This document shows positions 1-64,000 of a stretch of DNA of 64,000 nt, in pieces; positions within the stretch are counted from its first letter, which is position 1; each line of letters opens with the position of its first letter. The translations under genes and the position numbers were made by a program. The notes under the pieces were generated by a model. It did no database searches. It worked only from the letters and a program-made list of their open reading frames with translations, and was not told where the DNA came from. Source of the stretch: an uncultured Clostridia bacterium (lineage in GTDB: Bacteria > Bacillota > Clostridia > Christensenellales > UBA1750); assembly GCA_904393115.1 (NCBI GenBank), contig CAJFMX010000007.1, positions 1 to 64,000 on the forward strand, written 5' to 3'.

Positions 1-2
1 GC

Positions 3-218
3 GCGGGCAACACCACGCTGTTGCTTGGCGTGGACGAAGAAAAGTTCCAGGGCGCGATGAACGTCATCGAAAAGGTCTGCAAGAGCCGCAAGCAGATCGC
101 GACTTCGCCCTCCCCCGTTGCGGGCACGACGGGCGTATACGTTCCCTACCCCATCGAGGTCATGGTGGGCGGCGCGACGGTGTTCGTGCTCAACGTGGAG
201 CAGTTCATCAAGCTGTAA
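3..218 (+). CDS. darA: Cyclic-di-AMP receptor, DarA/PstA-like (3' part only)
   Basis: This is the C-terminal 71 residues of a small PII-like protein; the N-terminus lies before the window. The visible part opens with the AGNTTLLLGVDEE segment, continues through a helix and ends in the VFVLNVEQFIKL strand. Both the GNTTLLxGV stretch and this ending are typical of the YaaQ/DarA family, cytosolic trimers of about 109 residues that bind c-di-AMP. The position directly before holB, with 3 bases between the stop and the holB start, matches the usual clostridial and bacillar order. The call rests on the C-terminal half and on synteny. Confidence 0.85.
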   Translation, partial: AGNTTLLLGVDEEKFQGAMNVIEKVCKSRKQIATSPSPVAGTTGVYVPYPIEVMVGGATVFVLNVEQFIKL

Positions 219-221
219 AAG

Positions 222-1205
222 ATGGCCCTTACACTTTCACAAATTCATGGACAACCGGGCGTGCTGGCGGAGCTGAAGCGCTCCTTCCAGTCAGGCTCGG
301 TTGTCCATGCCTTTTTGATCCATGGCGACGCCGGCTGCGGCAAAAAGACGCTCGCCATGGCGCTTTCCATGGCGCTGCACTGCACGGGCGAGGGGGAGAA
401 GCCCTGCCTTGCCTGCGGCCCCTGCGCGCGCATGCTCGCCGGCACGCACCCGGACCACGTCGAGGTGCGCACGGACAAGGCGGTCCTGCCCGTCAAGGAG
501 ATCCGCGACCTCATCGACGGCCTTTCGGAAAAGCCCTACGAGGGCGGGCGGCGCACCGTGATCCTGCACGAGGCCGAGAAGATGAACGAGCCCGCGCAGA
601 ACGCCTTCCTCAAGACGCTGGAGGAGCCGGACGGGCAGACCGTGTTCTTCCTGCTCACCGCGCACCCGGAGGCGCTGCTGCCCACCATCCGCTCGCGCTG
701 CCGGCCCGTCTACATGCCGCGCCTGCCGGAGGAGACGATCCGGCAGGAGCTCCTTTCGCGCGGACAAACGCCGGAGCGCGCCGCCTACGCGGCGCGCCTG
801 AGCGAGGGCGTGCTCGGCCGCGCCATCGCCCTTTGCGGGCAGGACCCGTATTACCGCTGCCGCGACGAGGCCGTGGCGCTCCTTCGCGCCCTGCGCGAGA
901 AGGCGGACATCCCCAAGGCCTCCCTCGCCTGGGAGGAGCGGCGCAAGCCGGAGGACAGCCTGCCGTTCCTGGAGGCGATGGAGGCGGTCCTGCGGGACAT
1001 CGTGCGCGTGCAGTCGGGCCTTGCGCCCTTTGACGCGCAGATCGAGTCCGAGCTGGAGGAATTTGCCCGGCACTTTACAATCGAGGGCGTTGCCTGTATT
1101 ATGGAAGAGGTGGTGACCGTGCGCAAGCGCGTCCACGCGCATGTGCAGTGGCGCTCGGCGGCGGAACCCCTGCTCAGAAGAATCGTGGAGGGCGCAGAAA
1201 AATGA
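222..1205 (+). CDS. holB: DNA polymerase III subunit delta prime
   Basis: A 327-residue AAA+ clamp-loader subunit. It opens with the IHGQPGVLAEL helix, followed by a Walker A motif GDAGCGKKT at residues 35-43. A four-cysteine zinc site follows (C54, C62, C65, C68), and the SRC sensor motif lies at 158-160. In the family, delta prime joins delta and tau/gamma to load the beta clamp at the replication fork. The gene begins 3 bases after the c-di-AMP receptor stop, and its TGA overlaps the ricT ATG (ATGA), so the three genes are probably cotranscribed. No strong Shine-Dalgarno is seen before the start; coupling to the upstream stop is likely. Confidence 0.95.
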   Translation: MALTLSQIHGQPGVLAELKRSFQSGSVVHAFLIHGDAGCGKKTLAMALSMALHCTGEGEKPCLACGPCARMLAGTHPDHVEVRTDKAVLPVKEIRDLIDGLSEKPYEGGRRTVILHEAEKMNEPAQNAFLKTLEEPDGQTVFFLLTAHPEALLPTIRSRCRPVYMPRLPEETIRQELLSRGQTPERAAYAARLSEGVLGRAIALCGQDPYYRCRDEAVALLRALREKADIPKASLAWEERRKPEDSLPFLEAMEAVLRDIVRVQSGLAPFDAQIESELEEFARHFTIEGVACIMEEVVTVRKRVHAHVQWRSAAEPLLRRIVEGAEK

Positions 1206-2515
1206 CAACCGTGATCGGTGTTTCGTTTAAGCGCGCGGGGAAGATGTATTATTTCGACCCCAACGGCCTGGAGCTGCACATCGGCGACCAGGTGGTGGTG
1301 GAGACCGCGCGCGGCATGGAGTGCGGAGACGTGGTGACGGAGGTCCGCCAGGTGGAGGAGGACGAGGTGGTGCAGCCCCTCAAGCCCGTCCTGCGCGTGA
1401 TGACCGAGGAGGACCGCCAGCGCGTCGCCAGCAACGAGAAGAAGGAGGCCGAGGCCTTCGTCATCGGCCAGCAGAGGATCGCGCACCACAAGCTCGAGAT
1501 GAAGCTGGTGGACGTGGAATATACCTTTGACCTGAGCAAGATCATCTTCTACTTTACGGCGAACGGGCGGATCGACTTCCGCGAATTGGTCAAGGACCTG
1601 GCCTCGATCTTTAAGACCCGCATCGAGCTCAGGCAGATCGGCGTGCGCGACGAGGCCAAGATGATCGGCGGCCTCGGCTCCTGCGGCCGGCCCATCTGCT
1701 GCCGCACGTTCCTGGGCGACTTTCAGCCCGTATCCATCAAAATGGCCAAGGAGCAGAACCTGCTGCTCAACCCGACGAAGATCTCCGGCCTGTGCGGCCG
1801 CCTGATGTGCTGCCTGAAGTACGAGCAGTCCAACTACGAGGAGGCCTACCGCCGCGTGCCCCGCGTGGGCAAGGAGGTGCTCACCCCGGACGGCCGCGGC
1901 GCCGTGGCCGAGATCTCCGTCGTGCGGGAGAAGGTGCGCGTGCGCTACCCCGGCAAGGACGGCGCGCCCGAGTACCGCGAGTACGACTTTGACCAGGTGC
2001 AGGCCGCGCCCAAAGAAGCGCCGCAGGCGGAGAAGCCCCGGGACGAAAAGCCGCGCGAGGACGCGCCCGAGGCGCCCTCCTCCGCGGCCGAGGACGAGCT
2101 TGCGCCCGCCGCCGCGGAGGAGGCGGGGGAGGCGCCCGCCCAGGCCGCGCCGCAGGAACCCCGTCCGCCGCGCCCGCCCAGGCCGCGCCGCAAGCCCCGC
2201 CGGGAGGGCGAGGAGCGCCCCGCAGAGGGCGGACAGCCCCAGGCCGGCGCGCAGCAGGGCGGCGGGCGCGGCAGCCGCCCGCCCCGGCCGCCGCGCTCCC
2301 GCGGGGGCCAGCAGGGCGGCCAGCAGCAGGGCGCGAAGTCCGGGGAGCCCCGCGCCCAGGGCGGCGGGGATAAGCCCGCCGGCGGGGAGGGGCGCAAGCC
2401 CTCCCGCCGCCCGCCCCGCCAGGGCGGCGGAAACGGCGGCCGCCCCCAGCCCAAGGAGCAGCGGCCCGCGCCCCGCAGGGAGGACGGCCCGCAGGACGCG
2501 CCCACGCGCTCCTGA
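1202..2515 (+). CDS. ricT: RicT/YaaT regulator with a long disordered C-terminal extension
   Basis: A 437-residue PSP1-domain protein. RicT forms the Fe-S-containing RicAFT complex that steers RNase Y and influences sporulation and competence in Bacillus. The PSP1 core spans about residues 1-265. Conserved cysteines that can bind Fe-S are visible at 161, 166, 167, 198, 203 and 204 (CGRPICC and LCGRLMCC). The family is usually about 275-300 residues long. Here roughly 170 extra residues follow, almost entirely Pro, Arg, Gly, Gln, Ala and Glu, with runs such as PRPPRPPRPRRKPRR. The ATG overlaps the holB stop as ATGA and fits the family N-terminus, so upstream in-frame starts were rejected. Confidence 0.93.
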   Translation: MTTVIGVSFKRAGKMYYFDPNGLELHIGDQVVVETARGMECGDVVTEVRQVEEDEVVQPLKPVLRVMTEEDRQRVASNEKKEAEAFVIGQQRIAHHKLEMKLVDVEYTFDLSKIIFYFTANGRIDFRELVKDLASIFKTRIELRQIGVRDEAKMIGGLGSCGRPICCRTFLGDFQPVSIKMAKEQNLLLNPTKISGLCGRLMCCLKYEQSNYEEAYRRVPRVGKEVLTPDGRGAVAEISVVREKVRVRYPGKDGAPEYREYDFDQVQAAPKEAPQAEKPRDEKPREDAPEAPSSAAEDELAPAAAEEAGEAPAQAAPQEPRPPRPPRPRRKPRREGEERPAEGGQPQAGAQQGGGRGSRPPRPPRSRGGQQGGQQQGAKSGEPRAQGGGDKPAGGEGRKPSRRPPRQGGGNGGRPQPKEQRPAPRREDGPQDAPTRS

Positions 2516-2566
2516 GGGCTGCGCCGGAACGGCCGGAATTTGTCTGCGCCGTCGCAGAATTTCTGC

Positions 2567-2595
2567 TTGCTTCTTCCCACGCGGAATGATAGAAT
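2567..2595 (+). promoter_or_regulatory. Sigma-A-type promoter for the ferredoxin gene
   Basis: A -35 box TTGCTT (2567-2572), a 17-base spacer and a -10 box TAGAAT (2590-2595) lie 47 bases before the ferredoxin ATG. A GGAGGTGA Shine-Dalgarno stands just before that ATG. The spacing is ideal and both boxes match four or five of six consensus bases. Confidence 0.65.
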
Positions 2596-2636
2596 AACTG
2601 CGTAGAGAGGATCTACGAATGTGTACATGGAGGTGA

Positions 2637-2813
<177 letters not shown>

Positions 2814-2830
2814 CTCCTTGGAAGGTTTGG

Positions 2831-2871
2831 AAAAATCCCCTGCCCTGCTTCTGGCAAGGCAGGGGATTTTT
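2831..2871 (+). terminator. Rho-independent terminator after the ferredoxin gene
   Basis: A 14-bp perfect stem pairs 2831-2844 with 2858-2871, with the arm TCCCCTGCC paired to GGCAGGGGA. The A-rich and T-rich flanks form the lower stem and the T-tract, and the loop is 13 bases. Confidence 0.92.
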
Positions 2872-2924
2872 CCATGCAGGTCCAGGAGAGATGTAAACGA
2901 TTTGTATATATCTGTTGCGAAGGT

Positions 2925-2954
2925 TTGACGCTGCCCGGAAGCGTATGCTACACT
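2925..2954 (+). promoter_or_regulatory. Candidate promoter for the SpoIID/SH3 protein
   Basis: TTGACG (2925-2930) and TACACT (2949-2954) are 18 bases apart, leaving an untranslated leader of about 160 bases before the start at 3122. No other structure is seen in 2872-3104. A SpoIID-like gene might use a sporulation sigma factor instead, so the assignment to sigma-A is tentative. Confidence 0.45.
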
Positions 2955-3121
2955 CGTATCTGTAGATTTGGCGCAGATTTTGTGGGAGGAAGGAAGACTT
3001 CCTCTTGCGTGCGCGCAATCGCTTCGGCGCGGCGGCAAAACCCGCGCAATCATTCGCCCGCGTTACCAAGAAGAAAAAGAGAGCGGCAGGCGTCGGCGTA
3101 TCTTAGGAGGATTTTACGGTT

Positions 3122-6100
3122 ATGAAACGTGTTCTCGCACTCCTGTGCAGCCTCACGGTTCTGTGTGCGGCGCTGCTTGTGGGCGTTCCCACGGCGCAGG
3201 CGGCCGTGGACGGAACGGTGCGCGTGTGGCTGAAATCCATGAACGAATATGGGACCATTCAGTCCGTGTCCATCACGCTGGACGGCTCGTATTCCATCCC
3301 CACCGCTCCGGAAGTTTCTCTCTCCACGCGCGGAACCTATTACATCGAAAACGTGGACGGGACGCTGATGATCTCCGGAACGGGCATCGACGGGCAGGTG
3401 GCCGTGGGCACCAAGTTCACCGTCAAGCAGCACAAGAACGACGACGGCTCCATCGGCACCATCAGCCTGTACAACAACCGCTACGGCAACCGGTCCTACC
3501 GCGGCGACATGCTCTTTGAGATCTACAACGGCAGCCTGCGCCTGATCAACTACGTCTACATCGAGGACTACCTCTACGGCGTGCTCGCGGGCGAGCTGAG
3601 CAACACCTTCCCGCTGGAGACGCTCAAGGCGCAGGCCATCATCGCCCGCTCCTACGTCTACAACCGCATGCTGACCAACGAGCCGAACTACGAGATCGGC
3701 GATACCTCCAGCGACCAGGTCTACAAGGGCTACAATTCCGCCAACACCAACATCATCCGCGCCGTGGACGAGACCGCGGGCATCCTTCTGCAGTACGGCT
3801 CCAAGTACGTCAACGCCTACTTCGGCGCCTCCAACGGCGGCCAGGTGGAGCTGCCCGGCAACGCCTGGTCCTCCTCGAGCTCGGAGGGGTGCTACGTCAT
3901 GAAGGACGATCCCTACGACGTGCGCAATCCTTCCTCGCGCTCTGTCACCTACACCTTCACCACGGACCCCGACTCGCTGGACACCTCCTTTTACGTCCTG
4001 ATTCAGGACAAGGTCTACCAGGAGCTGGGCTATTACCCCAACATCGCGGGCATCCAGGACGTGTGGCTGAGCGACCCGGTGGAGACGGACGAGCGCTCCC
4101 GCGGCATCAGCCGGAACTACCAGACCATGAACATGACCGTGACGGTGCGCGAATCGGGCTGGAGCAGCTCCGACGACAGCAATGTGTACGACCCCTTCGC
4201 GCCCTCCGATTCCGACAGCGGCAGCGTGGAGACGGTGGACATCTCCATCGACCTGCACAACGAACTCAAGTGGATCCTCTTCAGCGCGGATTCCGACCTG
4301 CGCCTCTTCTCCCTGGAGGAGGACGGAAACTACTACTACCTGACGCTGGCCCGCTACGGCCACGGCGTGGGCATGTCCCAGCGCGGCGCCCAGCAGATGG
4401 CCAACGAGGGCCACGACTACGAGGACATCATCTACTTCTACTTCAACGACGTCTCCCTCCCCAAGATCGACTTTGTCCGCGAAGAGCTGACGACGAACGT
4501 GCCCATCAGCGATTCGCCCATCGCAACGGCCACGGTCACGGCCTCCAGCCTCACCGTGCGCGCGGATGCCTCGACCTCCGCCTCGAAGCTCGGGTCCCTG
4601 TCCCGCGGCACGGTCGTCAACGTCTACGCGGAGCTGGACGGCTGGCTGTGCATCGTCTACAACGGCTCCATCGGCTATATCAGCACGGACTACGTGACGC
4701 TGTCCGATTACTCGGAATCGGGCGGAAGCACGACGCCCGGCACGGGCGGGGACGACGCGCTCTACCGCGCGCAGGTCACGCTCTCCACAGCGTCCTCAAC
4801 CCTGAAGCTGCGCGAGTCGGGCTCCTCGTCCGCAGACGTCCTGACCTACATGCCGCACGGCACGATCGTCGAGGTGCTCAGCGACAGCGGAAGCTGGTAC
4901 CAGGTGCGCACCCTGGGCGGAACCGTGGGCTACTGCTCCGCACAGTACCTGACGCGCCTGGACGATGAGATCACCACGACCACCACCCCGACGGAGACGT
5001 CCGGGCAGAGCGATCCGGATGCGGTCGTGGCCACGGGCGAGGTGACCGGCTCCAGCGTCAACGTGCGCTCCGGCCCGTCCACGAGCGCCAGCGTCCTGGG
5101 CTCGCTGAAGAAGGGCGACGGCGTGGAGATCATTTCCCAGAACAACGGCTTCTATCGAATCGTCTACAACAGCGGCATGGCCTACATCTCCTCCTCGTAT
5201 GTGCGCGTCACCGGCACGGTGGCAACGCCCACGCCCACGGCGGACCCGGACGACGAGGACGAGGACGCGGTCGCGGCCATGGGCGAGGTGACCGGCTCCA
5301 GCGTCAACGTGCGCTCCGGCCCGTCCACGAGCGCCAGCGTTCTGGGCTCGCTGAAGAAGGGCGACGGCGTGGAGATCATTTCCCAGAACGGCGACTTCTA
5401 CCGGATCGTCTACGGCGGCAGCACGGCCTACATCTCCGCCTCCTATGTGCGGGTCACCGGCACGGTGGAGACGGCGGAACCCACCGCCACGCCCGACTCC
5501 GGCTCCTCCGGAGACCTGGAGGAGGGGGAGGCCCTCATCGCCGACTCCGGAACCGCCCTCATGGGCGACCCGAGCGGCAGCGTCATCTATGAATACCTCT
5601 CCCGGAACGACGTGGTGACGATCCTCGACTCCGAGGGCAGCTATTACCTCGTCCGCACGGAGGACGGCGAAACGGGATACGTCGCAAAGTCCGCGGTCAA
5701 GGCCGCGGAGACCGAGACGCCTTCCCCCACGGAGACGCCGGAGAGCGGCGGCTCCTCCAGCCGCCAGGGCACGATCAAGCTCTCCTCGTCTTCCTCCAAC
5801 CTGAACCTGCGCCAGGGGCCGAGCACCTCCACGGACGTCCTTGCGACGCTGCGCCACGGGCAGAGCGTGACCGTCACGGGCGAGAGCGGCGACTGGTACG
5901 CCATTGAGGTCAGCGGCTACTCCGGCTACGTCATGAAGACCTACGTCACCTTCTCCGAGGACGAGGAGAGCTCCTCCGGCAGCAGCGGGGTGTTCCCCGC
6001 CGTGATCCGCCTGAGCAGCTCCTCCTCAACGGTCAACGTGCGCTCCGGCGCGGGCACGAACTACAGCAAGATCGGCTCCCTCACCAACGGTGCCTCGGTC

Positions 6101-6415
6101 AATGTCGTGGCCAGCAACGGCGACTGGTACCGGATCGAGTACGGCAACGGATACGGCTATGTGATGAAGACGTACGTGCAGCTGGTGTCCAGCGGCTCGT
6201 CCAGCTCCTCCTCGGGGGATGAGGACGTGCTGACCGCCGTGACCACGGCCGCCGTCAACCTGCGCGAGGAGGGCACGACCTCCAGCGACAAGCTGGGCAC
6301 CTACCCCAAGGGCACGCGCGTTGTCGTGCTGGAAAAGGGCTCCTCCTGGAGCCGGGTGGACATCTCCGGCAACGAGGGCTACATGAAGAATACCTACCTG
6401 GACTTTAACGATTGA
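3122..6415 (+). CDS. Secreted SpoIID/LytB-domain protein with eight SH3b repeats
   Basis: A 1097-residue exported protein. A signal peptide of about 27 residues ends at PTAQAA. A SpoIID domain lies at about residues 150-445, with the motifs LAGELSNTFPLETLKAQAI and GHGVGMSQRGAQQMA. From about 469 to the end there are eight bacterial SH3 domains separated by Ser/Thr-rich linkers; the fifth is degenerate. SpoIID proteins are peptidoglycan lytic transglycosylases acting on denuded glycan, and SH3b domains bind wall peptides. This protein is far longer than sporulation SpoIID (about 340 residues), so it is more likely a vegetative or spore-wall hydrolase of the LytB group. AGGAGG at 3105-3110 sets the start. 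Confidence 0.9.
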   Translation: MKRVLALLCSLTVLCAALLVGVPTAQAAVDGTVRVWLKSMNEYGTIQSVSITLDGSYSIPTAPEVSLSTRGTYYIENVDGTLMISGTGIDGQVAVGTKFTVKQHKNDDGSIGTISLYNNRYGNRSYRGDMLFEIYNGSLRLINYVYIEDYLYGVLAGELSNTFPLETLKAQAIIARSYVYNRMLTNEPNYEIGDTSSDQVYKGYNSANTNIIRAVDETAGILLQYGSKYVNAYFGASNGGQVELPGNAWSSSSSEGCYVMKDDPYDVRNPSSRSVTYTFTTDPDSLDTSFYVLIQDKVYQELGYYPNIAGIQDVWLSDPVETDERSRGISRNYQTMNMTVTVRESGWSSSDDSNVYDPFAPSDSDSGSVETVDISIDLHNELKWILFSADSDLRLFSLEEDGNYYYLTLARYGHGVGMSQRGAQQMANEGHDYEDIIYFYFNDVSLPKIDFVREELTTNVPISDSPIATATVTASSLTVRADASTSASKLGSLSRGTVVNVYAELDGWLCIVYNGSIGYISTDYVTLSDYSESGGSTTPGTGGDDALYRAQVTLSTASSTLKLRESGSSSADVLTYMPHGTIVEVLSDSGSWYQVRTLGGTVGYCSAQYLTRLDDEITTTTTPTETSGQSDPDAVVATGEVTGSSVNVRSGPSTSASVLGSLKKGDGVEIISQNNGFYRIVYNSGMAYISSSYVRVTGTVATPTPTADPDDEDEDAVAAMGEVTGSSVNVRSGPSTSASVLGSLKKGDGVEIISQNGDFYRIVYGGSTAYISASYVRVTGTVETAEPTATPDSGSSGDLEEGEALIADSGTALMGDPSGSVIYEYLSRNDVVTILDSEGSYYLVRTEDGETGYVAKSAVKAAETETPSPTETPESGGSSSRQGTIKLSSSSSNLNLRQGPSTSTDVLATLRHGQSVTVTGESGDWYAIEVSGYSGYVMKTYVTFSEDEESSSGSSGVFPAVIRLSSSSSTVNVRSGAGTNYSKIGSLTNGASVNVVASNGDWYRIEYGNGYGYVMKTYVQLVSSGSSSSSSGDEDVLTAVTTAAVNLREEGTTSSDKLGTYPKGTRVVVLEKGSSWSRVDISGNEGYMKNTYLDFND
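5035..5389 (+). repeat. Near-identical tandem repeat inside the SpoIID/SH3 gene
   Basis: Positions 5035-5143 and 5281-5389 match at 108 of 109 bases by eye; the one difference is C/T in the GCGTCCTGGG stretch. The period is 246 bases, one SH3b domain plus its linker (third and fourth domains). Such near identity between neighbours, when the other six copies differ strongly, points to a recent duplication. Confidence 0.93.
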
Positions 6416-6427
6416 TCGGCAAGGAGC

Positions 6428-6451
6428 GGGCGCCGCGGGCGCCCGTTTCTT
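6428..6451 (+). terminator. Terminator after the SpoIID/SH3 gene
   Basis: GGGCGCC (6428-6434) pairs with GGCGCCC (6438-6444) around a 3-base loop and is followed by GTTTCTTTT. Confidence 0.8.
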
Positions 6452-6474
6452 TTGCGCGGAGCGGGAGGAAGGAT

Positions 6475-7227
6475 ATGCCAGAAATTCAGCTGCGGGAGGG
6501 GGAGCGGATCGACGACCTGCAGGTCGCGGGATTCCGCATCATCCAGCACCCGGGCCGGTTCCGCTTTGGGACGGACGCGGTCCTTTTGCAGAACTTTGCG
6601 CGCCTGCCGGCCCGCGCCCGGGCCGTGGACCTGGGGACGGGCACGGGAATCCTGCCCATCCTGCTCTGCGCGCGCGACCCGGCCGTGCGCTTTGAGGCGG
6701 TGGAGCTGCAGCCCGCCTGCGCGGACATGGCCAGCCGCTCCGTCGCCCTGAACCGCCTGGAGGACCGCATCCGCGTCCACACCATGGACCTCAAGGACGC
6801 GCCGGACCGGCTCGGGCACAGCGCCTTTGACGCGGTGCTGTGCAACCCGCCCTACGGAAAGCGCGGCGGCGCGCTCCGCAACCCCCGGGACGAATTGGCC
6901 ATCGCCCGGCACGAGATCGCCACGGATCTTGCCGCCGTCGTGCGCAGCGCGGCCGCGCTGCTCAGGAACGGGGGCCGCTTTTTCCTGATCCACCAGGCGG
7001 ACCGGCTGCCCGAGATCGCCCGGCGGCTGCACGAGGCCGGCGCGCCGCTCAAGCGCGTGCGGCTGGTGCACACCTCGCTCGAGCGGCGCGCGCACCTGGT
7101 GCTCTGCGAGGCCGTGCGCTTTGCGGGGGAGGGGTGCATCGTCCTGCCGCCGCTCCTGCTGCAGGACGCGCAGGGCCAGCCCTCGCAGGAGCTGCTGCGC
7201 ATCTACCAGGGCGAGCGGACGGTCTGA
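6475..7227 (+). CDS. TrmN6-like SAM-dependent methyltransferase
   Basis: A 250-residue class I methyltransferase. The SAM-binding motif I is VDLGTGTGIL (51-60) and the N6-adenine methylase motif NPPY is at 124-127. The N-terminal RFRFGTDAVLL segment is characteristic of the YfiC/YabB group. In Escherichia coli TrmN6 methylates A37 of tRNA1(Val); the Gram-positive YabB is assumed to act similarly on tRNA. The start at 6475 follows GGAGGAAGGAT, and an upstream in-frame start was rejected because it would run through the terminator. It lies before the spoVB-mazG pair, near where yabB sits in related genomes. Confidence 0.85.
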   Translation: MPEIQLREGERIDDLQVAGFRIIQHPGRFRFGTDAVLLQNFARLPARARAVDLGTGTGILPILLCARDPAVRFEAVELQPACADMASRSVALNRLEDRIRVHTMDLKDAPDRLGHSAFDAVLCNPPYGKRGGALRNPRDELAIARHEIATDLAAVVRSAAALLRNGGRFFLIHQADRLPEIARRLHEAGAPLKRVRLVHTSLERRAHLVLCEAVRFAGEGCIVLPPLLLQDAQGQPSQELLRIYQGERTV

Positions 7228-7253
7228 GCGGCCGGCGGCGCGCCCGCGTTTGG

Positions 7254-7282
7254 TTGACAGCCCCGGCGTTTTGGTGTATCTT
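7254..7282 (+). promoter_or_regulatory. Sigma-A-type promoter for the spoVB-mazG operon
   Basis: A consensus -35 box TTGACA (7254-7259), a 17-base spacer and TATCTT (7277-7282) end 38 bases before the next start codon. Confidence 0.78.
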
Positions 7283-7320
7283 CTTTAAGGAAAACTAAGG
7301 CAAGGACGGGAAATTCTTCG

Positions 7321-8934
7321 ATGAGCAACGGCAAAAAATCTTTTGTGGGCGGGGCCGCCATACTCGCCGCGGCAGGGCTGATCGGCAAGGTGATCGGCAT
7401 GTTCTACCGCGTGTGGCTGACGGGCCTGATCACCTCGGAGGGCATGGGCCTGTACGGCACGCCCTATTCCGTATACAACTTCCTGCTGGTCGTCTCCTCC
7501 GCGGGGCTGCCCACGGCCATCTCCAAGCTGGTCTCGGAGCGCCTGGTCGAGGGCGACCGCGCGGGCGCAAGGCAGATCCTCAAGAAGACGCGGCGCATCC
7601 TGCTGTGCACGGGCCTGATCTGCACGGCCATCATGGCCTCCCTGGCCGAGCCCATCGCCACCCTGATGGGCGACCCCATGGCCGCGCCGGGCTTTGTGGC
7701 GCTGGCGCCCTCGATCTTCTTCGTCTGCCTGCTCTCGAGCTACCGCGGCTATTTCCAGGGCTCGCAGAACATGACCCCCACGGCCGTCTCCCAGATGATC
7801 GAGGTCGTGGGCAAGGTCGTCTTCGGGTTTGCGCTGGTGCGCGTCATGGCGCCGCACGGCCTGGTCTGGGGCGCGGTGGCGGCGATCCTCGGCGTCACGA
7901 TCGCGGAGCTGCTGGCGCTGCTCTTCCTCATGATCCGTTACCACCTCGGCCGCGACGGGCGGGCGGCTGCGGCGGCGCCCCGCGCGGGGAACGCGCCGCT
8001 TGGCAAGGACTTCTACAAGCGGCTCTTCTCCATCGCCATCCCGGTGACGATCGGCGCCTCCATGATGCCGATCGTGAACCTGGTGGACGCCTCGCTGGTC
8101 ACCAACCGCCTGACGCACATCGGCTATGCGCTCGCGGATGCACGGGAAATGTACGGCGTGCTCACCGGCATGGTCAACACCATGGTCAACATGCCCGCGG
8201 TGATCACGCTCTCCTTCTCCATGTCGCTGGTGCCGGCAGTCTCCTCCGCGCAGCGGCGCGGGGACCACGCCGCCCTGCAGCGCACCACGGGCACGAGCCT
8301 GAAGCTCGCCTTCATGATCGGGTCCGCGGCCGCGGTCGGCATGGGCCTGCTCGCGCACCAGATCCTGCGCCTGCTCTACGCCTCGGAGCCGGAAAACTGC
8401 CTGGTCACCGGCGGCGAGCTGCTGACGGTCATGTCCGCGGCCGTGTTCTTCATCGCGGTGGTGCAGACGACGACCGGCATCCTGCAGGGCCTGGGAAAGC
8501 CCAGCTACCCGGTCAAGACGCTGGCCATCGGAATTGTGTTCAAGATCCTGCTCAACTACGTCCTCATCGGCATCCCGAGCATCAACGTCCTGGGCGCGGC
8601 GTATGCGTCGGTCGCCTGCTACGGCATTGCGGCGGTGGGGAATGTGTACATGGTGCTCAAGCTCTCGGGAACGCGTCTGCGCGTGGGCAGCGCGGTGGTG
8701 CGGCCGGCGCTGGCGGCCGGCGGCATGGCGGCGGTGGTCTGGGCCTTCGTGCGCTTTGCCGGTCCCCATCTTGGCAACACGACGGAGACGCTCGGCGCGG
8801 TGTGCGTGGGCGTTGCGACCTATGCGGTGCTGGCGTTTGCGCTGCGCGCCCTTTCCCCGGAGGAGCTCTCCATGATCCCGGGCGGCGGCAAACTCCTGCG
8901 CTGGATGGATAGATTTGGAGGAAAGAAAGCATGA
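7321..8934 (+). CDS. SpoVB/YabM-type polysaccharide flippase (MOP superfamily)
   Basis: A 537-residue integral membrane protein with about fourteen hydrophobic segments. The N-terminal signature, around AAAGLIGKVIGMFYRVWLT, is that of the oligosaccharide transporter family containing SpoVB, YabM and MurJ-like lipid II flippases. SpoVB and its paralogues are thought to move lipid-linked precursors across the membrane for cortex or cell wall synthesis. The gene overlaps mazG by ATGA, reproducing the yabM-yabN order of Bacillus. The family also includes capsule exporters, so the cargo is inferred from synteny. No strong Shine-Dalgarno precedes the ATG. Confidence 0.88.
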   Translation: MSNGKKSFVGGAAILAAAGLIGKVIGMFYRVWLTGLITSEGMGLYGTPYSVYNFLLVVSSAGLPTAISKLVSERLVEGDRAGARQILKKTRRILLCTGLICTAIMASLAEPIATLMGDPMAAPGFVALAPSIFFVCLLSSYRGYFQGSQNMTPTAVSQMIEVVGKVVFGFALVRVMAPHGLVWGAVAAILGVTIAELLALLFLMIRYHLGRDGRAAAAAPRAGNAPLGKDFYKRLFSIAIPVTIGASMMPIVNLVDASLVTNRLTHIGYALADAREMYGVLTGMVNTMVNMPAVITLSFSMSLVPAVSSAQRRGDHAALQRTTGTSLKLAFMIGSAAAVGMGLLAHQILRLLYASEPENCLVTGGELLTVMSAAVFFIAVVQTTTGILQGLGKPSYPVKTLAIGIVFKILLNYVLIGIPSINVLGAAYASVACYGIAAVGNVYMVLKLSGTRLRVGSAVVRPALAAGGMAAVVWAFVRFAGPHLGNTTETLGAVCVGVATYAVLAFALRALSPEELSMIPGGGKLLRWMDRFGGKKA

Positions 8935-10349
8935 TAACCATAGTGGGGCTGGGAGTGGCGCGCGGGGACCTCACCCTCGGCGCGCTGGAGGCGCTCACGG
9001 GCGGCGGCCAGGTCCTTCTGCGCACCGCGCGCACGCCCGCGGCGGACGTGCTGCGCGAGCGGGGCGTCGCCTTCTCCTCGCTGGACGCGCTCTACGAGGA
9101 GACGGAGGACTATGACGAGGTCAACGAGGCCATCGCCCGCGCGGTGCTGCAGGCGGCGCAGGCGGGAGACGTGGTCTTCGGCGTGCTGGGCGGCGGCGGA
9201 ATCCTGGACGCGAGCGTGCGCGCCGTGTGCGGCGCGGCCAGGCGCGCGGGCGTTCCGGTCCGCACCCTGGCGGGCGTCGGGCTCTACGAGCGCGCCGCCG
9301 CGCAGGCCGGCGGGCTGGACAACGCCTGCATCCTCGCGGCCATCGACCTGCCCGAGGCGGTCGTCGACGTGCGCCGCCCGCTCCTGGTGTGCGAATTTGC
9401 GGACCGGTGCACGGCCTCGGACGCAAAGCTCAAGCTCCTGGACCACTACCCGGCCGACTGGCAGGTCCTGTGGAACGGCGAGCCCATCGCCCTTGCGGAG
9501 CTGGACCGGCAGGCGCAGTACGACCACCTGTGCGCGCTCGTCGTGCCGCCGCTGCCGCTCCTGGACGCGGAGCGGTACGACTTTGCCCACCTGATGGAGA
9601 TCGTCCGCCGCCTGCGCGCGCCCGGCGGCTGCCCCTGGGACTGCGAGCAGACGCACGCGAGCATGAAGGCCGACCTCATCGAGGAGGCCTACGAGGTCCT
9701 GGACGCCATCGACGGCGACGACCCGGACCGCCTGGCGGACGAGCTGGGGGACCTGCTCCTGCACGTGGCCATGCACGCCTGCATCGGCGAGGAGCACGGC
9801 GAGTTCAGCGCCCAGGACGTGCTGACCTGCATCTGCAGCAAGATGATCCGCCGCCATCCCCACGTCTTTGCGCAGGCGCAGGCGGAGACCTCCGAGGACG
9901 TGCTGCGCAACTGGGAGGCCATCAAGAAGGACGAAAAATCCCTGCGCACGCAGACCGAGGTCATGCGCGACGTGCCGCGCACGTTCCCGGCGCTCATGCG
10001 CGCGGCAAAGGTCCAGAAGAAGGCCCGCGACGTCGGCTTCGACTGGGACGATGCGCGCGAGGCGCTCAAGAAAGTGCGCGAGGAGGCCGACGAGGTCGAG
10101 GAGGTCCTGCAGGACCCGGAAAAGCTCGCCGGCGAGCTGGGCGACCTGCTGTTTGCGGCGGTCAACGTCTGCCGCATGAAGAAGGTCCCGCCGGAGCTGG
10201 CGCTGAACGCCACGACCGAGAAGTTCATCCGCCGCTTTTCCCACATCGAGGAGGCGGCCCAGGCGCAGGGGAGGAACCTGCGCGACATGACATTGCGCGA
10301 AATGGACGCGCTATGGGAAGAAGCAAAAGCTTCCGAACGAAAAAAGTAA
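8931..10349 (+). CDS. mazG: MazG-family NTP pyrophosphohydrolase with N-terminal tetrapyrrole-methylase domain
   Basis: A 472-residue two-part protein like Bacillus YabN. Residues 1 to about 215 form a SAM-dependent tetrapyrrole-methylase-like domain (ITIVGLGVARGDLTLGAL, then VVFGVLGGGGIL). From about 218 the MazG signature follows: CPWDCEQTHASMKADLIEEA, with the metal-binding ExxE...ExxD pattern in DELGDLLLHV. A second MazG-like half lies near the C-terminus (GELGDLLFAAVNV). The MazG part hydrolyses NTPs to NMP and PPi as house-cleaning; the role of the methylase-like part is not established. Translation is coupled to the flippase by ATGA. Confidence 0.93.
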   Translation: MITIVGLGVARGDLTLGALEALTGGGQVLLRTARTPAADVLRERGVAFSSLDALYEETEDYDEVNEAIARAVLQAAQAGDVVFGVLGGGGILDASVRAVCGAARRAGVPVRTLAGVGLYERAAAQAGGLDNACILAAIDLPEAVVDVRRPLLVCEFADRCTASDAKLKLLDHYPADWQVLWNGEPIALAELDRQAQYDHLCALVVPPLPLLDAERYDFAHLMEIVRRLRAPGGCPWDCEQTHASMKADLIEEAYEVLDAIDGDDPDRLADELGDLLLHVAMHACIGEEHGEFSAQDVLTCICSKMIRRHPHVFAQAQAETSEDVLRNWEAIKKDEKSLRTQTEVMRDVPRTFPALMRAAKVQKKARDVGFDWDDAREALKKVREEADEVEEVLQDPEKLAGELGDLLFAAVNVCRMKKVPPELALNATTEKFIRRFSHIEEAAQAQGRNLRDMTLREMDALWEEAKASERKK

Positions 10350-10428
10350 CGGAATCTCGCGCTTCTTTAAGAAAAATTAATAAAAACGTGGAAGGATAAT
10401 GCGGAAACGCGGCGAAATACCATAAGCG

Positions 10429-10446
10429 AAAGTCCTTTGGACTTTT
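10429..10446 (+). terminator. Weak hairpin between mazG and hup
   Basis: AAAGTCC and GGACTTT form a 7-bp stem around TTT and are followed by only a short T-run. It could be a weak terminator for mazG or a leader hairpin of the HU mRNA. Confidence 0.4.
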
Positions 10447-10481
10447 GGCATACATCCTACATTCTTCAGGAGGCTTATTCC

Positions 10482-10757
10482 ATGAATAAAGCAGAGCTTA
10501 TCACCGCAGTGGCACAGAAGAGCGGTCTGACCCGCAAGGACGCAGATAAGGTTGTCGCGTCCGTTCTCGAGAGCATCACCGAGACGCTCGCCTCCGGCGA
10601 GAAGGTCTCCATCGTGGGCTTTGGCACCTTTGAGGTGAAGGAGCGCGCAGCGCATCAGGGAATCAATCCCTCCACCAAGGAGCCCATGCAGATCCCCGCG
10701 AGCAAGAGCCCGGTCTTCAAGTCCGGCAAGCAGCTCAAGGACGCGGTCAACAAGTGA
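10482..10757 (+). CDS. hup: HU-family DNA-binding protein
   Basis: A 91-residue histone-like protein. The MNKAELITAVAQKSGLTRKD opening, the FGTFEVKER strand and the DNA-contacting arm (GINPSTKEPMQIPAS) are diagnostic of HU. The arm reads AAHQGINPST where most HUs carry RxGRNPxT, so two usual arginines are missing. HU dimers bend and compact DNA. AGGAGG at 10468-10473 sets the start and excludes an upstream GTG in frame. It lies after mazG, as in many Clostridia, and is followed by a strong terminator. Confidence 0.96.
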   Translation: MNKAELITAVAQKSGLTRKDADKVVASVLESITETLASGEKVSIVGFGTFEVKERAAHQGINPSTKEPMQIPASKSPVFKSGKQLKDAVNK

Positions 10758-10783
10758 GCCGCTGAGGGAGAAAACCTCTTCGC

Positions 10784-10824
10784 ATCGCGCCGCAGGGAGC
10801 AACGCCCTGCGGCGCGATTTTTTT
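10784..10824 (+). terminator. Rho-independent terminator after hup
   Basis: A perfect 14-bp stem joins 10784-10797 (ATCGCGCCGCAGGG) to 10805-10818, with a 7-base loop and seven T. Confidence 0.95.
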
Positions 10825-10878
10825 GCGCGCGCCCGAGGCAAACTAGGCCGGACCAAAACGAAAAGGAGAGTGGACGAA

Positions 10879-11088
10879 ATGTCGAGAGAATTTCCCCTGT
10901 CCGACCGCTATGGCGATGAGACGCAGAACCCGGCCCTGCAGGCGCGGGAGTACGAGCGGAGCGACGCGCTGCTGCCCGAGGAGCGCGCGCTCTTCGGCCT
11001 CGGCGGGCAGGCGCGCCGCCGCGCCGAGGCCCTGAGCCGCCTCTGCGACGAAAACGGCTTTGCCGAGGAGGAAGAAGAGGAGAATTAA
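10879..11088 (+). CDS. Small acidic protein of unknown function
   Basis: A 69-residue protein that I do not recognise. It is charged throughout, has no signal peptide or membrane segment, contains a helical AQARRRAEALSRL-like stretch in its second half (RRRAEALSRLCDENGF) and ends in six glutamates and an asparagine. GGAG at 10865-10868 is 10 bases before this ATG; an in-frame GTG at 10870 overlaps that site and was rejected. It lies between the hup terminator and the pfl promoter, apparently as a single gene. The clear ribosome-binding site and independent placement support a real gene; nothing suggests a function. Confidence 0.6.
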   Translation: MSREFPLSDRYGDETQNPALQAREYERSDALLPEERALFGLGGQARRRAEALSRLCDENGFAEEEEEEN

Positions 11089-11099
11089 CAAAGCCGCGC

Positions 11100-11128
11100 T
11101 TGACGAATCCAGCCAAAGCCGCTACGAT
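11100..11128 (+). promoter_or_regulatory. Promoter of the ZTP-controlled pflBA transcript
   Basis: TTGACG (11100-11105), a 17-base spacer and TACGAT (11123-11128). The predicted start of transcription near 11135 falls just before the first riboswitch helix. Confidence 0.75.
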
Positions 11129-11137
11129 TTAGGCGTA

Positions 11138-11246
11138 GACTTCTCAAGGACTGGCGGTAGGAAACGTGGAACACCACGGTGGACTTGAGAAGAAAAATCG
11201 TTTTTCGCCGACCGCCTGGGCAAGTCCCGGGCGGTCGTTTTTCTTT
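11138..11246 (+). promoter_or_regulatory. ZTP riboswitch (pfl motif) with overlapping terminator
   Basis: A 9-bp closing helix pairs CTTCTCAAG (11140-11148) with CTTGAGAAG (11184-11192). Inside it lie the conserved GACTGGCG (11149-11156) and a hairpin CGTGGAACACCACG (11165-11178). Downstream is the hallmark CCGACCGCCTGGGCA (11209-11222). Its GACCGCC also pairs with GGCGGTC (11230-11236) followed by GTTTTTCTTTT, a terminator. In the family, ZTP or ZMP, a signal of low 10-formyl-tetrahydrofolate, stabilises the pseudoknot, blocks the terminator and turns the gene on. The target here is pflB-pflA, one of the associations that gave the motif its name. Confidence 0.95.
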
Positions 11247-11332
11247 TGGCCCGCGCGTTATCCCCGTGCAAAAGGCGGGTATTTCCAAAGAGAAGAACCG
11301 CTGCCCGAACAGGACGAAGAGGAGGCAAAACC

Positions 11333-13573
11333 ATGGACCATCGTTGGAACGGATTTCTCGGCGGCGCATGGACCGAGAGGATCGACGTGCGCGACTTCAT
11401 TCAGCGCAACTACACGCCCTACGAGGGCGGCGCGGGCTTCCTTGCGGGCGCGACCGCGCGCACAAAGGCGCTCAACGAAAAGTATCTCGCCCTGCGCGAG
11501 CAGGAGCTGCAAAAGGGCGGCGTGCTGGACATCGACACCGAGCACGTCTCCTCGCTCCTCAACTACGGCCCCGGATACCTGGACAAGGACAACGAGCTCA
11601 TCGTCGGCCTGCAGACGGAAAAGCCGCTCTGCCGCTCGGTCAACCCCTTCGGCGGCATGCGCATGGTCCTGTCCGCCTGCCGTGCCTACGGCTACGAGCT
11701 CTCCGACACCGTCAAGGAGGAGTTCAAGTACCGCACGACCCACAACGACGGGGTCTTCCGCGTCTACACCGAGCAGATGCGCAAGGCGCGCCACACCGGC
11801 ATCATCACGGGCCTGCCCGACGCCTACGGCCGCGGCCGCATCATCGGCGACTACCGCCGCGTCGCGCTCTACGGCACGGACGCGCTGATCGAGTGGAAGA
11901 AGCGGGACTTCGCGGCCCTGGGCAAGAAGCCCATGGACGACGAGAACATCCGCCTCATGGAGGAGGTCTCCCGGCAGATCGACTTCCTCGGCCGCCTGTG
12001 CAAGATGGCGGAGATGTACGGCTGCGACATCTCCCACCCCGCGGCCAACGCCCGCGAGGCCATCCAGTGGACCTATTTTGCGTACCTGGCCGCCATCAAG
12101 GAGCAGAACGGCGCGGCCATGTCCCTCGGCCGCGTGAGCACGTTCCTGGACATCTACATCGAGCGCGACCTGCGCGCCGGCACCCTCACCGAGGAGGAGG
12201 CCCAGGAGCTCATGGACCAGTTCGTGCTCAAGCTGCGCATGTCGCGCCAGCTGCGCACGCCCGAGTACAACGAGCTCTTCGCCGGCGACCCCAACTGGGT
12301 GACCGAGTCCGTCGGCGGCATGGGCGAGGACGGGCGCACACTCGTCACCAAGAACAGCTACCGCGTGCTCAACACGCTCTACACGCTCCTGCCCGCGCCC
12401 GAGCCGAACCTGACGGTCCTGTGGAGCGAGAAGCTGCCCGAGCCCTTCAAGCGCTTCTGCGCCAAGGTCTCCATCGATACCGACAGCATCCAGTACGAGA
12501 ACGACGACCTGATGCGCCCCCGCTTTGGCGACGACTACGCCATCGCCTGCTGCGTCTCCGCGGCGCGCATCGGCAAGGAGATGCAGTTCTTCGGCGCGCG
12601 GTGCAACTTCGCAAAGCTCCTGCTGCTGGCGCTCAACGGCGGCCGCGACGAGAAGAGCGGCGACCAGGTCGGCCCGGAGGAGCCCGTCATCGGCAGCGGC
12701 CCGCTCGACTACGCGGAGGTCAAGGCGCGCTTTGACCGCTATGTCTCCTGGATCGCGGACCTGTACGTCAACACCATGAACGTCATCCACTACATGCACG
12801 ACAAGTACGCCTACGAGAAGATCCAGATGGCCCTGCACGACACGAACGTGCACCGCTACATGTCCTTTGGCATGGCCGGGCTCTCGGTCACGGCGGACTC
12901 CCTCTCGGCGATCCAGTATGCGCGCGTGACGCCCCTCTTCGACGAGCGCGGGCTGGTGACGGACTTCCAGGTGGAGGGCGAGTTCCCCTGCTACGGCAAC
13001 GACGACGACCGCGCCGACGACATCGCCAAGGCCCTGTGCCACGACTTCATCACGGAGCTGCGCAAGCACAAGACCTACCGGAACGCCGAGCACACGCTCT
13101 CGATCCTGACCATCACCTCCAACGTGGTCTACGGCAAGAAGACCGGCAACACCCCGGACGGCCGCAGGGCCGGCGAGCCCTTCGCCCCGGGCGCCAACCC
13201 CATGCACGGCCGCGAAAAGAGCGGCGCGCTGGCCTCGCTGAACTCCGTGTCCAAGCTCTCCTACGACGACTGCCGCGACGGCATCTCCAACACCTTCACC
13301 GTCACCCCGGGCACCCTGGGCGCGGACGAGGGCGAGCGCGTGCAGAACCTGGTCTCGCTCCTGGACGGCTACTTCGCCCTGGACGGGACGCACGCCGCGC
13401 ACCACCTGAACGTCAACGTGCTCAACCGCGCGACGCTGGAGGACGCCATGGAGCACCCCGAGAACTATCCCAACCTCACCATCCGCGTCTCGGGCTACGC
13501 GGTGAACTTCGTGCGCCTCTCCCGCGCGCAGCAGCTGGAGGTCCTCTCCCGGACCTTCCACGACGCGATGTAG
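11333..13573 (+). CDS. pflB: Formate C-acetyltransferase (pyruvate formate-lyase)
   Basis: A 746-residue glycyl-radical enzyme converting pyruvate and CoA to acetyl-CoA and formate. The adjacent catalytic cysteines C406-C407 are in [20 protein letters not shown], the true PFL pattern rather than that of glycerol or choline lyases. The radical glycine is G721 in RVSGYAV near the C-terminus. GAGGAGG before the ATG at 11333 sets the start; the in-frame extension upstream crosses the riboswitch terminator and was rejected. pflA follows after 2 bases. Expression should rise when formyl-folate is short, supplying formate for one-carbon metabolism; that link is inferred from the riboswitch. Confidence 0.97.
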
Positions 13574-13575
13574 CC

Positions 13576-14271
13576 ATGGGTCGGGTGCATTCCATCGAGA
13601 CCATGGGCGCCCTGGACGGCCCCGGGCTGCGCATGGTGGTGTTCTTGCAGGGCTGTCCCCTGCGCTGCCGCTACTGCCACAACCCCGACACCTGGGCCGC
13701 GCAGGGCGGGGAGGAGCGGAGCGCCGCGGAGCTTGCCGCCCGCGCCGCGCGATACAAGCGCTTCTTCGGCCGGGAAGGCGGCGTCACCTTCAGCGGCGGC
13801 GAGCCGCTGATGCAGGCGGAGTTCGTCCTCGAGTGCGTGCAGGCGCTGCACGGGGCGGGCATCCACTGCGCGCTGGACACGGGCGCCGGGCTCTGGAACG
13901 AGGCGGCCGCGCGCCTCTTTGACGCGGTGGACCTGGTGATCCTGGACGTCAAGCACAGCGATCCGGCGGAGTTCCGCCGCCTGACGGGCGGGGACATCGG
14001 GACGCTGGACCAGGCCCTTGCCCACCTGCGCGCGACGCAGAAGCCCGTCTGGGCCCGCCAGGTGATCGTGGAGGGCTATACGCAGAGCGCGGAGCAGGTT
14101 TGCGCGCTGAAGGAAAAACTAGCAGGAATTCACGTTGCAAAAATCGAACTTCTTCCCTATCATACACTGGGCGTGCACAAGTGGAAGGCGCTGGGCATCC
14201 CGTACGCGCTGGAGGGCGTAAAGCCCCCGAGCGCGGAGGAGATGGCGGCCCTGAACGCCCTCGTTCGGTAG
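13576..14271 (+). CDS. pflA: Pyruvate formate-lyase activating enzyme
   Basis: A 231-residue radical-SAM enzyme. The three cysteines binding the [4Fe-4S] cluster are C27, C31 and C34 in GCPLRCRYCHNP. The GGVTFSGGEP motif, typical of radical SAM activases, follows. It abstracts hydrogen from the glycyl residue of PflB to make it active, in the cytosol under anoxia. The gene starts 2 bases after the pflB stop, so it is cotranscribed and under the same ZTP riboswitch. Its length is slightly below the usual 240-260 residues but no motif is missing. Confidence 0.95.
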   Translation: MGRVHSIETMGALDGPGLRMVVFLQGCPLRCRYCHNPDTWAAQGGEERSAAELAARAARYKRFFGREGGVTFSGGEPLMQAEFVLECVQALHGAGIHCALDTGAGLWNEAAARLFDAVDLVILDVKHSDPAEFRRLTGGDIGTLDQALAHLRATQKPVWARQVIVEGYTQSAEQVCALKEKLAGIHVAKIELLPYHTLGVHKWKALGIPYALEGVKPPSAEEMAALNALVR

Positions 14272-14286
14272 GAGGCGGGGAGAGCG

Positions 14287-15192
14287 ATGCAGGAGAAACG
14301 GCTCGCGGTCACGGTGCCGCAGAGGCTGGACGGCGCGACGGTCAAGGACGTCGCGCGCTCCTGTCTTTCGCTCTCCTCGACGCGTCTCAAGAAGGCAAAG
14401 CGCGTGCCGGGCGGCATCCTGCGCAACGGCAGGGGCGTGACGGTCGTTGAGCGCGTGCGCGCGGGGGACGTGCTCTCCATCGTCATCGAGGAGGCGGGCG
14501 CGCGCTCCGAGGACGTCGTGCCGGTCGCCGGCGACCTGGACGTGCGCTACGAGGACGAGCACCTGCTGGTCCTGAACAAGCCCGCCGGCATGCCCGTGCA
14601 CCCGAGCCCCGGGCACGAGCAGGACACGCTGGCCAACCGCGTCGTCGCGCGCTACGGCGAGGTGTTCCGCCCGGTCAACCGCCTGGACGCCGGCACGACC
14701 GGCCTGATGGTCGCCGCGCGCAATGCGCACGTCCACGCGCGCCTGAGCGCGGCCCTGCACACCGCGGACTTTGAACGGCGCTACCTTGCGGTGGTGGAGG
14801 GCGCCTGGCGCGAGCGGGAGGGGACGGTCGACGCGCCCATCGCCCGCGCGCCCGGCTCCGCCATCCGGCGCTGCGTGGACCCGGCCGGGCAGCGGGCGGT
14901 GACCCATTTTCGCGTTTTGACGAACAGTGCCAGGTTTTCCCTCGTTGAACTCTTGTTGGAAACTGGCCGCACCCATCAGATCCGCGTGCACATGGCGCAC
15001 ATCGGGCATCCGCTCGTCGGGGACTTTCTCTACGGAACGGAGGACCGGGACCGGATCGCGCGCCCTGCCCTACACGCGTGGAAGCTGCGCTTCCTGCACC
15101 CGATGACCGGCAGGGAGCTGCGCTTTGCGTGCGCGCTGCCCGAGGACATGCGCGCGCTGCTCACCCGGCAAGGAGGGCTTGAAGATGGCTGA
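14287..15192 (+). CDS. RluA-family pseudouridine synthase
   Basis: A 301-residue rRNA or tRNA pseudouridine synthase. An N-terminal S4-like region (about 10-70) is followed by the catalytic domain with LVLNKPAGMPVHPSPGH and NRLDAGTTGLM, where D134 is the catalytic aspartate. The position usually histidine in HRLD is asparagine here (N131). RTHQIRVHMAHIGHP and GDFLYG, conserved late motifs, are present. The exact uridine target cannot be told from sequence. A second family member lies at 21975. The start follows GGAGGCGGGGAGAG; the 3' end overlaps the next gene by 8 bases. Confidence 0.9.
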   Translation: MQEKRLAVTVPQRLDGATVKDVARSCLSLSSTRLKKAKRVPGGILRNGRGVTVVERVRAGDVLSIVIEEAGARSEDVVPVAGDLDVRYEDEHLLVLNKPAGMPVHPSPGHEQDTLANRVVARYGEVFRPVNRLDAGTTGLMVAARNAHVHARLSAALHTADFERRYLAVVEGAWREREGTVDAPIARAPGSAIRRCVDPAGQRAVTHFRVLTNSARFSLVELLLETGRTHQIRVHMAHIGHPLVGDFLYGTEDRDRIARPALHAWKLRFLHPMTGRELRFACALPEDMRALLTRQGGLEDG

Positions 15193-15862
15193 GAAGATCC
15201 AAACCCTGGAAGACCTGGAGCGCGCCGTGGAGCGGATCGGCTTCCTTCCCTACAGCGGGAACCGGCGCGAACTGCTCTTCACCCTCGAGGAGCGGACGGA
15301 CAACGCCTGGCACGACGACAGCCCCAGCGATCCCTGGCTCTGGCGGTCGCAGGCAGCGGCCGGGGGACGCCTGGCATACGGCAAGTTCTTCCTGAAGCGC
15401 AGCGGCTTTGTCGCGCCGCGCTGCCTGGCCGCCTTTGTCGCCCTTCGGCGGGAGAACCGGACATTTTCGGACCTGTACGCGCGCGGGCTCGTCTCGCGCG
15501 GGGCCAAGCGGGTGTACGACTGCTTTGCGGACCGGGCGGAGTGGACCCTCCCCGCGCTCAAGAGCGAGGCGGGCTTTGCCGGCGCGTCCAGGGAGTTTGA
15601 GGCCGCGCTGACGGAGCTGCAGGGCCTCTTCTTTCTCTGCATCAGCGGGCAGACGCGCCGCGTCGGCCGGACGGGGGAGCCCTACGGCTGGCCCAACAAC
15701 GACTTCTGCCGGCTGGAGGCGCGCTTTCCCGAGGCGCTGGCCGCGCCCATGCGCACGGTGGAGGCCGAGGAATACCTGCTCGACTGCGTGCAGCGCGCGG
15801 GGGACTTTCCCCTGCGCGCCGTACGGCGCCTGCTCTGCGGCGGCGGAATTTCGTCAGCATAG
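15185..15862 (+). CDS. AlkZ-related protein of uncertain function
   Basis: A 225-residue cytosolic protein. Its motifs LPYSGNRRELLFTLEERT, DPWLWRSQAA and LAYGKFFLKRSGFV resemble, from memory, small clostridial proteins distantly related to the DNA glycosylase AlkZ (YcaQ), which has winged-helix DNA-binding modules. It is much shorter than AlkZ (about 370 residues or more), and I cannot point to a catalytic residue. AAGGAGG stands just before the ATG, and the gene overlaps the pseudouridine synthase by 8 bases, so the two are probably cotranscribed. The family label is moderately supported; the activity is unknown. Confidence 0.6.
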   Translation: MAEKIQTLEDLERAVERIGFLPYSGNRRELLFTLEERTDNAWHDDSPSDPWLWRSQAAAGGRLAYGKFFLKRSGFVAPRCLAAFVALRRENRTFSDLYARGLVSRGAKRVYDCFADRAEWTLPALKSEAGFAGASREFEAALTELQGLFFLCISGQTRRVGRTGEPYGWPNNDFCRLEARFPEALAAPMRTVEAEEYLLDCVQRAGDFPLRAVRRLLCGGGISSA

Positions 15863-15874
15863 GCAAACTGCTTC

Positions 15875-15903
15875 TTTTCAGGGTGGGCGTTTTGTGATAT
15901 AAT
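15875..15903 (+). promoter_or_regulatory. Promoter of the anti-sigma-like/sigma operon
   Basis: TTTTCA (15875-15880), a 17-base spacer and a perfect TATAAT (15898-15903), 37 bases before the start codon. It looks like a vegetative promoter rather than an autoregulated alternative-sigma promoter. Confidence 0.72.
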
Positions 15904-15940
15904 ACTACCAATATTCTGGGCATTGTTTGGAGGATGGCTT

Positions 15941-16306
15941 ATGGTTGACTGCATTACGCTCACCGTTCCGGCCAAAGAGAGCGCGCTGATGGTCGTTCGC
16001 CTGACGGCTGCGGGCGTCGCGGCGCGCATGGAGATGGACTTGGAGACGCTGGACGATGTCAAGACCGCGGTCTACGAGGCCTGCTATGCGATGACGATGC
16101 AGAAATTCATCCCCGAACAGCTCGCCATCTGCTTTGCACCCGGAGAACCCTTCGCCGTAAAGATCTGCGCCGAGGGCGCCTGGCGGGAGACCGCCGGGAA
16201 GGTCCCGGACCTCAAGCTGTGCTATGCGGTTCTGACCACGATGATTCCGCACGTCAAGGTCGACATGGACGAGAGGAAGATCCGCTGTATCGAGCTGCAC
16301 AGATGA
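15941..16306 (+). CDS. Degenerate RsbW/SpoIIAB-like anti-sigma protein
   Basis: A 121-residue protein with the N-terminal layout of HATPase anti-sigma factors: LTVPAKESALMVVRLTAAGVA, then DDVKTAVYEACYAM in place of the N-box. In RsbW the N-box reads ExxxN; E46 is kept but the magnesium-binding asparagine is alanine (A50). No DxGxG box or ATP lid can be found, and the protein is shorter than RsbW (about 150-160). It probably binds the sigma factor encoded 33 bases downstream without being a normal kinase, which is inference. No RsbV/SpoIIAA partner is nearby. TTTGGAGGA before 15941 sets the start. Confidence 0.7.
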   Translation: MVDCITLTVPAKESALMVVRLTAAGVAARMEMDLETLDDVKTAVYEACYAMTMQKFIPEQLAICFAPGEPFAVKICAEGAWRETAGKVPDLKLCYAVLTTMIPHVKVDMDERKIRCIELHR

Positions 16307-16339
16307 AGAGCGGTGCGGGGAGGGGGGGCAACCGGGCGC

Positions 16340-17074
16340 ATGGAGCAGGAAAAAAGACAGAAGATGCTCGCGGAGTACTGCAAGACCCGCGATGTCGGCC
16401 TGCGCAATGAATTGGTCACGGAGTACATGTACCTTGCCGACATGGTCGCGCGCAAGTACGCGGGCCGCGGCGTGGAATACGACGACCTGAAGCAGATCGC
16501 GGCCATGGCCCTGATCGGGGCCCTGGAGCGCTTCTCCTGCGACAAGGGCATTCAATTTTCCACCTTTGCCGTGCCCTCCATGACGGGCGTGGTCAAGAAC
16601 TATTTTCGGGATCGGTCGCGGATCATCCGCATGCCGCGCACCATCGGCGAGCGCGTGCAGAAGATCACCCTGGCGCGCGAGGCCCTCACCCAGGAGCTCA
16701 TGCGCGCCCCGACCCCTCGGGAGATCGCGGAGCGCTGCGGCTATTCCGAGGCGGACGTCCTGGAGGCGACGGAGGCCATGCAGAGCCTTTCGCTGACCTC
16801 GCTGGACGCGCAGGTCGGCGAGGAGGAGGACACGCCCCTTGCCTCCATGCTCGGCCAGGAGGAGGCGGAGTTCGAAAACATCGCCCTGCGCGACCTCCTG
16901 CAGAAGGTCATGGACAAGCTCTCGGACGCGGAGAAGAAGATCCTGCACATGCGCTACTTCGAGGAGCGGACGCAGCGGGACATCGCGCGGGAGATGGGCG
17001 TGTCGCAGATGTACGTCTCCCGCGTGGAGCGCAAGATGCTCGCGCGCTTCCGGGAGGCGCTGCGCGAGGCGTAA
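16340..17074 (+). CDS. RNA polymerase sigma factor of the SigB/SigF/SigG group
   Basis: A 244-residue sigma-70 family factor. Region 2 is clear (YDDLKQIAAMALIGALERF, then FSTFAVPSMTGVVKNYFRDR), followed by region 3 (PTPREIAERCGYSEADVLEA) and region 4 HTH (QRDIAREMGVSQMYVSRVER). The pattern is that of SigB-like and sporulation SigF/SigG factors. SigF and SigG would normally have canonical spoIIAB or spoIIGA-type neighbours, and only a degenerate RsbW-like gene precedes it, so I call it SigB-like without choosing a regulon. The run GGGGAGGGGGGG upstream serves as the ribosome-binding site for ATG 16340. Confidence 0.88.
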   Translation: MEQEKRQKMLAEYCKTRDVGLRNELVTEYMYLADMVARKYAGRGVEYDDLKQIAAMALIGALERFSCDKGIQFSTFAVPSMTGVVKNYFRDRSRIIRMPRTIGERVQKITLAREALTQELMRAPTPREIAERCGYSEADVLEATEAMQSLSLTSLDAQVGEEEDTPLASMLGQEEAEFENIALRDLLQKVMDKLSDAEKKILHMRYFEERTQRDIAREMGVSQMYVSRVERKMLARFREALREA

Positions 17075-17117
17075 GGGAAAAGAGGAGCGAAAAACATCCA
17101 GCGGGGGAGGAGAGCAC

Positions 17118-18425
17118 ATGCAGTACAACGGAGGATCGGGATACCGGGACGGCTCGCGCCAGCGGACCTACCTGCCCCGGCAGCAGCAGCCCGCCCCCGT
17201 GCGGCCGCCGCGCAGCACCCCCCCGAAAAAGCGAAAGAGAAAGATCGTCGTAAAGCCGCGGTTCTTTGTGTTTTTGCTGATCCTGGTGCTGCTGATCGTC
17301 GGACTGATCTTCGGCATCCGCGCCGGGGTGCAGGCCCTGGTCAACACCGAGGCCACCGTCACCTACGGCATGATCGAGGACGTGACGACGGTCGACGCCC
17401 TCGTCGTCCGGAACGAGGAGTGCGTGCGCGCCGAGGGCTACGGAGAGATCGAATACCTCGTGCCGGAGATGAGCTATGTCGCGGCCGATACGCCCGTGCT
17501 GGAGGTCTACGCGACCGGCTACTCGGGCGACAGGAGCCAAGAGATGGACGCGCTGCTCACGAGCATCGTGCAGCGCCAGCAGGAGACGGTGCTGGGCACC
17601 ATCGTCAACGCGACCCTGGAGGAGTACAACGCGGAAATCGACGCCCAGGTCGACGCGATCTCCGACGCCATGCGCGGCGACCCCGCGCAGCTGGACGCGC
17701 TGAGCACGCAGCTGACCACCCTGATGGAGGCCCGCCAGGACTACATCGAGACGACGACCGAGGCCCAGGCCGACAGCACGCTGACCCAGTACTACGCGAA
17801 CAAGACCCAGCTCGAGTCCCAGATCGACGCCTGGCGGACGCAGTACCGCTCCCCGGGTGAGGGGCTGGTCAGCTTCTCCTTCGACGGCCTGGAGCCCTAT
17901 CTCAACATGGACACGCTCGACGCGCTGGACGCCGCGACCGTAAAGAGCCTCCTGCAAGAGAGCAACCCCGCCGTGCCGGAGGAGCTGCGCTCCCAGCAGA
18001 ACCTCTACCGCCTCGTGCAGCCGAACGAGTGGTACGTCGCCTTCACGACCCAGGCCTCGCAGTGGAAGATCGGCAAGGGCGAGACCTGCGCCATCTACTT
18101 TGAATCCTACGAGGACATCACCTATACCGCGACCGTGCGCACGCTGGCCGCCAGCGGAAACGACCTGCTCGTGGTCCTGCAGATGAACGAGGACGTGTCG
18201 CCCCTCATCAACGCGCGCAAGGTGCGCGCGGTCATCGGCGGCCGCGTGGAGGGAATGATGGTTCCCTTGAGCGCGTTGCGCACGGAGAACTCGCAGCAGG
18301 GCGTCTACCTTGCGGACGACAACACCTTCGTCCCGGTCCGCGTGGTCGGCCAGGACTCCAAGAATGCGCTGGTCATGCCCCTGGAAGAGGGGACGCTCAC
18401 GCGCGGCGACCGAATCAGAAAGTAA
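17118..18425 (+). CDS. HlyD-like membrane-anchored protein
   Basis: A 435-residue protein with a basic, Pro/Gln-rich cytosolic start (1-46), one membrane segment (about 48-67) and a large outer domain. The outer domain has lipoyl-like strands at YGEIEYLVPEMSYVAADTPV, a helical hairpin at about 135-240, and a second strand-rich part ending in GTLTRGDRIRK. This is the layout of periplasmic adaptor (HlyD) proteins. In Clostridia such genes often precede the yggS-sepF division cluster, but their role there is not established and no exporter partner is present. GGGGGAGGAG before 17118 sets the start; upstream frame extension overlaps the sigma gene and was rejected. Confidence 0.75.
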   Translation: MQYNGGSGYRDGSRQRTYLPRQQQPAPVRPPRSTPPKKRKRKIVVKPRFFVFLLILVLLIVGLIFGIRAGVQALVNTEATVTYGMIEDVTTVDALVVRNEECVRAEGYGEIEYLVPEMSYVAADTPVLEVYATGYSGDRSQEMDALLTSIVQRQQETVLGTIVNATLEEYNAEIDAQVDAISDAMRGDPAQLDALSTQLTTLMEARQDYIETTTEAQADSTLTQYYANKTQLESQIDAWRTQYRSPGEGLVSFSFDGLEPYLNMDTLDALDAATVKSLLQESNPAVPEELRSQQNLYRLVQPNEWYVAFTTQASQWKIGKGETCAIYFESYEDITYTATVRTLAASGNDLLVVLQMNEDVSPLINARKVRAVIGGRVEGMMVPLSALRTENSQQGVYLADDNTFVPVRVVGQDSKNALVMPLEEGTLTRGDRIRK

Positions 18426-18442
18426 GAAGAGGGGAAGCAGCC

Positions 18443-19159
18443 ATGGAAGCGACGGAAAGAGAAATCGAGGCCTTCCGCGCGCGCGTCGCGCGCGTGCGCA
18501 GCGAGCTGGACGCCGCCGCGCAGGGAAGACCCTATACCCTGCTTGCGGCGACAAAGACCCAGAGCGCAGAGGTCATCAATCTCCTTCCAGAAGTTGGAAT
18601 CAACGATTACGGTGAGAACCGCGTCCAGGAGTGGATGGAAAAGCGCGTAAAAATTGACCAAAGTCTGCGCTTTCACCAAATCGGACGGTTGCAAAGCAAC
18701 AAGATAAAGTATATAATAGAGCATGTCGTCCTGATACACTCCGTAGACAAACTGGAGCTCGCACAGGACATCGACAAGCAGGCCAGGCGGCACGGCCGCC
18801 GCGTGGACATCCTCTTGGAGGTCAACACGGCGCGCGAGGCGCAAAAGGGTGGCGTCGCGCCGGAGAATCTCGGGCAGCTGTACGAGGGCTGCCTCGGGCT
18901 TGAAGGCGTGCGCGTGCGGGGGCTGATGTGCATGGCTCCCAACACGCCGGACGAGGGCGTGGTGCGCAGGACCTTTGCGCAGGCGCGGTCCCTCTTTGAG
19001 GGATTGGCCGCGCAGGACAAGAATGTGGACATCCTCTCCATGGGGATGAGCCAGGACGCCAGGATCGCCTTGGAAGAGGGCTCAACGCTCGTGCGCCTGG
19101 GAACTTCGCTGTTCGGCAGGCGCGCAGGGTATGACAATACGGGAACGGAAGGAAAGTAA
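18443..19159 (+). CDS. YggS-family PLP homeostasis protein
   Basis: A 238-residue PLP-binding protein (YlmE in Bacillus). The PLP lysine is K38 in LLAATKTQ, and the typical GENRVQE and FHQIGRLQSNK motifs follow, then SMGMSQDARIALEEGSTLVRLG for phosphate binding. The family is a fold-type III TIM barrel without known catalytic activity and keeps PLP and amino-acid pools in balance. It sits immediately before sepF, as ylmE does in Bacillus. The 18-base gap after the HlyD-like gene suggests one transcript through the cluster. Confidence 0.94.
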   Translation: MEATEREIEAFRARVARVRSELDAAAQGRPYTLLAATKTQSAEVINLLPEVGINDYGENRVQEWMEKRVKIDQSLRFHQIGRLQSNKIKYIIEHVVLIHSVDKLELAQDIDKQARRHGRRVDILLEVNTAREAQKGGVAPENLGQLYEGCLGLEGVRVRGLMCMAPNTPDEGVVRRTFAQARSLFEGLAAQDKNVDILSMGMSQDARIALEEGSTLVRLGTSLFGRRAGYDNTGTEGK

Positions 19160-19171
19160 GGAGTGAGCCAA

Positions 19172-19741
19172 TTGGCAAAGAAGAAGGGCATGAATTTCCT
19201 GAACTTCATCGGTTTGGGATCTTCGGAAGAGCCGGTGGAAGAAGATATGTATGACGAGGAGGAAGCCCCCGTGGTGAACAATAGACGCGACAACTATTCG
19301 AACAGCAGGAGCTATCAGCGCAGCGAACCCCCGATGCAGGAGCAGGACTACGGCTACGATTCCGGTTACGACGACGACTACCGCGATCCGCAGCCGCAGG
19401 GCACCACGACCTACGGCTCGTCCTCCAAGATCATCAACCACCCGGCCGTCGCCGCCCGCCACCGCACGATGATCTACCAGCTCGACAGCTATGAGGACAG
19501 CAAGGACGTCATCGACGACCTGCTCGAGGGCCACTCCGTGCTCATCAACCTCGAGGCGCTCGACCTTCCGGAAGCGCAGCGCATCATCGATACGCTCATC
19601 GGCGCCTGCTATGCCATCAACGCCACCATCAAGAAGGCCGCCGCGCAGACCTACCTGCTCGCGCCGGAGACGGTGGAGGTCGCCGGCACCTATGCCGATG
19701 ACAGCCGTACCAGCAAGATCTTCGAGGACGGCCATCGGTAA
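19172..19741 (+). CDS. sepF: Cell division protein SepF
   Basis: A 189-residue protein with an N-terminal amphipathic membrane anchor (MNFLNFIGLG within the first 20 residues), an acidic Tyr/Asp/Gln-rich linker (about 20-80) and a C-terminal SepF domain (TMIYQLDSYEDSKDVIDDL, then VLINLEALDLPEAQRIIDTL). SepF rings bundle FtsZ filaments and tie them to the membrane. AAGGAG at 19158-19163 is 8 bases from the TTG at 19172, giving MAKKKGMNF; the GTG at 19163 overlaps that site and was rejected. The start codon is therefore TTG. Confidence 0.93.
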   Translation: MAKKKGMNFLNFIGLGSSEEPVEEDMYDEEEAPVVNNRRDNYSNSRSYQRSEPPMQEQDYGYDSGYDDDYRDPQPQGTTTYGSSSKIINHPAVAARHRTMIYQLDSYEDSKDVIDDLLEGHSVLINLEALDLPEAQRIIDTLIGACYAINATIKKAAAQTYLLAPETVEVAGTYADDSRTSKIFEDGHR

Positions 19742-19752
19742 GGGGTGAAGAG

Positions 19753-20049
19753 GTGCTCAACACCGTTTTATACCAGGTCTTTCGCGGCGTCTATTGGGTG
19801 CTGAACCTGTGCTCCTGGGCGATCGTTGTGCGCGCCATCCTCTCCTGGTTCCTTCGGCCGGACAACGCGGTCTATAACTTCCTGCTGCGGGTGACCGAGC
19901 CGCTGATCGCGCCGTTCCGCCCGCTGGCCTACCGGATCTCAAACGGCCGGCTGCCCATCGACCTTGCGCCGCTGTTTTCCTACATTGCCCTGATGATCCT
20001 GATGCGCCTTGTCTCCTACGGCATGGTGTATCTTCTGTACGGAATATGA
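19753..20049 (+). CDS. YggT/YlmG-family membrane protein
   Basis: A 98-residue protein with two membrane spans (about 9-33 and 68-95) and the conserved RAILSWFLRP and RVTEPLIAPFRPL motifs of the YGGT family. YlmG-type proteins are linked to division, nucleoid placement or osmotic stress, without a defined activity. The start is GTG at 19753. The stop overlaps the ylmH start as ATGA. Order and spacing match the ylmEFGH cluster. Confidence 0.92.
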   Translation: MLNTVLYQVFRGVYWVLNLCSWAIVVRAILSWFLRPDNAVYNFLLRVTEPLIAPFRPLAYRISNGRLPIDLAPLFSYIALMILMRLVSYGMVYLLYGI

Positions 20050-20795
20050 ACGAGACGGATCAACGCATGGAGTCGGCGCGGTTTGCGGACCTCGTCCGCC
20101 GCGCCGCGCGGGGCGTCCGCCCCGTCTTTTCTGCATTCCTTACGCCGGATGCCCGCGCGCGCCTTGCAGCCCTGGCCAGGCGCGAGGGGCTGGAGAGCGG
20201 CGACTTTGGCGCCGCCGCCGACGCGGAGCGCGCGGTCGTCGGCCTCTGGCAGCCGGGCTGCGCGCCGGAGGAGGCGCCGATCGCCGTCGTCTCCATCGCG
20301 TGGGACGGCCGCTACGCGGCACCGCAGCACAGAGATGTGCTCGGTGCCTGTTTGGGTTTGGGCCTGCAGCGCGAGACGCTCGGGGACATCCGCCTGGAGG
20401 GCGACTGCGCCTACGTCGCGGCAACGCCCGCCATCGCAGACTACCTCATCGAAAACCTGCACGAGGTCGGCCGCGCGAAGGTCTCCCTTTCGCGCTACGA
20501 CGGAGAGCTCCCTGCGGCCGAGAGCGGCCGCCGCGAAGTCGTGAACGTGCCCTCGCTGCGGCTGGACGCGGTGCTCGCGCAGACGCTGCACCTGTCCCGG
20601 GCCCGCGCGCAGGCGCTCATCCGCGGCGGGGCCGTGCAGAAAAATTGGCAGATCACCGACCGCACGGACGCGGAGATCGCCCAGGGGGACGTGCTCTCCA
20701 TCCGCGGGAGCGGCCGCATCCGCGTGCACAGCGTGCAGGGGGAGAGCAGAAAGGGCCGGCTCTTCCTGGAGGTGGAGACGTTTCTCAGGCCTTAG
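20046..20795 (+). CDS. YlmH/RqcP2-type S4-domain RNA-binding protein
   Basis: A 249-residue protein. An N-terminal region of the YlmH type leads to a C-terminal S4 domain (about 172-235): LRLDAVLAQTLHLSRARAQ, then GAVQKNW. S4 domains of this kind bind the 50S peptidyl-tRNA intermediate in bacterial ribosome quality control, where RqcP and its paralogue act with RqcH. The NFACT protein encoded at 29208 would be the partner in that pathway. Translation is coupled to ylmG. Confidence 0.88.
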   Translation: MNETDQRMESARFADLVRRAARGVRPVFSAFLTPDARARLAALARREGLESGDFGAAADAERAVVGLWQPGCAPEEAPIAVVSIAWDGRYAAPQHRDVLGACLGLGLQRETLGDIRLEGDCAYVAATPAIADYLIENLHEVGRAKVSLSRYDGELPAAESGRREVVNVPSLRLDAVLAQTLHLSRARAQALIRGGAVQKNWQITDRTDAEIAQGDVLSIRGSGRIRVHSVQGESRKGRLFLEVETFLRP

Positions 20796-20819
20796 TCGAC
20801 AAGAAGGGACGGTGTGCGC

Positions 20820-21434
20820 ATGATTACCTCGGACCAGATTCACGAAAAAGAATTCTCCTATAAGATGCGCGGCTACAACGACGCGGAAGTGGACGCCTAC
20901 CTCGACCAGCTGGCCGCCTTCATCGACAATCTGACCAAGGAGAACAAGGAGCTGCGCGAGCGGCTCAAGAGCACCGCCGACCAGTTGACCTACATGAAGA
21001 ACCTGGAAACCACGCTGCGCGACACGCTCATCACCGCGCAGCGCAGCGCGGAGGAGACCACGCGCAACGCCAGCCTGCGCGCGGAGGAGATCCTCTCCAG
21101 CGCCAACGACGAGGCCGCCAAGATCGTCTCCGCCGCAAACGCCGAGGCCGACGCCATCCGCCGCCAGCTCGGCTCCCTGCGGCAGCAGGCCTCGACCTAC
21201 CGCCAGAACTTCCGCATGCTGCTCAACGCGCAGATGCAGCTGCTGGACGAGTCCGGGCTGGGCAGGGAGCGGGAGCGCGCCGAGGAGCCCCCGACCGCGC
21301 GCATGGCCGCCATGCCCCGCATCAACCTGACCGAGGGCCGCCAGGAGGCGGCAGAGAGCAAAAAGGGCCTGCAGGACCAGCCGCTGACCAGCGCGGCGCG
21401 CCGCATCGTGCCCATTCCCCAGGAGGACGAGTAA
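20820..21434 (+). CDS. divIVA: DivIVA-domain protein
   Basis: A 204-residue coiled-coil protein. The N-terminal lipid-binding part contains ITSDQIHEKEFSYKMRGYN and the DAEVDAYLDQ start of the first coil. A long second coiled coil runs to about 145, then an Arg/Ala-rich tail. DivIVA senses negatively curved membrane at septa and poles and recruits division or sporulation partners. GAAGGGA at 20803-20809 is 10 bases from ATG 20820, so the GTG 6 bases upstream was rejected. Its stop overlaps the lspA start (TAATG). Confidence 0.93.
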   Translation: MITSDQIHEKEFSYKMRGYNDAEVDAYLDQLAAFIDNLTKENKELRERLKSTADQLTYMKNLETTLRDTLITAQRSAEETTRNASLRAEEILSSANDEAAKIVSAANAEADAIRRQLGSLRQQASTYRQNFRMLLNAQMQLLDESGLGRERERAEEPPTARMAAMPRINLTEGRQEAAESKKGLQDQPLTSAARRIVPIPQEDE

Positions 21435-22012
21435 TGCCAATCCTTTACATCGCCGTGATGGCCGTCGCATTCCTCTTGGACCGCGTCGTCAAAAACTGGG
21501 CGGCCGGTCCCCTGGTCGACGTCCACGGGGGCGTGCTGCCGCTCATCCCGGGCGTGTTCCAGTTCACCTATGCCGAGAACCGCGGCGCCGCGTTCAGCAT
21601 TCTGCAGGGCAGAACCTGGCTGCTCATCGTGCTCACGGCCGTGATCTGCCTGGTGGGGCTGTATTTTCTGTTCTTTTCCCGGCGGAGGCTGCCGGTTTTC
21701 CCCAGCATCGCCATCGCCCTGGCCCTGGGCGGCGCGCTCGGCAACCTCTACGACCGCGTGGTGCTCGGCTACGTCATCGATATGTTCGACTTCTGCCTCA
21801 TCAATTTTGCGGTCTTCAACGTGGCGGACAGCTTCGTCAACATCGGGGTTGTGATGCTCGCCATCTGGATGGTCTTCTTTGAGGAAAAGGACAAGCGCCG
21901 GGGCGACTTCCGCTGGGGCAGGCCCCTGACGCAGGTCCAGGCGGAGGAGCGAAACGAGGAAAGCGAAGAGACACATGAAGAACTTGCAATGGATCGCGAC
22001 GAAGGAAGATGA
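21434..22012 (+). CDS. lspA: Lipoprotein signal peptidase (signal peptidase II)
   Basis: A 192-residue aspartyl protease of the membrane with four hydrophobic spans. Catalytic aspartates are D116 in GYVIDMFDF and D132 in FNVADSFVN; the conserved TYAENRGAAFS and GNLYDRV motifs are present. It cleaves prolipoproteins before the lipidated cysteine; several lipoproteins in this window would be substrates. A charged tail of about 35 residues exceeds the usual length and overlaps rluD by 38 bases, so its last residues may be a by-product of the overlap. Confidence 0.96.
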   Translation: MPILYIAVMAVAFLLDRVVKNWAAGPLVDVHGGVLPLIPGVFQFTYAENRGAAFSILQGRTWLLIVLTAVICLVGLYFLFFSRRRLPVFPSIAIALALGGALGNLYDRVVLGYVIDMFDFCLINFAVFNVADSFVNIGVVMLAIWMVFFEEKDKRRGDFRWGRPLTQVQAEERNEESEETHEELAMDRDEGR

Positions 22013-22880
22013 AGGCATCCGCTTGGATGCCTTTTTGTCGCAAAAGAGCGGGGAAACGCGCTCCCGCATCCAGAACCTGATCAAGGACGGCTGCGCCGCC
22101 GTGAACGGCGGTGCGCCCAAGAAGGCGGGCCAGCCCGTTTCCGCGGGCGATGCGATCGCCCTGGACATCCCCGATCCCGCGCCGCTGGAGGCCGTGCCCG
22201 TGGAGATGGACGTGCCCATCGTCTACGAGGACGAGGACATCGTGGTCGTCAACAAGCCCCGGAACCTCGTCACGCATCCGGCCGCGGGCCACGCGCAGGA
22301 CACGCTCGTCAACGCCCTGCTCTTCGCCTGCGACGACCTGTCCGGCATCGGGGGCAAGCTGCGCCCCGGCATCGTCCACCGGCTCGACAAGGACACCACG
22401 GGCCTGCTCGTCGTGGCCAAGAACGACCGCGCGCACCTGGACCTGGCCGAGCAGATCCGCGTCCACAGCGCCGGGCGCGTCTACTGGGCGCTGGTGGAGG
22501 GCCGCTTTCGCGCGGAATCCGGGACGGTGGACGCGCCCATCAGCCGCAGCCCCCGCGACCGCAAGCGGATGGCCGTCGTGCCCGGCGGGCGCGAGGCCGT
22601 GACCCACTTCCGCGTGCTGCGGACGTTTTCGCGCACGTCGCTCATCGAGTGCCGCCTGGTCACCGGGCGCACGCACCAGATCCGCGTGCACATGGCCAGC
22701 CTCGGCCACCCGGTCTGCGGCGACCCGCTCTACGGCTTTGCGCGCTCCGCGGCGGCGCCCTGCCCGCTCATGCTCCACGCGCGCGAGCTGCACATCCGTC
22801 ACCCCCGCACCGGGGAGGAGATGAACTTCCTCGCCGAGCCGCCAGAGGACTTCGCCCGCGTGCTCGACCGGCAAAGATAG
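21975..22880 (+). CDS. RluD-like pseudouridine synthase (YlyB group)
   Basis: A 301-residue enzyme with an N-terminal S4 domain (about 14-75) and a catalytic domain containing VVNKPRNLVTHPAAGH, HRLDKDTTGLLVVAKND with catalytic D138, and TGRTHQIRVHMASLGHP. The group modifies uridines in helix 69 of 23S rRNA or similar sites. The lspA-rluD-pyrR-pyrB order is that of the Bacillus lspA-ylyB-pyr region. It begins inside the 3' end of lspA in another frame. Confidence 0.93.
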   Translation: MKNLQWIATKEDEGIRLDAFLSQKSGETRSRIQNLIKDGCAAVNGGAPKKAGQPVSAGDAIALDIPDPAPLEAVPVEMDVPIVYEDEDIVVVNKPRNLVTHPAAGHAQDTLVNALLFACDDLSGIGGKLRPGIVHRLDKDTTGLLVVAKNDRAHLDLAEQIRVHSAGRVYWALVEGRFRAESGTVDAPISRSPRDRKRMAVVPGGREAVTHFRVLRTFSRTSLIECRLVTGRTHQIRVHMASLGHPVCGDPLYGFARSAAAPCPLMLHARELHIRHPRTGEEMNFLAEPPEDFARVLDRQR

Positions 22881-22923
22881 GCGGGAACGGCAAAACTTAA
22901 CGTCCCTGCGCAGGCAGACCTTG

Positions 22924-22952
22924 TAGACAGGGGGCGCTTTTTGTGCTATAGT
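22924..22952 (+). promoter_or_regulatory. Promoter of the pyr operon
   Basis: TAGACA (22924-22929), 17 bases and TATAGT (22947-22952), with TG one base before the -10 box (extended -10). Confidence 0.7.
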
Positions 22953-22964
22953 GGCAAAGGGTAA

Positions 22965-23657
<693 letters not shown>

Positions 23658-23688
23658 GGCTGCGGCCTTTCCGGAAAGGAGAATGCAC

Positions 23689-24621
23689 ATGGCTTTCAAA
23701 CACAAGGATCTTCTCTCCCTGCGCGACGTCGAGCGGGAGGAGATCGAGATGATCCTGTCCACGGCCGCCTCAATGCGCCAGCTGCTGGACAGCCCCACCA
23801 AGAAGACCGCGCACCTGCAGGGCAAGTCCATCGTGACGCTGTTCTATGAGAATTCGACCCGCACGCGCATGAGCTTTGAGTTGGCCAGCAAGTACATGTC
23901 CGCGGCCGCGGCCAACATCTCCGCCTCCGCCTCCTCCGTGCAGAAGGGCGAGACCCTGCTGGATACCGGCCGGACGCTGGACCGCATGGGCACGGACGTC
24001 ATCATCATCCGCCACCCCATGTCCGGCGCGCCGCACCTGCTCGCCCAGCACGTGAACGCCGCCGTCATCAACGCCGGCGACGGCATCAACGAGCACCCGA
24101 CCCAGGCGCTGCTGGACATGTTCACCATCAAGCGCCACAAGGGCCGCCTGGACGGGCTCAAGGTCGCCATCGTCGGCGACGTGCTCCACTCGCGCGTGGC
24201 GCGCTCGAACATCTTCGGCCTGCACACCATGGGCGCGGAGGTCGCGCTCTGCGCGCCGCCCACCCTCATGCCTGCGCAGATGGAGGAGCTCGGCGTCAAG
24301 ACCTATACCCGCGTCGAGGAGGCCGTCGAGGGCGCGGACGTGGTCATGGGCCTGCGCATCCAGAAGGAGCGCCAGGAGGAGGGAAATTTCCCCTCCCTGC
24401 GCGAATATTCGGAGTTCTTTGGAATCAATGAGGAGCGCATGAAGTACGCCAAGCCCGACGCGCTCATCATGCACCCCGGCCCCATCAACCGCGGGGTCGA
24501 GATCACCAGCGACGCGGCGGACTGCGAGCAATCCGTCATCAACGAACAGGTCACCAGCGGCGTGGCGGTGCGCATGGCGCTGCTCTACCTGCTGACCAGA
24601 AAGGGTGTGCAAAGCGTATGA
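23689..24621 (+). CDS. pyrB: Aspartate carbamoyltransferase catalytic subunit
   Basis: A 310-residue enzyme joining carbamoyl phosphate and aspartate in the first committed step of pyrimidine synthesis. Carbamoyl-phosphate site STRTR (56-60) and HPTQALLD (136-143) are present, then [11 protein letters not shown]. No pyrI regulatory subunit is encoded, as in Bacillus, so control is by PyrR. GGAG at 23678-23681 is 7 bases before ATG 23689; the ATG 6 bases earlier is too close. The 3' end overlaps pyrC (ATGA). Confidence 0.97.
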
Positions 24622-25883
24622 AGCTGCTTGTCAAGAACGGAATCCTGCCCGGCCGCGGCGCCTGCGACATGCTCGTAGAGGACGGCCGCATCGCCAAGAT
24701 CGAGCCGAACCTGGAGGACGCGGACGCGCAGGTCGTCGACGCGCAGGGCCGCTGCGTCCTGCCCGGCATGGTGGACCTGCACTGCCACCTGCGCGACCCC
24801 GGCCTGGAATATAAGGAAGACATCGTCAGCGGCACCCGCGCCGCGGCGGCCGGCGGCTTTACCACCGTCTGCTGCATGGCCAACACCGACCCCGTCAACG
24901 ACAACGCGGTCGTGACCGGCTACATCCTCAACAAGGCGAAGACGGAGGGCAGCGGCGTGCACGTCTACCCCATCGGCGCCGTGTCCAAGGGCCTCAAGGG
25001 CGAGACCATGGCCGAGATCGGGGAGATGGCCCGCGCCGGCATCGTCGCCATCTCCGACGACGGCAAGCCCATCATGAACGCGCAGCTCCTGCGCCGCGCG
25101 ATGGAGTACGGCGCGGCCTTTGGCATGACGGTCTTTGACCACTGCGAGGACATCCACCTGGTCAACAAGGGCGTGATGAACGAGGGCTATAACTCCACGC
25201 TCCTGGGCCTGCGCGGAACGACCCGCGCCGCCGAGGAGGTCCAGATCGCCCGCGACGCGATCCTGGCCGAGACGCTGAACCTGCCCATCCACATCTGCCA
25301 CGTCTCCACCGCCGGCGGCGTGCGCATCATCCGGGAGGCCAAGGCCCGGGGCGTCAAGATCACGGCGGAGACCGCGCCCCACTACCTGGCCGGCACCGAC
25401 GACATGGTGCTCAGCTACAACGCGGCCACCAAGGTCAACCCGCCCCTGCGCCTGACCGAGGACCAGGACGCCTTGATCGAGGGCCTGTGCGACGGCACGA
25501 TCGACGCCATCGCCACCGACCACGCGCCGCACCACCGCGACGAAAAGGAGGTCGAGTACAACCTCGCCCTCTCCGGCATCTCCGGGTTTGAGACGGCCTT
25601 TGCCCTGGGGATGGAGGCCCTCGTCCACGCGCACCACATGTCCCTGGAGGACTACGTCAAGGTCGTCAGCACCAATCCCGCCCGCATCCTCGGAAAGAAC
25701 TGCGGGGAGCTGGCGGTGGGCAAGGACGCGGACTTCCTGCTCGTCGACCCCAATGAGGAGTGGTGCATCGACAGCCGCAAGTTCCTCTCCAAGGGCAAGA
25801 ACACGCCCTTCCACGGCACCATGGTCCACGGCCGCGTCAAGGCGACGTTCGTCGGCGGCAAGTGCATCTATCGGGACGAATAG
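24618..25883 (+). CDS. pyrC: Dihydroorotase, class I
   Basis: A 421-residue amidohydrolase that closes carbamoyl-aspartate to dihydroorotate. The zinc-binding HxH is H55-C56-H57 in [11 protein letters not shown], the bridging region and [10 protein letters not shown] follow, and the catalytic aspartate is in ATDHAPHH. Length and motifs are those of the class I enzyme of Gram-positive bacteria. Translation is coupled to pyrB. Confidence 0.97.
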
Positions 25884-25906
25884 GGAAAAAAGGAGGCGCT
25901 GCACAC

Positions 25907-26812
25907 ATGAAACTGGCCATCGACGCGCTCATCGAAGGAATCGAGCGCATGGGAAACCCCACGGCGGTGGGACTGGACACGCAGCTCGCGCACCTGCCGG
26001 AGGGATTTGCCGGCAAGGTGGAGAGCTTTGCCGACGCGGCGGACGCGCTCCTGCGCTACAACAAGGCCCTCGTGGACGCGCTGTGCGGCATCGTGCCCTG
26101 CGCGAAGGTCCAGATCGCCTACTATGAGATGTACGGCGTGCCCGGCATGCAGGCCTTCCGCGAGACGATCGACTACGCCAAGGCCAAGGGCATGGTCGTC
26201 ATCGCGGACGCCAAGCGCAACGACATCGGCGCGACGGCCTCCGCCTACGCCAACGCCTACCTCGGGGAGACGCCCCTGGGGGAGAAGGCCGACAGCGCCT
26301 TCCCCGTAGACTTTGTGACCGTCAACGCCTACCTCGGCCTGGACGGCGTGGAGCCCTTCCGCAAGGCGTCCGCCGTGCGCGGCGGCGGCATCTTCGCGCT
26401 GGTCAAGACCTCCAACCCCTCCGGCGTGCAGCTGCAGGACCTGAAGATCGGCGAGCGCACGGTCTACGAGGTCATGGGCGACCTCGTCTCCGAATGGGGC
26501 AAGGACTGCATCGGCGAGCACGGCTATTCCTCCATCGGCGCGGTCGTGGGCGCGACGTATCCGGAGCAGGGCGCGGCCCTGCGCCAGCGCCTGCCCCACA
26601 CCTTCTTCCTCGTGCCGGGCTACGGCGCGCAGGGCGCGACCGGCAAGGACCTGCGCGGCTGCTTCGATGCGCAGGGCCGTGGCGCGGTGGTCAACGCCTC
26701 CCGCTCGATCCTGACCGCCTGGCGCAAGCAGCCGGGCGTGGACTTTGCGCAGGCCGCCTATAACGAGGCTGTGCGCATGCGGGAGGACATCATGGAGGGC
26801 ATCCGCGCATGA
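25907..26812 (+). CDS. pyrF: Orotidine 5'-phosphate decarboxylase, long (type 2) form
   Basis: A 301-residue TIM-barrel enzyme making UMP. The catalytic D-K-x-x-D cluster is in DAKRNDIGATA (101-111), with K103. The length is that of the longer PyrF group seen in Clostridia and Mycobacteria, not of the roughly 230-residue Bacillus form. An AAAAAAGGAGG site (25887-25897) precedes ATG 25907. The stop overlaps pyrK. Confidence 0.95.
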   Translation: MKLAIDALIEGIERMGNPTAVGLDTQLAHLPEGFAGKVESFADAADALLRYNKALVDALCGIVPCAKVQIAYYEMYGVPGMQAFRETIDYAKAKGMVVIADAKRNDIGATASAYANAYLGETPLGEKADSAFPVDFVTVNAYLGLDGVEPFRKASAVRGGGIFALVKTSNPSGVQLQDLKIGERTVYEVMGDLVSEWGKDCIGEHGYSSIGAVVGATYPEQGAALRQRLPHTFFLVPGYGAQGATGKDLRGCFDAQGRGAVVNASRSILTAWRKQPGVDFAQAAYNEAVRMREDIMEGIRA

Positions 26813-27582
26813 AGAGATTGACGGCAAAGGTCCTCTCCTGCGCGCCGCTGAACGTGGAGATGGGCCTGCTCGCGCTCGCCCTTCCGGCCGGGGCGGAGGC
26901 CGCGGTCCCCGGGCAGTTTGCGCACATCGCGGTGCCCGGCGACCGCGCGCACCTGCTGCGCCGGCCCATCAGCCTCTATTCCGTGCACGACGGCATCCTG
27001 GAGCTCGGCATCGCGGCAAAGGGCGAGGGCACCCAGCGCATTCTCGCGGCAAAGCCCGGCGAGGAGATCGACCTGCTCTACCCCCTGGGGTGCGGGTTTG
27101 AAAAGGGCGGCCTGGAGCGCATCGCCTTTGTGGGCGGGGGCATCGGCGTCGCGCCCCTGCGCTTTGCGATGGAGGCCTTTGCGGACGCCCGCTGCCACGC
27201 GGTCTTCGGCTTCCGCAGCCGGGACCTGCTCTACGCCGTGGAGGCCTGCGAAAGGACCGGCGCGCCCGTCACCGTCTGCACGGACGACGGCAGCGCCGGC
27301 GTGCACGGCCTGGTCACCGGCCCCCTGGAGGAGATGCTCCGGCGCGGGGAGGTAGACGGCATCATGGCCTGCGGCCCCACGCCCATGCTGCGCGCGGTGC
27401 AGGCCCTCGCCCTGCAGTACGGGGTCCCGGCGCAGCTCTCCCTGGAGGAGCACATGGGCTGCGGCATCGGCGCGTGCCTCACCTGCAACTGTAAGGTCAA
27501 GGCCAAGGACGGGGAATTCGGCTATAAGCGCGTCTGCGCGGATGGCCCGGTGTTCCCGGCAGAGGAGGTCGTGTTCGGATGA
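26809..27582 (+). CDS. pyrK: Dihydroorotate dehydrogenase B, electron transfer subunit
   Basis: A 257-residue FAD and [2Fe-2S] protein. The flavin-binding RRPISLYSV motif is at about 51-59 and the NAD-binding GGGIGVAPL at 109-117. The cluster cysteines are C218, C223, C226 and C243 in CGIGACLTCNCK and RVCADGPVF. It passes electrons from the PyrD flavin to NAD+. Overlaps at both ends (ATGA) couple it to pyrF and pyrD. Confidence 0.96.
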   Translation: MKRLTAKVLSCAPLNVEMGLLALALPAGAEAAVPGQFAHIAVPGDRAHLLRRPISLYSVHDGILELGIAAKGEGTQRILAAKPGEEIDLLYPLGCGFEKGGLERIAFVGGGIGVAPLRFAMEAFADARCHAVFGFRSRDLLYAVEACERTGAPVTVCTDDGSAGVHGLVTGPLEEMLRRGEVDGIMACGPTPMLRAVQALALQYGVPAQLSLEEHMGCGIGACLTCNCKVKAKDGEFGYKRVCADGPVFPAEEVVFG

Positions 27583-28487
27583 AGATGGGCGTGAACCTGT
27601 GCGGGGTGGAGCTGAAGAACCCCGTCATCGCAGCCTCCGGAACCTTCGGCTTTGGCCGGGAATACGACGAGTTCTACGACGTGGGCGGCCTGGGCGGCAT
27701 CTCGGTCAAGGGCCTGACGCGCCTGCCGCGCCTGGGCAACCCGCCGCACCGCATCACGGAGACGCCCGCGGGCATGCTCAACAGCGTGGGCCTGCAGAAC
27801 CCGGGCGTGGAGGCCTTCCTGGAAAAGGACCTGCCCTGGCTGCTGGAAAAGGGCGCCGTGGTCGTGGCCAACGCCGCCGGCAGCACGGAGGACGACTACT
27901 GCTACATGGCCGAGCGCCTCTCCGGCACCGGCATCCACATCCTGGAGATGAACATCTCCTGCCCCAACGTCAAGGAGGGCGGCGTGGCCTTCGGCACAAA
28001 GCCGGAATCCGTCTACAAGATCACCAAGGCCGTGCGCGCCCACTGCACAAAGCCCCTGATGGTCAAGCTCTCGCCCAACGTCGCGGACATCGCCGAGGTG
28101 GCCCTGGCCGCGCAGGAGGGCGGCGCGGACGCGATCTCGCTGATCAACACGCTCACCGGCATGGCCGTGGACGTGCGCACGCGCCGGCCGGTGCTGGCCA
28201 ACGTCGTGGGAGGGCTCTCCGGCCCGGCGGTGCGGCCGGTCGCCCTGCGCATGTGCTGGCAGGCGGCAAAGGCCGTTTCCATCCCGGTGGTGGGCATGGG
28301 CGGCATCGAGTCCGGGGAGGACGCCATCGCCTTCCTGCTGGTCGGGTGCACGGCCGTGCAGGTGGGCACGGCAAACCTGCACAACCCCTATGCCTGCATG
28401 GACGTGATCCGCGGCATGGAGGAATACGGCGAGAAGTACGGCGTGCAGGACGTGCGCGAGCTCATCGGCGCGCTGCGCCTCGACTAA
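27579..28487 (+). CDS. pyrD: Dihydroorotate dehydrogenase B, catalytic subunit
   Basis: A 302-residue FMN enzyme oxidising dihydroorotate to orotate. The catalytic base is C128 in NISCPNVKEGG, which marks the class 1 (cysteine) enzymes, and PyrK identifies it as type 1B, linked to NAD+. GGIESGEDAIAFLLVGC is the phosphate-binding end of the barrel. It is the last biosynthetic gene here: no pyrE, carA or carB is present in the operon. Confidence 0.97.
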   Translation: MKMGVNLCGVELKNPVIAASGTFGFGREYDEFYDVGGLGGISVKGLTRLPRLGNPPHRITETPAGMLNSVGLQNPGVEAFLEKDLPWLLEKGAVVVANAAGSTEDDYCYMAERLSGTGIHILEMNISCPNVKEGGVAFGTKPESVYKITKAVRAHCTKPLMVKLSPNVADIAEVALAAQEGGADAISLINTLTGMAVDVRTRRPVLANVVGGLSGPAVRPVALRMCWQAAKAVSIPVVGMGGIESGEDAIAFLLVGCTAVQVGTANLHNPYACMDVIRGMEEYGEKYGVQDVRELIGALRLD

Positions 28488-28502
28488 AAGGGGGCGCGCG
28501 GC

Positions 28503-28655
28503 ATGGACCTCGGCATCATCGGCGGGGCGGACGGCCCCACGACGATCCTCGTCTCCGCAAACGCGTCGGAACTGGCGTGGACGCTGGCCATCCTCGTTGT
28601 GGCCGCGGCGGCCGCCCTGGCCTTCGCGATTTGGAGGAAGAAGCGGAAATCGTAA
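28503..28655 (+). CDS. GIIGGADGPT-motif membrane microprotein
   Basis: A 50-residue protein. It begins MDLGIIGGADGPTTILVS, then has one membrane segment at about 25-43 (WTLAILVVAAAAALAFAIW) and ends in the basic tail RKKRKS. The GGADGPT motif is otherwise known from the beta subunit of sodium-pumping decarboxylases (OadB/GcdB family). Here it stands alone without the rest of that 350-residue protein. AAAAGGGGGCG before the ATG is a fair ribosome-binding site, and the gene starts 15 bases after pyrD, so it should be the last cistron of the pyr transcript. It may be a free-standing small family or a decayed fragment. No function is proposed. Confidence 0.7.
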   Translation: MDLGIIGGADGPTTILVSANASELAWTLAILVVAAAAALAFAIWRKKRKS

Positions 28656-28690
28656 AGAGAACCCCCTGCGCGCACAACGCGCCGAATACG

Positions 28691-28720
28691 GGAGAGGCGG
28701 GCCTTTGGCCCGCCTCTCCC
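28691..28720 (+). terminator. Strong hairpin after the pyr operon
   Basis: A perfect stem (GGGAGAGGCGGGCC with GGCCCGCCTCTCCC) with a 2-4-base loop. There is no T-tract after it, so termination is likely but not certain. Confidence 0.6.
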
Positions 28721-29113
28721 GCTTCGCCCCGAACCGCCACCGGCGGCGCGGGGGTTCGGCGGGCTTATTTTCGCCCTGTGGACTCAAAACGCTCAACCTA
28801 CAGGGGCGCTCCCCTCGGCTTCGCCCCGAACCGCCAGCGGCGGTTCGGGGTTACGACCGGCTTATTGGGCCTAAGTCTCAAGCGTGGGGCCTCCAGAAGC
28901 TTTGCCCCATGCCGCCTTTCGGTGGCCCGGGGTTACGGCGGGCTTATTTTCGCCCTGTGGACTCAAAACGCTCAACCTACAGGGACGCTGACGCGCCCCC
29001 TCCGCAGGCGTACTCCCTTCGGCTTCGCCCCGAACCGCCACCGGCGGCGTGGGGGTTCGACCGGCTTATTTTCGTCCTCTGGGCTCAAAACGCTCGGCCG
29101 TTAGGAGCTGCGC
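28721..29113. repeat. Four imperfect copies of a roughly 90-base intergenic repeat
   Basis: This fills the 552-base gap between the microprotein and the NFACT gene. Copies lie at about 28721-28810, 28818-28890, 28898-28989 and 29020-29113. Each starts with a GCTTCGCCCCGAACCGCC-like arm that folds back on a GGCGG...GGGGTT arm, then CGGCTTATT, and in three copies the CTCAAAACGCTC segment. Copies one and three share an exact run of 47 bases (28758-28804 and 28938-28984). Copy two has a perfect 12-bp hairpin (28825-28850). The open frames through it have no ribosome-binding site and follow the repeat, so I regard it as non-coding. Confidence 0.82.
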
Positions 29114-29160
29114 TTCCTTTGATGGGCGTACACGCCGCCGCTGTGGATTGCAGCGGAAAG

Positions 29161-29191
29161 CCCCCCTGCGCACAAACGGTGCGCAGGGGGG
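29161..29191 (-). terminator. Hairpin after the NFACT gene
   Basis: A 12-bp perfect stem, CCCCCCTGCGCA (29161-29172) with TGCGCAGGGGGG (29180-29191). On the minus strand it is followed only by CTTTCC, so it is a weak or imperfect intrinsic terminator. Confidence 0.55.
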
Positions 29192-29207
29192 CTCGGCGTT
29201 TTGGGCG

Positions 29208-30959
29208 CTACGCGCGGGCCGCCTTGTCCTCGGCGGAAAGGCGCTTGGCGAGCTTTTCGTCCGGCGAGACGAAGAGCGTCTGCTGGTGGGTGTAGATGAC
29301 AAATCCGGGCTTTGCGCCGCCGGGCTTCTTGACGTACTTGCGCAGCGTGTAGTCCACGGGCACCTTGTCCGCCTGGCGGCCCTTGGAGAAGGTCGCGGCG
29401 AGCTGCGCGGCCTGCAGGATGGTCGCGTTCCCCGGCGCGGTGGACTTGACGATCACGTGGGAGCCGGGCATGTCCTTGGCGTGGAGCCAGAGCTCGTCGC
29501 CCAGCGCCGCGCCGGTCAGCCGCTCGTTCTGCACGTTGTTTTTGCCGACAAAGATGTCGATCCCCTCGTCGGATAGGAAGTGGTGCGGCTTGGACTCCGG
29601 GATCTTCGGCGGCTTCTTCCCCTTGTTCGCGTCGCGCAGGAGGCCGACTCGAACGAGCTCCTGCTGGATCTCCGTCAGCTCGTCAAACGTCGTGCAGAGC
29701 TCCAGGTTCTCCAGCTGGCCCTCGAGATAGGCGATCTCCGCCTCGTTTGCGGACATCTGGTCTAGCACGAGGTCGGAGGCGGCCTTGAGCTTGTTGTACT
29801 GCTTGTAGTAGCGCTGCGCGTTCTCGGCCGGGGAGAGGGCGGGGTTCATCGGGATCTCCACCTCGCGCATGTCTTCGGAATAGTAGTCCGGAACGATGGC
29901 CTTGCTCGCGCCGCGCGGGATGCAGTGCAGCGAGGAGGTGATCAGGTCGCCCTTGCGCCGCAGGTCGTCCATGTTCTCGGCGTCCAGGAGCGTCTGCCGC
30001 TGGATGGCGAGCTTCTTCTCGTCGCGCTCGAGGGCGTTTTGCAGGAAGCGGCGCAAGTTGTGCGCGCGCTGGTGGATGCGCTCCCGCTGGTCGCGCTGCA
30101 GGTAATAGGCGTCCATCGCCTCCGAGAGGGAGGCGCACGCCACCTGCCGGGCGGGATCGCGCGAGAGGTAGGGGAAGGAGGTCACGTCCAGGGGCGAGCC
30201 CTCCTCGTCGACCAGGAGCGTGGGCACGTCCTCGAGCAGGCGGAAGAACGCCGCGAGCTTGCCCGCCGCGGTGGGGAGCAGCGCCTCGGTCAGGGCCGCG
30301 GTCTCGCTGCCCGCGGCGCGGAAGGCGAGCTCGCGCGCCGCCTGCGCGGAAAGACCGCTCACGCTCTGCTGGATCGCCTTGTCCAGCCGCTGGCCGACGA
30401 GCGGACGCAGCGCGCACAGGTAGTCCGCCGCCTGCGCCGCATAGGGGTTGAGCTTGTCCTGCGCGGGCGGCGTCTCATAGGGCAGGCCGGGCAGGACCTC
30501 GCGCACGCGGCTGATGTCCTCGGTGACGTGGCGCGCGCTGTCCACGATGCGGCCGTTCGGCCCGACGAGGATCATGTTGGAGTGCCGGCCCATGATCTCG
30601 ATGACGAGCCGCCGCTCCGTCAAATCGCCGAGCTCGTCCAACCCCTCAAAGCGGAGGGTGAGCACGCGGTCCGCGCCGAGCTGCTCCGCGCCGAGGAAGC
30701 GCGCGTTGACCAGGAACTTGCGCAGCAGCATGCAGAACATGGGCGGCGTGTCCGGGCTGCGCTTTGCGCCGCGCGTCAGGTGCACGCGCGCGTTGTTCGG
30801 GCTGGAGGAGAGCAGCAGCCGGTGATTGCCGCCCTGAGCGCGCAGGGTGAGGAGCAATTCATCGCGCTCGGGCTGCTGAACGCGGTCCACGCGCCCGCCC
30901 TCCAGCACGCGGTTCAGCTCGCGCGCGAGGGCGCCGAGCGTCAGTCCGTCCATGGGCAT
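29208..30959 (-). CDS. rqcH: NFACT protein RqcH (Rqc2 homologue; formerly fibronectin-binding FbpA type)
   Basis: A 583-residue protein with an N-terminal NFACT-N domain (MPMDGLTLGALARELNRVL, then GRVDRVQQPERDELLLTLR), a helix-hairpin region, a coiled coil at about 355-430 (KQYNKLKAASDLVLDQMSAN) and an NFACT-R domain with FLSDEGIDIFVGKNNVQNE and LHAKDMPGSHVI. RqcH binds stalled 50S subunits and adds C-terminal alanine tails to the trapped peptide. The YlmH-type S4 protein in this window belongs to the same process. The start at 30959 gives the family MxxDG opening; longer frames run into the promoter. Confidence 0.93.
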   Translation of the reverse strand: MPMDGLTLGALARELNRVLEGGRVDRVQQPERDELLLTLRAQGGNHRLLLSSSPNNARVHLTRGAKRSPDTPPMFCMLLRKFLVNARFLGAEQLGADRVLTLRFEGLDELGDLTERRLVIEIMGRHSNMILVGPNGRIVDSARHVTEDISRVREVLPGLPYETPPAQDKLNPYAAQAADYLCALRPLVGQRLDKAIQQSVSGLSAQAARELAFRAAGSETAALTEALLPTAAGKLAAFFRLLEDVPTLLVDEEGSPLDVTSFPYLSRDPARQVACASLSEAMDAYYLQRDQRERIHQRAHNLRRFLQNALERDEKKLAIQRQTLLDAENMDDLRRKGDLITSSLHCIPRGASKAIVPDYYSEDMREVEIPMNPALSPAENAQRYYKQYNKLKAASDLVLDQMSANEAEIAYLEGQLENLELCTTFDELTEIQQELVRVGLLRDANKGKKPPKIPESKPHHFLSDEGIDIFVGKNNVQNERLTGAALGDELWLHAKDMPGSHVIVKSTAPGNATILQAAQLAATFSKGRQADKVPVDYTLRKYVKKPGGAKPGFVIYTHQQTLFVSPDEKLAKRLSAEDKAARA

Positions 30960-31023
30960 GAAAACATCAACCTCCGTCCTGTCCAATGCGAAAAAGCCGG
31001 GCCGCAAAGGACCCGCTTTCCCC

Positions 31024-31052
31024 AGTATACCACAGTTTTATTCCGCGCAAAA
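31024..31052 (-). promoter_or_regulatory. Promoter of rqcH
   Basis: On the minus strand TTTTGC (31047-31052), 17 bases and TATACT (31024-31029), with the TGTGG sequence just before the -10 box. The -35 box is poor. Confidence 0.5.
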
Positions 31053-31056
31053 GCAG

Positions 31057-31086
31057 AAAAAAAGGACGAGCCCCGTCGGCTCGTCC
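31057..31086 (-). terminator. Terminator after the small SH3 protein
   Basis: GGACGAGCC and GGCTCGTCC (31064-31072 with 31078-31086) form a 9-bp stem, and seven T follow on the minus strand. Confidence 0.92.
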
Positions 31087-31101
31087 ATCGGTTGCGGAAG
31101 A

Positions 31102-31440
31102 TTAGGCCTCAACCTTGTCGATGTACTTGGCGTACACGTAAGCGTTGGTGCCATCCTCGAGAGCGATCTTCGCCCAGTTGCCGTCAAACTCGACAACCTT
31201 CACAACATCGCCGCGATGGATGATGTCGATGGGATCCAGCTTGGTGGAAGCGGTGGCGCGAACGTTCAGAGCGCGGCAGATGACGACGTAGTCGGTGGTC
31301 TCCTCTGCAGGGGTGACGTACTCGACATCCTCGGTGTAATCCGCGTAGTAGGTGGGCTCGATGAAGTTGGAATCGGCCAGGGCAGTCATGGGGATGATCA
31401 TCATCGCAACAGCCAGGACAAGGGCAAGCAGTTTCTTCAT
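31102..31440 (-). CDS. Secreted single SH3b-domain protein
   Basis: A 112-residue exported protein. A signal peptide of about 22 residues (MKKLLALVLAVAMMIIPMTALA) is followed by an acidic spacer rich in Tyr, Thr and Glu and by one SH3b domain (about 52-110: CRALNVRATASTKLDPIDII, then GDVVKVVEFDGNWAKI). No catalytic domain is present. Bacterial SH3b domains bind cell wall peptides, so it may coat or sense the wall. The promoter matches the sigma-A consensus at every base, and GGAGG lies well placed before the ATG. Its codon use is milder in GC than its neighbours, consistent with high expression; that point is an impression. Confidence 0.88.
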   Translation of the reverse strand: MKKLLALVLAVAMMIIPMTALADSNFIEPTYYADYTEDVEYVTPAEETTDYVVICRALNVRATASTKLDPIDIIHRGDVVKVVEFDGNWAKIALEDGTNAYVYAKYIDKVEA

Positions 31441-31475
31441 GGAAGAAGACCTCCTTGATGAAATTTTACGATCTC

Positions 31476-31504
31476 ATTATAATCTTTCTTACATTGTTTG
31501 TCAA
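31476..31504 (-). promoter_or_regulatory. Consensus sigma-A promoter of the SH3b protein
   Basis: On the minus strand TTGACA (31499-31504), 17 bases and TATAAT (31476-31481), a full match to consensus with ideal spacing. Confidence 0.95.
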
Positions 31505-31596
31505 TCCTGAAATGATTTAGAAATATAATTTGGCCTGTGTGAATTTCTGCCAGGGGGATGGGGTGCGGAATTTCCATTAAGTTTTTGTAATAACCG

Positions 31597-31625
31597 GTGC
31601 AAAACCAGGCGCATTATGGTATACT
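31597..31625 (+). promoter_or_regulatory. Candidate promoter of the ABC-F gene
   Basis: TATACT at 31620-31625, preceded by TATGG, with only a poor -35 box 17 bases upstream. The TGG-TATACT arrangement recurs before rqcH and the response regulator gene. Confidence 0.45.
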
Positions 31626-31669
31626 CAACCGCGGCTGCACGGAAAACAGCGGTCGGAAAGGAAAAGAAA

Positions 31670-33265
<1,596 letters not shown>

Positions 33266-33278
33266 CCGCTTAAAGAGA

Positions 33279-33317
33279 ACCTGCCACGGGAGAAAATCCT
33301 GCGGCAGGTCTTTTTTT
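33279..33317 (+). terminator. Terminator after the ABC-F gene
   Basis: ACCTGCC (33279-33285) pairs with GGCAGGT (33303-33309), followed within two bases by seven T. Confidence 0.85.
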
Positions 33318-33344
33318 GCGCGCGGATTGAATCCTTTGGGCGGG

Positions 33345-33372
33345 TTGATTCGTCATAAAACTGTGGTATACT
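33345..33372 (+). promoter_or_regulatory. Promoter of the two-component operon
   Basis: TTGATT (33345-33350), 16 bases and TATACT (33367-33372), with TGTGG before the -10 box. Confidence 0.6.
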
Positions 33373-33403
33373 GTCTATAATGAAGGAATGTGGAGATGAC
33401 GAC

Positions 33404-34096
33404 ATGAGTGCGAATAAAATCCTGATCGTGGAAGACGATACGCCCATCGCGGAGCTGCTGGCCTACCGCCTCAAAAAGGAGGGCTACGACGTGGGCATTG
33501 CCGGGACGGGCGCGCGCGCGCTGCAGATGGCAAACGGCGCGCATCCGGACCTGGTGCTGCTGGACTGGCAGCTGCCGGACATGTCCGGCCTGGAGGTCTG
33601 CCGGCAGATCACGAACAAGCTGCACATCCCCATCATCATGGTCACGGCCCGCAACATGGTGGAGGACAAGGTCCTGGGCCTGGAGGCCGGCGCGGACGAC
33701 TACATCACCAAGCCCTTTGACGTGCGCGAGGTCGTGGCGCGCATCAAGGCGACCTTCCGCCGCCTGGAGAAGACGAACGACGCGCCGCCCGCGCGCAACG
33801 AGCTCCGGCTCCACTTCGCGGGGCTGACGGTCACGCCCTCGACCATGACGGTGGAGAAGAACGGCCGCCAGGTGGACCTGACCCCCTTGGAGTATCAGCT
33901 CCTGATGTACTTCTACGAAAACCGCAACGTGGCCCTCTCCCGGGAAAAGATCCTGGGCGCGGTGTGGGGATACGACTACTTCGGCAACACGCGCACCGTG
34001 GACATCCACGTCCTGCGCCTGCGCAAAAAGCTGGGATTGGACAACGAGATCCGCACGATCTTCAAGATCGGCTACATCTTCGAAATTACGGATTAG
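33404..34096 (+). CDS. OmpR/PhoB-family response regulator
   Basis: A 230-residue regulator. The receiver domain (4-118) has the acidic pocket E10-D11-D12, the phosphoacceptor D54 in VLLDWQLPDM and the ITKPFD lysine. The C-terminal winged helix (about 133-228) has LTPLEYQLLMYFYENRN and the recognition helix TRTVDIHVLRLRKKLG. It is transcribed with a histidine kinase 11 bases downstream and a lipoprotein gene. GGAG at 33392-33395 fits ATG 33404 better than the ATG at 33380. Its closest named relatives would be WalR/PhoP-type regulators, but the regulon is unknown. Confidence 0.92.
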   Translation: MSANKILIVEDDTPIAELLAYRLKKEGYDVGIAGTGARALQMANGAHPDLVLLDWQLPDMSGLEVCRQITNKLHIPIIMVTARNMVEDKVLGLEAGADDYITKPFDVREVVARIKATFRRLEKTNDAPPARNELRLHFAGLTVTPSTMTVEKNGRQVDLTPLEYQLLMYFYENRNVALSREKILGAVWGYDYFGNTRTVDIHVLRLRKKLGLDNEIRTIFKIGYIFEITD

Positions 34097-34107
34097 GGCG
34101 TGCATAG

Positions 34108-35676
34108 ATGAAGAAAACGACGAGGAAAGCGGGGACCTTCTCCCTGAAGCGGCTCTTTGCGGGCGGACCGGAGGTCCGCCTGTCCATCCGTGTCAAGATG
34201 GCGCTGTACATGCTGGCCATCTTCCTTTCCATGCTCCTGATCATGAACTTCTTCATCGCCCAAAACATTTCCCAGGGCAACGAGCGCTACATCAACGACG
34301 ATCTTGTCACGATGAAGAACAACGGCCTGATCTACGTCAAGCAGATGCTCGTCCTCAACCAGCAGAACAACAACGAGGAGGGCTTTGCCGCCATCGCCCA
34401 GGACCTCGTGGAGGAGATCTCCGGCGCGACGGGCAACCCCACGGCCGCCTTCACCATGGACGGGCAGATGCTCGCCGCGACCAACTCCGCGGTCTTCATC
34501 GAGAACAACTTCGGCGACGTCAGCCTTGCGCGCGGCGGCCTTTCCGCCTTCACCCTGGACACGGAGTCGCAGCGGACGCGCGCCTATTTCTCCTACCCCG
34601 TCCTCATCGAGGGCAACAGCATCGGCATGATCCGCACCGTCGCGGACTACACCATCCTCTACACCCAGGGAAACAACATCATGCGCTCCGTCTCCCTGAT
34701 CACGATGGTGATCTGCTTTGTCTCCCTGGTCATCGCGGTGCTCTTTGCCAGCTCCATCGCCTCGCCCATCATGAAGCTTGCGCGCATCAGCGAGGCGCTG
34801 CAAAAGGACGTCGAGCAGAACAAGATCGACGTGGGCAAGGTCGTGCGCCTGGCGCGCTCCAAGCGGCGGGACGAGCTGGGCATCCTCTCGCGCAACTTCG
34901 CCGAGATGATCTACCGCATCGACCAGCAGATGAAGACCATCAACACCGACAAATACGAGCTCAAGCGCCTTTCGGAATACCGAAAGGTCTTCTACGACAA
35001 CGTCACCCACGAGCTCAAGACCCCGCTGACCAGCATCCGCGGCTATGCCGAGGTGCTGCAGGAGAACGGCTTTACCGACAAGGAGTTCTTTGACAAGGGC
35101 ATCTCCCACATCCTCAGCGAGAGCGACCGCATGTACCACATGGTGGTGACGCTCCTGGAGCTCTCGCGCATGTCGGACGCGGTCAACGTGCCCAAGGACC
35201 GCGTCAACCTCAACGACCTGCTCGCCCAGGTCTGCGAGGGCATGCAGTTCAAGGCCGAGAAGTACGGCGACGCCATCGAGCTCTCCGTGCGCCAGCGCGC
35301 CGTGGTCATGGGCAGCGAGACGCAGCTCAAGGAGGTATTCATCAACATCATCGACAACGCCATCAAGTACGGATACCCCAACTCCACCATCCAGGTCCTG
35401 GTCAACTGCAACCGGGAAAACGTCAACGTCCAGGTCGTCAATTCCGGCGACGGCATCGAGGAGAAGGAGATCCCCAAGCTCTTCATCCCCTTCTACCGGC
35501 GCAAGGACCGCGAGGGCAAGCGCGAGGAGGGGTCCTCGGGCCTGGGCCTGGGCATCGTCAAGCAGCTCGTCGAGCAGCACGGCGGGCGCATCGACATCGC
35601 GTCGCGGCCCAAGGGGCTCACGGTCGTCACCGTCGTGCTCCCCACGGCCCGCGCAAGGGAGGGACAGGCAGGATGA
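34108..35676 (+). CDS. Membrane sensor histidine kinase
   Basis: A 522-residue kinase with two membrane segments (about 29-52 and 191-216) enclosing an extracellular sensor of roughly 140 residues, a HAMP-like linker (SSIASPIMKLARISEAL), and a HisKA/HATPase core. The phosphorylated residue is H301 in VTHELKTPLTSI; N-box IIDNAIKYG, G1 NSGDGIEEKE and G2 GSSGLGLGIVKQL are intact. The pair with the response regulator is clear. The extracellular sensor shows no fold I recognise. Its stop overlaps the lipoprotein start (ATGA), so signal and lipoprotein are probably linked. Confidence 0.93.
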   Translation: MKKTTRKAGTFSLKRLFAGGPEVRLSIRVKMALYMLAIFLSMLLIMNFFIAQNISQGNERYINDDLVTMKNNGLIYVKQMLVLNQQNNNEEGFAAIAQDLVEEISGATGNPTAAFTMDGQMLAATNSAVFIENNFGDVSLARGGLSAFTLDTESQRTRAYFSYPVLIEGNSIGMIRTVADYTILYTQGNNIMRSVSLITMVICFVSLVIAVLFASSIASPIMKLARISEALQKDVEQNKIDVGKVVRLARSKRRDELGILSRNFAEMIYRIDQQMKTINTDKYELKRLSEYRKVFYDNVTHELKTPLTSIRGYAEVLQENGFTDKEFFDKGISHILSESDRMYHMVVTLLELSRMSDAVNVPKDRVNLNDLLAQVCEGMQFKAEKYGDAIELSVRQRAVVMGSETQLKEVFINIIDNAIKYGYPNSTIQVLVNCNRENVNVQVVNSGDGIEEKEIPKLFIPFYRRKDREGKREEGSSGLGLGIVKQLVEQHGGRIDIASRPKGLTVVTVVLPTARAREGQAG

Positions 35677-36818
35677 GGAAGAAGATACGCTGCCTTGCGG
35701 CAGCATGCCTTGCGCTTTTCCTGCTCTCGGGCTGCCATTCCATCGCCCCGCAGGAGAAGACCATCATCCTCTCCGAGCCGACCGCCACGCCCGCCGCCTC
35801 CAACGAGCCGCAGTCCTCGCTGCGCTTTGAGGTGCGCAGGATCACGAACATCCCCCTGGACCGCCTGGACCCCACCGGGGACCACCCCAACCCCGCGGAG
35901 GCGGTCATCGGCTGGATCGATGCAAACAACCTCGTGGCCATGACCGTCCAGAGCGCGCAGACGGGGACCGGGGCGGAGGAGACGGCGCAGGCCTCGCCTA
36001 CGCCCGAGGCCGAGGACGACGAGGGCGTGCGCATGACGCAGTTCGTGCGCATCAACTACCAGTACGGGTTCCTCGACCCGATCCTGACGCTCGGCAATCT
36101 GGAGGCCGAGTGCTTCGACGTCTCCGCCGACGGGTCCCTCGTCGCCTATGTCGCCGGAAACATTCTGGACATCTACAGCCTGCACAACGGCGGCAGGATG
36201 CAGACGCTCACGCGCGACGTTTTGGCCTCCCGCGTGGTCTTTGCCCAGGACGGGCACGAGCTCTACTTCACCGCCGCGGGCGAGGACCGGAAGATGGAGT
36301 CCATCCAGGCCGAGACCGGGGAGGTCGCGCTCGTCCTGCCGGGCATGGCCTACCGCCCCCTGGCCGTCAGCGAAAAGGGAATGCTGTTCTACCTCCTCTC
36401 CCAGGGAACGCAGGAAGTGGGCTACGCCTCCCAGGCGGGAACGGAGGAGGAGCTCCTGACGGGCGGCACGGCGGGTTCCGCCTACATCCTCTCCTCCGGC
36501 GACGGGCTCCTCGTCTACGACGGGGACCTGTACCTGGTGGGCGCGGGCGGCGCGACGCTCGTGCAGAGCAACATCACCGCCTTTGACATCGGCTCCGACG
36601 GCATGCACATCGCCTACGCCGTGCAGAACGAGGACGGGTCCGTGGACATCCGCATCGGCTACTGGGGCGGCAGCCGCATCATCAACGACCGGCTGACCTA
36701 CAAGGACATCGGCATCAACGTGGACACGATGTATTTCTCGCCCGACCTGCAAAAGCTCTACCTGCAGGGCCAGGACGGGAACGGCGCGCTGCGGGCCTAT
36801 ACGTTCGAGTTCCAGTAG
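35673..36818 (+). CDS. Lipoprotein with beta-propeller-like repeats
   Basis: A 381-residue protein with a lipoprotein signal (lipobox LLSGC, lipidated C21). A Thr/Ala/Glu-rich linker is followed by repeated strand patterns such as FDVSADGSLVAYVAGN, VVFAQDGHELYFTAAGE and FDIGSDGMHIAYAVQ. These resemble TolB or WD40-type propeller blades. It would sit on the outer face of the membrane. Translation is coupled to the kinase, so it may act as a sensor partner or modulator, as lipoproteins of some WalKR-like systems do. That role is inference; no catalytic motif is visible. Confidence 0.75.
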   Translation: MRKKIRCLAAACLALFLLSGCHSIAPQEKTIILSEPTATPAASNEPQSSLRFEVRRITNIPLDRLDPTGDHPNPAEAVIGWIDANNLVAMTVQSAQTGTGAEETAQASPTPEAEDDEGVRMTQFVRINYQYGFLDPILTLGNLEAECFDVSADGSLVAYVAGNILDIYSLHNGGRMQTLTRDVLASRVVFAQDGHELYFTAAGEDRKMESIQAETGEVALVLPGMAYRPLAVSEKGMLFYLLSQGTQEVGYASQAGTEEELLTGGTAGSAYILSSGDGLLVYDGDLYLVGAGGATLVQSNITAFDIGSDGMHIAYAVQNEDGSVDIRIGYWGGSRIINDRLTYKDIGINVDTMYFSPDLQKLYLQGQDGNGALRAYTFEFQ

Positions 36819-36842
36819 GGCGCGCTTTCGGTTCTCAGGGCA

Positions 36843-36889
36843 AACCCCCTCTTCATAAGCTTAGAAAAAGCGTGGAGAGGGGGTTCTCT
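36843..36889 (+). promoter_or_regulatory. Hairpin covering the spoIIID ribosome-binding site
   Basis: AACCCCCTCT (36843-36852) pairs perfectly with AGAGGGGGTT (36876-36885) and is followed by CTCTTTT. The right arm is also the only Shine-Dalgarno for spoIIID, 10 bases before its ATG. It may end the lipoprotein transcript, hide the spoIIID start, or do both. Confidence 0.7.
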
Positions 36890-36893
36890 TTTG

Positions 36894-37160
36894 ATGATAG
36901 ACCGGATTGACCTGCGCGTCCTGGAGGAAGCCCGCTACATCTCGGAACACAGCGCCACGGTCCGCGACGCGGCCAAGCTCTTTGGGGTGTCCAAGTCCAC
37001 CGTGCACAAGGACCTGGTGGAGCGGCTTCCGCACCTGAACCAGGCCCTCTACCGGCAGACGCGCCGCGTGCTGGACCAAAACAAGGCCGAGCGCCACCTC
37101 CGGGGCGGAAGGGCCACGATGCGAAAGTTCGCCGTACTGGAAAAACATGGCAGAAAATAA
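36894..37160 (+). CDS. spoIIID: Sporulation transcription factor SpoIIID
   Basis: An 88-residue mother-cell DNA-binding protein. The helix-turn-helix is AAKLFGVSKSTVHKDLVERL (about 26-45), and the HLRGGRATMRK segment near the C-terminus is the second DNA contact; both match SpoIIID closely. In sporulating bacteria it activates or represses many SigE genes. The mbl-type gene follows, as in Bacillus. AGAGGGGG 10 bases upstream favours ATG 36894 over the TTG before it. I did not find a confident SigE promoter. Confidence 0.95.
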   Translation: MIDRIDLRVLEEARYISEHSATVRDAAKLFGVSKSTVHKDLVERLPHLNQALYRQTRRVLDQNKAERHLRGGRATMRKFAVLEKHGRK

Positions 37161-37252
37161 TTTGCCTTCTTCTGTCCCGCATGGCAGGAAAAAAGGGGGT
37201 TTTTCGAGAATATACCCAAAGATGCGGGTCGATTTGCATCTGCGTTTTTACT

Positions 37253-37276
37253 CCCGCCGGGCTTTCTGGCGGGTTT
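37253..37276 (+). terminator. Weak terminator after spoIIID
   Basis: CCCGCC (37253-37258) pairs with GGCGGG (37268-37273), followed by TTTA. The stem is short, so read-through into the mbl gene is possible. Confidence 0.4.
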
Positions 37277-37328
37277 ATATAGATGGCGGCGGGCTTGGGC
37301 TTGCCGCCGCGAGAAGGAGCGATCTCTC

Positions 37329-38369
37329 TTGGGCTTTTTTACACGAGACATCGGAATGGATTTGGGCACGGCCTCCGTGCTTGTCTATATCAAGGGAAAG
37401 GGCATCGTGCTGCGTGAGCCCTCGGTTGTGGCGGTGGACGAGTACAGCCACACGATCCTGGCCGTCGGCGAAAAGGCGCTGACCATGCTCGGGCGCACGC
37501 CCAAGGGCATTTCCGCCATCCGGCCGCTGAAGAACGGCGTCATCTCCGACTACGAACTGACCGAAAGGATGATCCACTACTACCTCCGCCTCGTCATGGG
37601 GCGGTTCAACTTCGCGCGCCCGCGCGTGGTGGTCTGCGTGCCCGCCGGGGTCACGGAGGTGGAGCGCCGCTCCGTCGTCGAGGCGACGGCGGACGCCGGG
37701 TCCATGGACACCAAGCTCATCGAGGAGCCCGTGGCCGCGGCGATCGGCGCCGGGCTCCCCGTGACCAAGGCGGGCGGGTGCATGGTCGTGGACATCGGCG
37801 GCGGCACGACGGACATCGCCGTCATCTCCATGAGCAGCGCCGTGGTCAAGGAGAGCGTGACCATCGCCGGCGACAAGGTGGACGAGGCCATCATCAAGCA
37901 CATGCGGCGCAACCACAACCTCCTCATCGGCGAGCGCACGGCCGAGCGCATCAAGATGCAGCTGGCGGTCGTCGCCCCGGAGCCGCCCATGGGCGCCATG
38001 GACGTCACGGGCCGCTCCGTCCTGTCCGGGCTGCCGCGCACGGCGCACATCGAGGCGGCGGAGATCTCCCAGGCGGTCGAGGAGGTGGCAACCTCCATCA
38101 TCGAGACCATCCACTCGGTCCTGGAGCGCACGCCCCCGGAGCTCGCCTCGGACATCTACCAAAACGGCATCACGCTCACCGGCGGCGGCGCGCTGCTGGG
38201 CGGCCTCTGCCGCCGCGTGCAGACCGAGCTGCGCATCCCGTGCACGCTGGCGGAAAACCCCGCCGACTGCGTCGTGCGCGGAACGGGCATGGCGCTGGAG
38301 AACATGGAACTCTACGGCGACCTGGTCCACGACTACCGCAAGCCCGTGCGGTACGACTTTCGGCGATAG
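37329..38369 (+). CDS. MreB/Mbl-family rod shape protein
   Basis: A 346-residue actin-like protein. Phosphate 1 motif MDLGTASVLVYIKGKGIVL, the middle motif VVDIGGGTTDIAVIS and the adenosine motif TLTGGGALLGG are present. MreB-family filaments under the membrane guide the elongation machinery. Position after spoIIID corresponds to mbl in Bacillus. The start codon is TTG at 37329, 10 bases after AAGGAG; this gives the usual short MGFFTRDIGMDLG opening. It is possible that the protein is MreB proper and not Mbl. Confidence 0.94.
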   Translation: MGFFTRDIGMDLGTASVLVYIKGKGIVLREPSVVAVDEYSHTILAVGEKALTMLGRTPKGISAIRPLKNGVISDYELTERMIHYYLRLVMGRFNFARPRVVVCVPAGVTEVERRSVVEATADAGSMDTKLIEEPVAAAIGAGLPVTKAGGCMVVDIGGGTTDIAVISMSSAVVKESVTIAGDKVDEAIIKHMRRNHNLLIGERTAERIKMQLAVVAPEPPMGAMDVTGRSVLSGLPRTAHIEAAEISQAVEEVATSIIETIHSVLERTPPELASDIYQNGITLTGGGALLGGLCRRVQTELRIPCTLAENPADCVVRGTGMALENMELYGDLVHDYRKPVRYDFRR

Positions 38370-38378
38370 GAGGGGAGC

Positions 38379-39314
38379 ATGAGGAACGCTTGGCGGTCAC
38401 TCCTTGCGGCGCTGCTGTGCCTGCTTCTCCTCGCCGGGTGCGCTGCGCCCGAAGCGGAAAACGCGGCCGCGACGCCGGAACCCGAGGGAATGGAGTTTTC
38501 GGGCGGTTCGGTCCTGCGCGACGAGAGCATCCGCTCCCTGCTCATCTGCGCGGTCTCCTACGACCGGGATGGGTATTCCCTCCTGACCTCGCTGCACGTC
38601 CTGGTGCGCAATGCGGACGGGGAGATCGACCTGATCACCATCCCCAAGGACACGCGCGTCCTGATGCAGCACTACGGCGAGGACGGCGCGTCCTACACCG
38701 GCTACGGCCCCATCAGCGACGTCTACCACGCGGCCGAGGATGCCGGCCTTGCGGAGCAGAGCACGGTGGACGCGGTCTCCGCGCTGCTGGGCGGCGTGCG
38801 CATCGACCGCTACGCCTTCCTGAACGTCGTGCAGCTGCAGGACCTGGCGGACCTGCTGGAGGGAGAGATCTACATCGACGTCGAGGACGACGTCTCGGAC
38901 CTGAACGTCTATCGCGGGTATCAGGACGTGCGCCCCGTGCTCGCGGGCTTTGCCTCGTATTCCTACCTCAACGACATCGGCGGCATCGACTATCCCGGCA
39001 CCGATCCCTATAAGCTCCGCCGGCACCAGCAGCTCATCGAGGCCTTTTTGAGCGACTTCTCCGGGCAGATGGAGGCGCTCTCGCAGCAGGAGCAGGAGGC
39101 GCTGGCCCAGGACATCGTCGACTGCCTGCGCACGGACCTGACCGCGCAGGACGTTCAGAGCTGGACCGGTCAGGTGCGGCGCCTGCACACCGCCCAGATC
39201 CTGGAGGGATACGAGAACGAAACGGATCAGGACTCCTACTGGATTCCCGAGCGCAGCGCGCTCAAGACCTGGGTGATCGAGCACTTTTACTGCGGACAGG
39301 AGGAAGAAGAATAG
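38379..39314 (+). CDS. Divergent LytR-CpsA-Psr (LCP)-like lipoprotein
   Basis: A 311-residue lipoprotein with lipobox LLAGC (C21). The body has the LCP-like strand order: ITIPKDTRVLMQHYG resembles the SIPRDT motif, and later GIDYPGTDPYKLRRHQQLIE resembles the xxxRxRxQQxxI end of LCP domains. LCP enzymes attach anionic polymers to peptidoglycan. Canonical members are membrane proteins with more arginines in the active site; here some of these seem replaced, so catalysis is uncertain. AGGAGGGGAG precedes the ATG, 9 bases after the mbl stop. Confidence 0.68.
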   Translation: MRNAWRSLLAALLCLLLLAGCAAPEAENAAATPEPEGMEFSGGSVLRDESIRSLLICAVSYDRDGYSLLTSLHVLVRNADGEIDLITIPKDTRVLMQHYGEDGASYTGYGPISDVYHAAEDAGLAEQSTVDAVSALLGGVRIDRYAFLNVVQLQDLADLLEGEIYIDVEDDVSDLNVYRGYQDVRPVLAGFASYSYLNDIGGIDYPGTDPYKLRRHQQLIEAFLSDFSGQMEALSQQEQEALAQDIVDCLRTDLTAQDVQSWTGQVRRLHTAQILEGYENETDQDSYWIPERSALKTWVIEHFYCGQEEEE

Positions 39315-39316
39315 AG

Positions 39317-39349
39317 AAGCGCCCGGGGGAGCTTTCCCCCGGGCGCTTT
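39317..39349. terminator. Bidirectional terminator between the LCP-like gene and ttcA
   Basis: A 13-bp perfect stem, AAGCGCCCGGGGG (39317-39329) with CCCCCGGGCGCTT (39336-39348), lies between two converging genes. Confidence 0.85.
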
Positions 39350-39356
39350 GCGGCGC

Positions 39357-40082
39357 TTACGGCTTGTGCGGCCGGTTCCAAAGGCCGTACTGGTCCTCGT
39401 TCTGCAGGGCGGAGAGCATGAGCTCCCGCGCGTTGGGATACGTCTTGCACAGGCGGTCCAGCAGCGCCTTCATCTCCTCGCGCTGGGTGTTGCCGTTGGC
39501 CGGGCACGAGGAGGCGACGATGGGGAGGTTCAGCTCCCGCGCGACGTGGATGACGTGCTTTTCCGGCACATAGACCATGGGCCGGATGACGGTCAGGTCC
39601 ATGCGGGAGAGGTAGGACTTGGGGTGGAAGGTGTGGATGCGCCCCTCGTGCAGCAGGCAGAGGAGCAGCGTCTCCAGCGCGTCGTCGCGGTGGTGCCCCA
39701 GGGCCACCTTGTTGCAGCCCACCTCCTTGGCCAGCTCGTTGAGCGCGCCGCGGCGCATCTTGGCGCAGAGGGAGCAGGGGTTCTTCTCCCTGCGCTCCTC
39801 AAAGATCACCTTGCCGATCTGCGTTTCGCGCACGATGTACTCGACCTCCAGCCGGTCGCACAGCGCGCGGATGCCGCTCGTATCCATGGGGGAAAGGCCC
39901 ATGGTCAGCGTCAGGCCCACGAGGGAAAAATGCGCCTTGGAGAACTTGCGGTACAGCGCCAGCGCGTAGAGCAGGAGCAGGCTGTCTTTGCCGCCGGATA
40001 CGCCCACGCCGATGCGGTCGCCCTCTTCGATCAGGTCAAAATCCTCGCAAGCCTTGCGAATGCAGCCGAGCACTTTCTTCAT
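39357..40082 (-). CDS. TtcA-like tRNA 2-thiolation protein
   Basis: A 241-residue PP-loop ATPase. The PP-loop is SGGKDS (29-34). C103 and C106 in PCSLCAKMRRG with another cysteine (SSCPANG) suit the [4Fe-4S] cluster of the TtcA group. TtcA thiolates C32 in tRNA; related Gram-positive proteins may have other tRNA targets. A GGGAGG site and a promoter lie directly upstream on the minus strand. It stands alone, convergent with the LCP-like gene and divergent from metK. Confidence 0.88.
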   Translation of the reverse strand: MKKVLGCIRKACEDFDLIEEGDRIGVGVSGGKDSLLLLYALALYRKFSKAHFSLVGLTLTMGLSPMDTSGIRALCDRLEVEYIVRETQIGKVIFEERREKNPCSLCAKMRRGALNELAKEVGCNKVALGHHRDDALETLLLCLLHEGRIHTFHPKSYLSRMDLTVIRPMVYVPEKHVIHVARELNLPIVASSCPANGNTQREEMKALLDRLCKTYPNARELMLSALQNEDQYGLWNRPHKP

Positions 40083-40117
40083 GGCGTTCCTCCCAAAAAA
40101 CGTTTGCTATCGCTTCC

Positions 40118-40145
40118 ATTATAGCGATTTTGCGCGCCGGCGCAA
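40118..40145 (-). promoter_or_regulatory. Promoter of the ttcA-like gene
   Basis: On the minus strand TTGCGC (40140-40145), 16 bases and TATAAT (40118-40123). Confidence 0.68.
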
Positions 40146-40187
40146 CGCCCGCAATCGCGAAAAATGTTAGATGTTGATTAACTGCCG

Positions 40188-40216
40188 TTGACGGATGCCA
40201 CTGCATATGGTATGCT
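40188..40216 (+). promoter_or_regulatory. Promoter of the metK leader
   Basis: TTGACG (40188-40193), 17 bases and TATGCT (40211-40216). Transcription would start near 40223, just before the S-box RNA. Confidence 0.75.
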
Positions 40217-40243
40217 TCTCTTTAGTGACAACCAAATAAGAAC

Positions 40244-40410
40244 GCCTTATACAGAGTGGTTGAGGGACGGGCCCGATGAAACCCGGCAACCGGTCGCGTG
40301 GCGACAGTGGTGCCAATTCCCGCAGCGCAGCCCTGCGCTGAAATATGAGGTGGAAGTGGGATTGCCAAGTCTTCTGCCGCACAGCGTTCGCGATGGAAGG
40401 CTTTTTCTTT
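40244..40410 (+). promoter_or_regulatory. SAM-I (S-box) riboswitch with terminator
   Basis: The aptamer spans about 40244-40351. It contains AGAGTGGTTGAGGGAC, GGCCCGATGAAACCCGGCAA (40270-40289), GGTGCCAATTCC and a perfect P4 hairpin CAGCGCAG/CTGCGCTG. P1 pairs CCTTATA (40245-40251) with TATGAGG (40344-40350). A terminator follows: AAGTCTTC (40367-40374) with GAAGGCTT (40396-40403), then TTTTTCTTT. In the family, SAM binding favours termination, so metK is off when SAM is plentiful. Confidence 0.96.
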
Positions 40411-40471
40411 CCATATCTTCGAGTTCTGCGGCGTTCTTATCCATTGGGAAGACACAGAAAGGATGGAGAAC

Positions 40472-41656
40472 ATGCTGCAACAGGGAAAGAGATTCTTTAC
40501 CTCCGAGTCCGTCACGGAGGGACACCCCGACAAGGTCTGCGACCAGATCTCCGACGCGATCCTGGACGCGCACCTGGCCCAGGACCCCATGGCCCGCGTC
40601 GCCTGCGAGACGATCGCCGCGCCCAACCTCGTGCTGGTCATGGGCGAAATCACCTCCAAGGCCGATGTGGACTACGAAACGATCATCCGCAAGACCATCG
40701 CCGACATCGGCTACCGCGACGGCGCCTGCGGCTTTGACGCCGCGACCTGCCGCGTGATGCTGGAGCTGAACCAGCAGTCCCCGGACATCGCCATGGGCGT
40801 CGGCAACGCGCTCGAGGGCCGCGCCGAGGGCAAGATGGACATCGGCGCGGGCGACCAGGGCATGATGTTCGGCTTTGCCTGCGACGAGACCGAGGAGTTC
40901 ATGCCCATGCCCATCGCCCTGGCCCACCGCCTGACCCGCCGCCTGAGCGAGGTACGCAAGAGCGGCGAGCTGCCCTACCTGCGCCCGGATGGCAAGAGCC
41001 AGGTCACCGTGGAATACCTGGACGGCAAGCCCGTGCGCGTGGACGCCATCGTCCTGTCCACCCAGCACAGCGCGGACGCGGACCAGCAGACCATCCGCCG
41101 CGACCTGATCGAGCGCGTCGTGCGGCCGACCATCCCGGCGAACCTCCTGGACGGGGAGACCAAGTACTTCATCAACCCCACCGGGCGCTTTGTCGTGGGC
41201 GGTCCGGAAGGGGATTCGGGCCTGACGGGCCGCAAGATCATCGTGGATACCTACGGCGGCTATGCCCCGCACGGCGGCGGCGCCTTCTCCGGCAAGGACC
41301 CGACCAAGGTCGACCGCAGCGCCTGCTACATGGTCCGCTACATCGCAAAGAACATCGTCGCTGCGGGCCTGGCCTCCCGCTGCGAGATCGAGATCGCCTA
41401 TGCGATCGGCGTGGCGCACCCCGTCTCGATCCTGGTGGATACGTTCGGCACGGGCAAGCTCGCGGACGAGGCGCTGGAGGCGATCGTGCGCCGCGTGTTC
41501 GACCTGCGCCCCGCGGCCATCATCGAGAAGCTCGGCCTGCGCCAGCCCATGTACCGCCAGACCGCGGCCTACGGCCACTTCGGCCGCACGGACGTGGACC
41601 TGCCCTGGGAGCGCACGGACATGGCCGAGGCGCTGCGCGCGGCGGCAGGCAAGTGA
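40472..41656 (+). CDS. metK: S-adenosylmethionine synthetase
   Basis: A 394-residue cytosolic enzyme making SAM from methionine and ATP. The [20 protein letters not shown] and [12 protein letters not shown] motifs (ATP and metal binding) and the [16 protein letters not shown] loop are intact. AAAGGA at 40458-40463 is 8 bases before ATG 40472, so this start is preferred to the ATG 9 bases earlier. Expression is controlled by the S-box RNA just upstream. recD2 follows after about 48 bases without a visible terminator. Confidence 0.97.
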
Positions 41657-41704
41657 TTCGCGGGACAAGGCCTTTGGCTTCACCCGCAGAAAGAGGAAAG
41701 ACGC

Positions 41705-43939
41705 ATGGATGAAATCGAAGGCATTGTCGAGGAGATCATCTTCCGCAACGAGGAAAACGGCTACACGGTGCTGACCATTGGCAAGGGCGGCGCCGAGCAG
41801 ACCGTCATCGGCACGCTCCCCTTCCTGAAGCAGGGGGAGCGTGTGCGCGTTTTGGGCACGTGGACCACGCACCCGACCTTCGGCCGCCAGCTCAAGGCCG
41901 CCTCCTACGAGACGATCGAGCCCACGCGCGCCGAGGAGATCGAGCGGTACCTGGCCAGCGGGGTCATCAAGGGCGTGGGCGAGATGACCGCCAAGGCCAT
42001 CGTCGAGGCCTTTGGCGACGAGACGCTCGAGGTCCTCGCCAACGCCCCCGAGCGCCTGCGCGAGATCGAGGGCATCGGCCCCAAGCGCGCCGCCATCATC
42101 GCCGAAAACTACGCCCAGCAGCAGGAGACGCGCGAGGTCATGCTCTTTTTGCAGAAGTACCAGATCCCGCCCAGCCTGTGCATGCGCATCCTCAAGGCCT
42201 ATGGCGGCAACGCCGTCACGGTCCTGAAGGCCAATCCCTATCAGCTCATCCGCGACGTGCCGGGCGTGGGCTTCCGCACGGCGGACCGCATCGCGCTCTC
42301 CATGGGCGTCAACCCCCAGGACAGCCACCGCCTGCGCGCGGGGCTCATCTACGTCCTGCGCGACGCGGCCGGCGCCTCCGGCCACGTGTTCCTGCCGCGC
42401 GACAGGCTCCTGGACGCCGCGCAGGGCATTCTGCAGGCCCCGCCGGAGGCCGTCGAAAACGAGCTGGCCGCGCTCGTCCTCTCGGGCGAGGTGCGCCAGG
42501 AGGAGCGCGAGGACTGCACCGCGGTCTACCACCGCTCCATGCTCGAGGCGGAAAAGGAGGTCGCGCTCCAGCTCCTGCTGCTGCAGCGCGCGCCGCAGAA
42601 AAAGCGCGTGTCCGTCGAGGATGCGGACCTGGACGCCTTTGAGCGCGACCAGGACATCCGCTTTGAGGCCGGCCAGCGCGCCGCCATCCGCATGGCGGCC
42701 GAGTCCCCGGTCGTGGTCATCACCGGCGGGCCGGGCACGGGCAAGACCACGGTCATCAACTGCATCATCCGCCTGATGCAGGGGGCGGGCCTCACCGTCT
42801 CCCTGGCCGCGCCGACCGGCCGCGCGGCCAAGCGCATGACCGAGGCCACCGGCCAGGAGGCCAAGACCATCCACCGCCTGCTGGAATACGCCGCCGGCGA
42901 GGAGGACGACGCGCCGCTCTTTGGCAAGACCGAGGAGGACCCCCTGAAGGCGGACGTCGTCATCGTGGACGAGATGTCCATGGTGGACCTGCTGCTCATG
43001 CGCTCGCTGCTCAAGGCCGTGCGGCCGGGCACGCGCCTGGTGCTCGTCGGGGATGCGGACCAGCTCCCCAGCGTCGGCGCGGGCAACGTGCTGCGCGACA
43101 TCCTCGACAGCCGGGTGCTGCCCGTGGCGCGGCTGACCGAGGTCTTCCGCCAGGCCGCGCAGAGCCACATCGTCGTCAACGCCCACCGCATCAACAGCGG
43201 CCAGATGCCCATCATCCAGAACCGGGACACGGACTTCTTCTTTGAGAAAAAGGAGAACCTGACGGCCATCGCGCAGAGCGTCTGCGCCCTGGTGACGCGC
43301 CGCCTGCCCGGCTATTATCACATCGATCCCGTGCGCGACATCCAGGTCCTCGCCCCGATGAAGAAGGGAGAGGCCGGCGTCTTTGCGCTCAACCGCATGC
43401 TGCAGGAACAGCTCAACCCCCCTTCCCGCCACAAGAAGGAGCGCCTGAGCGGCGAGACCCGCTTCCGCGAGGGGGACAAGGTCATGCAGGTGCGCAACAA
43501 CTACCAGGCCGAGTGGACCCGCGGCGACATGGAGCGCGAGGAGGAGGGCGTCGGCATCTACAACGGCGACATCGGCGTCATCGAGAGCATCGGCGACGAC
43601 GGCGTGCTGGTCTACTTTGACGACGACCGCCGCGTCACCTACGACGAGGCCATGCTCCAGGACCTGGAGCTCGCCTACGCCATGACCATCCACAAGAGCC
43701 AGGGCAGCGAGTTCCCCACCGTGGTGCTGGCGCTGCTGCCCGGGCCGCCGCAGATGATGGTGCGCAACCTCCTGTATACCGCCGTGACGCGCGCCAAGCA
43801 GCGCGTGGTGATGGTCGGCAGCGAGGGCGTCCTGCGCCGCATGGTCGAAAACGACAAGACCGCCCACCGCTACAGCGCCCTGGGTGAGCGCCTCCAGGCG
43901 CTGGACCGCCTGCGCGCCATCGGGGAGGGAGAGCCTTGA
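41705..43939 (+). CDS. recD2: RecD2-type ATP-dependent DNA helicase
   Basis: A 744-residue superfamily 1B helicase (YrrC in Bacillus). An N-terminal OB-like region and tandem helix-hairpin-helix motifs (GVIKGVGEMTAKAIVE; REIEGIGPKRAAIIAE) lead to the motor: Walker A GGPGTGKT at 341-348, Walker B VVIVDEMSMVD, and motif VI-like LAYAMTIHKSQGSEF with VTRAKQRVV. RecD2 moves 5' to 3' without RecBC and helps DNA repair and fork restart. The stop overlaps the comFC start. Confidence 0.95.
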   Translation: MDEIEGIVEEIIFRNEENGYTVLTIGKGGAEQTVIGTLPFLKQGERVRVLGTWTTHPTFGRQLKAASYETIEPTRAEEIERYLASGVIKGVGEMTAKAIVEAFGDETLEVLANAPERLREIEGIGPKRAAIIAENYAQQQETREVMLFLQKYQIPPSLCMRILKAYGGNAVTVLKANPYQLIRDVPGVGFRTADRIALSMGVNPQDSHRLRAGLIYVLRDAAGASGHVFLPRDRLLDAAQGILQAPPEAVENELAALVLSGEVRQEEREDCTAVYHRSMLEAEKEVALQLLLLQRAPQKKRVSVEDADLDAFERDQDIRFEAGQRAAIRMAAESPVVVITGGPGTGKTTVINCIIRLMQGAGLTVSLAAPTGRAAKRMTEATGQEAKTIHRLLEYAAGEEDDAPLFGKTEEDPLKADVVIVDEMSMVDLLLMRSLLKAVRPGTRLVLVGDADQLPSVGAGNVLRDILDSRVLPVARLTEVFRQAAQSHIVVNAHRINSGQMPIIQNRDTDFFFEKKENLTAIAQSVCALVTRRLPGYYHIDPVRDIQVLAPMKKGEAGVFALNRMLQEQLNPPSRHKKERLSGETRFREGDKVMQVRNNYQAEWTRGDMEREEEGVGIYNGDIGVIESIGDDGVLVYFDDDRRVTYDEAMLQDLELAYAMTIHKSQGSEFPTVVLALLPGPPQMMVRNLLYTAVTRAKQRVVMVGSEGVLRRMVENDKTAHRYSALGERLQALDRLRAIGEGEP

Positions 43940-44718
43940 GACCCTTTGCCCTGCGGGACGCCGCGCTGGACCTGTTCTTTCCCCGGCGGCGCTGCATGGC
44001 CTGCGGCAGCCCCGAAGGCGTGCGCGAGGGCCTGTGCGCCAGGTGCGAGGCGCGCCTGACGCGCGTGCCGGACCGGGTTTGCGAGCGCTGCGGGGACGTG
44101 GCGCAGGCGCCGGGGCTCTGCCCGCGCTGCCGCGCGGCGTCCCCGCCCTATGCGGTGGCGCGCGCAGCCCTGCTCTACGAGGGCCCGGCGCGCACCCTCG
44201 TGCTCGCGATGAAGTTCCGCGGGGAGTTTGACCTGCCCGTCCGCCGATTTTCCCGCGCCATGGCGCAGCGCCTCGCGCAGGAGGGATGGCGCGTGGACGC
44301 CGTGGTGAACGTCCCCGCCGCGCCCAAGACCCTGCACGCGCGCGGCTATAACCAGGCCGAGCTCCTCGCGCGCCGCCTGGCCAGGGAGGCGGGGCTGCCG
44401 TTCCTGCGCGGCGCGCTGCGCAAGCGGAACCGCGTGCGCTCCCAGGTGGGCCTGGGCGCGGCGGAGCGGCGCCGCAACGTGCAGGGCACGATCCGCATTG
44501 GCCGCGGAATCGCCCGCGCAGCCGGGAAGACCCTCCTGCTCGTGGACGACGTGATGACCACGGGCGCTACGGTCGAGGAGTGCGCGCGCGTGCTCCTGGC
44601 CGCCGGCGCGCAGGCGGTCTATGTCCTCTGCGCCGCGCGCCAGGTCTATGCCGACGACGAGGAGCTGCGCCGGGAAGCGCCCGGCGCGCAGGATGCGGAC
44701 TTCCTGCCCGCCGGCTGA
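43936..44718 (+). CDS. comFC: ComF-family phosphoribosyltransferase-like protein
   Basis: A 260-residue protein. The N-terminus has two zinc ribbons (C20, C23, C34, C37; C49, C52, C62, C65), and the C-terminal half is a type I phosphoribosyltransferase fold with LLLVDDVMTTGATVEEC as PRPP loop (about 197-213). ComFC in competent bacteria is needed for natural transformation; the biochemical role is unsettled. The start is TTG at 43936, overlapping the recD2 stop. The last 152 bases lie opposite the reading frame of the XRE gene. Confidence 0.9.
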   Translation: MRPFALRDAALDLFFPRRRCMACGSPEGVREGLCARCEARLTRVPDRVCERCGDVAQAPGLCPRCRAASPPYAVARAALLYEGPARTLVLAMKFRGEFDLPVRRFSRAMAQRLAQEGWRVDAVVNVPAAPKTLHARGYNQAELLARRLAREAGLPFLRGALRKRNRVRSQVGLGAAERRRNVQGTIRIGRGIARAAGKTLLLVDDVMTTGATVEECARVLLAAGAQAVYVLCAARQVYADDEELRREAPGAQDADFLPAG

Positions 44719-44998
44719 ACCCCGCGCGGCGGGCGCTACTTCGCCGGGAGCCGCGTGGCATGGCGACGGGGTAGGAGAGTTCCTCACCGGCAGAGGAAAC
44801 GCCCAACAATTCGTTGGGCGTTCGGTGCAGGCCGACGCAGATCTTCTCCAGCGTGTTGATCGAGGGAGCGGTTTGGCCGCGGGCGATGGAGCCGAAATAT
44901 CGGGGGCTGAGGTCGCAGAGTTCGGAAGCGGCCTCATAGGATAGCTGCTGACTTTCGCAGATGCGCAGGATGGAATCGGAAAGTTTTTTGGAAAACAT
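44567..44998 (-). CDS. XRE-family HTH regulator with anomalous read-through tail
   Basis: The first 70 residues form an XRE-type regulator: MFSKKLSDSILRICESQQLS, then HTH (YEAASELCDLSPRYFGSIAR), TLEKICVGLHRTPNELLG. Such proteins normally end near here. No stop follows in this frame until 44567, so the product would be 143 residues. The last 70 are Arg/Ala/Pro-rich and are simply comFC read in antisense. Either the stop has been lost, or the tail is real but unconserved. GAAGGCGAGGG before the ATG is a fair ribosome-binding site. The target genes are unknown. Confidence 0.65.
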   Translation of the reverse strand: MFSKKLSDSILRICESQQLSYEAASELCDLSPRYFGSIARGQTAPSINTLEKICVGLHRTPNELLGVSSAGEELSYPVAMPRGSRRSSARRAGFSRRAGSPHPARRALPGAAPRRRHRPGARRRGHRPPARRRPGARARTPRP

Positions 44999-45128
44999 GT
45001 CGAGCCCTCGCCTTCTGTACGAAATATTGCAGTTAGCGTAGAGGCCACATGCTTTGCCCTCAAGGAAAGATCGTGCCTGGGTTTTGCGGGAACGGACAGC
45101 GCGCATCGGAACAGGTTTCCCGCGGCCC

Positions 45129-45175
45129 AAAACGAAGGAGATTCCAACCCGCGGGTTGGAATCTCCTTCGTTTTT
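45129..45175. terminator. Bidirectional terminator with a 22-bp stem
   Basis: A perfect inverted repeat, 45129-45150 with 45153-45174 (outer AAAACGAAGGAG, inner TTCCAACCC), with T-runs on both strands. It closes the GH3 gene; 44999-45128 otherwise shows only the start region of the XRE gene. Confidence 0.9.
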
Positions 45176-45189
45176 GGGGGAAATGGACG

Positions 45190-47328
45190 TCAGATTACGC
45201 GGAAGGCCGCGCGCAGCGGCTCTGCGCCCGTCAGGGTGACGGAGCGCGCATCCGGGGCGCTCGCTCCGGCGAACAGCGTAAAGTCGCCGGACTCCTCGAC
45301 CACCTCGCCATCCTCGGTCACCAGGCACAGCGCGCGCGGCGCGATCTCCACCGTGACGGTGCGCGACTCGCCGGGCGCCAGCTCCACGCGGTCAAACGCG
45401 CAGAGGGAGAAGTGGGGGACGCGCGTGGAGGCTTCCTCGTCGCGCACGTAGAACTCCACGGGCGTTGCGGCGGGGATGTCGCTCTCGTTCTTGACCGTGA
45501 CCGTCGCCCGCAGCCCCTCGCCGGCCGGCAGGGACGTCTCGGACAGCGTCAGATCCGAGAAGGTGAACTTCGCATAGGAGAGGCCGTAGCCGAACGGATA
45601 CAGCGGCTCCGCGTGGAGGTAGCGGTACGTGCGGCCCTCCATGGCGTAGTCCGTAAAGGCGGGCAGGTCGTCCAGGCTCTTGTAGAAGGTGACCGGCAGG
45701 CGTCCGCTGGGCGAGAACTTGCCGAACAGCAGCTCCGCCACGGCCTGGCCGCCGTAGCTGCCGGCGTACCAGTTTTGCACGATGGCGTTGCAGTGGTCCT
45801 GCGCAAAGTTCACCGCCAGGGCCGAGCCGGAGGAGAGGACGAGGATCGTGGGCTTGCCCACGGCCACGACCTTTTCCAGCAGCTTCTGCTGTAGGCCCGG
45901 CAGGTTCAGGTGCGCCTTGTCGCCCGCGCCGTATTCGTTGGAGGCGTCGCCCTCCTCGCCCTCGATGCGGGGGTCGAGGCCCAGGCACAGCACGACGACG
46001 TCCGCCTCCCGCGCCACGGCGACGGCCTCGCCCAGGCGGTCGCCCGGCAGCGCAAGGCCCTCCGAGCGGTCGCGGTAGAGCGGGCAGCCCTCGGAATAGA
46101 ACACGCGGGCCTTGCCGTCGCAGATGCGGTGGATGCCCTCCAGGATGGTGACGTACTCGGAGGCCGTGCCGTTGTAGTTGCCCTTGAGCACCTCCTGGCT
46201 GTCGGCGTTGGGGCCGATGACCGCGATGGAGGAGAGTTTGTCGACATCCAAGGGCAGCAGGCCGTCGTTCTTGAGCAGCACCTGGGAGCGGCGCGCGGCC
46301 TCCTGGGCCACGGCGCGGTGCTCGGCGCAGTCGTTGACCGCGTAGGGGATCGCGTCGTAGGGGCAGTCCTTGTCGAACATGCCCAGCTTCATGCGGGTGG
46401 CCATCAGGCGCTCGACGCAGGGCGTGATGTCGTCCTCGGTCAGCAGCCCCTCCTGGATGGCGGTCAGGATGTGCAGGTAGACCGCGCCGCAGTTGACGTC
46501 GCAGCCGTGCTTGACGGCCAGGGCCGCGGACTCCGGCGCGGTGTCCGTCACCTTGTGGTGCAGGTGGAAGTCGCTCAGCGCCCCGCAGTCGGAGACAAAG
46601 TGGCCCGCAAAGCCCCACTGGTTGCGCAGGATGTCCGTCAAAAGGTCGCTGGCGCACGCGGGCTGGCCGTAGACGCGGTTGTAGGCGCCCATGACGCTCT
46701 CGACCTTCGCCTCCTTGACCAGGGCCTCAAAGGCGGGCAGGTACGTGTCGAACAGGTCCTGCTTGGAGACCTCCGCGTCGAACTCGTGCCGCAGGGACTC
46801 CGGGCCGGAGTGCACGGCAAAGTGCTTGGCGCAGGCCGCCGCCTTGAGGTACTTTTCATCGTCGCCCTGCAGGCCCTTGACAAAGCGCACGCCCAGGCGC
46901 GCGGTGAGGTAGGGGTCCTCGCCGTAGGTCTCGTGGCCGCGGCCCCAGCGCGGGTCGCGGAAGATATTGATGTTCGGCGACCAGAAGGTCAGCCCCTTGT
47001 AGATGTCGCGGTCGCCCTGGCGCACGCTCTCGTTGTACTTGGCGCGGCCCTCGGTGGCGATGATGGAGCCGATCTTCTCCACAAGGTCTGCGTCAAACAT
47101 GGCGGCCATGGCGATGGCCTGCGGGAACATGGTGGCCGTGCCCGCGCGCGCCACGCCGTGCAGCGCCTCGTTCCACCAGTTATAGGCGGGCACGCCCAAC
47201 CGCTCGATGGCCGGGGATGTGTAGACCATCTGGCTGGCCTTTTCCTCCAGCGTCATGCGGGAGACCAGGTCCTTTGCCCGCTCGGCAAAGGAGAGGGATT
47301 CGTCCAGGTATTTCGGGGTTTCCGGCAT
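45190..47328 (-). CDS. Glycoside hydrolase family 3 (beta-xylosidase/beta-glucosidase type)
   Basis: A 712-residue enzyme without signal peptide, thus cytosolic. The N-terminal TIM barrel has YNWWNEALHGVARAG, FWSPNINIFRDPRWGRG, KHFAVHSGP and the nucleophile aspartate in FVSDCGALSDF. The second domain and the C-terminal fibronectin-III-like domain (about 580-705) are complete. The WWNEALHG and RDPRWGRGHETYGEDP motifs are those of xylan 1,4-beta-xylosidase-like GH3 members, so xylo-oligosaccharide cleavage is more likely than cellobiose, but specificity is inferred. GGAGG 7 bases before ATG 47328 sets the start. It has its own promoter and terminator. Confidence 0.92.
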   Translation of the reverse strand: MPETPKYLDESLSFAERAKDLVSRMTLEEKASQMVYTSPAIERLGVPAYNWWNEALHGVARAGTATMFPQAIAMAAMFDADLVEKIGSIIATEGRAKYNESVRQGDRDIYKGLTFWSPNINIFRDPRWGRGHETYGEDPYLTARLGVRFVKGLQGDDEKYLKAAACAKHFAVHSGPESLRHEFDAEVSKQDLFDTYLPAFEALVKEAKVESVMGAYNRVYGQPACASDLLTDILRNQWGFAGHFVSDCGALSDFHLHHKVTDTAPESAALAVKHGCDVNCGAVYLHILTAIQEGLLTEDDITPCVERLMATRMKLGMFDKDCPYDAIPYAVNDCAEHRAVAQEAARRSQVLLKNDGLLPLDVDKLSSIAVIGPNADSQEVLKGNYNGTASEYVTILEGIHRICDGKARVFYSEGCPLYRDRSEGLALPGDRLGEAVAVAREADVVVLCLGLDPRIEGEEGDASNEYGAGDKAHLNLPGLQQKLLEKVVAVGKPTILVLSSGSALAVNFAQDHCNAIVQNWYAGSYGGQAVAELLFGKFSPSGRLPVTFYKSLDDLPAFTDYAMEGRTYRYLHAEPLYPFGYGLSYAKFTFSDLTLSETSLPAGEGLRATVTVKNESDIPAATPVEFYVRDEEASTRVPHFSLCAFDRVELAPGESRTVTVEIAPRALCLVTEDGEVVEESGDFTLFAGASAPDARSVTLTGAEPLRAAFRVI

Positions 47329-47363
47329 AGAAAAACCTCCAGTCCAAAGCATGTTCTGCTTCT

Positions 47364-47392
47364 ATGGTACCGGAGGTTGCCGCGGTTGTCAA
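47364..47392 (-). promoter_or_regulatory. Promoter of the GH3 gene
   Basis: On the minus strand TTGACA (47387-47392), 17 bases and TACCAT (47364-47369). Confidence 0.72.
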
Positions 47393-47408
47393 CGGGCAAA
47401 CCGTTTTT

Positions 47409-48305
47409 TCAGCGCTGGCGCTGCACGCCGCCGAGGACCGTGCCCTCGTTTTTGCCGTAGAGCGTGCCCACGCAGCCGCCGATGTGCGCGCCGGGCAGGA
47501 TGTTGCCGTACACCGTGGTGATGTCGCCCGCAACGCGGCCGGAGACGTCGCCCATGACCTTGCCCAGCACGCTGCCGCCGACCTCGCCCGTCAGGTTCCC
47601 GCGGAGGATCTTGCGGTTCTTGGTGTAGACCGTGCCGAGGTCACCGCCCACGCGGCCGGACAGGGCCCCGCCGATGGGCGCGGTGACGTCGCCGTCCACC
47701 GTGCCGGTGAGGTCGCCGCCGATCGGGCTGCGCACGCTGCCCTGCACGTGCCCCTCCATCCGGCCGCCGATGGGCCCGGTGACGTCCCCGCAGATCTCCA
47801 CGCCTGGCTCGATCGAGCCGCCGATGGGGCCGCTGACGCTGCCGCCGATGCGCGCGCCCTGGCGGATGCTCCCGCCCACCGGGCCGCGCACGCTGCCCGA
47901 GATCTGCGCGTTGCGGCCGATGGGCCCGCCGAGCACGCCCGTCACGTCGCCGTCCACCTGCACGTTGTCCGCGATGCCGCCGCCGATGATCCCGTGCACG
48001 CCGCCCTCGATGCGCGTATTGCCGGCGCCCGTTCCGATGGAGCCGCCGAGCACGCCGGTCACGTCCCCGCCGATGTGCACGCCGTCCGCGATGCTTCCGC
48101 CCACGATCCCGCGCACGCTGCCCGCGACGTCCGCGCCGATGTCCCTGCCGTAGATGCCCGAGACGCTGCGCCGCGCGCTCTGCTGCGCGCGCGATCCGGC
48201 CGCGCCTGCTCGCGCCTGCAGGGCCTCGATCTCGCGGTCCGCCTCCTCGGGCGTCAGCTCGCCCGCCGCGACCGCGTTCAGGATTTCTTCCATGCTCGCA
48301 TACAT
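47409..48305 (-). CDS. Glycine-rich beta-solenoid protein B (bactofilin-like), unknown family
   Basis: A 298-residue protein without signal peptide or membrane segment. Residues 1-32 are a short helical element (MEEILNAVAAGELTPEEADR). From about 57 nearly everything is solenoid: five units of 18 residues such as GGSIADGVHIGGDVTGVL, one of 21, two of 16, then octapeptides and two insertions with DLGTVYTKNRK and TLYGKNEG. This pattern predicts a parallel beta-helix with one unit per coil, as in bactofilins. AGGAGG 9 bases before ATG 48305 sets the start. It is the third gene of an operon with a paralogous protein and a DUF2089 regulator. A scaffold or filament role is inference. Confidence 0.82.
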   Translation of the reverse strand: MYASMEEILNAVAAGELTPEEADREIEALQARAGAAGSRAQQSARRSVSGIYGRDIGADVAGSVRGIVGGSIADGVHIGGDVTGVLGGSIGTGAGNTRIEGGVHGIIGGGIADNVQVDGDVTGVLGGPIGRNAQISGSVRGPVGGSIRQGARIGGSVSGPIGGSIEPGVEICGDVTGPIGGRMEGHVQGSVRSPIGGDLTGTVDGDVTAPIGGALSGRVGGDLGTVYTKNRKILRGNLTGEVGGSVLGKVMGDVSGRVAGDITTVYGNILPGAHIGGCVGTLYGKNEGTVLGGVQRQR

Positions 48306-48319
48306 GTCGCCATTCCTCC

Positions 48320-49447
48320 TCATGGATGATGGATGTCGCCGCACACCTTGCCGCGGTTGACGCCGCGCAGGCAGCGCACGTCGCCCCGGATGACCGCGCC
48401 CTCCAGGATGTCCCCGCAGATCTCCTTTACGTCGCCGTTCACGCAGCCGGAGACGTTGCCGCGGATGCAGCCCAGCGCGTCGCCGCCGACGGCGCCCGTG
48501 AGATCGCCGAGGAGCTCCCCGTCCACATCGCCCGAGACGCAGCCCGAAAGGTCGCCGTGGATGCGGCCGCGGTAGTCGCCGCGGACCTGGCCGGAGAGGC
48601 TCCCGCCGATGTCGCCCAGGCAGTCCCCGCCGACGCGGCCGGACAGGTCCCCTTCGATGCGGCCGCGGAAGTCGCCGCTCACCTCGCCGGAGAGGCTGCC
48701 GCCGATGTCGCTGTGCGCGTCTGCGCGGACCGCCCCGGAGAGGTCGCCGGCCACATTGCCGGAGAAGTCGCCGCAGACAACGCCCGCGAGCGAACCGCCG
48801 ACGTTCCCGCGCAGGTCCCCGCCGACGCGCCCCTCCGGCGCGAGGCTGCCGGCGATGTTCCCGCGCATGTCGCCCGCGACGCTGCCGGCCAGATCCCCGG
48901 AAATCGACCCGACGACGTCGCCGGCGATCTGCGCGCCCGGCCGCACGGACCCGAGGATGGACCCATACACCGAGCCCTCCACGCGCGTGCCCGCTTCCAC
49001 GTCGCCGGCGATGGTGCCCACGCGCCGGCTCGCCGAGCCGCCAAAGGCCAGCTCCAGCTTCCGGGAGAAGCGGTCGGCCCAGACCGCCGCGCCGCGCCCC
49101 ATGTCCTCCGCAAAGGAGGCCGCGCCGCGGCTGAAGTCCTCGGCCCACTGGTTCAGGCGATCCGCGCTGTCCTGCAACCGCTCCTCGAGCGGCCGGCCCT
49201 GCGCGCTCGGGCCCTGGGTCCACGCCGCGCCGCCGGCGGAGGGGTCCGCCCCATCGGGGTCCGCCTCCTGACTGGAGGCCGACTGCCTGTCAGGGGTGGG
49301 GTCTGGCTGGTCCTGCGGCATGGGGTCTTCGGCGGGGGCGGGTTCCCCCTGCGCGGCTTCCAGCGCCGCGATGGCTGCCTCGGCCTCGTCCGGCGTGAGC
49401 TTGCCGGCGGAAACGGCGGCGAGGATTTCCTGCATGTCCCGATCCAT
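48320..49447 (-). CDS. Glycine-rich octapeptide beta-solenoid protein A, unknown family
   Basis: A 375-residue protein without signal peptide. Residues 1-32 form the same helical element as in protein B (MQEILAAVSAGKLTPDEAEA). Then come an acidic Pro/Gln linker (33-85), an amphipathic helical stretch (86-136, with LNQWAEDFSRGAASFAEDMG), and from about 175 to 343 some twenty-one tandem octapeptides of the form xG(D/S)(L/F/V)xGx(V/I), broken only once. The amphipathic stretch could bind membrane. AAGGAG 6 bases before ATG 49447 sets the start; the stop lies in the leader of protein B. It resembles bactofilins in principle, but not in repeat length. Confidence 0.84.
   Translation of the reverse strand: MDRDMQEILAAVSAGKLTPDEAEAAIAALEAAQGEPAPAEDPMPQDQPDPTPDRQSASSQEADPDGADPSAGGAAWTQGPSAQGRPLEERLQDSADRLNQWAEDFSRGAASFAEDMGRGAAVWADRFSRKLELAFGGSASRRVGTIAGDVEAGTRVEGSVYGSILGSVRPGAQIAGDVVGSISGDLAGSVAGDMRGNIAGSLAPEGRVGGDLRGNVGGSLAGVVCGDFSGNVAGDLSGAVRADAHSDIGGSLSGEVSGDFRGRIEGDLSGRVGGDCLGDIGGSLSGQVRGDYRGRIHGDLSGCVSGDVDGELLGDLTGAVGGDALGCIRGNVSGCVNGDVKEICGDILEGAVIRGDVRCLRGVNRGKVCGDIHHP
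48512..48799 (-). repeat. Three tandem 96-base super-repeats
   Basis: These encode residues 217-312 of solenoid protein A. Each 32-residue unit has four octapeptides and starts with GGSL: GGSLAGVVCGDFSGNV, GGSLSGEVSGDFRGRI and GGSLSGQVRGDYRGRI mark the first halves of the three units. Confidence 0.85.
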
Positions 49448-49472
49448 TGCGATCTCCTTTCCCCTGCGGCGC

Positions 49473-49841
49473 TCAGGGTTTTTTCAGCATGTCCAGCGCC
49501 TGTTCCTGCGTGATTTCGCCCTGCGCGAGCATCTCCAGCACCTCTTTGCGCGCCGGCTTTTCCTTGCTGGGGTTCGATTCCAGCCCCAGCGCGGCAAGAA
49601 TCTGGTCCAGCCGCGCGCGCACGGTGGGATAGCTGATGCCCAGCTCCTTCTCCATCTCGCGGATGTTGCCGCGGTTGCGCAGGAAGGAGAGGACGAAGCT
49701 GCGCTGCTCCGGCGTCAGCGCCAGGAGCCGCTCGGCCTGAAAATCCCCCTCGATGCTGGTGCCGCAGGCCGGGCAGTGCAGCTTTGTGATGTGCAGCGGC
49801 TTGTGACAGACGGGGCAGTCGTGCAGTACGTCGTGTGCCAC
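49473..49841 (-). CDS. DUF2089-type zinc-ribbon/HTH regulator
   Basis: A 122-residue protein. A zinc ribbon (C9, C12, C23, C26: CPVCHKPLHITKLHCPAC) is followed by TSIEGDF, a helical part and a helix-turn-helix (about 58-82: NIREMEKELGISYPTVRARL), as in DUF2089. Residues 99-120 (KEVLEMLAQGEITQEQALDML) repeat the helical element that opens both solenoid proteins. DUF2089 genes often precede DUF4097/YvlB-type proteins; here solenoid genes stand in their place. The GTG at 49841 follows GGGAGGTGA at an ideal distance and is preferred to the GTG at 49850. It probably controls its own operon through the palindrome upstream, by inference. Confidence 0.88.
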   Translation of the reverse strand: MAHDVLHDCPVCHKPLHITKLHCPACGTSIEGDFQAERLLALTPEQRSFVLSFLRNRGNIREMEKELGISYPTVRARLDQILAALGLESNPSKEKPARKEVLEMLAQGEITQEQALDMLKKP

Positions 49842-49869
49842 GAGCCTCACCTCCCTTTCGTTTGTCTAT

Positions 49870-49897
49870 AGGATAGCACAGACTGCAAAATTGTCAA
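49870..49897 (-). promoter_or_regulatory. Promoter of the DUF2089-solenoid operon
   Basis: On the minus strand a consensus TTGACA (49892-49897), 16 bases and TATCCT (49870-49875), with TG one base before the -10 box. Confidence 0.75.
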
Positions 49898-49901
49898 GAG
49901 A

Positions 49902-49946
49902 AAAGCTCAAAATATTTAAGATTAAATCTTAAATATTTTGAGCTTT
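49902..49946. promoter_or_regulatory. Perfect AT-rich palindrome upstream of the solenoid operon
   Basis: Arms 49902-49923 and 49925-49946 are perfectly complementary over 22 bases around one central base; the arm reads AAAGCTCAAAATATTTAAGA and then TT. It ends 4 bases before the -35 box. It may be an operator for the DUF2089 regulator, or the terminator of the NagD-like gene, since TTTTCTCTT follows on the minus strand. Confidence 0.8.
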
Positions 49947-49968
49947 GATTTTAATCAGATTCTGTGCG

Positions 49969-50745
49969 TCAGGGGTTGGGGATCTCGCCGACGCCGGAGA
50001 GAACGTACTTGGGGCAGTAGGGGAAGTTGCCGAGCATCTCGCGGGAGGTCACGCCCGAGAGGACGAGGACGGTGTCCAGCTCCGTCTCGATGCCGGCGAC
50101 GATGTCCGTATCCATGCGGTCGCCGATGATGGCCGTGTCCTCGCGGGAGGTGCCGAGCTGCTTGAGCGCGTGGCGCATCATCAGGGGGTTGGGCTTTCCG
50201 ACGAAGTAGGCCTGCTTGCCGGTCGCAAGCTCGATGGGGGAGATCAGGGCGCGGGTCGCCGGGACGATGCCGCCCTCGACGGGCCCGGTCAGGTCGGAGT
50301 TCGTGCCGATGAGGCGCGCGCCCTTCTGAACGAGGTGAATGGCGCGCTCGAGCTTCTCAAAGTTGTAGGAGCGCGTCTCGCCCATGACGACGTAGTCGGG
50401 GTTGACCTCGTTCATGGTGATGCCCGCGTTGTAGAGCGCGTTGATGAGGCCGGGTTCGCCGATGACGTAGGCGGAGCAGCCCGGCCGCTGCGCGGAAAGG
50501 AACGTGGCCGTGGCCAGGGCCGAGGTGTAGAAGTGCTCCTCCGGAACGTCCAGGCCCAGGCGGGCGAGCTTCATCTGCAGCTCCCGGGGCGAGCGCTCGG
50601 AGCTGTTTGTCAAAAAGAGGAACTTCTTGCCGTTGGCGTTGAGCCAGTTGAGGAACTCCTTGACGCCGGGCAGCAGGAAGTTGCCGTGGTAGATCACGCC
50701 GTCCATGTCGCAGATAAAGCCCTTTTTGTCGCGTAAGCTCTGCAT
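49969..50745 (-). CDS. HAD-superfamily phosphatase, NagD/AraL type
   Basis: A 258-residue HAD-IIA hydrolase. Motif I is DMDGVIYHGN with D13 and D15, motif II LFLTNSSERSP, and motif IV IGDRMDTDI. A C2 cap of the NagD kind lies between. These enzymes dephosphorylate sugar phosphates, nucleotides or p-nitrophenyl phosphate, and the true substrate is not predictable. GGAGG 8 bases before ATG 50745 sets the start. The gene has its own promoter and is not clearly linked to the solenoid operon downstream of it, though read-through is possible. Confidence 0.9.
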   Translation of the reverse strand: MQSLRDKKGFICDMDGVIYHGNFLLPGVKEFLNWLNANGKKFLFLTNSSERSPRELQMKLARLGLDVPEEHFYTSALATATFLSAQRPGCSAYVIGEPGLINALYNAGITMNEVNPDYVVMGETRSYNFEKLERAIHLVQKGARLIGTNSDLTGPVEGGIVPATRALISPIELATGKQAYFVGKPNPLMMRHALKQLGTSREDTAIIGDRMDTDIVAGIETELDTVLVLSGVTSREMLGNFPYCPKYVLSGVGEIPNP

Positions 50746-50782
50746 AGGTCCATCCTCCGTGAAAAGATTTTGCTCCCTGTCT

Positions 50783-50812
50783 AGCATACGACGGCCGGCC
50801 CTGCGCTGTCAA
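50783..50812 (-). promoter_or_regulatory. Promoter of the NagD-like gene
   Basis: On the minus strand TTGACA (50807-50812), 18 bases and TATGCT (50783-50788). Confidence 0.7.
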
Positions 50813-50824
50813 GGCAAATCCGCC

Positions 50825-50853
50825 TTGCAATTCCGGGCAAAGTCCGGTATCAT
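50825..50853 (+). promoter_or_regulatory. Promoter of prmA
   Basis: TTGCAA (50825-50830), 17 bases and TATCAT (50848-50853), 31 bases before the start codon. The -35 region nearly abuts that of the divergent NagD-like gene. Confidence 0.68.
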
Positions 50854-50884
50854 GGGGAGAGATTCGGATCGGGAGGGATGAGAA

Positions 50885-51853
50885 ATGGATTGGAAAAGAG
50901 TCACCATCAATACGACGGAGGAGGGCTTGGACCTTGTCGGCTACAAGCTCTCGGAGATCGGCATCACGCAGTATGAACTCGTGGAGGACGCGGCCAGCAC
51001 CCAGAAGATCCTGGACGAGACCTCGGCCTATTGGGACTACGTGGACGCGGAGGCGGTGCTCGCGGCGCGGCAGCCCTGCGTGCGCGTGTACCTGACGGAA
51101 AACGCCGTGGGCGAGGAGCAGCTTTCCGCCCTGCGCGCGGCGGTGGAGGAGCTCAAGGGCGCGGACGGCCTGGACCTGGGGAGCCTGTCCATCGAGGTGG
51201 AGCGCGTCCGCGACGAGGACTGGGCCAACAACTGGAAGCGCTTCTACAAGCCCATGGAGATCGGCAGGCGCCTGTTGGTCAAGCCCTCCTGGGAGGAGCT
51301 GGAGGCGCCCACGGACCGCATCGTCCTGCAGATGGACCCGGGCATGGTCTTTGGCACGGGCACGCACGAGACGACGCAGCTCTGCCTGGAGATGCTGGAC
51401 GCGCAGGTGCAGCCCGGGATGCGCGTGCTGGACCTGGGCTGCGGCAGCGGCATCCTGTCCATCGGCGCGCTGCTGCTGGGCGCCAAGAGCGCCGTGGGCG
51501 TGGACATCGACCCCAACGCCGTGGACGTCTGCTACAACAACGCGGACGACAACGGCATCGACCGCAGCCGCTACACGGTGCGGACCGGGAACGTGCTGGA
51601 CGACCACGGCTTTGTGGACAGCCTGGGCACGGGGTATGACATCGTGGTGGCGAACATCGTCGCCGGGGTCATCGTGCCGCTGACGCCCCTCGTGCCGCGC
51701 CTCATCCGGGCGGGCGGGCTGTACATCGTCTCCGGCATCATCGGCGAGCGCGCGCCGGAGGTCGAGGCCGCGCTGGAGCAGAGCGGCTTTGCCGTGGAGA
51801 GCCGCCTGGAGCGCAAGGACTGGGTGGCCATCGCCTCCCGAAAGAAGGCCTGA
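50885..51853 (+). CDS. prmA: Ribosomal protein L11 methyltransferase
   Basis: A 322-residue SAM-dependent enzyme. The N-terminal substrate domain contains DWANNWKRFYKP, the characteristic PrmA motif, followed by MVFGTGTHETT and the SAM motif LDLGCGSGILSI, then VANIVAGVI in the place of the NPP-type motif. It trimethylates ribosomal protein L11 before or after its assembly. In other Firmicutes prmA is near dnaK or rsmE; here it stands alone. A bidirectional terminator follows. Confidence 0.95.
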   Translation: MDWKRVTINTTEEGLDLVGYKLSEIGITQYELVEDAASTQKILDETSAYWDYVDAEAVLAARQPCVRVYLTENAVGEEQLSALRAAVEELKGADGLDLGSLSIEVERVRDEDWANNWKRFYKPMEIGRRLLVKPSWEELEAPTDRIVLQMDPGMVFGTGTHETTQLCLEMLDAQVQPGMRVLDLGCGSGILSIGALLLGAKSAVGVDIDPNAVDVCYNNADDNGIDRSRYTVRTGNVLDDHGFVDSLGTGYDIVVANIVAGVIVPLTPLVPRLIRAGGLYIVSGIIGERAPEVEAALEQSGFAVESRLERKDWVAIASRKKA

Positions 51854-51858
51854 CGAGC

Positions 51859-51905
51859 AAAAAAACCGGTTCCCGGGGAAGAACATCCCGGAAACCGGTT
51901 TTTTT
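51859..51905. terminator. Bidirectional terminator between prmA and the MFS gene
   Basis: AAAAAAACCGGTT (51859-51871) pairs with AACCGGTTTTTTT (51893-51905), with an inner CCGGG/CCCGG pairing. Confidence 0.94.
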
Positions 51906-51914
51906 GCGGGCGCG

Positions 51915-53075
51915 TCACGCCGCGCGGCGCATGAAGCGGCTGATGAGCGGATAGGCCGCCGCCGTCAGCACGCAGACGACGCCCACGATGGAGAAGGCGG
52001 GCGTGATGCGGAACCAGTCGATGAGCGTGCCCATGACCGAGGGCCCGGCCATGATGCCGATGGCGTATACGGACTGGAAGAAGCCCATGGCCGTGGAGCG
52101 CTGCTCGTCCGGCACGTCCCGGATCGCGGCGGACATGATGAGGGAGAAGACCGAGGTCCCGCCGCAGCCGCCCAGGAACTGCATGACCGTCATGCCGAAG
52201 AAGGACTTCATCTGCGGCAGCAGGAAGCAGTAGAGCGCCAGGAGCGAAAACCCGATCACCGCAAGGCGCGTTTCCCCGATCGCCGCCGCGCGCTTTGTGC
52301 CCACAAAGTAGGAGGAGAGCACGCCGGCGAACGTGAACAGCGCCGAGCAGATGGAGAGCTGGATGCTCGTGACCCCGATGTTTTGGATCACGGTGTTGGA
52401 GAAGGAGTTGGACGTGGCAAAGACGATGAACTGAAACAGCGCCGCCAACAGCGAGTAGACGATCAGCCGCCTTTGCCCGACGACGCGGAGAAGCTGGCGC
52501 ACGGGCAGGGGGTTGGGCTTGGGCGGCTCGTCCACGATGAACAGGGCGAGCACCGTCGCAATCGCCCCGGAGATCAGGCTCATCCAGAACATGAGCACCA
52601 TGCCGAACCGCTGGTAGAAGAGCCCGCCGAGCAGGTAGGCCGCCAGGATTCCCGCGTTGTTGACCGCGTTGATGGAGCCGATGGAGCGGGAGAGCTCGTG
52701 CGGCTCGTAGTAGAGGGAGTTGAGGATCGTAAAGGAGATCCACATCGAGGACGCCACGCCCGAGATCGCGTTGGCGGAAAGGAGCACGTACGGGTTCTGG
52801 GAGAGCACGCGGATCAGCGAGGCCGTCGCGGACAGCAGCGCCCCGAGGAGGATGAACAGCTTGTGCTTCTGCTTGTTGTCCGCGGCAAGGCCCAGCGGCA
52901 GGCGGCAGAGGAGCTGCGTGGAACCGTACATGCCCACGATCACCCCGGCAAAGGAGGCCGAGATGTTCAGCCCCAGAAGATACGGCGTCATGTAGGGATT
53001 GTAGACGTACTGCGCAAACCAGTAGAAGAACGTGACGAGATAGAGGAGGAGCCGCTTCCGTTTCAAATTCGTCAT
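51915..53075 (-). CDS. Major facilitator superfamily transporter
   Basis: A 386-residue protein with about twelve membrane spans. Loop 2-3 has the MFS-type GLAADNKQKHKLFILLGALL (GxxxDxxxxR/K variant), and the second half repeats the pattern less clearly. Its cargo cannot be told; sugar-efflux and nitrate-like MFS members share such features. The upstream rraA-like gene ends in a terminator, so this gene probably has its own promoter, which I could not place. AGGGAAAGTGAA is the likely ribosome-binding site. Confidence 0.85.
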   Translation of the reverse strand: MTNLKRKRLLLYLVTFFYWFAQYVYNPYMTPYLLGLNISASFAGVIVGMYGSTQLLCRLPLGLAADNKQKHKLFILLGALLSATASLIRVLSQNPYVLLSANAISGVASSMWISFTILNSLYYEPHELSRSIGSINAVNNAGILAAYLLGGLFYQRFGMVLMFWMSLISGAIATVLALFIVDEPPKPNPLPVRQLLRVVGQRRLIVYSLLAALFQFIVFATSNSFSNTVIQNIGVTSIQLSICSALFTFAGVLSSYFVGTKRAAAIGETRLAVIGFSLLALYCFLLPQMKSFFGMTVMQFLGGCGGTSVFSLIMSAAIRDVPDEQRSTAMGFFQSVYAIGIMAGPSVMGTLIDWFRITPAFSIVGVVCVLTAAAYPLISRFMRRAA

Positions 53076-53104
53076 TTCACTTTCCCTCGTAAAAAAAGAA
53101 GTCA

Positions 53105-53147
53105 GAAAAAACCGAAGCCGGCCAAAGGAAACTTCGGCCGGCTCCGG
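53105..53147 (-). terminator. Terminator after the RraA-like gene
   Basis: CCGAAGCCGGCC (53112-53123) pairs with GGCCGGCTCCGG (53136-53147), 12 pairs including a G-U, and six T follow on the minus strand. Confidence 0.9.
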
Positions 53148-53159
53148 AAAAAGACGGAA

Positions 53160-54062
53160 TTACAGGCGAACCTGAGAGGAATTGGTCTCGTTGTCCTTGG
53201 CGGCCTCTTCGAGCTCCTCGTCCCAGGTGAGGTGACGGTACTCCTCGGCGCGCGGATCCTCCTTGGCCCAGTTGACGAAATCCTGCCACATGGCGTAGGT
53301 CCACTTGGTGTCGATCTGCGCGGTGGTGTAGACCTTCTCGTGCAGGCGCTGGAAACCGAAGATGTCGCGGACATGGCTCTTCTCCGCGCCGACGACGACT
53401 TCTTCCGCCAGGTGAGAGGGGATGAAGATGACGCCGGAGATGGTGCCCAGGACCACGTCGCCCGGCAGGCAGGTCGCCTTGCCGATGCGGCAGGGGACGT
53501 TGAAGCCCGTCATGGTGACATCGCCGATGCCGGTGGGGTCGATGCCGCGGTAGTAGACGTTGATGCCCTCGATCTTGACGATCTGCTCCAGGTCGCGGAT
53601 GCCGCCCCAGATGACGGCGCCGCCGCGCTTGGTGCGGGTCTTGATGGCGGTGGACAGGTTGCCGCCGACGTAGGTGCCCTGGAAGATCTTGTCGAACATG
53701 TCGACGACGACGACGTCGTCCTCGACCAGGGAGTCGATGATCCACTGGTTGAAGTAGCCCTTGCGGCCCTCTTCCTCATGGCCGTACTTGAGCAGGTAGT
53801 CGTTCAGGTCCGGGCGCATGGGGACCATGACGCCGGTCACCGCGCGGCCGACAAGGGTCGTGCCGGGGTGGGTCGTGCGGAACTCGCCCTCGAACTGATA
53901 CTTATAGCCCTTGTTCCACAGGGGGCCCCAGGCCTCCTCCAGGGTGATCTTGCGCAGACGGCGCAGCACGTCCGCCGAAACCTTGGGACGGCCGTCTTCC
54001 ATGCGCTCGCCCTTCCAAAGGGGCGTAATCTGGATGATGTCTTCTTTACAGTTGAACTTCAT
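53160..54062 (-). CDS. RraA-family protein with extended ends
   Basis: A 300-residue protein. The central RraA fold has GRAVTGVMVPM, VVVVDMFDKIFQGTYVGGNL and the signature GGAVIWGGIRDLEQI, then ATCLPGDVVLGTISGVIFIP. Family members are aldolases for 4-hydroxy-4-methyl-2-oxoglutarate or oxaloacetate decarboxylases, while RraA itself inhibits RNase E. About 60 N-terminal and 60 C-terminal residues exceed the usual length of 160-230. The promoter diverges from that of the PHP-domain gene. A sugar-acid degradation role fits the neighbouring carbohydrate genes but is only suggested. Confidence 0.85.
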   Translation of the reverse strand: MKFNCKEDIIQITPLWKGERMEDGRPKVSADVLRRLRKITLEEAWGPLWNKGYKYQFEGEFRTTHPGTTLVGRAVTGVMVPMRPDLNDYLLKYGHEEEGRKGYFNQWIIDSLVEDDVVVVDMFDKIFQGTYVGGNLSTAIKTRTKRGGAVIWGGIRDLEQIVKIEGINVYYRGIDPTGIGDVTMTGFNVPCRIGKATCLPGDVVLGTISGVIFIPSHLAEEVVVGAEKSHVRDIFGFQRLHEKVYTTAQIDTKWTYAMWQDFVNWAKEDPRAEEYRHLTWDEELEEAAKDNETNSSQVRL

Positions 54063-54129
54063 GTGGATAGTCTCCCTTCGCCTTTTCTTTCTCTGCGGGC
54101 TCTTCGTCCCCCCGCCCAATGACGACACC

Positions 54130-54158
54130 ATGATACCATGTGCGTAAATTTTATGCAA
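54130..54158 (-). promoter_or_regulatory. Promoter of the RraA-like gene
   Basis: On the minus strand TTGCAT (54153-54158), 17 bases and TATCAT (54130-54135). Confidence 0.68.
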
Positions 54159-54240
54159 TGGATTTTCGAGAATTCGCCGCGGCAAAATCTCGATTGTTTC
54201 AGGAAACGGAAAAACGGTCCGCATTGCGGAACACTGGGAT

Positions 54241-54269
54241 TTGCATTTGCGCGCCATCTGCGGTATATT
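54241..54269 (+). promoter_or_regulatory. Promoter of the PHP-epimerase genes
   Basis: TTGCAT (54241-54246), 17 bases and TATATT (54264-54269). It faces away from the RraA promoter; both share the TTGCAT -35 box. Confidence 0.68.
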
Positions 54270-54302
54270 TAGGAAGAGAGATTTGGAGAAGGGGAGACGA
54301 AG

Positions 54303-55004
54303 ATGGAAAAGCTGTTTACGATTGAGACGCATCTGCACACCGCCCAGGGGAGCGCCTGCGCGGTCTCCACCGGGGAGGAGATGGCCCGCGCGCACAAGGC
54401 CGCGGGGTATGACGCCATCATCTTGACCGATCACTTCTTCGGCGGGAATACGGCCGTGCCGCGGGACCTGCCCTGGGCGGAGCGGATCGAGCGCTACTGC
54501 GCCGGCTATGAGCAGGCCCGCGCGGTGGGGGAGGCCATCGGCCTGAAAGTGTTCTTTGGCATCGAGTGGGCCTGGCACGGCACGGAGTTTTTGACGTACG
54601 GCATTGGCAAGGACTACCTCCTTGCGCATCCGGAGATGGAGACTTGGGACATCCCCACGTACTTGACCAACGTGCGCGCGGCGGGCGCCTTTGTCAGCCA
54701 CGCGCATCCCTTCCGCCAGGCGAGCTACCTCACGCAGCCGCCGCGCCTGTTCCCGGAGTACGTGGACGCTGTGGAGGTCTACAACTGCGGCAACGCCGAG
54801 CAGGCGTACAACGACCAGGCCCTGGCCTATGCCAAGAGATACGGCCTGGCCATGACCGCGGGCTCCGACGGCCACGACGCGCGCGAGATGCGCGGGGGCG
54901 GCATGCGCTTTGCCACGGAACTCAACACGATCGAGGACTTCATCCGCGCGGTGCGCACGCGCCAGCCCTTTGAAATTTTGCGGGGAAAAAAGAAGGATTC
55001 TTGA
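54303..55004 (+). CDS. PHP-domain phosphoesterase
   Basis: A 233-residue protein of the polymerase-and-histidinol-phosphatase superfamily. Metal-binding residues are visible in ETHLHTAQGSACA, ILTDHFF, FVSHAHPF and AGSDGHDA. It is of the stand-alone PHP type (TrpH-like), so it may be a 5'-3' exoribonuclease or a phosphoesterase with small substrates. GGGGAGACGAAG before the ATG is an adequate ribosome-binding site. The epimerase gene follows after 61 bases; they may share the promoter at 54241. Confidence 0.85.
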   Translation: MEKLFTIETHLHTAQGSACAVSTGEEMARAHKAAGYDAIILTDHFFGGNTAVPRDLPWAERIERYCAGYEQARAVGEAIGLKVFFGIEWAWHGTEFLTYGIGKDYLLAHPEMETWDIPTYLTNVRAAGAFVSHAHPFRQASYLTQPPRLFPEYVDAVEVYNCGNAEQAYNDQALAYAKRYGLAMTAGSDGHDAREMRGGGMRFATELNTIEDFIRAVRTRQPFEILRGKKKDS

Positions 55005-55065
55005 ATCCTGCGCAGAACCATACCCATGATCCCGTGAAAACAAAATACAAAGGGGGATTTTGACC

Positions 55066-56295
55066 GTGAACGAGAAACTGCAGAAACTCTACGACATGGC
55101 CGTCAAGGAGCTGACGGAGAACATCCTGCCCTGGTGGATGACCTACGCCGTGGACGAGGAGAACGGCGGCTTCTACGGCGAGGTGGACAACGACAACAAG
55201 CCCGTCGCGCACGCCCCGAAGTTCATCACCCTCAACGCGCGCCTGATCTGGACCTTTGCCTCGGCCTACCGCGTGCTGGGGGACGAAAAGTACCGCAAGA
55301 TGGCGGATCGCGCCTACGACTACTTCGTCCAGCACTTCTGGGATGCGGAGCACAACGCCTGCAACACCTACGTGGACGAGTTCGGCAACCCCACGGACAA
55401 GCACCGCTACATCTACGGCAACGCCTTTGCGGTCTACGGCTTTTCCGAGTACGCCCGCGCGACCGGCTCCAAGGAAGCGCTGGAGTACGCGCAGAAGCTC
55501 GTCGCCAGCCTGGAGAAGTACGTCTACGACCCGGTCTACAAGGGCTACTTTGAGTCCTGCAAGGAGGACTGGACCGTCGATCCCTGGACGCGCGGCGTCA
55601 ACCGCCTGCCCAGCGACCAGAAGACCATGAACACCCACCTGCACATGATCGAGGCCTACACCTGCCTGCTGCGCACGGACAAGAGCAAGTTCATGCAGAA
55701 CAAGGTCCGCGAGCACCTCTACGTCATGCTCAACAAGATCGTGGACCACGACATCCACCACTACTACTACTTCCAGGACCGCGCCTGGAATCCCACCACG
55801 CAGGAGATCTCCTTCGGCCACGACATCGAGGGAAGCTGGCTGATGATGGAGACCGCCGAGGTCCTGGGCGAGCCCGAGGCCATGCGCTATGCGCAGGACA
55901 CCTGCATGAACATCGCCCGCGCCTGCTACGAGCAGGGCTTCCGCGAGGACGGCGCCATGCTCTCCGAGTACGACCCGGTCACGGGCCACGCCTCCCAGCG
56001 CCTCTCCTGGTGGGAGCAGAACGAGGCGGTCGTCGGCTTCCTGAACGCCTGGGAGGTCACGGGCGAGGAGAAGTACCTCGACGCATCGCTCCAGTGCTTC
56101 GACTTTGCGGATAAGCACTTTGTCGACCACGAAAAGGGCGGCTGGTTTGCGGTCCTCTCCCTGGACGGCACGCAGGTTCTCTCCAAGCAGAAGGCCAACG
56201 GCCCCACCTGCCCCTACCACAACGGGCGCATGTGCATGGAGATCATCGAGCGCTACCGCAGGCACGCGGCCGCCGAGGGCGCAAAGGCCGAGTGA
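55066..56295 (+). CDS. Cellobiose 2-epimerase-like (AGE superfamily)
   Basis: A 409-residue (alpha/alpha)6-barrel enzyme. Family motifs are HRYIYGNAFAVYGFSEYAR, NTHLHMIEAYT, FGHDIEGSWLMMETA, LSWWEQNEAVVGF and TCPYHNGRMCMEII; the conserved histidines in these segments are the acid-base residues of cellobiose and mannobiose 2-epimerases. These convert terminal glucose to mannose at the reducing end of beta-1,4-disaccharides in the cytosol, feeding mannan use. N-acylglucosamine 2-epimerase is the alternative. AGGGGGAT is 9 bases before GTG 55066, so the TTG at 55060 was rejected. A strong terminator follows. Confidence 0.9.
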   Translation: MNEKLQKLYDMAVKELTENILPWWMTYAVDEENGGFYGEVDNDNKPVAHAPKFITLNARLIWTFASAYRVLGDEKYRKMADRAYDYFVQHFWDAEHNACNTYVDEFGNPTDKHRYIYGNAFAVYGFSEYARATGSKEALEYAQKLVASLEKYVYDPVYKGYFESCKEDWTVDPWTRGVNRLPSDQKTMNTHLHMIEAYTCLLRTDKSKFMQNKVREHLYVMLNKIVDHDIHHYYYFQDRAWNPTTQEISFGHDIEGSWLMMETAEVLGEPEAMRYAQDTCMNIARACYEQGFREDGAMLSEYDPVTGHASQRLSWWEQNEAVVGFLNAWEVTGEEKYLDASLQCFDFADKHFVDHEKGGWFAVLSLDGTQVLSKQKANGPTCPYHNGRMCMEIIERYRRHAAAEGAKAE

Positions 56296-56316
56296 TCCCC
56301 ACAAAAACGCAAACAA

Positions 56317-56358
56317 GAGGACCGGGCGGAGGATTTTTCCTCCACCCGGTCCTTTTTT
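56317..56358. terminator. Bidirectional terminator between the epimerase and TetM-like genes
   Basis: GGACCGGG (56319-56326) pairs with CCCGGTCC (56345-56352), with an inner GGAGGA/TCCTCC stem and six T. Confidence 0.93.
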
Positions 56359-58258
56359 AGTCCCAAACCTCGCCCTCGAGCGCCTTGCGCGCGGCGAGGA
56401 TGTAGCGCGCGGTGTCCAGCGGGTCCACGCCCCGCCGCGGACAGGTCGCGCCCAGGGAAAGGTCCACCGGCTCGTAGCCCTTGAGCTGCGCGGCCATCGC
56501 CCCGCGGCCGCCCGTGTAGGCCGCAAGCGCCGTCGGGTATTCCAATGAGGTCGCCGCCGGAAGGTCCGCAAGAAGCATCGTCAGCTCCCCGCGCGTCTGC
56601 GGCGCGTCAAACCGCCCGCGCATCTGGGCCAGGTCGCTCATCAGCCGGCCCGCGCAGCTCGAGGGCACCGTGAACCGGCAGCGCAGGATGGGCTCCAGCA
56701 GCACGGGCCCCCCGCGGCGCAGGCCGTCCATCAGGCCCATGGGCGTGGCCAGGGCGAAGTCCAGCGGGTGCGTGTGCCACTGGTGGTCGCTGCCGTCGTA
56801 CAGCTCGATGCGCACGTCCGTGACCTCCCAGCCGAGCATGCCCTGGCGCAGCGCGCGCGGGACCGTCTGCTCGACCTGCTTCAGGTACCGGGGGCGGATG
56901 GCCGTGGGCGGCACGGTGCAGACGTACTGCACGCCGCTGCCCGGGGGCAGGGGCGTCAGGTGGAACTTCATCACCGCCCAGCAGGGCTTGGGCATGGTGT
57001 AGGCGACAAATCCCTCCGCCTCGTGCGCGATGGTCTCCTTGTAGATCACCGTCGGCGGCGCAAAGCGGCAGCGCAGGCCGAAGCGCTCCTCCAGGAGCGC
57101 CTGCAGGACCTCGACCTGGATGGCGCCGGTGAGGCGCACGTAGAGCTCGTGCGTGAACGAGGACCACTGCGCGTCCAGGTGCGGGTCCTCGATAGAGAGC
57201 TCCTCCAGGGCCTCGCGCAGCGCGCGCAGGTCCTTTTCGTCCTCCGGCTCCACGCGGGAGGAGAGGAGCGGCTCCGCCAGCGCGGCGCGCAGCCGGCCCT
57301 CCGGCACGAGCGAGGCGTCGCCAAGGACGTCCCCGGGCCGCACGTCCCCCAGGCCGTAGACCATGCCGATCTCCCCGGCGGAAAGCGCGCCCCGGTCCTC
57401 CCAGCGCGTGCCGCGCAGCGTGCGGATCTGCGTGACCTTGCTCTCGCCCACGGCCTGGCGGTTCTGCAGGGCGCCGCTGTAGAGGCGCACCTGCGCGCCG
57501 CGGCCCATGGTCTTGTCCATCGTCACGGCAAAGACCACGCCGCAGAGCGCCCCGGCCGCGTCGCCCGCGGGCGCGGGGAGGAAGTCCACGACGGCGTCCA
57601 GCAGCGCCTCCACGCCCTGGCCGCGCAGCGCCGCGCCCGAGAGCACCGGGCAGAGCGTCCCCGCCCGGCACGCGCGCGCGAGCGCCGCGCGGACCTCCGC
57701 CTCGGCGGGCGGCTCGCCCTCGAGGTAGCGGGCGAGCAGATCGTCGTCCGTCTCGCACACGGCGTCCAGCAGCGCCTCCTCCTCCCAGAGGGCCGCCGCC
57801 GGCGCCGAGAGCACCTCCCGGATCTCCCGCAGAACGCGGTCCCGGTCCGCGCCCACGCGGTCGACCTTGTTGAGGAAGAACACGACCGGGATGTGCGCCT
57901 GGCGCAGCGCCGCGTAGAGCAGCTCCGTCTGCGCCTGCACGCCCTCCACCGCGGAGAGGACGAGCACCGCGCCGTCCAGCGCCCAGAGGCTGCGCTCGAC
58001 CTCGCTGGAGAAGTCCGCGTGGCCCGGCGTGTCCACCAGCGCGATCTCCACGCCCTTCCACGCGCAGCAGGCCGAGGCCGCCTTGACGGAGATGCCCCGC
58101 GTGCGCTCCACAGAGAGCGTGTCCGTGTGCGCCGTGCCCGCGTCCACGCTGCCCTGGCTCTGGATGCCGCCGCAGAGGTAGAGAATGCGCTCGGTCAGCG
58201 TCGTCTTGCCCGCGTCCACGTGCGCCAAGATTCCGATGTTTCGCCGCTGGGCGGCCAT
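56357..58258 (-). CDS. TetM/TetW-like translation GTPase
   Basis: A 633-residue elongation factor G-like GTPase. G1 is AHVDAGKTT (near 12-20), G2 contains RGISVK, G3 DTPGHADF and G4 NKVD; the remaining domains include the TetM-type SGALQNRQAVGESKVTQI region and domain IV (VIYKETIAHEAEGFVAYTMP). Ribosomal protection proteins such as TetM remove tetracycline from the A site. The overall likeness is clear, but many Clostridia carry chromosomal homologues with no proven resistance. GC content is like the rest, with no mobile genes near, arguing against recent transfer. GGGAGG 7 bases before ATG 58258 sets the start. Confidence 0.85.
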   Translation of the reverse strand: MAAQRRNIGILAHVDAGKTTLTERILYLCGGIQSQGSVDAGTAHTDTLSVERTRGISVKAASACCAWKGVEIALVDTPGHADFSSEVERSLWALDGAVLVLSAVEGVQAQTELLYAALRQAHIPVVFFLNKVDRVGADRDRVLREIREVLSAPAAALWEEEALLDAVCETDDDLLARYLEGEPPAEAEVRAALARACRAGTLCPVLSGAALRGQGVEALLDAVVDFLPAPAGDAAGALCGVVFAVTMDKTMGRGAQVRLYSGALQNRQAVGESKVTQIRTLRGTRWEDRGALSAGEIGMVYGLGDVRPGDVLGDASLVPEGRLRAALAEPLLSSRVEPEDEKDLRALREALEELSIEDPHLDAQWSSFTHELYVRLTGAIQVEVLQALLEERFGLRCRFAPPTVIYKETIAHEAEGFVAYTMPKPCWAVMKFHLTPLPPGSGVQYVCTVPPTAIRPRYLKQVEQTVPRALRQGMLGWEVTDVRIELYDGSDHQWHTHPLDFALATPMGLMDGLRRGGPVLLEPILRCRFTVPSSCAGRLMSDLAQMRGRFDAPQTRGELTMLLADLPAATSLEYPTALAAYTGGRGAMAAQLKGYEPVDLSLGATCPRRGVDPLDTARYILAARKALEGEVWD

Positions 58259-58294
58259 GTCCATTCCTCCCTGCACGATGGTTTGCCGGTCTGT

Positions 58295-59635
58295 TTAGGG
58301 CTCGACCTGGTCCGTGAGGTTGAAGAAGCGCGTAAAGCGCGCCTCCCACCCCAGGCGCACCGTGCCCAAGGGGCCGTTGCGCTGCTTCTGCACGATGACC
58401 TCGGCGATGTTCTTGTCCTCGGTCTCGGGGTTGTAGTAGTCCTCGCGGTGCAGGAACATGACCGTGTCCGCGTCCTGCTCGATGGCGCCCGAGTCGCGCA
58501 GGTCCGAGAGGATCGGGCGGTGGTCCTGGCGCTGCGCCGCCCCGCGGGAGAGCTGCGAGCCGACGATGATCGGGATCTTAAGCTCCAGCGCCAGGAGCTT
58601 GAGCTGGCGCGAGAGGTCGGAGACCTCGTTCTGCCGGCTCTCGTTGCGGCCGGTGCTGCTCATCAGCTGCAGATAGTCCACCATGATCAGGTCCAACCCG
58701 TGCTCCATCTGCATCCGGCGGCAGCGCGAGCGCATCTCCGGGATCGTGATGGAGGAGGTGTCGTCAAAGTAGATGGGGGACTGGGCCAGGGGCCCCAGGG
58801 CGTCGGCCAGCCGCAGCCAGTCCTCGTCCGTCAAGCTCCCCTGGCGCACGGACTGCATGTCCACGTGCGCCTCGCCGCAGAGCATGCGGTTGGCCAGCTG
58901 CTCGCGCGGCATCTCCAGGGAGAAGAAGGCCACGGTCTTGCGCGCGACCATGGCCGCGTGCTGCGCGATGTTGAGCATGAAGGCGGTCTTGCCCATCGAA
59001 GGGCGCGCGCCGACGAGGATGAACTCGCCGCCGTGGAAGCCCGTGGTCAACCGGTCCAGCTCCGCAAAGCCCGAGGGCACGCCCTGGATGCGGCCCTTGT
59101 TGAGGTAGGTCTCCTCGATGTTGGCATAGGTCGTCATCAGCGTGGGCTTGATGTGCACCAGCGCGTCCGAGGAGCGCTTCATGGAGATGTTGTAGACCTG
59201 CTTTTCGGCGTTGTCCAGGATCTCCGGAACGGTCTTTTCCTCCGCGTAGCACTCCGTGGAGATCGCGTCGCAGGCGCGGATCATGCGCCGCAGCACGCTC
59301 TTTTCCTCCACAATGCGCGCATAGGCCTGCGCGTTGGCCGCCGAGGGCATGGACCGCGACAGCGACGTCAGGTACGGCAGCCCGCCGATGCCCTCCATGC
59401 GGCCAGTGCGGTTGAGCTCCTCGGTCATGGTCACAAGGTCCACCGGCCGCCCCGCCGCGTACAGCGCGCACATCGCCGAGAAGATCGCCCGGTGCACGGA
59501 GGAGTAGAAGTCATCCGGCACGAGCGTCTCCACGGCCATCATGACCGCCTCGCGCGAGAGCATCATCGCACCCAGCAGCGACTTTTCCGCGTCCTCGCTG
59601 TGCGGAGGCACACGCCCTTCCAGTTCCATATCCAT
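58295..59635 (-). CDS. dnaB: Replicative DNA helicase
   Basis: A 446-residue hexameric helicase (DnaC in Bacillus). The N-terminal domain begins with PPHSEDAEKSLLGAMML. The RecA-like domain has Walker A ARPSMGKTAF, the FFSLEMPREQLANRM motif, Walker B DLIMVDYLQLM and the arginine-finger region SDLRDSGAIEQDADTVMF. It unwinds DNA at the fork. The start at 59635 gives the family opening; the ribosome-binding site is weak there, and ATG 59629 is an alternative. It often follows rplI; here it has its own promoter. Confidence 0.96.
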   Translation of the reverse strand: MDMELEGRVPPHSEDAEKSLLGAMMLSREAVMMAVETLVPDDFYSSVHRAIFSAMCALYAAGRPVDLVTMTEELNRTGRMEGIGGLPYLTSLSRSMPSAANAQAYARIVEEKSVLRRMIRACDAISTECYAEEKTVPEILDNAEKQVYNISMKRSSDALVHIKPTLMTTYANIEETYLNKGRIQGVPSGFAELDRLTTGFHGGEFILVGARPSMGKTAFMLNIAQHAAMVARKTVAFFSLEMPREQLANRMLCGEAHVDMQSVRQGSLTDEDWLRLADALGPLAQSPIYFDDTSSITIPEMRSRCRRMQMEHGLDLIMVDYLQLMSSTGRNESRQNEVSDLSRQLKLLALELKIPIIVGSQLSRGAAQRQDHRPILSDLRDSGAIEQDADTVMFLHREDYYNPETEDKNIAEVIVQKQRNGPLGTVRLGWEARFTRFFNLTDQVEP

Positions 59636-59721
59636 CCCTGCCCATCTCTGGATTCGATTCCGCGCGCCCGCACCCAAAAAAAGGAGCCCTGCCGGAACCC
59701 TTCCAAACAAATCTCATCAGT

Positions 59722-59750
59722 AGTATACACCATAAACAGCCGGCCGACAA
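59722..59750 (-). promoter_or_regulatory. Promoter of dnaB
   Basis: On the minus strand TTGTCG (59745-59750), 17 bases and TATACT (59722-59727). Confidence 0.65.
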
Positions 59751-59765
59751 GCGGGATGGGCATCA

Positions 59766-59977
59766 CGCAAAAAGCGGGGAAGGCATCGCCCTCCCCGCCC
59801 CAGGCTGCTGTAGGAACCCCTTCCCGCTGCCTTTGGGGATGCAGGAAGGGAAGAGACACCGCCTTTTGAAATCCGCAGCGCGCGGCGCGCCGAATGTCTC
59901 TCGAACCCATGCAGATTGCATGGGTTCGCAGCATGGTTACATGCTGGGACGGGGAAGGCATCGCCTTCCCCGTCCCA
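59766..59977. repeat. Structured intergenic region with three hairpins
   Basis: It lies between dnaB and the MBL gene (gap 59636-59985). The first hairpin, GCGGGGA...TCCCCGC-like at about 59766-59791, and the third share the run GGGGAAGGCATCGCC. The second is CGAACCCATGCA with TGCATGGGTTCG (59908-59934). The third, 59945-59959 with 59963-59977, is a perfect 15-bp stem with a three-base loop. None has a T-tract on the minus strand. No convincing coding frame is present. Confidence 0.7.
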
Positions 59978-59985
59978 GAGGTTGA

Positions 59986-60816
59986 TTAGATTTCAAAGAT
60001 CGCGCCGTCGTAGGCCACGCGGAAGCCCTCCGGCGCGGCGAGCGCCTCCAGCTCCTCGTGGAGCAGCTTGCCGTTGTGGGAAAAGTGCGTGATGATCAGC
60101 TGCGTCTTCTCATCCACGCACCCGATGGCCCGCAGGCGGTCGCGCATCTCCACGTCGTCCGGGAAGCCCATGTGGTTCGTGCCCTCCGCCTCCGGACCGT
60201 TCGTGCAGTCCAGCATGACAAAGTCCAGGTGCTTGCCCGCGAGGAAGTCCATCGTGTCCTGCGGGAAGAGTCCCGTGTCGTGGCCGTAGAGCATGCGCTT
60301 GCCCGCCGCGTCCTCCACGAGGTAGAGGTAGCACTGCTGGCTGCGGTCGTGCAGCGCCGTGAGCGCCGTAAAGCGGTAGCCGTGCGCCTCCTCCGTGCGG
60401 AAGGGCACGACGCGCCGGAACGCGACCCGGCCGCCCGGCCCGCCGTAGGAGAACGTCCCCCGCGAGACCTGCGAGCCCACGCGGTCGTTCCCGTAGACGA
60501 GCAGCGTCTCCGGCGAGCGCGCATCCAGATGTGCAAACCAGGTGTAGCGCGTGCCCAGGTCCTCGGCGTAGAGGTGATCCTCGTGGTCGTGGGTCACCAG
60601 CAGCGTGTGGATGCGGCTCAGGTCCAGGCCGAACCGCAGCGCGTTGCCGTACGTGTCGGCCGAAAAGTCGATCAGCAGCTGGTCGTCGATCAGCGTGCCC
60701 GCGCGGGTGCGGATGTTCTTGCCGCCCTTTTCGCGCGCGCGGCGGCAGGCCTCGCAGTTGCAGAACAGGGCTGGCCAGCCCTCGGCCGCAGCGGTCCCTA
60801 AGATCTGAATCTTCAC
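59986..60816 (-). CDS. MBL-fold hydrolase, PhnP-like
   Basis: A 276-residue metallo-beta-lactamase-fold enzyme. Metal ligands are H76, H78, D80 and H81 in THDHEDH, with a further GHDTGLF motif and the late ITHFSHNG. The CNCEACRRAREKGGKNIRTRA segment near the N-terminus is like the zinc-binding part of PhnP and of related phosphodiesterases. Without phn genes near it the substrate remains open: a cyclic phosphate or a PQQ-type precursor are alternatives. The start is GTG at 60816, with AAGGAAGGA upstream, overlapping the membrane-protein gene by 4 bases. Confidence 0.88.
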   Translation of the reverse strand: MKIQILGTAAAEGWPALFCNCEACRRAREKGGKNIRTRAGTLIDDQLLIDFSADTYGNALRFGLDLSRIHTLLVTHDHEDHLYAEDLGTRYTWFAHLDARSPETLLVYGNDRVGSQVSRGTFSYGGPGGRVAFRRVVPFRTEEAHGYRFTALTALHDRSQQCYLYLVEDAAGKRMLYGHDTGLFPQDTMDFLAGKHLDFVMLDCTNGPEAEGTNHMGFPDDVEMRDRLRAIGCVDEKTQLIITHFSHNGKLLHEELEALAAPEGFRVAYDGAIFEI

Positions 60817-61610
60817 AGAGTATCCTTCCTTTCCGTGGGTTCCTCCGGAGTGACCGCAGGATCTTCCGCCTGGGCGGACGCCGCCGTATCGCTCTGCGCG
60901 AGCACGAATTCCGCCTCCTGCTCCGGCGTCAGGGGAGAAGCGTCCGGCTCCGCCGCCGCGGCCGAGAATTCCGAAACGGGCTGCGCGTCCGGCGTGGGCT
61001 GGGCATCCGACACGGGCTGGGGGCCTGACACGGGCTGGGGGCCCGACACGGGCCGGGGGCCTGACACAGGCCGGGGGCCCGACTCGGGCTGGGAGGCCTG
61101 CTGGAACGAGGCAGCCGGCCGCGCGCGGCGGCCGCGCAGCGCGCCGCGGACGAGGAGCCAAACGCCCAGCGCGATCAGGATCACGGGGAAGATCAGCCCG
61201 TAGTAGGGACGCAGGATCTCGTTGATCTCGGGCGTGAGCACGAGAAAGAAGAGGACGCCGAAGACCAGCAGAATCAGCGCCGGGAGCAGCGGCCAGTGGC
61301 CGATGCGGCGGTATTCGCAGATGTGGATGAGCAGGAACGCCAGCGCGAGCGAGAGGAGCGTCGCCACAATGCCGTACATGCCCGGCAGCTTGAGCAGCTC
61401 CATCGCGCTCCACCCCGCGCCCAGACAGAACACGACAAAGCCCGCGATGCTCAGGCCGTAGCGCCCCGTCGTCAGGCGCGCGATGAGCAGCGCAAGGCCG
61501 ACCGCCAGGAAGAACACGCTCCCGGGCAGGTCGACGCCGGGCAGCGCGTCGACGAGGAAGTACAATCCGGCCAGGATCAGGATCAGGCCGGGGGTGATAT
61601 ACTTTTTCAT
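60813..61610 (-). CDS. Multi-pass membrane protein with Pro-rich tail, unknown function
   Basis: A 265-residue protein I do not recognise. About six membrane segments occupy 1-160 (beginning ITPGLILILAGLYFLVDALP). They are followed by a basic RGRRARP stretch and a cytosolic or outer tail of about 100 residues with six imperfect copies of SGPxPV (about 176-211) and an acidic end. The membrane part resembles LiaI/LiaF-type small membrane proteins of the cell-envelope stress kind, but only loosely. GGGAGG before ATG 61610 sets the start. It is cotranscribed with the MBL gene. Confidence 0.75.
   Translation of the reverse strand: MKKYITPGLILILAGLYFLVDALPGVDLPGSVFFLAVGLALLIARLTTGRYGLSIAGFVVFCLGAGWSAMELLKLPGMYGIVATLLSLALAFLLIHICEYRRIGHWPLLPALILLVFGVLFFLVLTPEINEILRPYYGLIFPVILIALGVWLLVRGALRGRRARPAASFQQASQPESGPRPVSGPRPVSGPQPVSGPQPVSDAQPTPDAQPVSEFSAAAAEPDASPLTPEQEAEFVLAQSDTAASAQAEDPAVTPEEPTERKDTL
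60995..61095 (-). repeat. 18-base tandem repeats in the membrane-protein gene
   Basis: Six imperfect units like GACACGGGCTGGGGGCC on the plus strand encode SGPQPV or SGPRPV. Such short repeats change number easily by slippage. Confidence 0.8.
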
Positions 61611-61655
61611 AGAGAAAGACCTCCCAAACAGAAAAAATACAGTCTCCTTGTCCTC

Positions 61656-61684
61656 ATTATACGGCAAACGGGCGGCAATCTCAA
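61656..61684 (-). promoter_or_regulatory. Promoter of the membrane protein-MBL operon
   Basis: On the minus strand TTGAGA (61679-61684), 17 bases and TATAAT (61656-61661). Confidence 0.8.
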
Positions 61685-61768
61685 GGCGGTTCACAATTCC
61701 TTTCACATTTGTTCACGGCCGGGAATAGGATACAGGGAAATTTCCGATAAGGGAGGATGTCAGGGATT

Positions 61769-62764
61769 ATGAAAAAGGCGATTCTCATTCTGCTCGCCGC
61801 GGCGCTGCTCGTGCCGTGCCTCACCGGGTGCAGCGGCGGGGAGCTCAAAAAGGTGCGCGTGCACGAGGTGACGCACTCCGTCTTCTATGCCGCGCAATAC
61901 ATCGCCATGGAAAAGGGCTACTTCGCGGACGAGGGTCTGGAGGTCGAGCTGACCAACGCCGGCGGCGCCGACAAGGCCATGACCGCGCTGCTCGCGGGCC
62001 AGGCGGACATCGCCCTGATGGGCCCGGAGAGCTCCGTCTACGTCTACAACGAGGGCCGCGCGGACTACACCCAGGTCATCGGCCAGCTGACCACCTGCGA
62101 CGGCGCCTTCATCGTCGGCCGCGAGCCGGATGAGGACTTCACACTCGAGACCTTGCGCGGAAAGTCCATCCTCGGCGGCCGCGCGGGCGGCATCCCGCTG
62201 ATGACCCTCGAATACGCGCTGCGCCAGGCGGGCCTGGAGCCCGGCGTGGACGTGGACGTCCGCTCGGACGTGCAGTTCAACCTCATGGCCGGGGCCTTCA
62301 TCGGCGGCGAGGGCGACTACACCACCCTGTTTGAGCCAACCGCGACCGAGGTCGAGCAGCAGGGCGAAGGCTATGTCCTCGCCTCCGTCGGGGCGCTGGC
62401 GGGCGAGGTGCCCTACACCTGCTACCAGGTGACCCGCTCCGCGCTCGAGGAGGACCGCGAGACGATCGAGGCCTTCCTGCGCGCCATCTACCGGGCGCAG
62501 AAGTTCGTCGAGGAGAGCGACGCCCGCACCGTGGCCGAGGCCCTGGCCCCCGCCTTCAGCGACGCCTCCATAGACACCCTGGAGACTGTCGTGCTCCGCT
62601 ACCGCGAGATCGGCGCCTTTGCCACCTCGCCCGTCATGACCGAGGACGCCTATGAGCGCCTGCTGGACATCATGGAGCAGGCCGGCGAGCTCGACGCCCG
62701 CCCGCCCTACGCGGAAATCATCCATAACAGCATCGCAGAGCAGGTGATGCAGGAGGAGTCCTAG
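61769..62764 (+). CDS. NitT/TauT-type ABC transporter solute-binding lipoprotein
   Basis: A 331-residue lipoprotein (lipobox LTGC, C21). It has the NMT1/SsuA-like layout: VFYAAQYIAMEKGYFADEGLEVEL, then AMTALLAGQADIALMGPE, and later IEAFLRAIYRAQKFVEE. Such proteins bring sulfonates, nitrate or thiamine precursors to an importer. No permease or ATPase gene is within the window on either side, so the system is either split or incomplete. GGGAGG lies 12 bases before ATG 61769; the in-frame ATG at 61757 abuts it and is rejected. Confidence 0.88.
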   Translation: MKKAILILLAAALLVPCLTGCSGGELKKVRVHEVTHSVFYAAQYIAMEKGYFADEGLEVELTNAGGADKAMTALLAGQADIALMGPESSVYVYNEGRADYTQVIGQLTTCDGAFIVGREPDEDFTLETLRGKSILGGRAGGIPLMTLEYALRQAGLEPGVDVDVRSDVQFNLMAGAFIGGEGDYTTLFEPTATEVEQQGEGYVLASVGALAGEVPYTCYQVTRSALEEDRETIEAFLRAIYRAQKFVEESDARTVAEALAPAFSDASIDTLETVVLRYREIGAFATSPVMTEDAYERLLDIMEQAGELDARPPYAEIIHNSIAEQVMQEES

Positions 62765-62777
62765 GAGAAAGACTACG

Positions 62778-62826
62778 CAGAAGGCGTTCCCGCTGCCGCG
62801 CGCGGCGGGGGCGTCTTTGCGCGCTT
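62778..62826 (+). terminator. Probable terminator after the solute-binding protein gene
   Basis: GGCGTTCCCGC pairs with GCGGGGGCGTC (11 pairs, some G-U), followed by TTTGCGCGCTTTTTT. Confidence 0.5.
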
Positions 62827-62899
62827 TTTTGCGGAAAAGGGATTCCCCATCGCCCGCGAACGTGGTACCATGGGGGAAACGGAAGGGAGGCGAGCCCAA

Positions 62900-63619
62900 A
62901 TGCACGCAAAGCTTGTGCGCGCGCCCGCCGCGGGCGCGGAGGCGGCGATCTGCCTGCCGCCGGAGGCGGAGCGGGAACCCGTCGCCGCGATCTATGTCAA
63001 CGGGCCGGCGCAGGAGGCGATGGACCTGGCCGAGGCCCTCTGCGCCCTGCCGCGGCGCGAGCGGGAGGGGCTTCGGCCCGCGGCGCTCATCGCCCTGGAG
63101 CCGCTGGATTGGAACCGGGACTTCTCGCCCTGGCCGGAGCCGGGCATCCGGCCGGGGGAGGACTTTGCGGGCGGCGCGGCGGCGCGCCTGCGGCTTGTCG
63201 AGCGCGCAAAGGCGGAGCTGGAGGCGCGCTGTCCGCTGCTGCCCGGGCCGGAGAACAGCGGCATCTTCGGCTATTCCCTGGGCGGGCTCATGGCGCTGTA
63301 CGCCCTGTGCGAGAGCCGGGCCTTCGGCCTGTGCGGCGCGCTGTCCGCCTCGCTGTGGTACGAGGGGTTCCTGGACTATCTGCGGGAGCGCGCGCCCGCG
63401 CCGGGCGCGCGGGTCTACCTCTCCCTGGGCAAAAAGGAGGAGAAGGTCCGCTCCCCGCGCTATGCCCGCGTGGGCGACGGCGTGCGCCAGGCGCACGGTC
63501 TCCTCGCCGAGCGCCTCGGGGCGGAAAACGTGCGCTTGCAGTGGTTCGACGGCGGCCACGGCACCGAGCCCGCGCGCCGGATGCTCGAAGGGCTCAAGTG
63601 GCTGCTGGCGCGGCCATGA
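62900..63619 (+). CDS. Esterase D/Fes-like alpha/beta hydrolase
   Basis: A 239-residue cytosolic hydrolase. The nucleophile elbow is GYSLGG near residue 121 (GIFGYSLGGLMALYAL), with the acid in the LSLGKKEEK region and the histidine in FDGGHGTEP. This corresponds to the putative-esterase family that includes siderophore esterases and esterase D. Its length is near the minimum for the family. GGGAGG 9 bases before ATG 62900 sets the start. It is followed by a hairpin and a converging gene; no siderophore genes are near, so the substrate is open. Confidence 0.82.
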   Translation: MHAKLVRAPAAGAEAAICLPPEAEREPVAAIYVNGPAQEAMDLAEALCALPRREREGLRPAALIALEPLDWNRDFSPWPEPGIRPGEDFAGGAAARLRLVERAKAELEARCPLLPGPENSGIFGYSLGGLMALYALCESRAFGLCGALSASLWYEGFLDYLRERAPAPGARVYLSLGKKEEKVRSPRYARVGDGVRQAHGLLAERLGAENVRLQWFDGGHGTEPARRMLEGLKWLLARP

Positions 63620-63624
63620 TGCGG

Positions 63625-63660
63625 CGCGGCCCCCGGAACCGACCGGTTCCGGGGGCCGCG
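63625..63660. terminator. Hairpin between converging esterase and permease genes
   Basis: A perfect 16-bp stem, with CGCGGCCCCCGGAACC (63625-63640) and GGTTCCGGGGGCCGCG (63645-63660). It lacks T-tracts, so it is a terminator by position and strength only. Confidence 0.6.
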
Positions 63661-63666
63661 TGCGTT

Positions 63667-64000
63667 CTATAGCAGGAACAGCGCCAGGATCCCGCTGCAC
63701 AGCGCCAGGAGCAGCAGCGCCGCGCAGTAGCGCGCGATGAGCTTTGCGCGGAAGACCTGCGTCAGCAGCGCCCACTCCGCGATGGAAAAGAGCATCACCG
63801 AGAGCAGGAAGGTCAGCGAGACCGCGGGCGAATAGGCGTAGATCGTCTGCACGATGGGCAGGATGGAGAAGACGTCCGAGTGCAGGCAGCCGCCCAGGAT
63901 CGCCGCCAGCGGCAGGGCCAGCGGGTTGCCCGTCAGCGCCCGGGAGATCCACTCCTGCGGCACAAAGGCGGAGAGCGCCGCCGAGGCCGCCACCCCCAGC
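63667..64000 (-). CDS. YraQ/UPF0718-type permease (3' part only)
   Basis: The C-terminal 110 residues of a membrane protein; the rest lies beyond the window. Visible are SAFVPQEWISRAL, then LPLAAILGGCLHSDVFSILPIVQTIYA and three hydrophobic segments. The small-residue-rich segment before PIV and the LxxPEx-like pattern are those of the DUF318 permease family (ArsP_1 type), some members of which export organoarsenicals or metals. The function is not assignable from this fragment. The frame is open to the window edge. Confidence 0.7.
   Translation of the reverse strand, partial: LGVAASAALSAFVPQEWISRALTGNPLALPLAAILGGCLHSDVFSILPIVQTIYAYSPAVSLTFLLSVMLFSIAEWALLTQVFRAKLIARYCAALLLLALCSGILALFLL

Follow-up and report, generated by a model that had tools for sequence, protein, structure and literature searches.

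Organization of the locus

On the minus strand of the 64,000-nucleotide stretch of clostridial DNA analyzed here (the window), which comes from a gut-dwelling member of the Christensenella group, three close-packed genes encode, in this order, a DUF2089 regulator and two glycine-rich repeat proteins, A and B. The host genome comprises 2.73 Mb in 62 contigs, and its close relatives include Christensenella sp. UBA7102 (Christensenellaceae, Clostridia). The principal features of the locus are as follows.

49473..49841, minus strand: DUF2089 regulator gene, 122 aa (Pfam matches; start from the Shine–Dalgarno sequence)
48320..49447, minus strand: protein A gene, 375 aa (open reading frame; orthologues at the equal operon position in loci L071 and L072)
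47409..48305, minus strand: protein B gene, 298 aa (open reading frame; orthologues in genomes G001, G002/L071, and G003)
49870..49897, minus strand: operon promoter, TTGACA-16-TATCCT (promoter search; equal position in L071, L072, and L073)
49902..49946, minus strand: perfect inverted repeat of 22 bp, with the HAD gene upstream of it and the promoter downstream (repeat search, RNA fold)

The intergenic gaps measure a mere 25 bp between the regulator and A and 14 bp between A and B, and each gene is preceded by a ribosome-binding site, which before B reads AGGAGG. The best start of the regulator is the GTG at 49841, with the Shine–Dalgarno sequence AAGGGAGG; an alternative start at 49850 was set aside in its favor. 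As the initial annotation had proposed, a single promoter stands in front of the three genes (49897–49870). It is of the sigma-70 type, with a TG preceding its −10 element. Two promoter-like sites occur in 3 kb, versus 0.1 expected from shuffled sequence, and the second (47392–47364) serves the next gene downstream, a GH3 glycosidase. The neighbors of the operon were read as HAD, PrmA, MFS, and GH3.

Upstream, a HAD-family phosphatase gene is followed by the perfect inverted repeat, whose RNA fold has a z of −6.9. Since L071 and L072 retain the hairpin, in altered sequence and with T-runs, its most likely role is that of terminator for the HAD gene; it is possibly also an operator. A search for a shared operator upstream of the DUF2089 genes turned up paired C-T-T/C-A-A-A elements 14 bp apart in L071, L072, and L073, with a looser version in the window; the AT-rich background makes these uncertain, and no shared operator is claimed here.

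The regulator and the SHOCT-like heads

The first gene is certainly a DUF2089 regulator, as originally annotated. It comprises a zinc ribbon at residues 9–38 (PF22747, 3.9e-15, 56.1 bits, above the curated cut-off of 27.6), a helix-turn-helix (HTH) at residues 42–88 (PF09862, 4.9e-24, 84.2 bits, above the cut-off of 33.4), and a SHOCT-like C-terminus at residues 98–121 (PF22746, 6e-4). Two more DUF2089-HTH genes reside in the host genome, while the zinc-ribbon family matches the operon copy only.

The same SHOCT-like domain, which escaped the initial annotation, recurs at the N-termini of both repeat proteins.

49349..49444, minus strand: predicted SHOCT-like bihelical head of A, residues 2–33 (AlphaFold, PF22746 below cut-off, profile–profile match)
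48201..48293, minus strand: predicted SHOCT-like bihelical head of B, residues 5–35 (AlphaFold, PF22746 below cut-off)

The AlphaFold models place helices at residues 2–13 and 19–33 in A, with a pLDDT of about 90, and at residues 5–13 and 19–35 in B. The SHOCT-like domain is only 32 residues long, and its matches to PF22746 (SHOCT-like_DUF2089-C) reach 12.5 bits in A and 17.1 bits in B, both under the curated cut-off of 27; the latter corresponds to an E of 0.004 against all Pfam. The equivalent head of the homologue L098 scores 26.1 bits (6e-6). When the A/B family was compared by hhalign with the family of SHOCT-DUF4097 proteins, only the SHOCT part aligned (E 7e-5, probability 63), and the models of both proteins have the expected bihelical hairpin. 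A and B each open, then, with a SHOCT-like domain akin to the C-terminus of their regulator. This domain, common to all three proteins, puts A and B in the slot filled by the normal partners of DUF2089.

Repeats and predicted solenoids

The basic repeat of A and B is the tetrapeptide h-x-G-x, with a self-match of 0.25 at lag 4 and, in A, a glycine-to-glycine spacing of four residues in 36 of 57 gaps. Upon this unit are built super-periods of 8, 16, and 32 residues in A, whose strongest lags are 16 (self-match 0.324 vs. 0.111 in shuffles, z 10.4) and 32 (z 11.7), and of 18 and 16 residues in B, where lag 18 is strong (z 5.6). The regularity noted at first, octapeptides in A and units of 18, 16, and 8 residues in B, is therefore real and far above chance, but the true unit is the shorter one.

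Both proteins are predicted to fold into right-handed β-solenoids, as single chains modeled from alignments of seven sequences for A and five for B.

48323..49024, minus strand: predicted β-solenoid of A, residues 142–375, 16 residues per turn (AlphaFold, lag analysis, structural alignment)
47412..48164, minus strand: predicted β-solenoid of B, residues 48–298, 16–18 residues per turn (AlphaFold, structural alignment)

In the model of A, the head is followed by an unordered segment (35–84), a helix of low confidence (87–127), and the solenoid, whose pLDDT is mostly 90–98 with a dip near residues 239–244. In that of B, the solenoid follows the hairpin, at a pLDDT of mostly 85–97 that dips to 69 at residues 221–230. 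The strands are spaced by about 16 residues in A and by 16–18 in B. In a run of nine turns of A, three positions are invariant, one occupied by aspartate (9/9), one by valine (9/9), and one by glycine (9/9), giving an unbroken aspartate ladder; B is near neutral in charge and less regular. No transmembrane segment was detected in either protein (the top 19-residue Kyte–Doolittle mean is about 1.0 in both).

The β-helical fold that the initial annotation had foreseen is borne out by both models. Right-handed β-helices align to them mostly at an rmsd of 2.6–4, and the best solved neighbor of both is 3p4g, the Ca2+-dependent β-helix of MpAFP (for A, Z 17.8 and an rmsd of 2.6 across 213 residues; for B, Z 17.6 and an rmsd of 3.6 across 241). 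This is the ice-binding domain of an Antarctic bacterium, and the likeness is one of generic fold. A left-handed β-helix, as in LpxA, LpxD, and GlmU, was rejected, since it aligns only at an rmsd of 11–12. For neither model did Foldseek return a PDB match at E ≤ 0.001. Matches from PDB sequence searches, such as an ARID-domain protein and pyridoxal kinase, were discarded as compositional, reflecting low complexity; the same search with a DUF4097 neighbor gave no match.

The amphipathic helix of protein A

Between head and solenoid, A has a further element, previously noted as an amphipathic helical stretch that could bind membrane.

49067..49189, minus strand: predicted amphipathic helix of A, residues 87–127, with a period of 11 residues (moment and lag 11; AlphaFold helix of low confidence)

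Its amphipathic character is statistically robust. The moment peaks at 0.49 near 100° (shuffle p < 0.001), and the 11-residue periodicity gives 10 matches versus 2.6 expected (p < 0.001); the latter is also present in the L071 orthologue (p 0.006). The moment lies above shuffles in five of five relatives tested, at only p 0.03–0.04 in two of them. The presence of a spacer, helical or of low complexity, between the head and the solenoid is a recurrent feature, and the L071 operon encodes an extra protein related to A (E 4e-7) that has a SHOCT head and amphipathic helix but dispenses with the solenoid.

Occurrence and partners of DUF2089

Protein B, used to query genome contigs, gave no matches, and the comparative scan was made with the DUF2089 alignment in its place, yielding 37 named DUF2089 loci. 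Among the part of these whose neighbors were read, several partner types follow the regulator. A SHOCT-DUF4097 gene, often succeeded by a SHOCT-short gene, is found in Thermoanaerobacter and Caldanaerobacter; SHOCT-DUF4097 alone in Paenibacillus; SHOCT-short alone in Sedimentibacter, Mobilisporobacter, and Tissierella; and DUF4097-like proteins without a SHOCT head, judged by eye, in Cloacimonadota. SHOCT-solenoid genes follow DUF2089 in L071, L072, L073, and the Oscillospiraceae locus L098.

A profile search with A and B detected SHOCT-solenoid genes in 10 of 396 genomes of the order, six in the family of the window (f1) and four in another (f18). Two further matches of this search, in G381 and G064, were rejected as unrelated glycine-rich or antisense frames. 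In G001 and G003 the contig ends before the DUF2089 position; in all of the eight checkable genomes (G000, G002, G008, G010, G054, G075, G093, and G150) DUF2089 adjoins the SHOCT-solenoid gene, and L098 adds one further case, so that the genome-context search suggested at the outset came out in favor of the association. In G075, solenoid genes flank DUF2089 on both sides, the second having its head separated from its solenoid by a long alanine-rich coil.

In the tree of the 37 DUF2089 proteins, the solenoid-linked ones form two clades, with support of 99/99 and 97/87, and L098 is added to these, which indicates that regulator and effector type travel together; solenoid linkage changes three times on this tree (one forced) versus 8.2 times in shuffles. 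Partner type follows regulator type even within a single genome: G054 has one DUF2089 with a solenoid partner and another, of a different clade, with SHOCT-short.

Relation to DUF2089–Toastrack operons and the Lia system

By curated cut-offs, the sequences of A and B place them in neither the bactofilin nor the DUF4097 family. For the latter (PF13349) neither protein gives a match at E ≤ 1, while genuine DUF4097 neighbors score 1e-14 to 1e-16; in Thermoanaerobacter (L074) the neighbor reaches 3.2e-16 for DUF4097 and 6e-11 for SHOCT. The host genome's own DUF4097 genes lie elsewhere.

The closest described relatives are the DUF2089–Toastrack operons, exemplified by Thermoanaerobacter L074. In the account by Ravi et al. 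(2024; PMC11237479), DUF2089 is divided into three domains (zinc ribbon, HTH, and SHOCT-like); the SHOCT-like domain is proposed as an inner-membrane anchor, and Toastrack is described as a right-handed β-helix platform. The same study reports a four-gene DUF2089–Toastrack context across diverse bacteria, proposed to transduce membrane signals like the lia operon, and reads these operons as predicted PSP/Lia-like membrane-stress systems. The present operon resembles them in its ZnR-HTH-SHOCT regulator and gene order, in effectors that run from an N-terminal SHOCT-like domain through a spacer to a β-helix (here a predicted one, right-handed as in Toastrack), and in having two consecutive effector genes, as in several species. 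It differs in that the β-helix of A and B is a glycine-rich tetrapeptide solenoid outside PF13349, with no profile similarity detected to the DUF4097 part.

The view that solenoids stand here in place of DUF4097-type neighbors therefore holds, but because Toastrack is itself a right-handed β-helix, the contrast is smaller than it first seemed. To call the system undescribed was likewise too strong, given that DUF2089–Toastrack operons are already published as predicted membrane-stress systems. The system is real, conserved, and well delimited, a variant of a published predicted operon type rather than a categorically new one. The tetrapeptide-solenoid version itself appears new: no description of it was found in the passages on DUF2089 consulted in the open literature, which also yielded no experimental paper on DUF2089-SHOCT operons.

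LiaX/YvlB of the Lia system resembles A and B in joining a head domain to a β-rich C-terminal domain, which in LiaX is DUF4097-like. The present operon differs in its C-terminal domain, in its one-component regulator as opposed to the Lia two-component system, and in being devoid of LiaFSR, PspC, and a membrane partner. LiaX, a Lia effector, is described as acting in an inhibitory way through its C-terminal domain (PMC11601895).

A proposed membrane-side stress-response operon

The best-supported reading is that of a one-component, membrane-side stress-response operon with two cytosolic, SHOCT-headed rods as effectors. In this variant of the DUF2089-SHOCT effector operon, for which we put the chances at about even, a stiff h-x-G-x solenoid would serve as the effector domain where many relatives have the DUF4097/Toastrack β-helix. 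Protein A may lie against the membrane's inner face through its amphipathic helix, and the rods of A and B could stack into an array at which the SHOCT heads would hold the DUF2089 regulator. A change in the membrane or the array, the presumed stress signal, would then free or alter the regulator, which might adjust how strongly its own operon, and perhaps others, are transcribed. A more specific form of this proposal, a sub-membrane polymer of stacked A and B that ties transcription to a cytoskeleton-like array through SHOCT contacts with the one-component regulator, is more tentative and rather doubtful. In this connection, related genomes encode solenoids of this kind joined straight to an XRE DNA-binding domain.

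The constant association of SHOCT-solenoid genes with DUF2089 in the checkable genomes and L098 argues for the stress-response reading, as do the SHOCT-DUF4097 and SHOCT-short partners in the named genomes, the three-part regulator, the heads of A and B, the clustering of solenoid-linked regulators on the tree, the recurrent spacer, the solenoid-less SHOCT protein of L071, and the published PSP/Lia-like reading of the Toastrack operons. Several observations count against it. No PspA, PspC, LiaI/LiaF-type, or other known membrane partner was recognized in the operon or adjoining genes; the SHOCT matches of A and B fall below the Pfam cut-off; and no conserved operator was established. The helix of A carries a net charge of −4, where a net negative charge is not usual for a lipid-binding helix, and is modeled at a confidence of only 50–60, while B has no such helix. 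Finally, an experiment with one canonical SHOCT domain did not support its oligomerization (PMC3581485).

Alternative readings

The main rival makes A and B polymers of a bactofilin-like cytoskeleton: their end-to-end filaments would shape or organize the cell, and DUF2089 would only set their dose. Bactofilins (PF04519) are likewise cytosolic right-handed β-helices of similarly short turns, and the amphipathic helix of A could contact the membrane as the bactofilin N-terminal peptide does. The analogy, drawn from the start, goes no further than structure and is weak: A scores 19.4 bits (E 0.0012) against a curated cut-off of 27.9, a G150 homologue reaches 8e-4, B and most relatives have no PF04519 match, and a search of G000 found none at E ≤ 0.001. 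The bactofilin filament 6rib_A does figure in the Foldseek list, at a nonsignificant E of 1.1, with MinC also low in the list. A and B are moreover longer and more regular than bactofilins, and their encoding with a regulator that shares their SHOCT head points to regulation; to our knowledge, bactofilins carry no such head. This reading, which we judge rather doubtful, is partly compatible with that of a stress sensor, since the array could itself be the sensor.

An intertwined trimer like the gp5/VgrG spike, serving as a rigid needle-like scaffold, is improbable. The spike octapeptide V-x-G-x-x-x-x-x has a counterpart in A and B, Gp5_trimer_C (PF22178) scores 28.5 bits (1.8e-6) in the closest homologue, L073, just short of the cut-off of 30.9, and gp5 chimeras were among the weak hits when the PDB was searched by sequence. 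Against this, A itself scores 11.6 bits, the period of A and B is 4 within 16–18 rather than 8, one-chain solenoid models reach a pLDDT of 97–98, and no phage or secretion genes were found near the operon. More improbable still is that the aspartates of A bind Ca2+ or another cation that the operon senses or stores: the ladder and the top rank of the Ca2+-dependent 3p4g fit such a role, but the RTX motif is absent, B is near neutral and less regular, and 3p4g may top the list simply as the library's most regular solenoid. Least probable of all, A and B would be passive low-complexity proteins with no specific role, products of repeat expansion in a GC-rich genome, a notion to which their fast change (a dN/dS of about 0.56 between B and its G003 orthologue, compared with 0.23 between DUF2089 and its L071 counterpart) and variable repeat number lend some color, but dN lies below dS, the models are confidently folded, and different genera retain the gene order, the SHOCT head, the register of the solenoid, and the C-terminal cap, with the architecture found also in a second family.

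Implications

DUF2089-SHOCT operons are widespread in Firmicutes. That the same regulator and SHOCT head occur with at least three effector domains (Toastrack, the short domain, and the solenoid) suggests that SHOCT is the working link and the rod is interchangeable. Two questions thereby become directly testable, namely whether SHOCT joins regulator to effector and whether a regular rod at the membrane is enough for stress to be transmitted. For solenoid design, the tetrapeptide version is also a clean model from nature, its 16-residue turn being near-perfect.

Variants of the DUF2089 operon and its solenoids

Features discussed, by locus or genome coordinates (strand where noted)
Window 49902-49946: perfect inverted repeat of 22 bp (loop of 1 nt) that immediately precedes the operon promoter
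L071 5406-5786 (Christensenella sp. UBA7102): additional gene between DUF2089 and A
L098 4977-5552 (Oscillospiraceae genome): DUF2089 protein with insert
L142 1909-3870: acidic SHOCT-headed protein, 653 aa, after DUF2089
L136 2529-3140, minus strand: XRE-HTH-solenoid fusion
L137 2393-2911, minus strand: XRE-HTH-solenoid fusion
G000:C14:46523-46660 and G000:C5:71135-71272: two further DUF2089-HTH genes (L002, L003) of the window's genome

The additional Christensenella product carries, after its SHOCT-like head, an amphipathic helix with 18-residue repeats and no solenoid, and the N-terminus of A is related to it (E 4e-7). Another effector type in the DUF2089-partner slot is the acidic L142 protein. 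The Oscillospiraceae regulator itself bears a long Gly-Asp-Ser-rich insert between its HTH and SHOCT-like end. In Cloacimonadota (L100-L106), the gene overlapping DUF2089 is DUF4097-like and has no SHOCT head.

The inverted repeat scores z -6.9 as an RNA fold. Because L071 and the related locus L072 retain the hairpin despite changed letters, it probably serves the HAD gene as its terminator.

In another family of the order (genomes G100 and G082), a short h-x-G-x solenoid is joined directly to an XRE-type HTH domain, the same kind of rod as in A and B, here on a DNA-binding protein; genes for a flavodoxin-like reductase and a permease lie downstream. Both further DUF2089-HTH genes of the window's genome lack the zinc ribbon and have relatives in the genus, and a gene for a small membrane protein comes after the one on C14.
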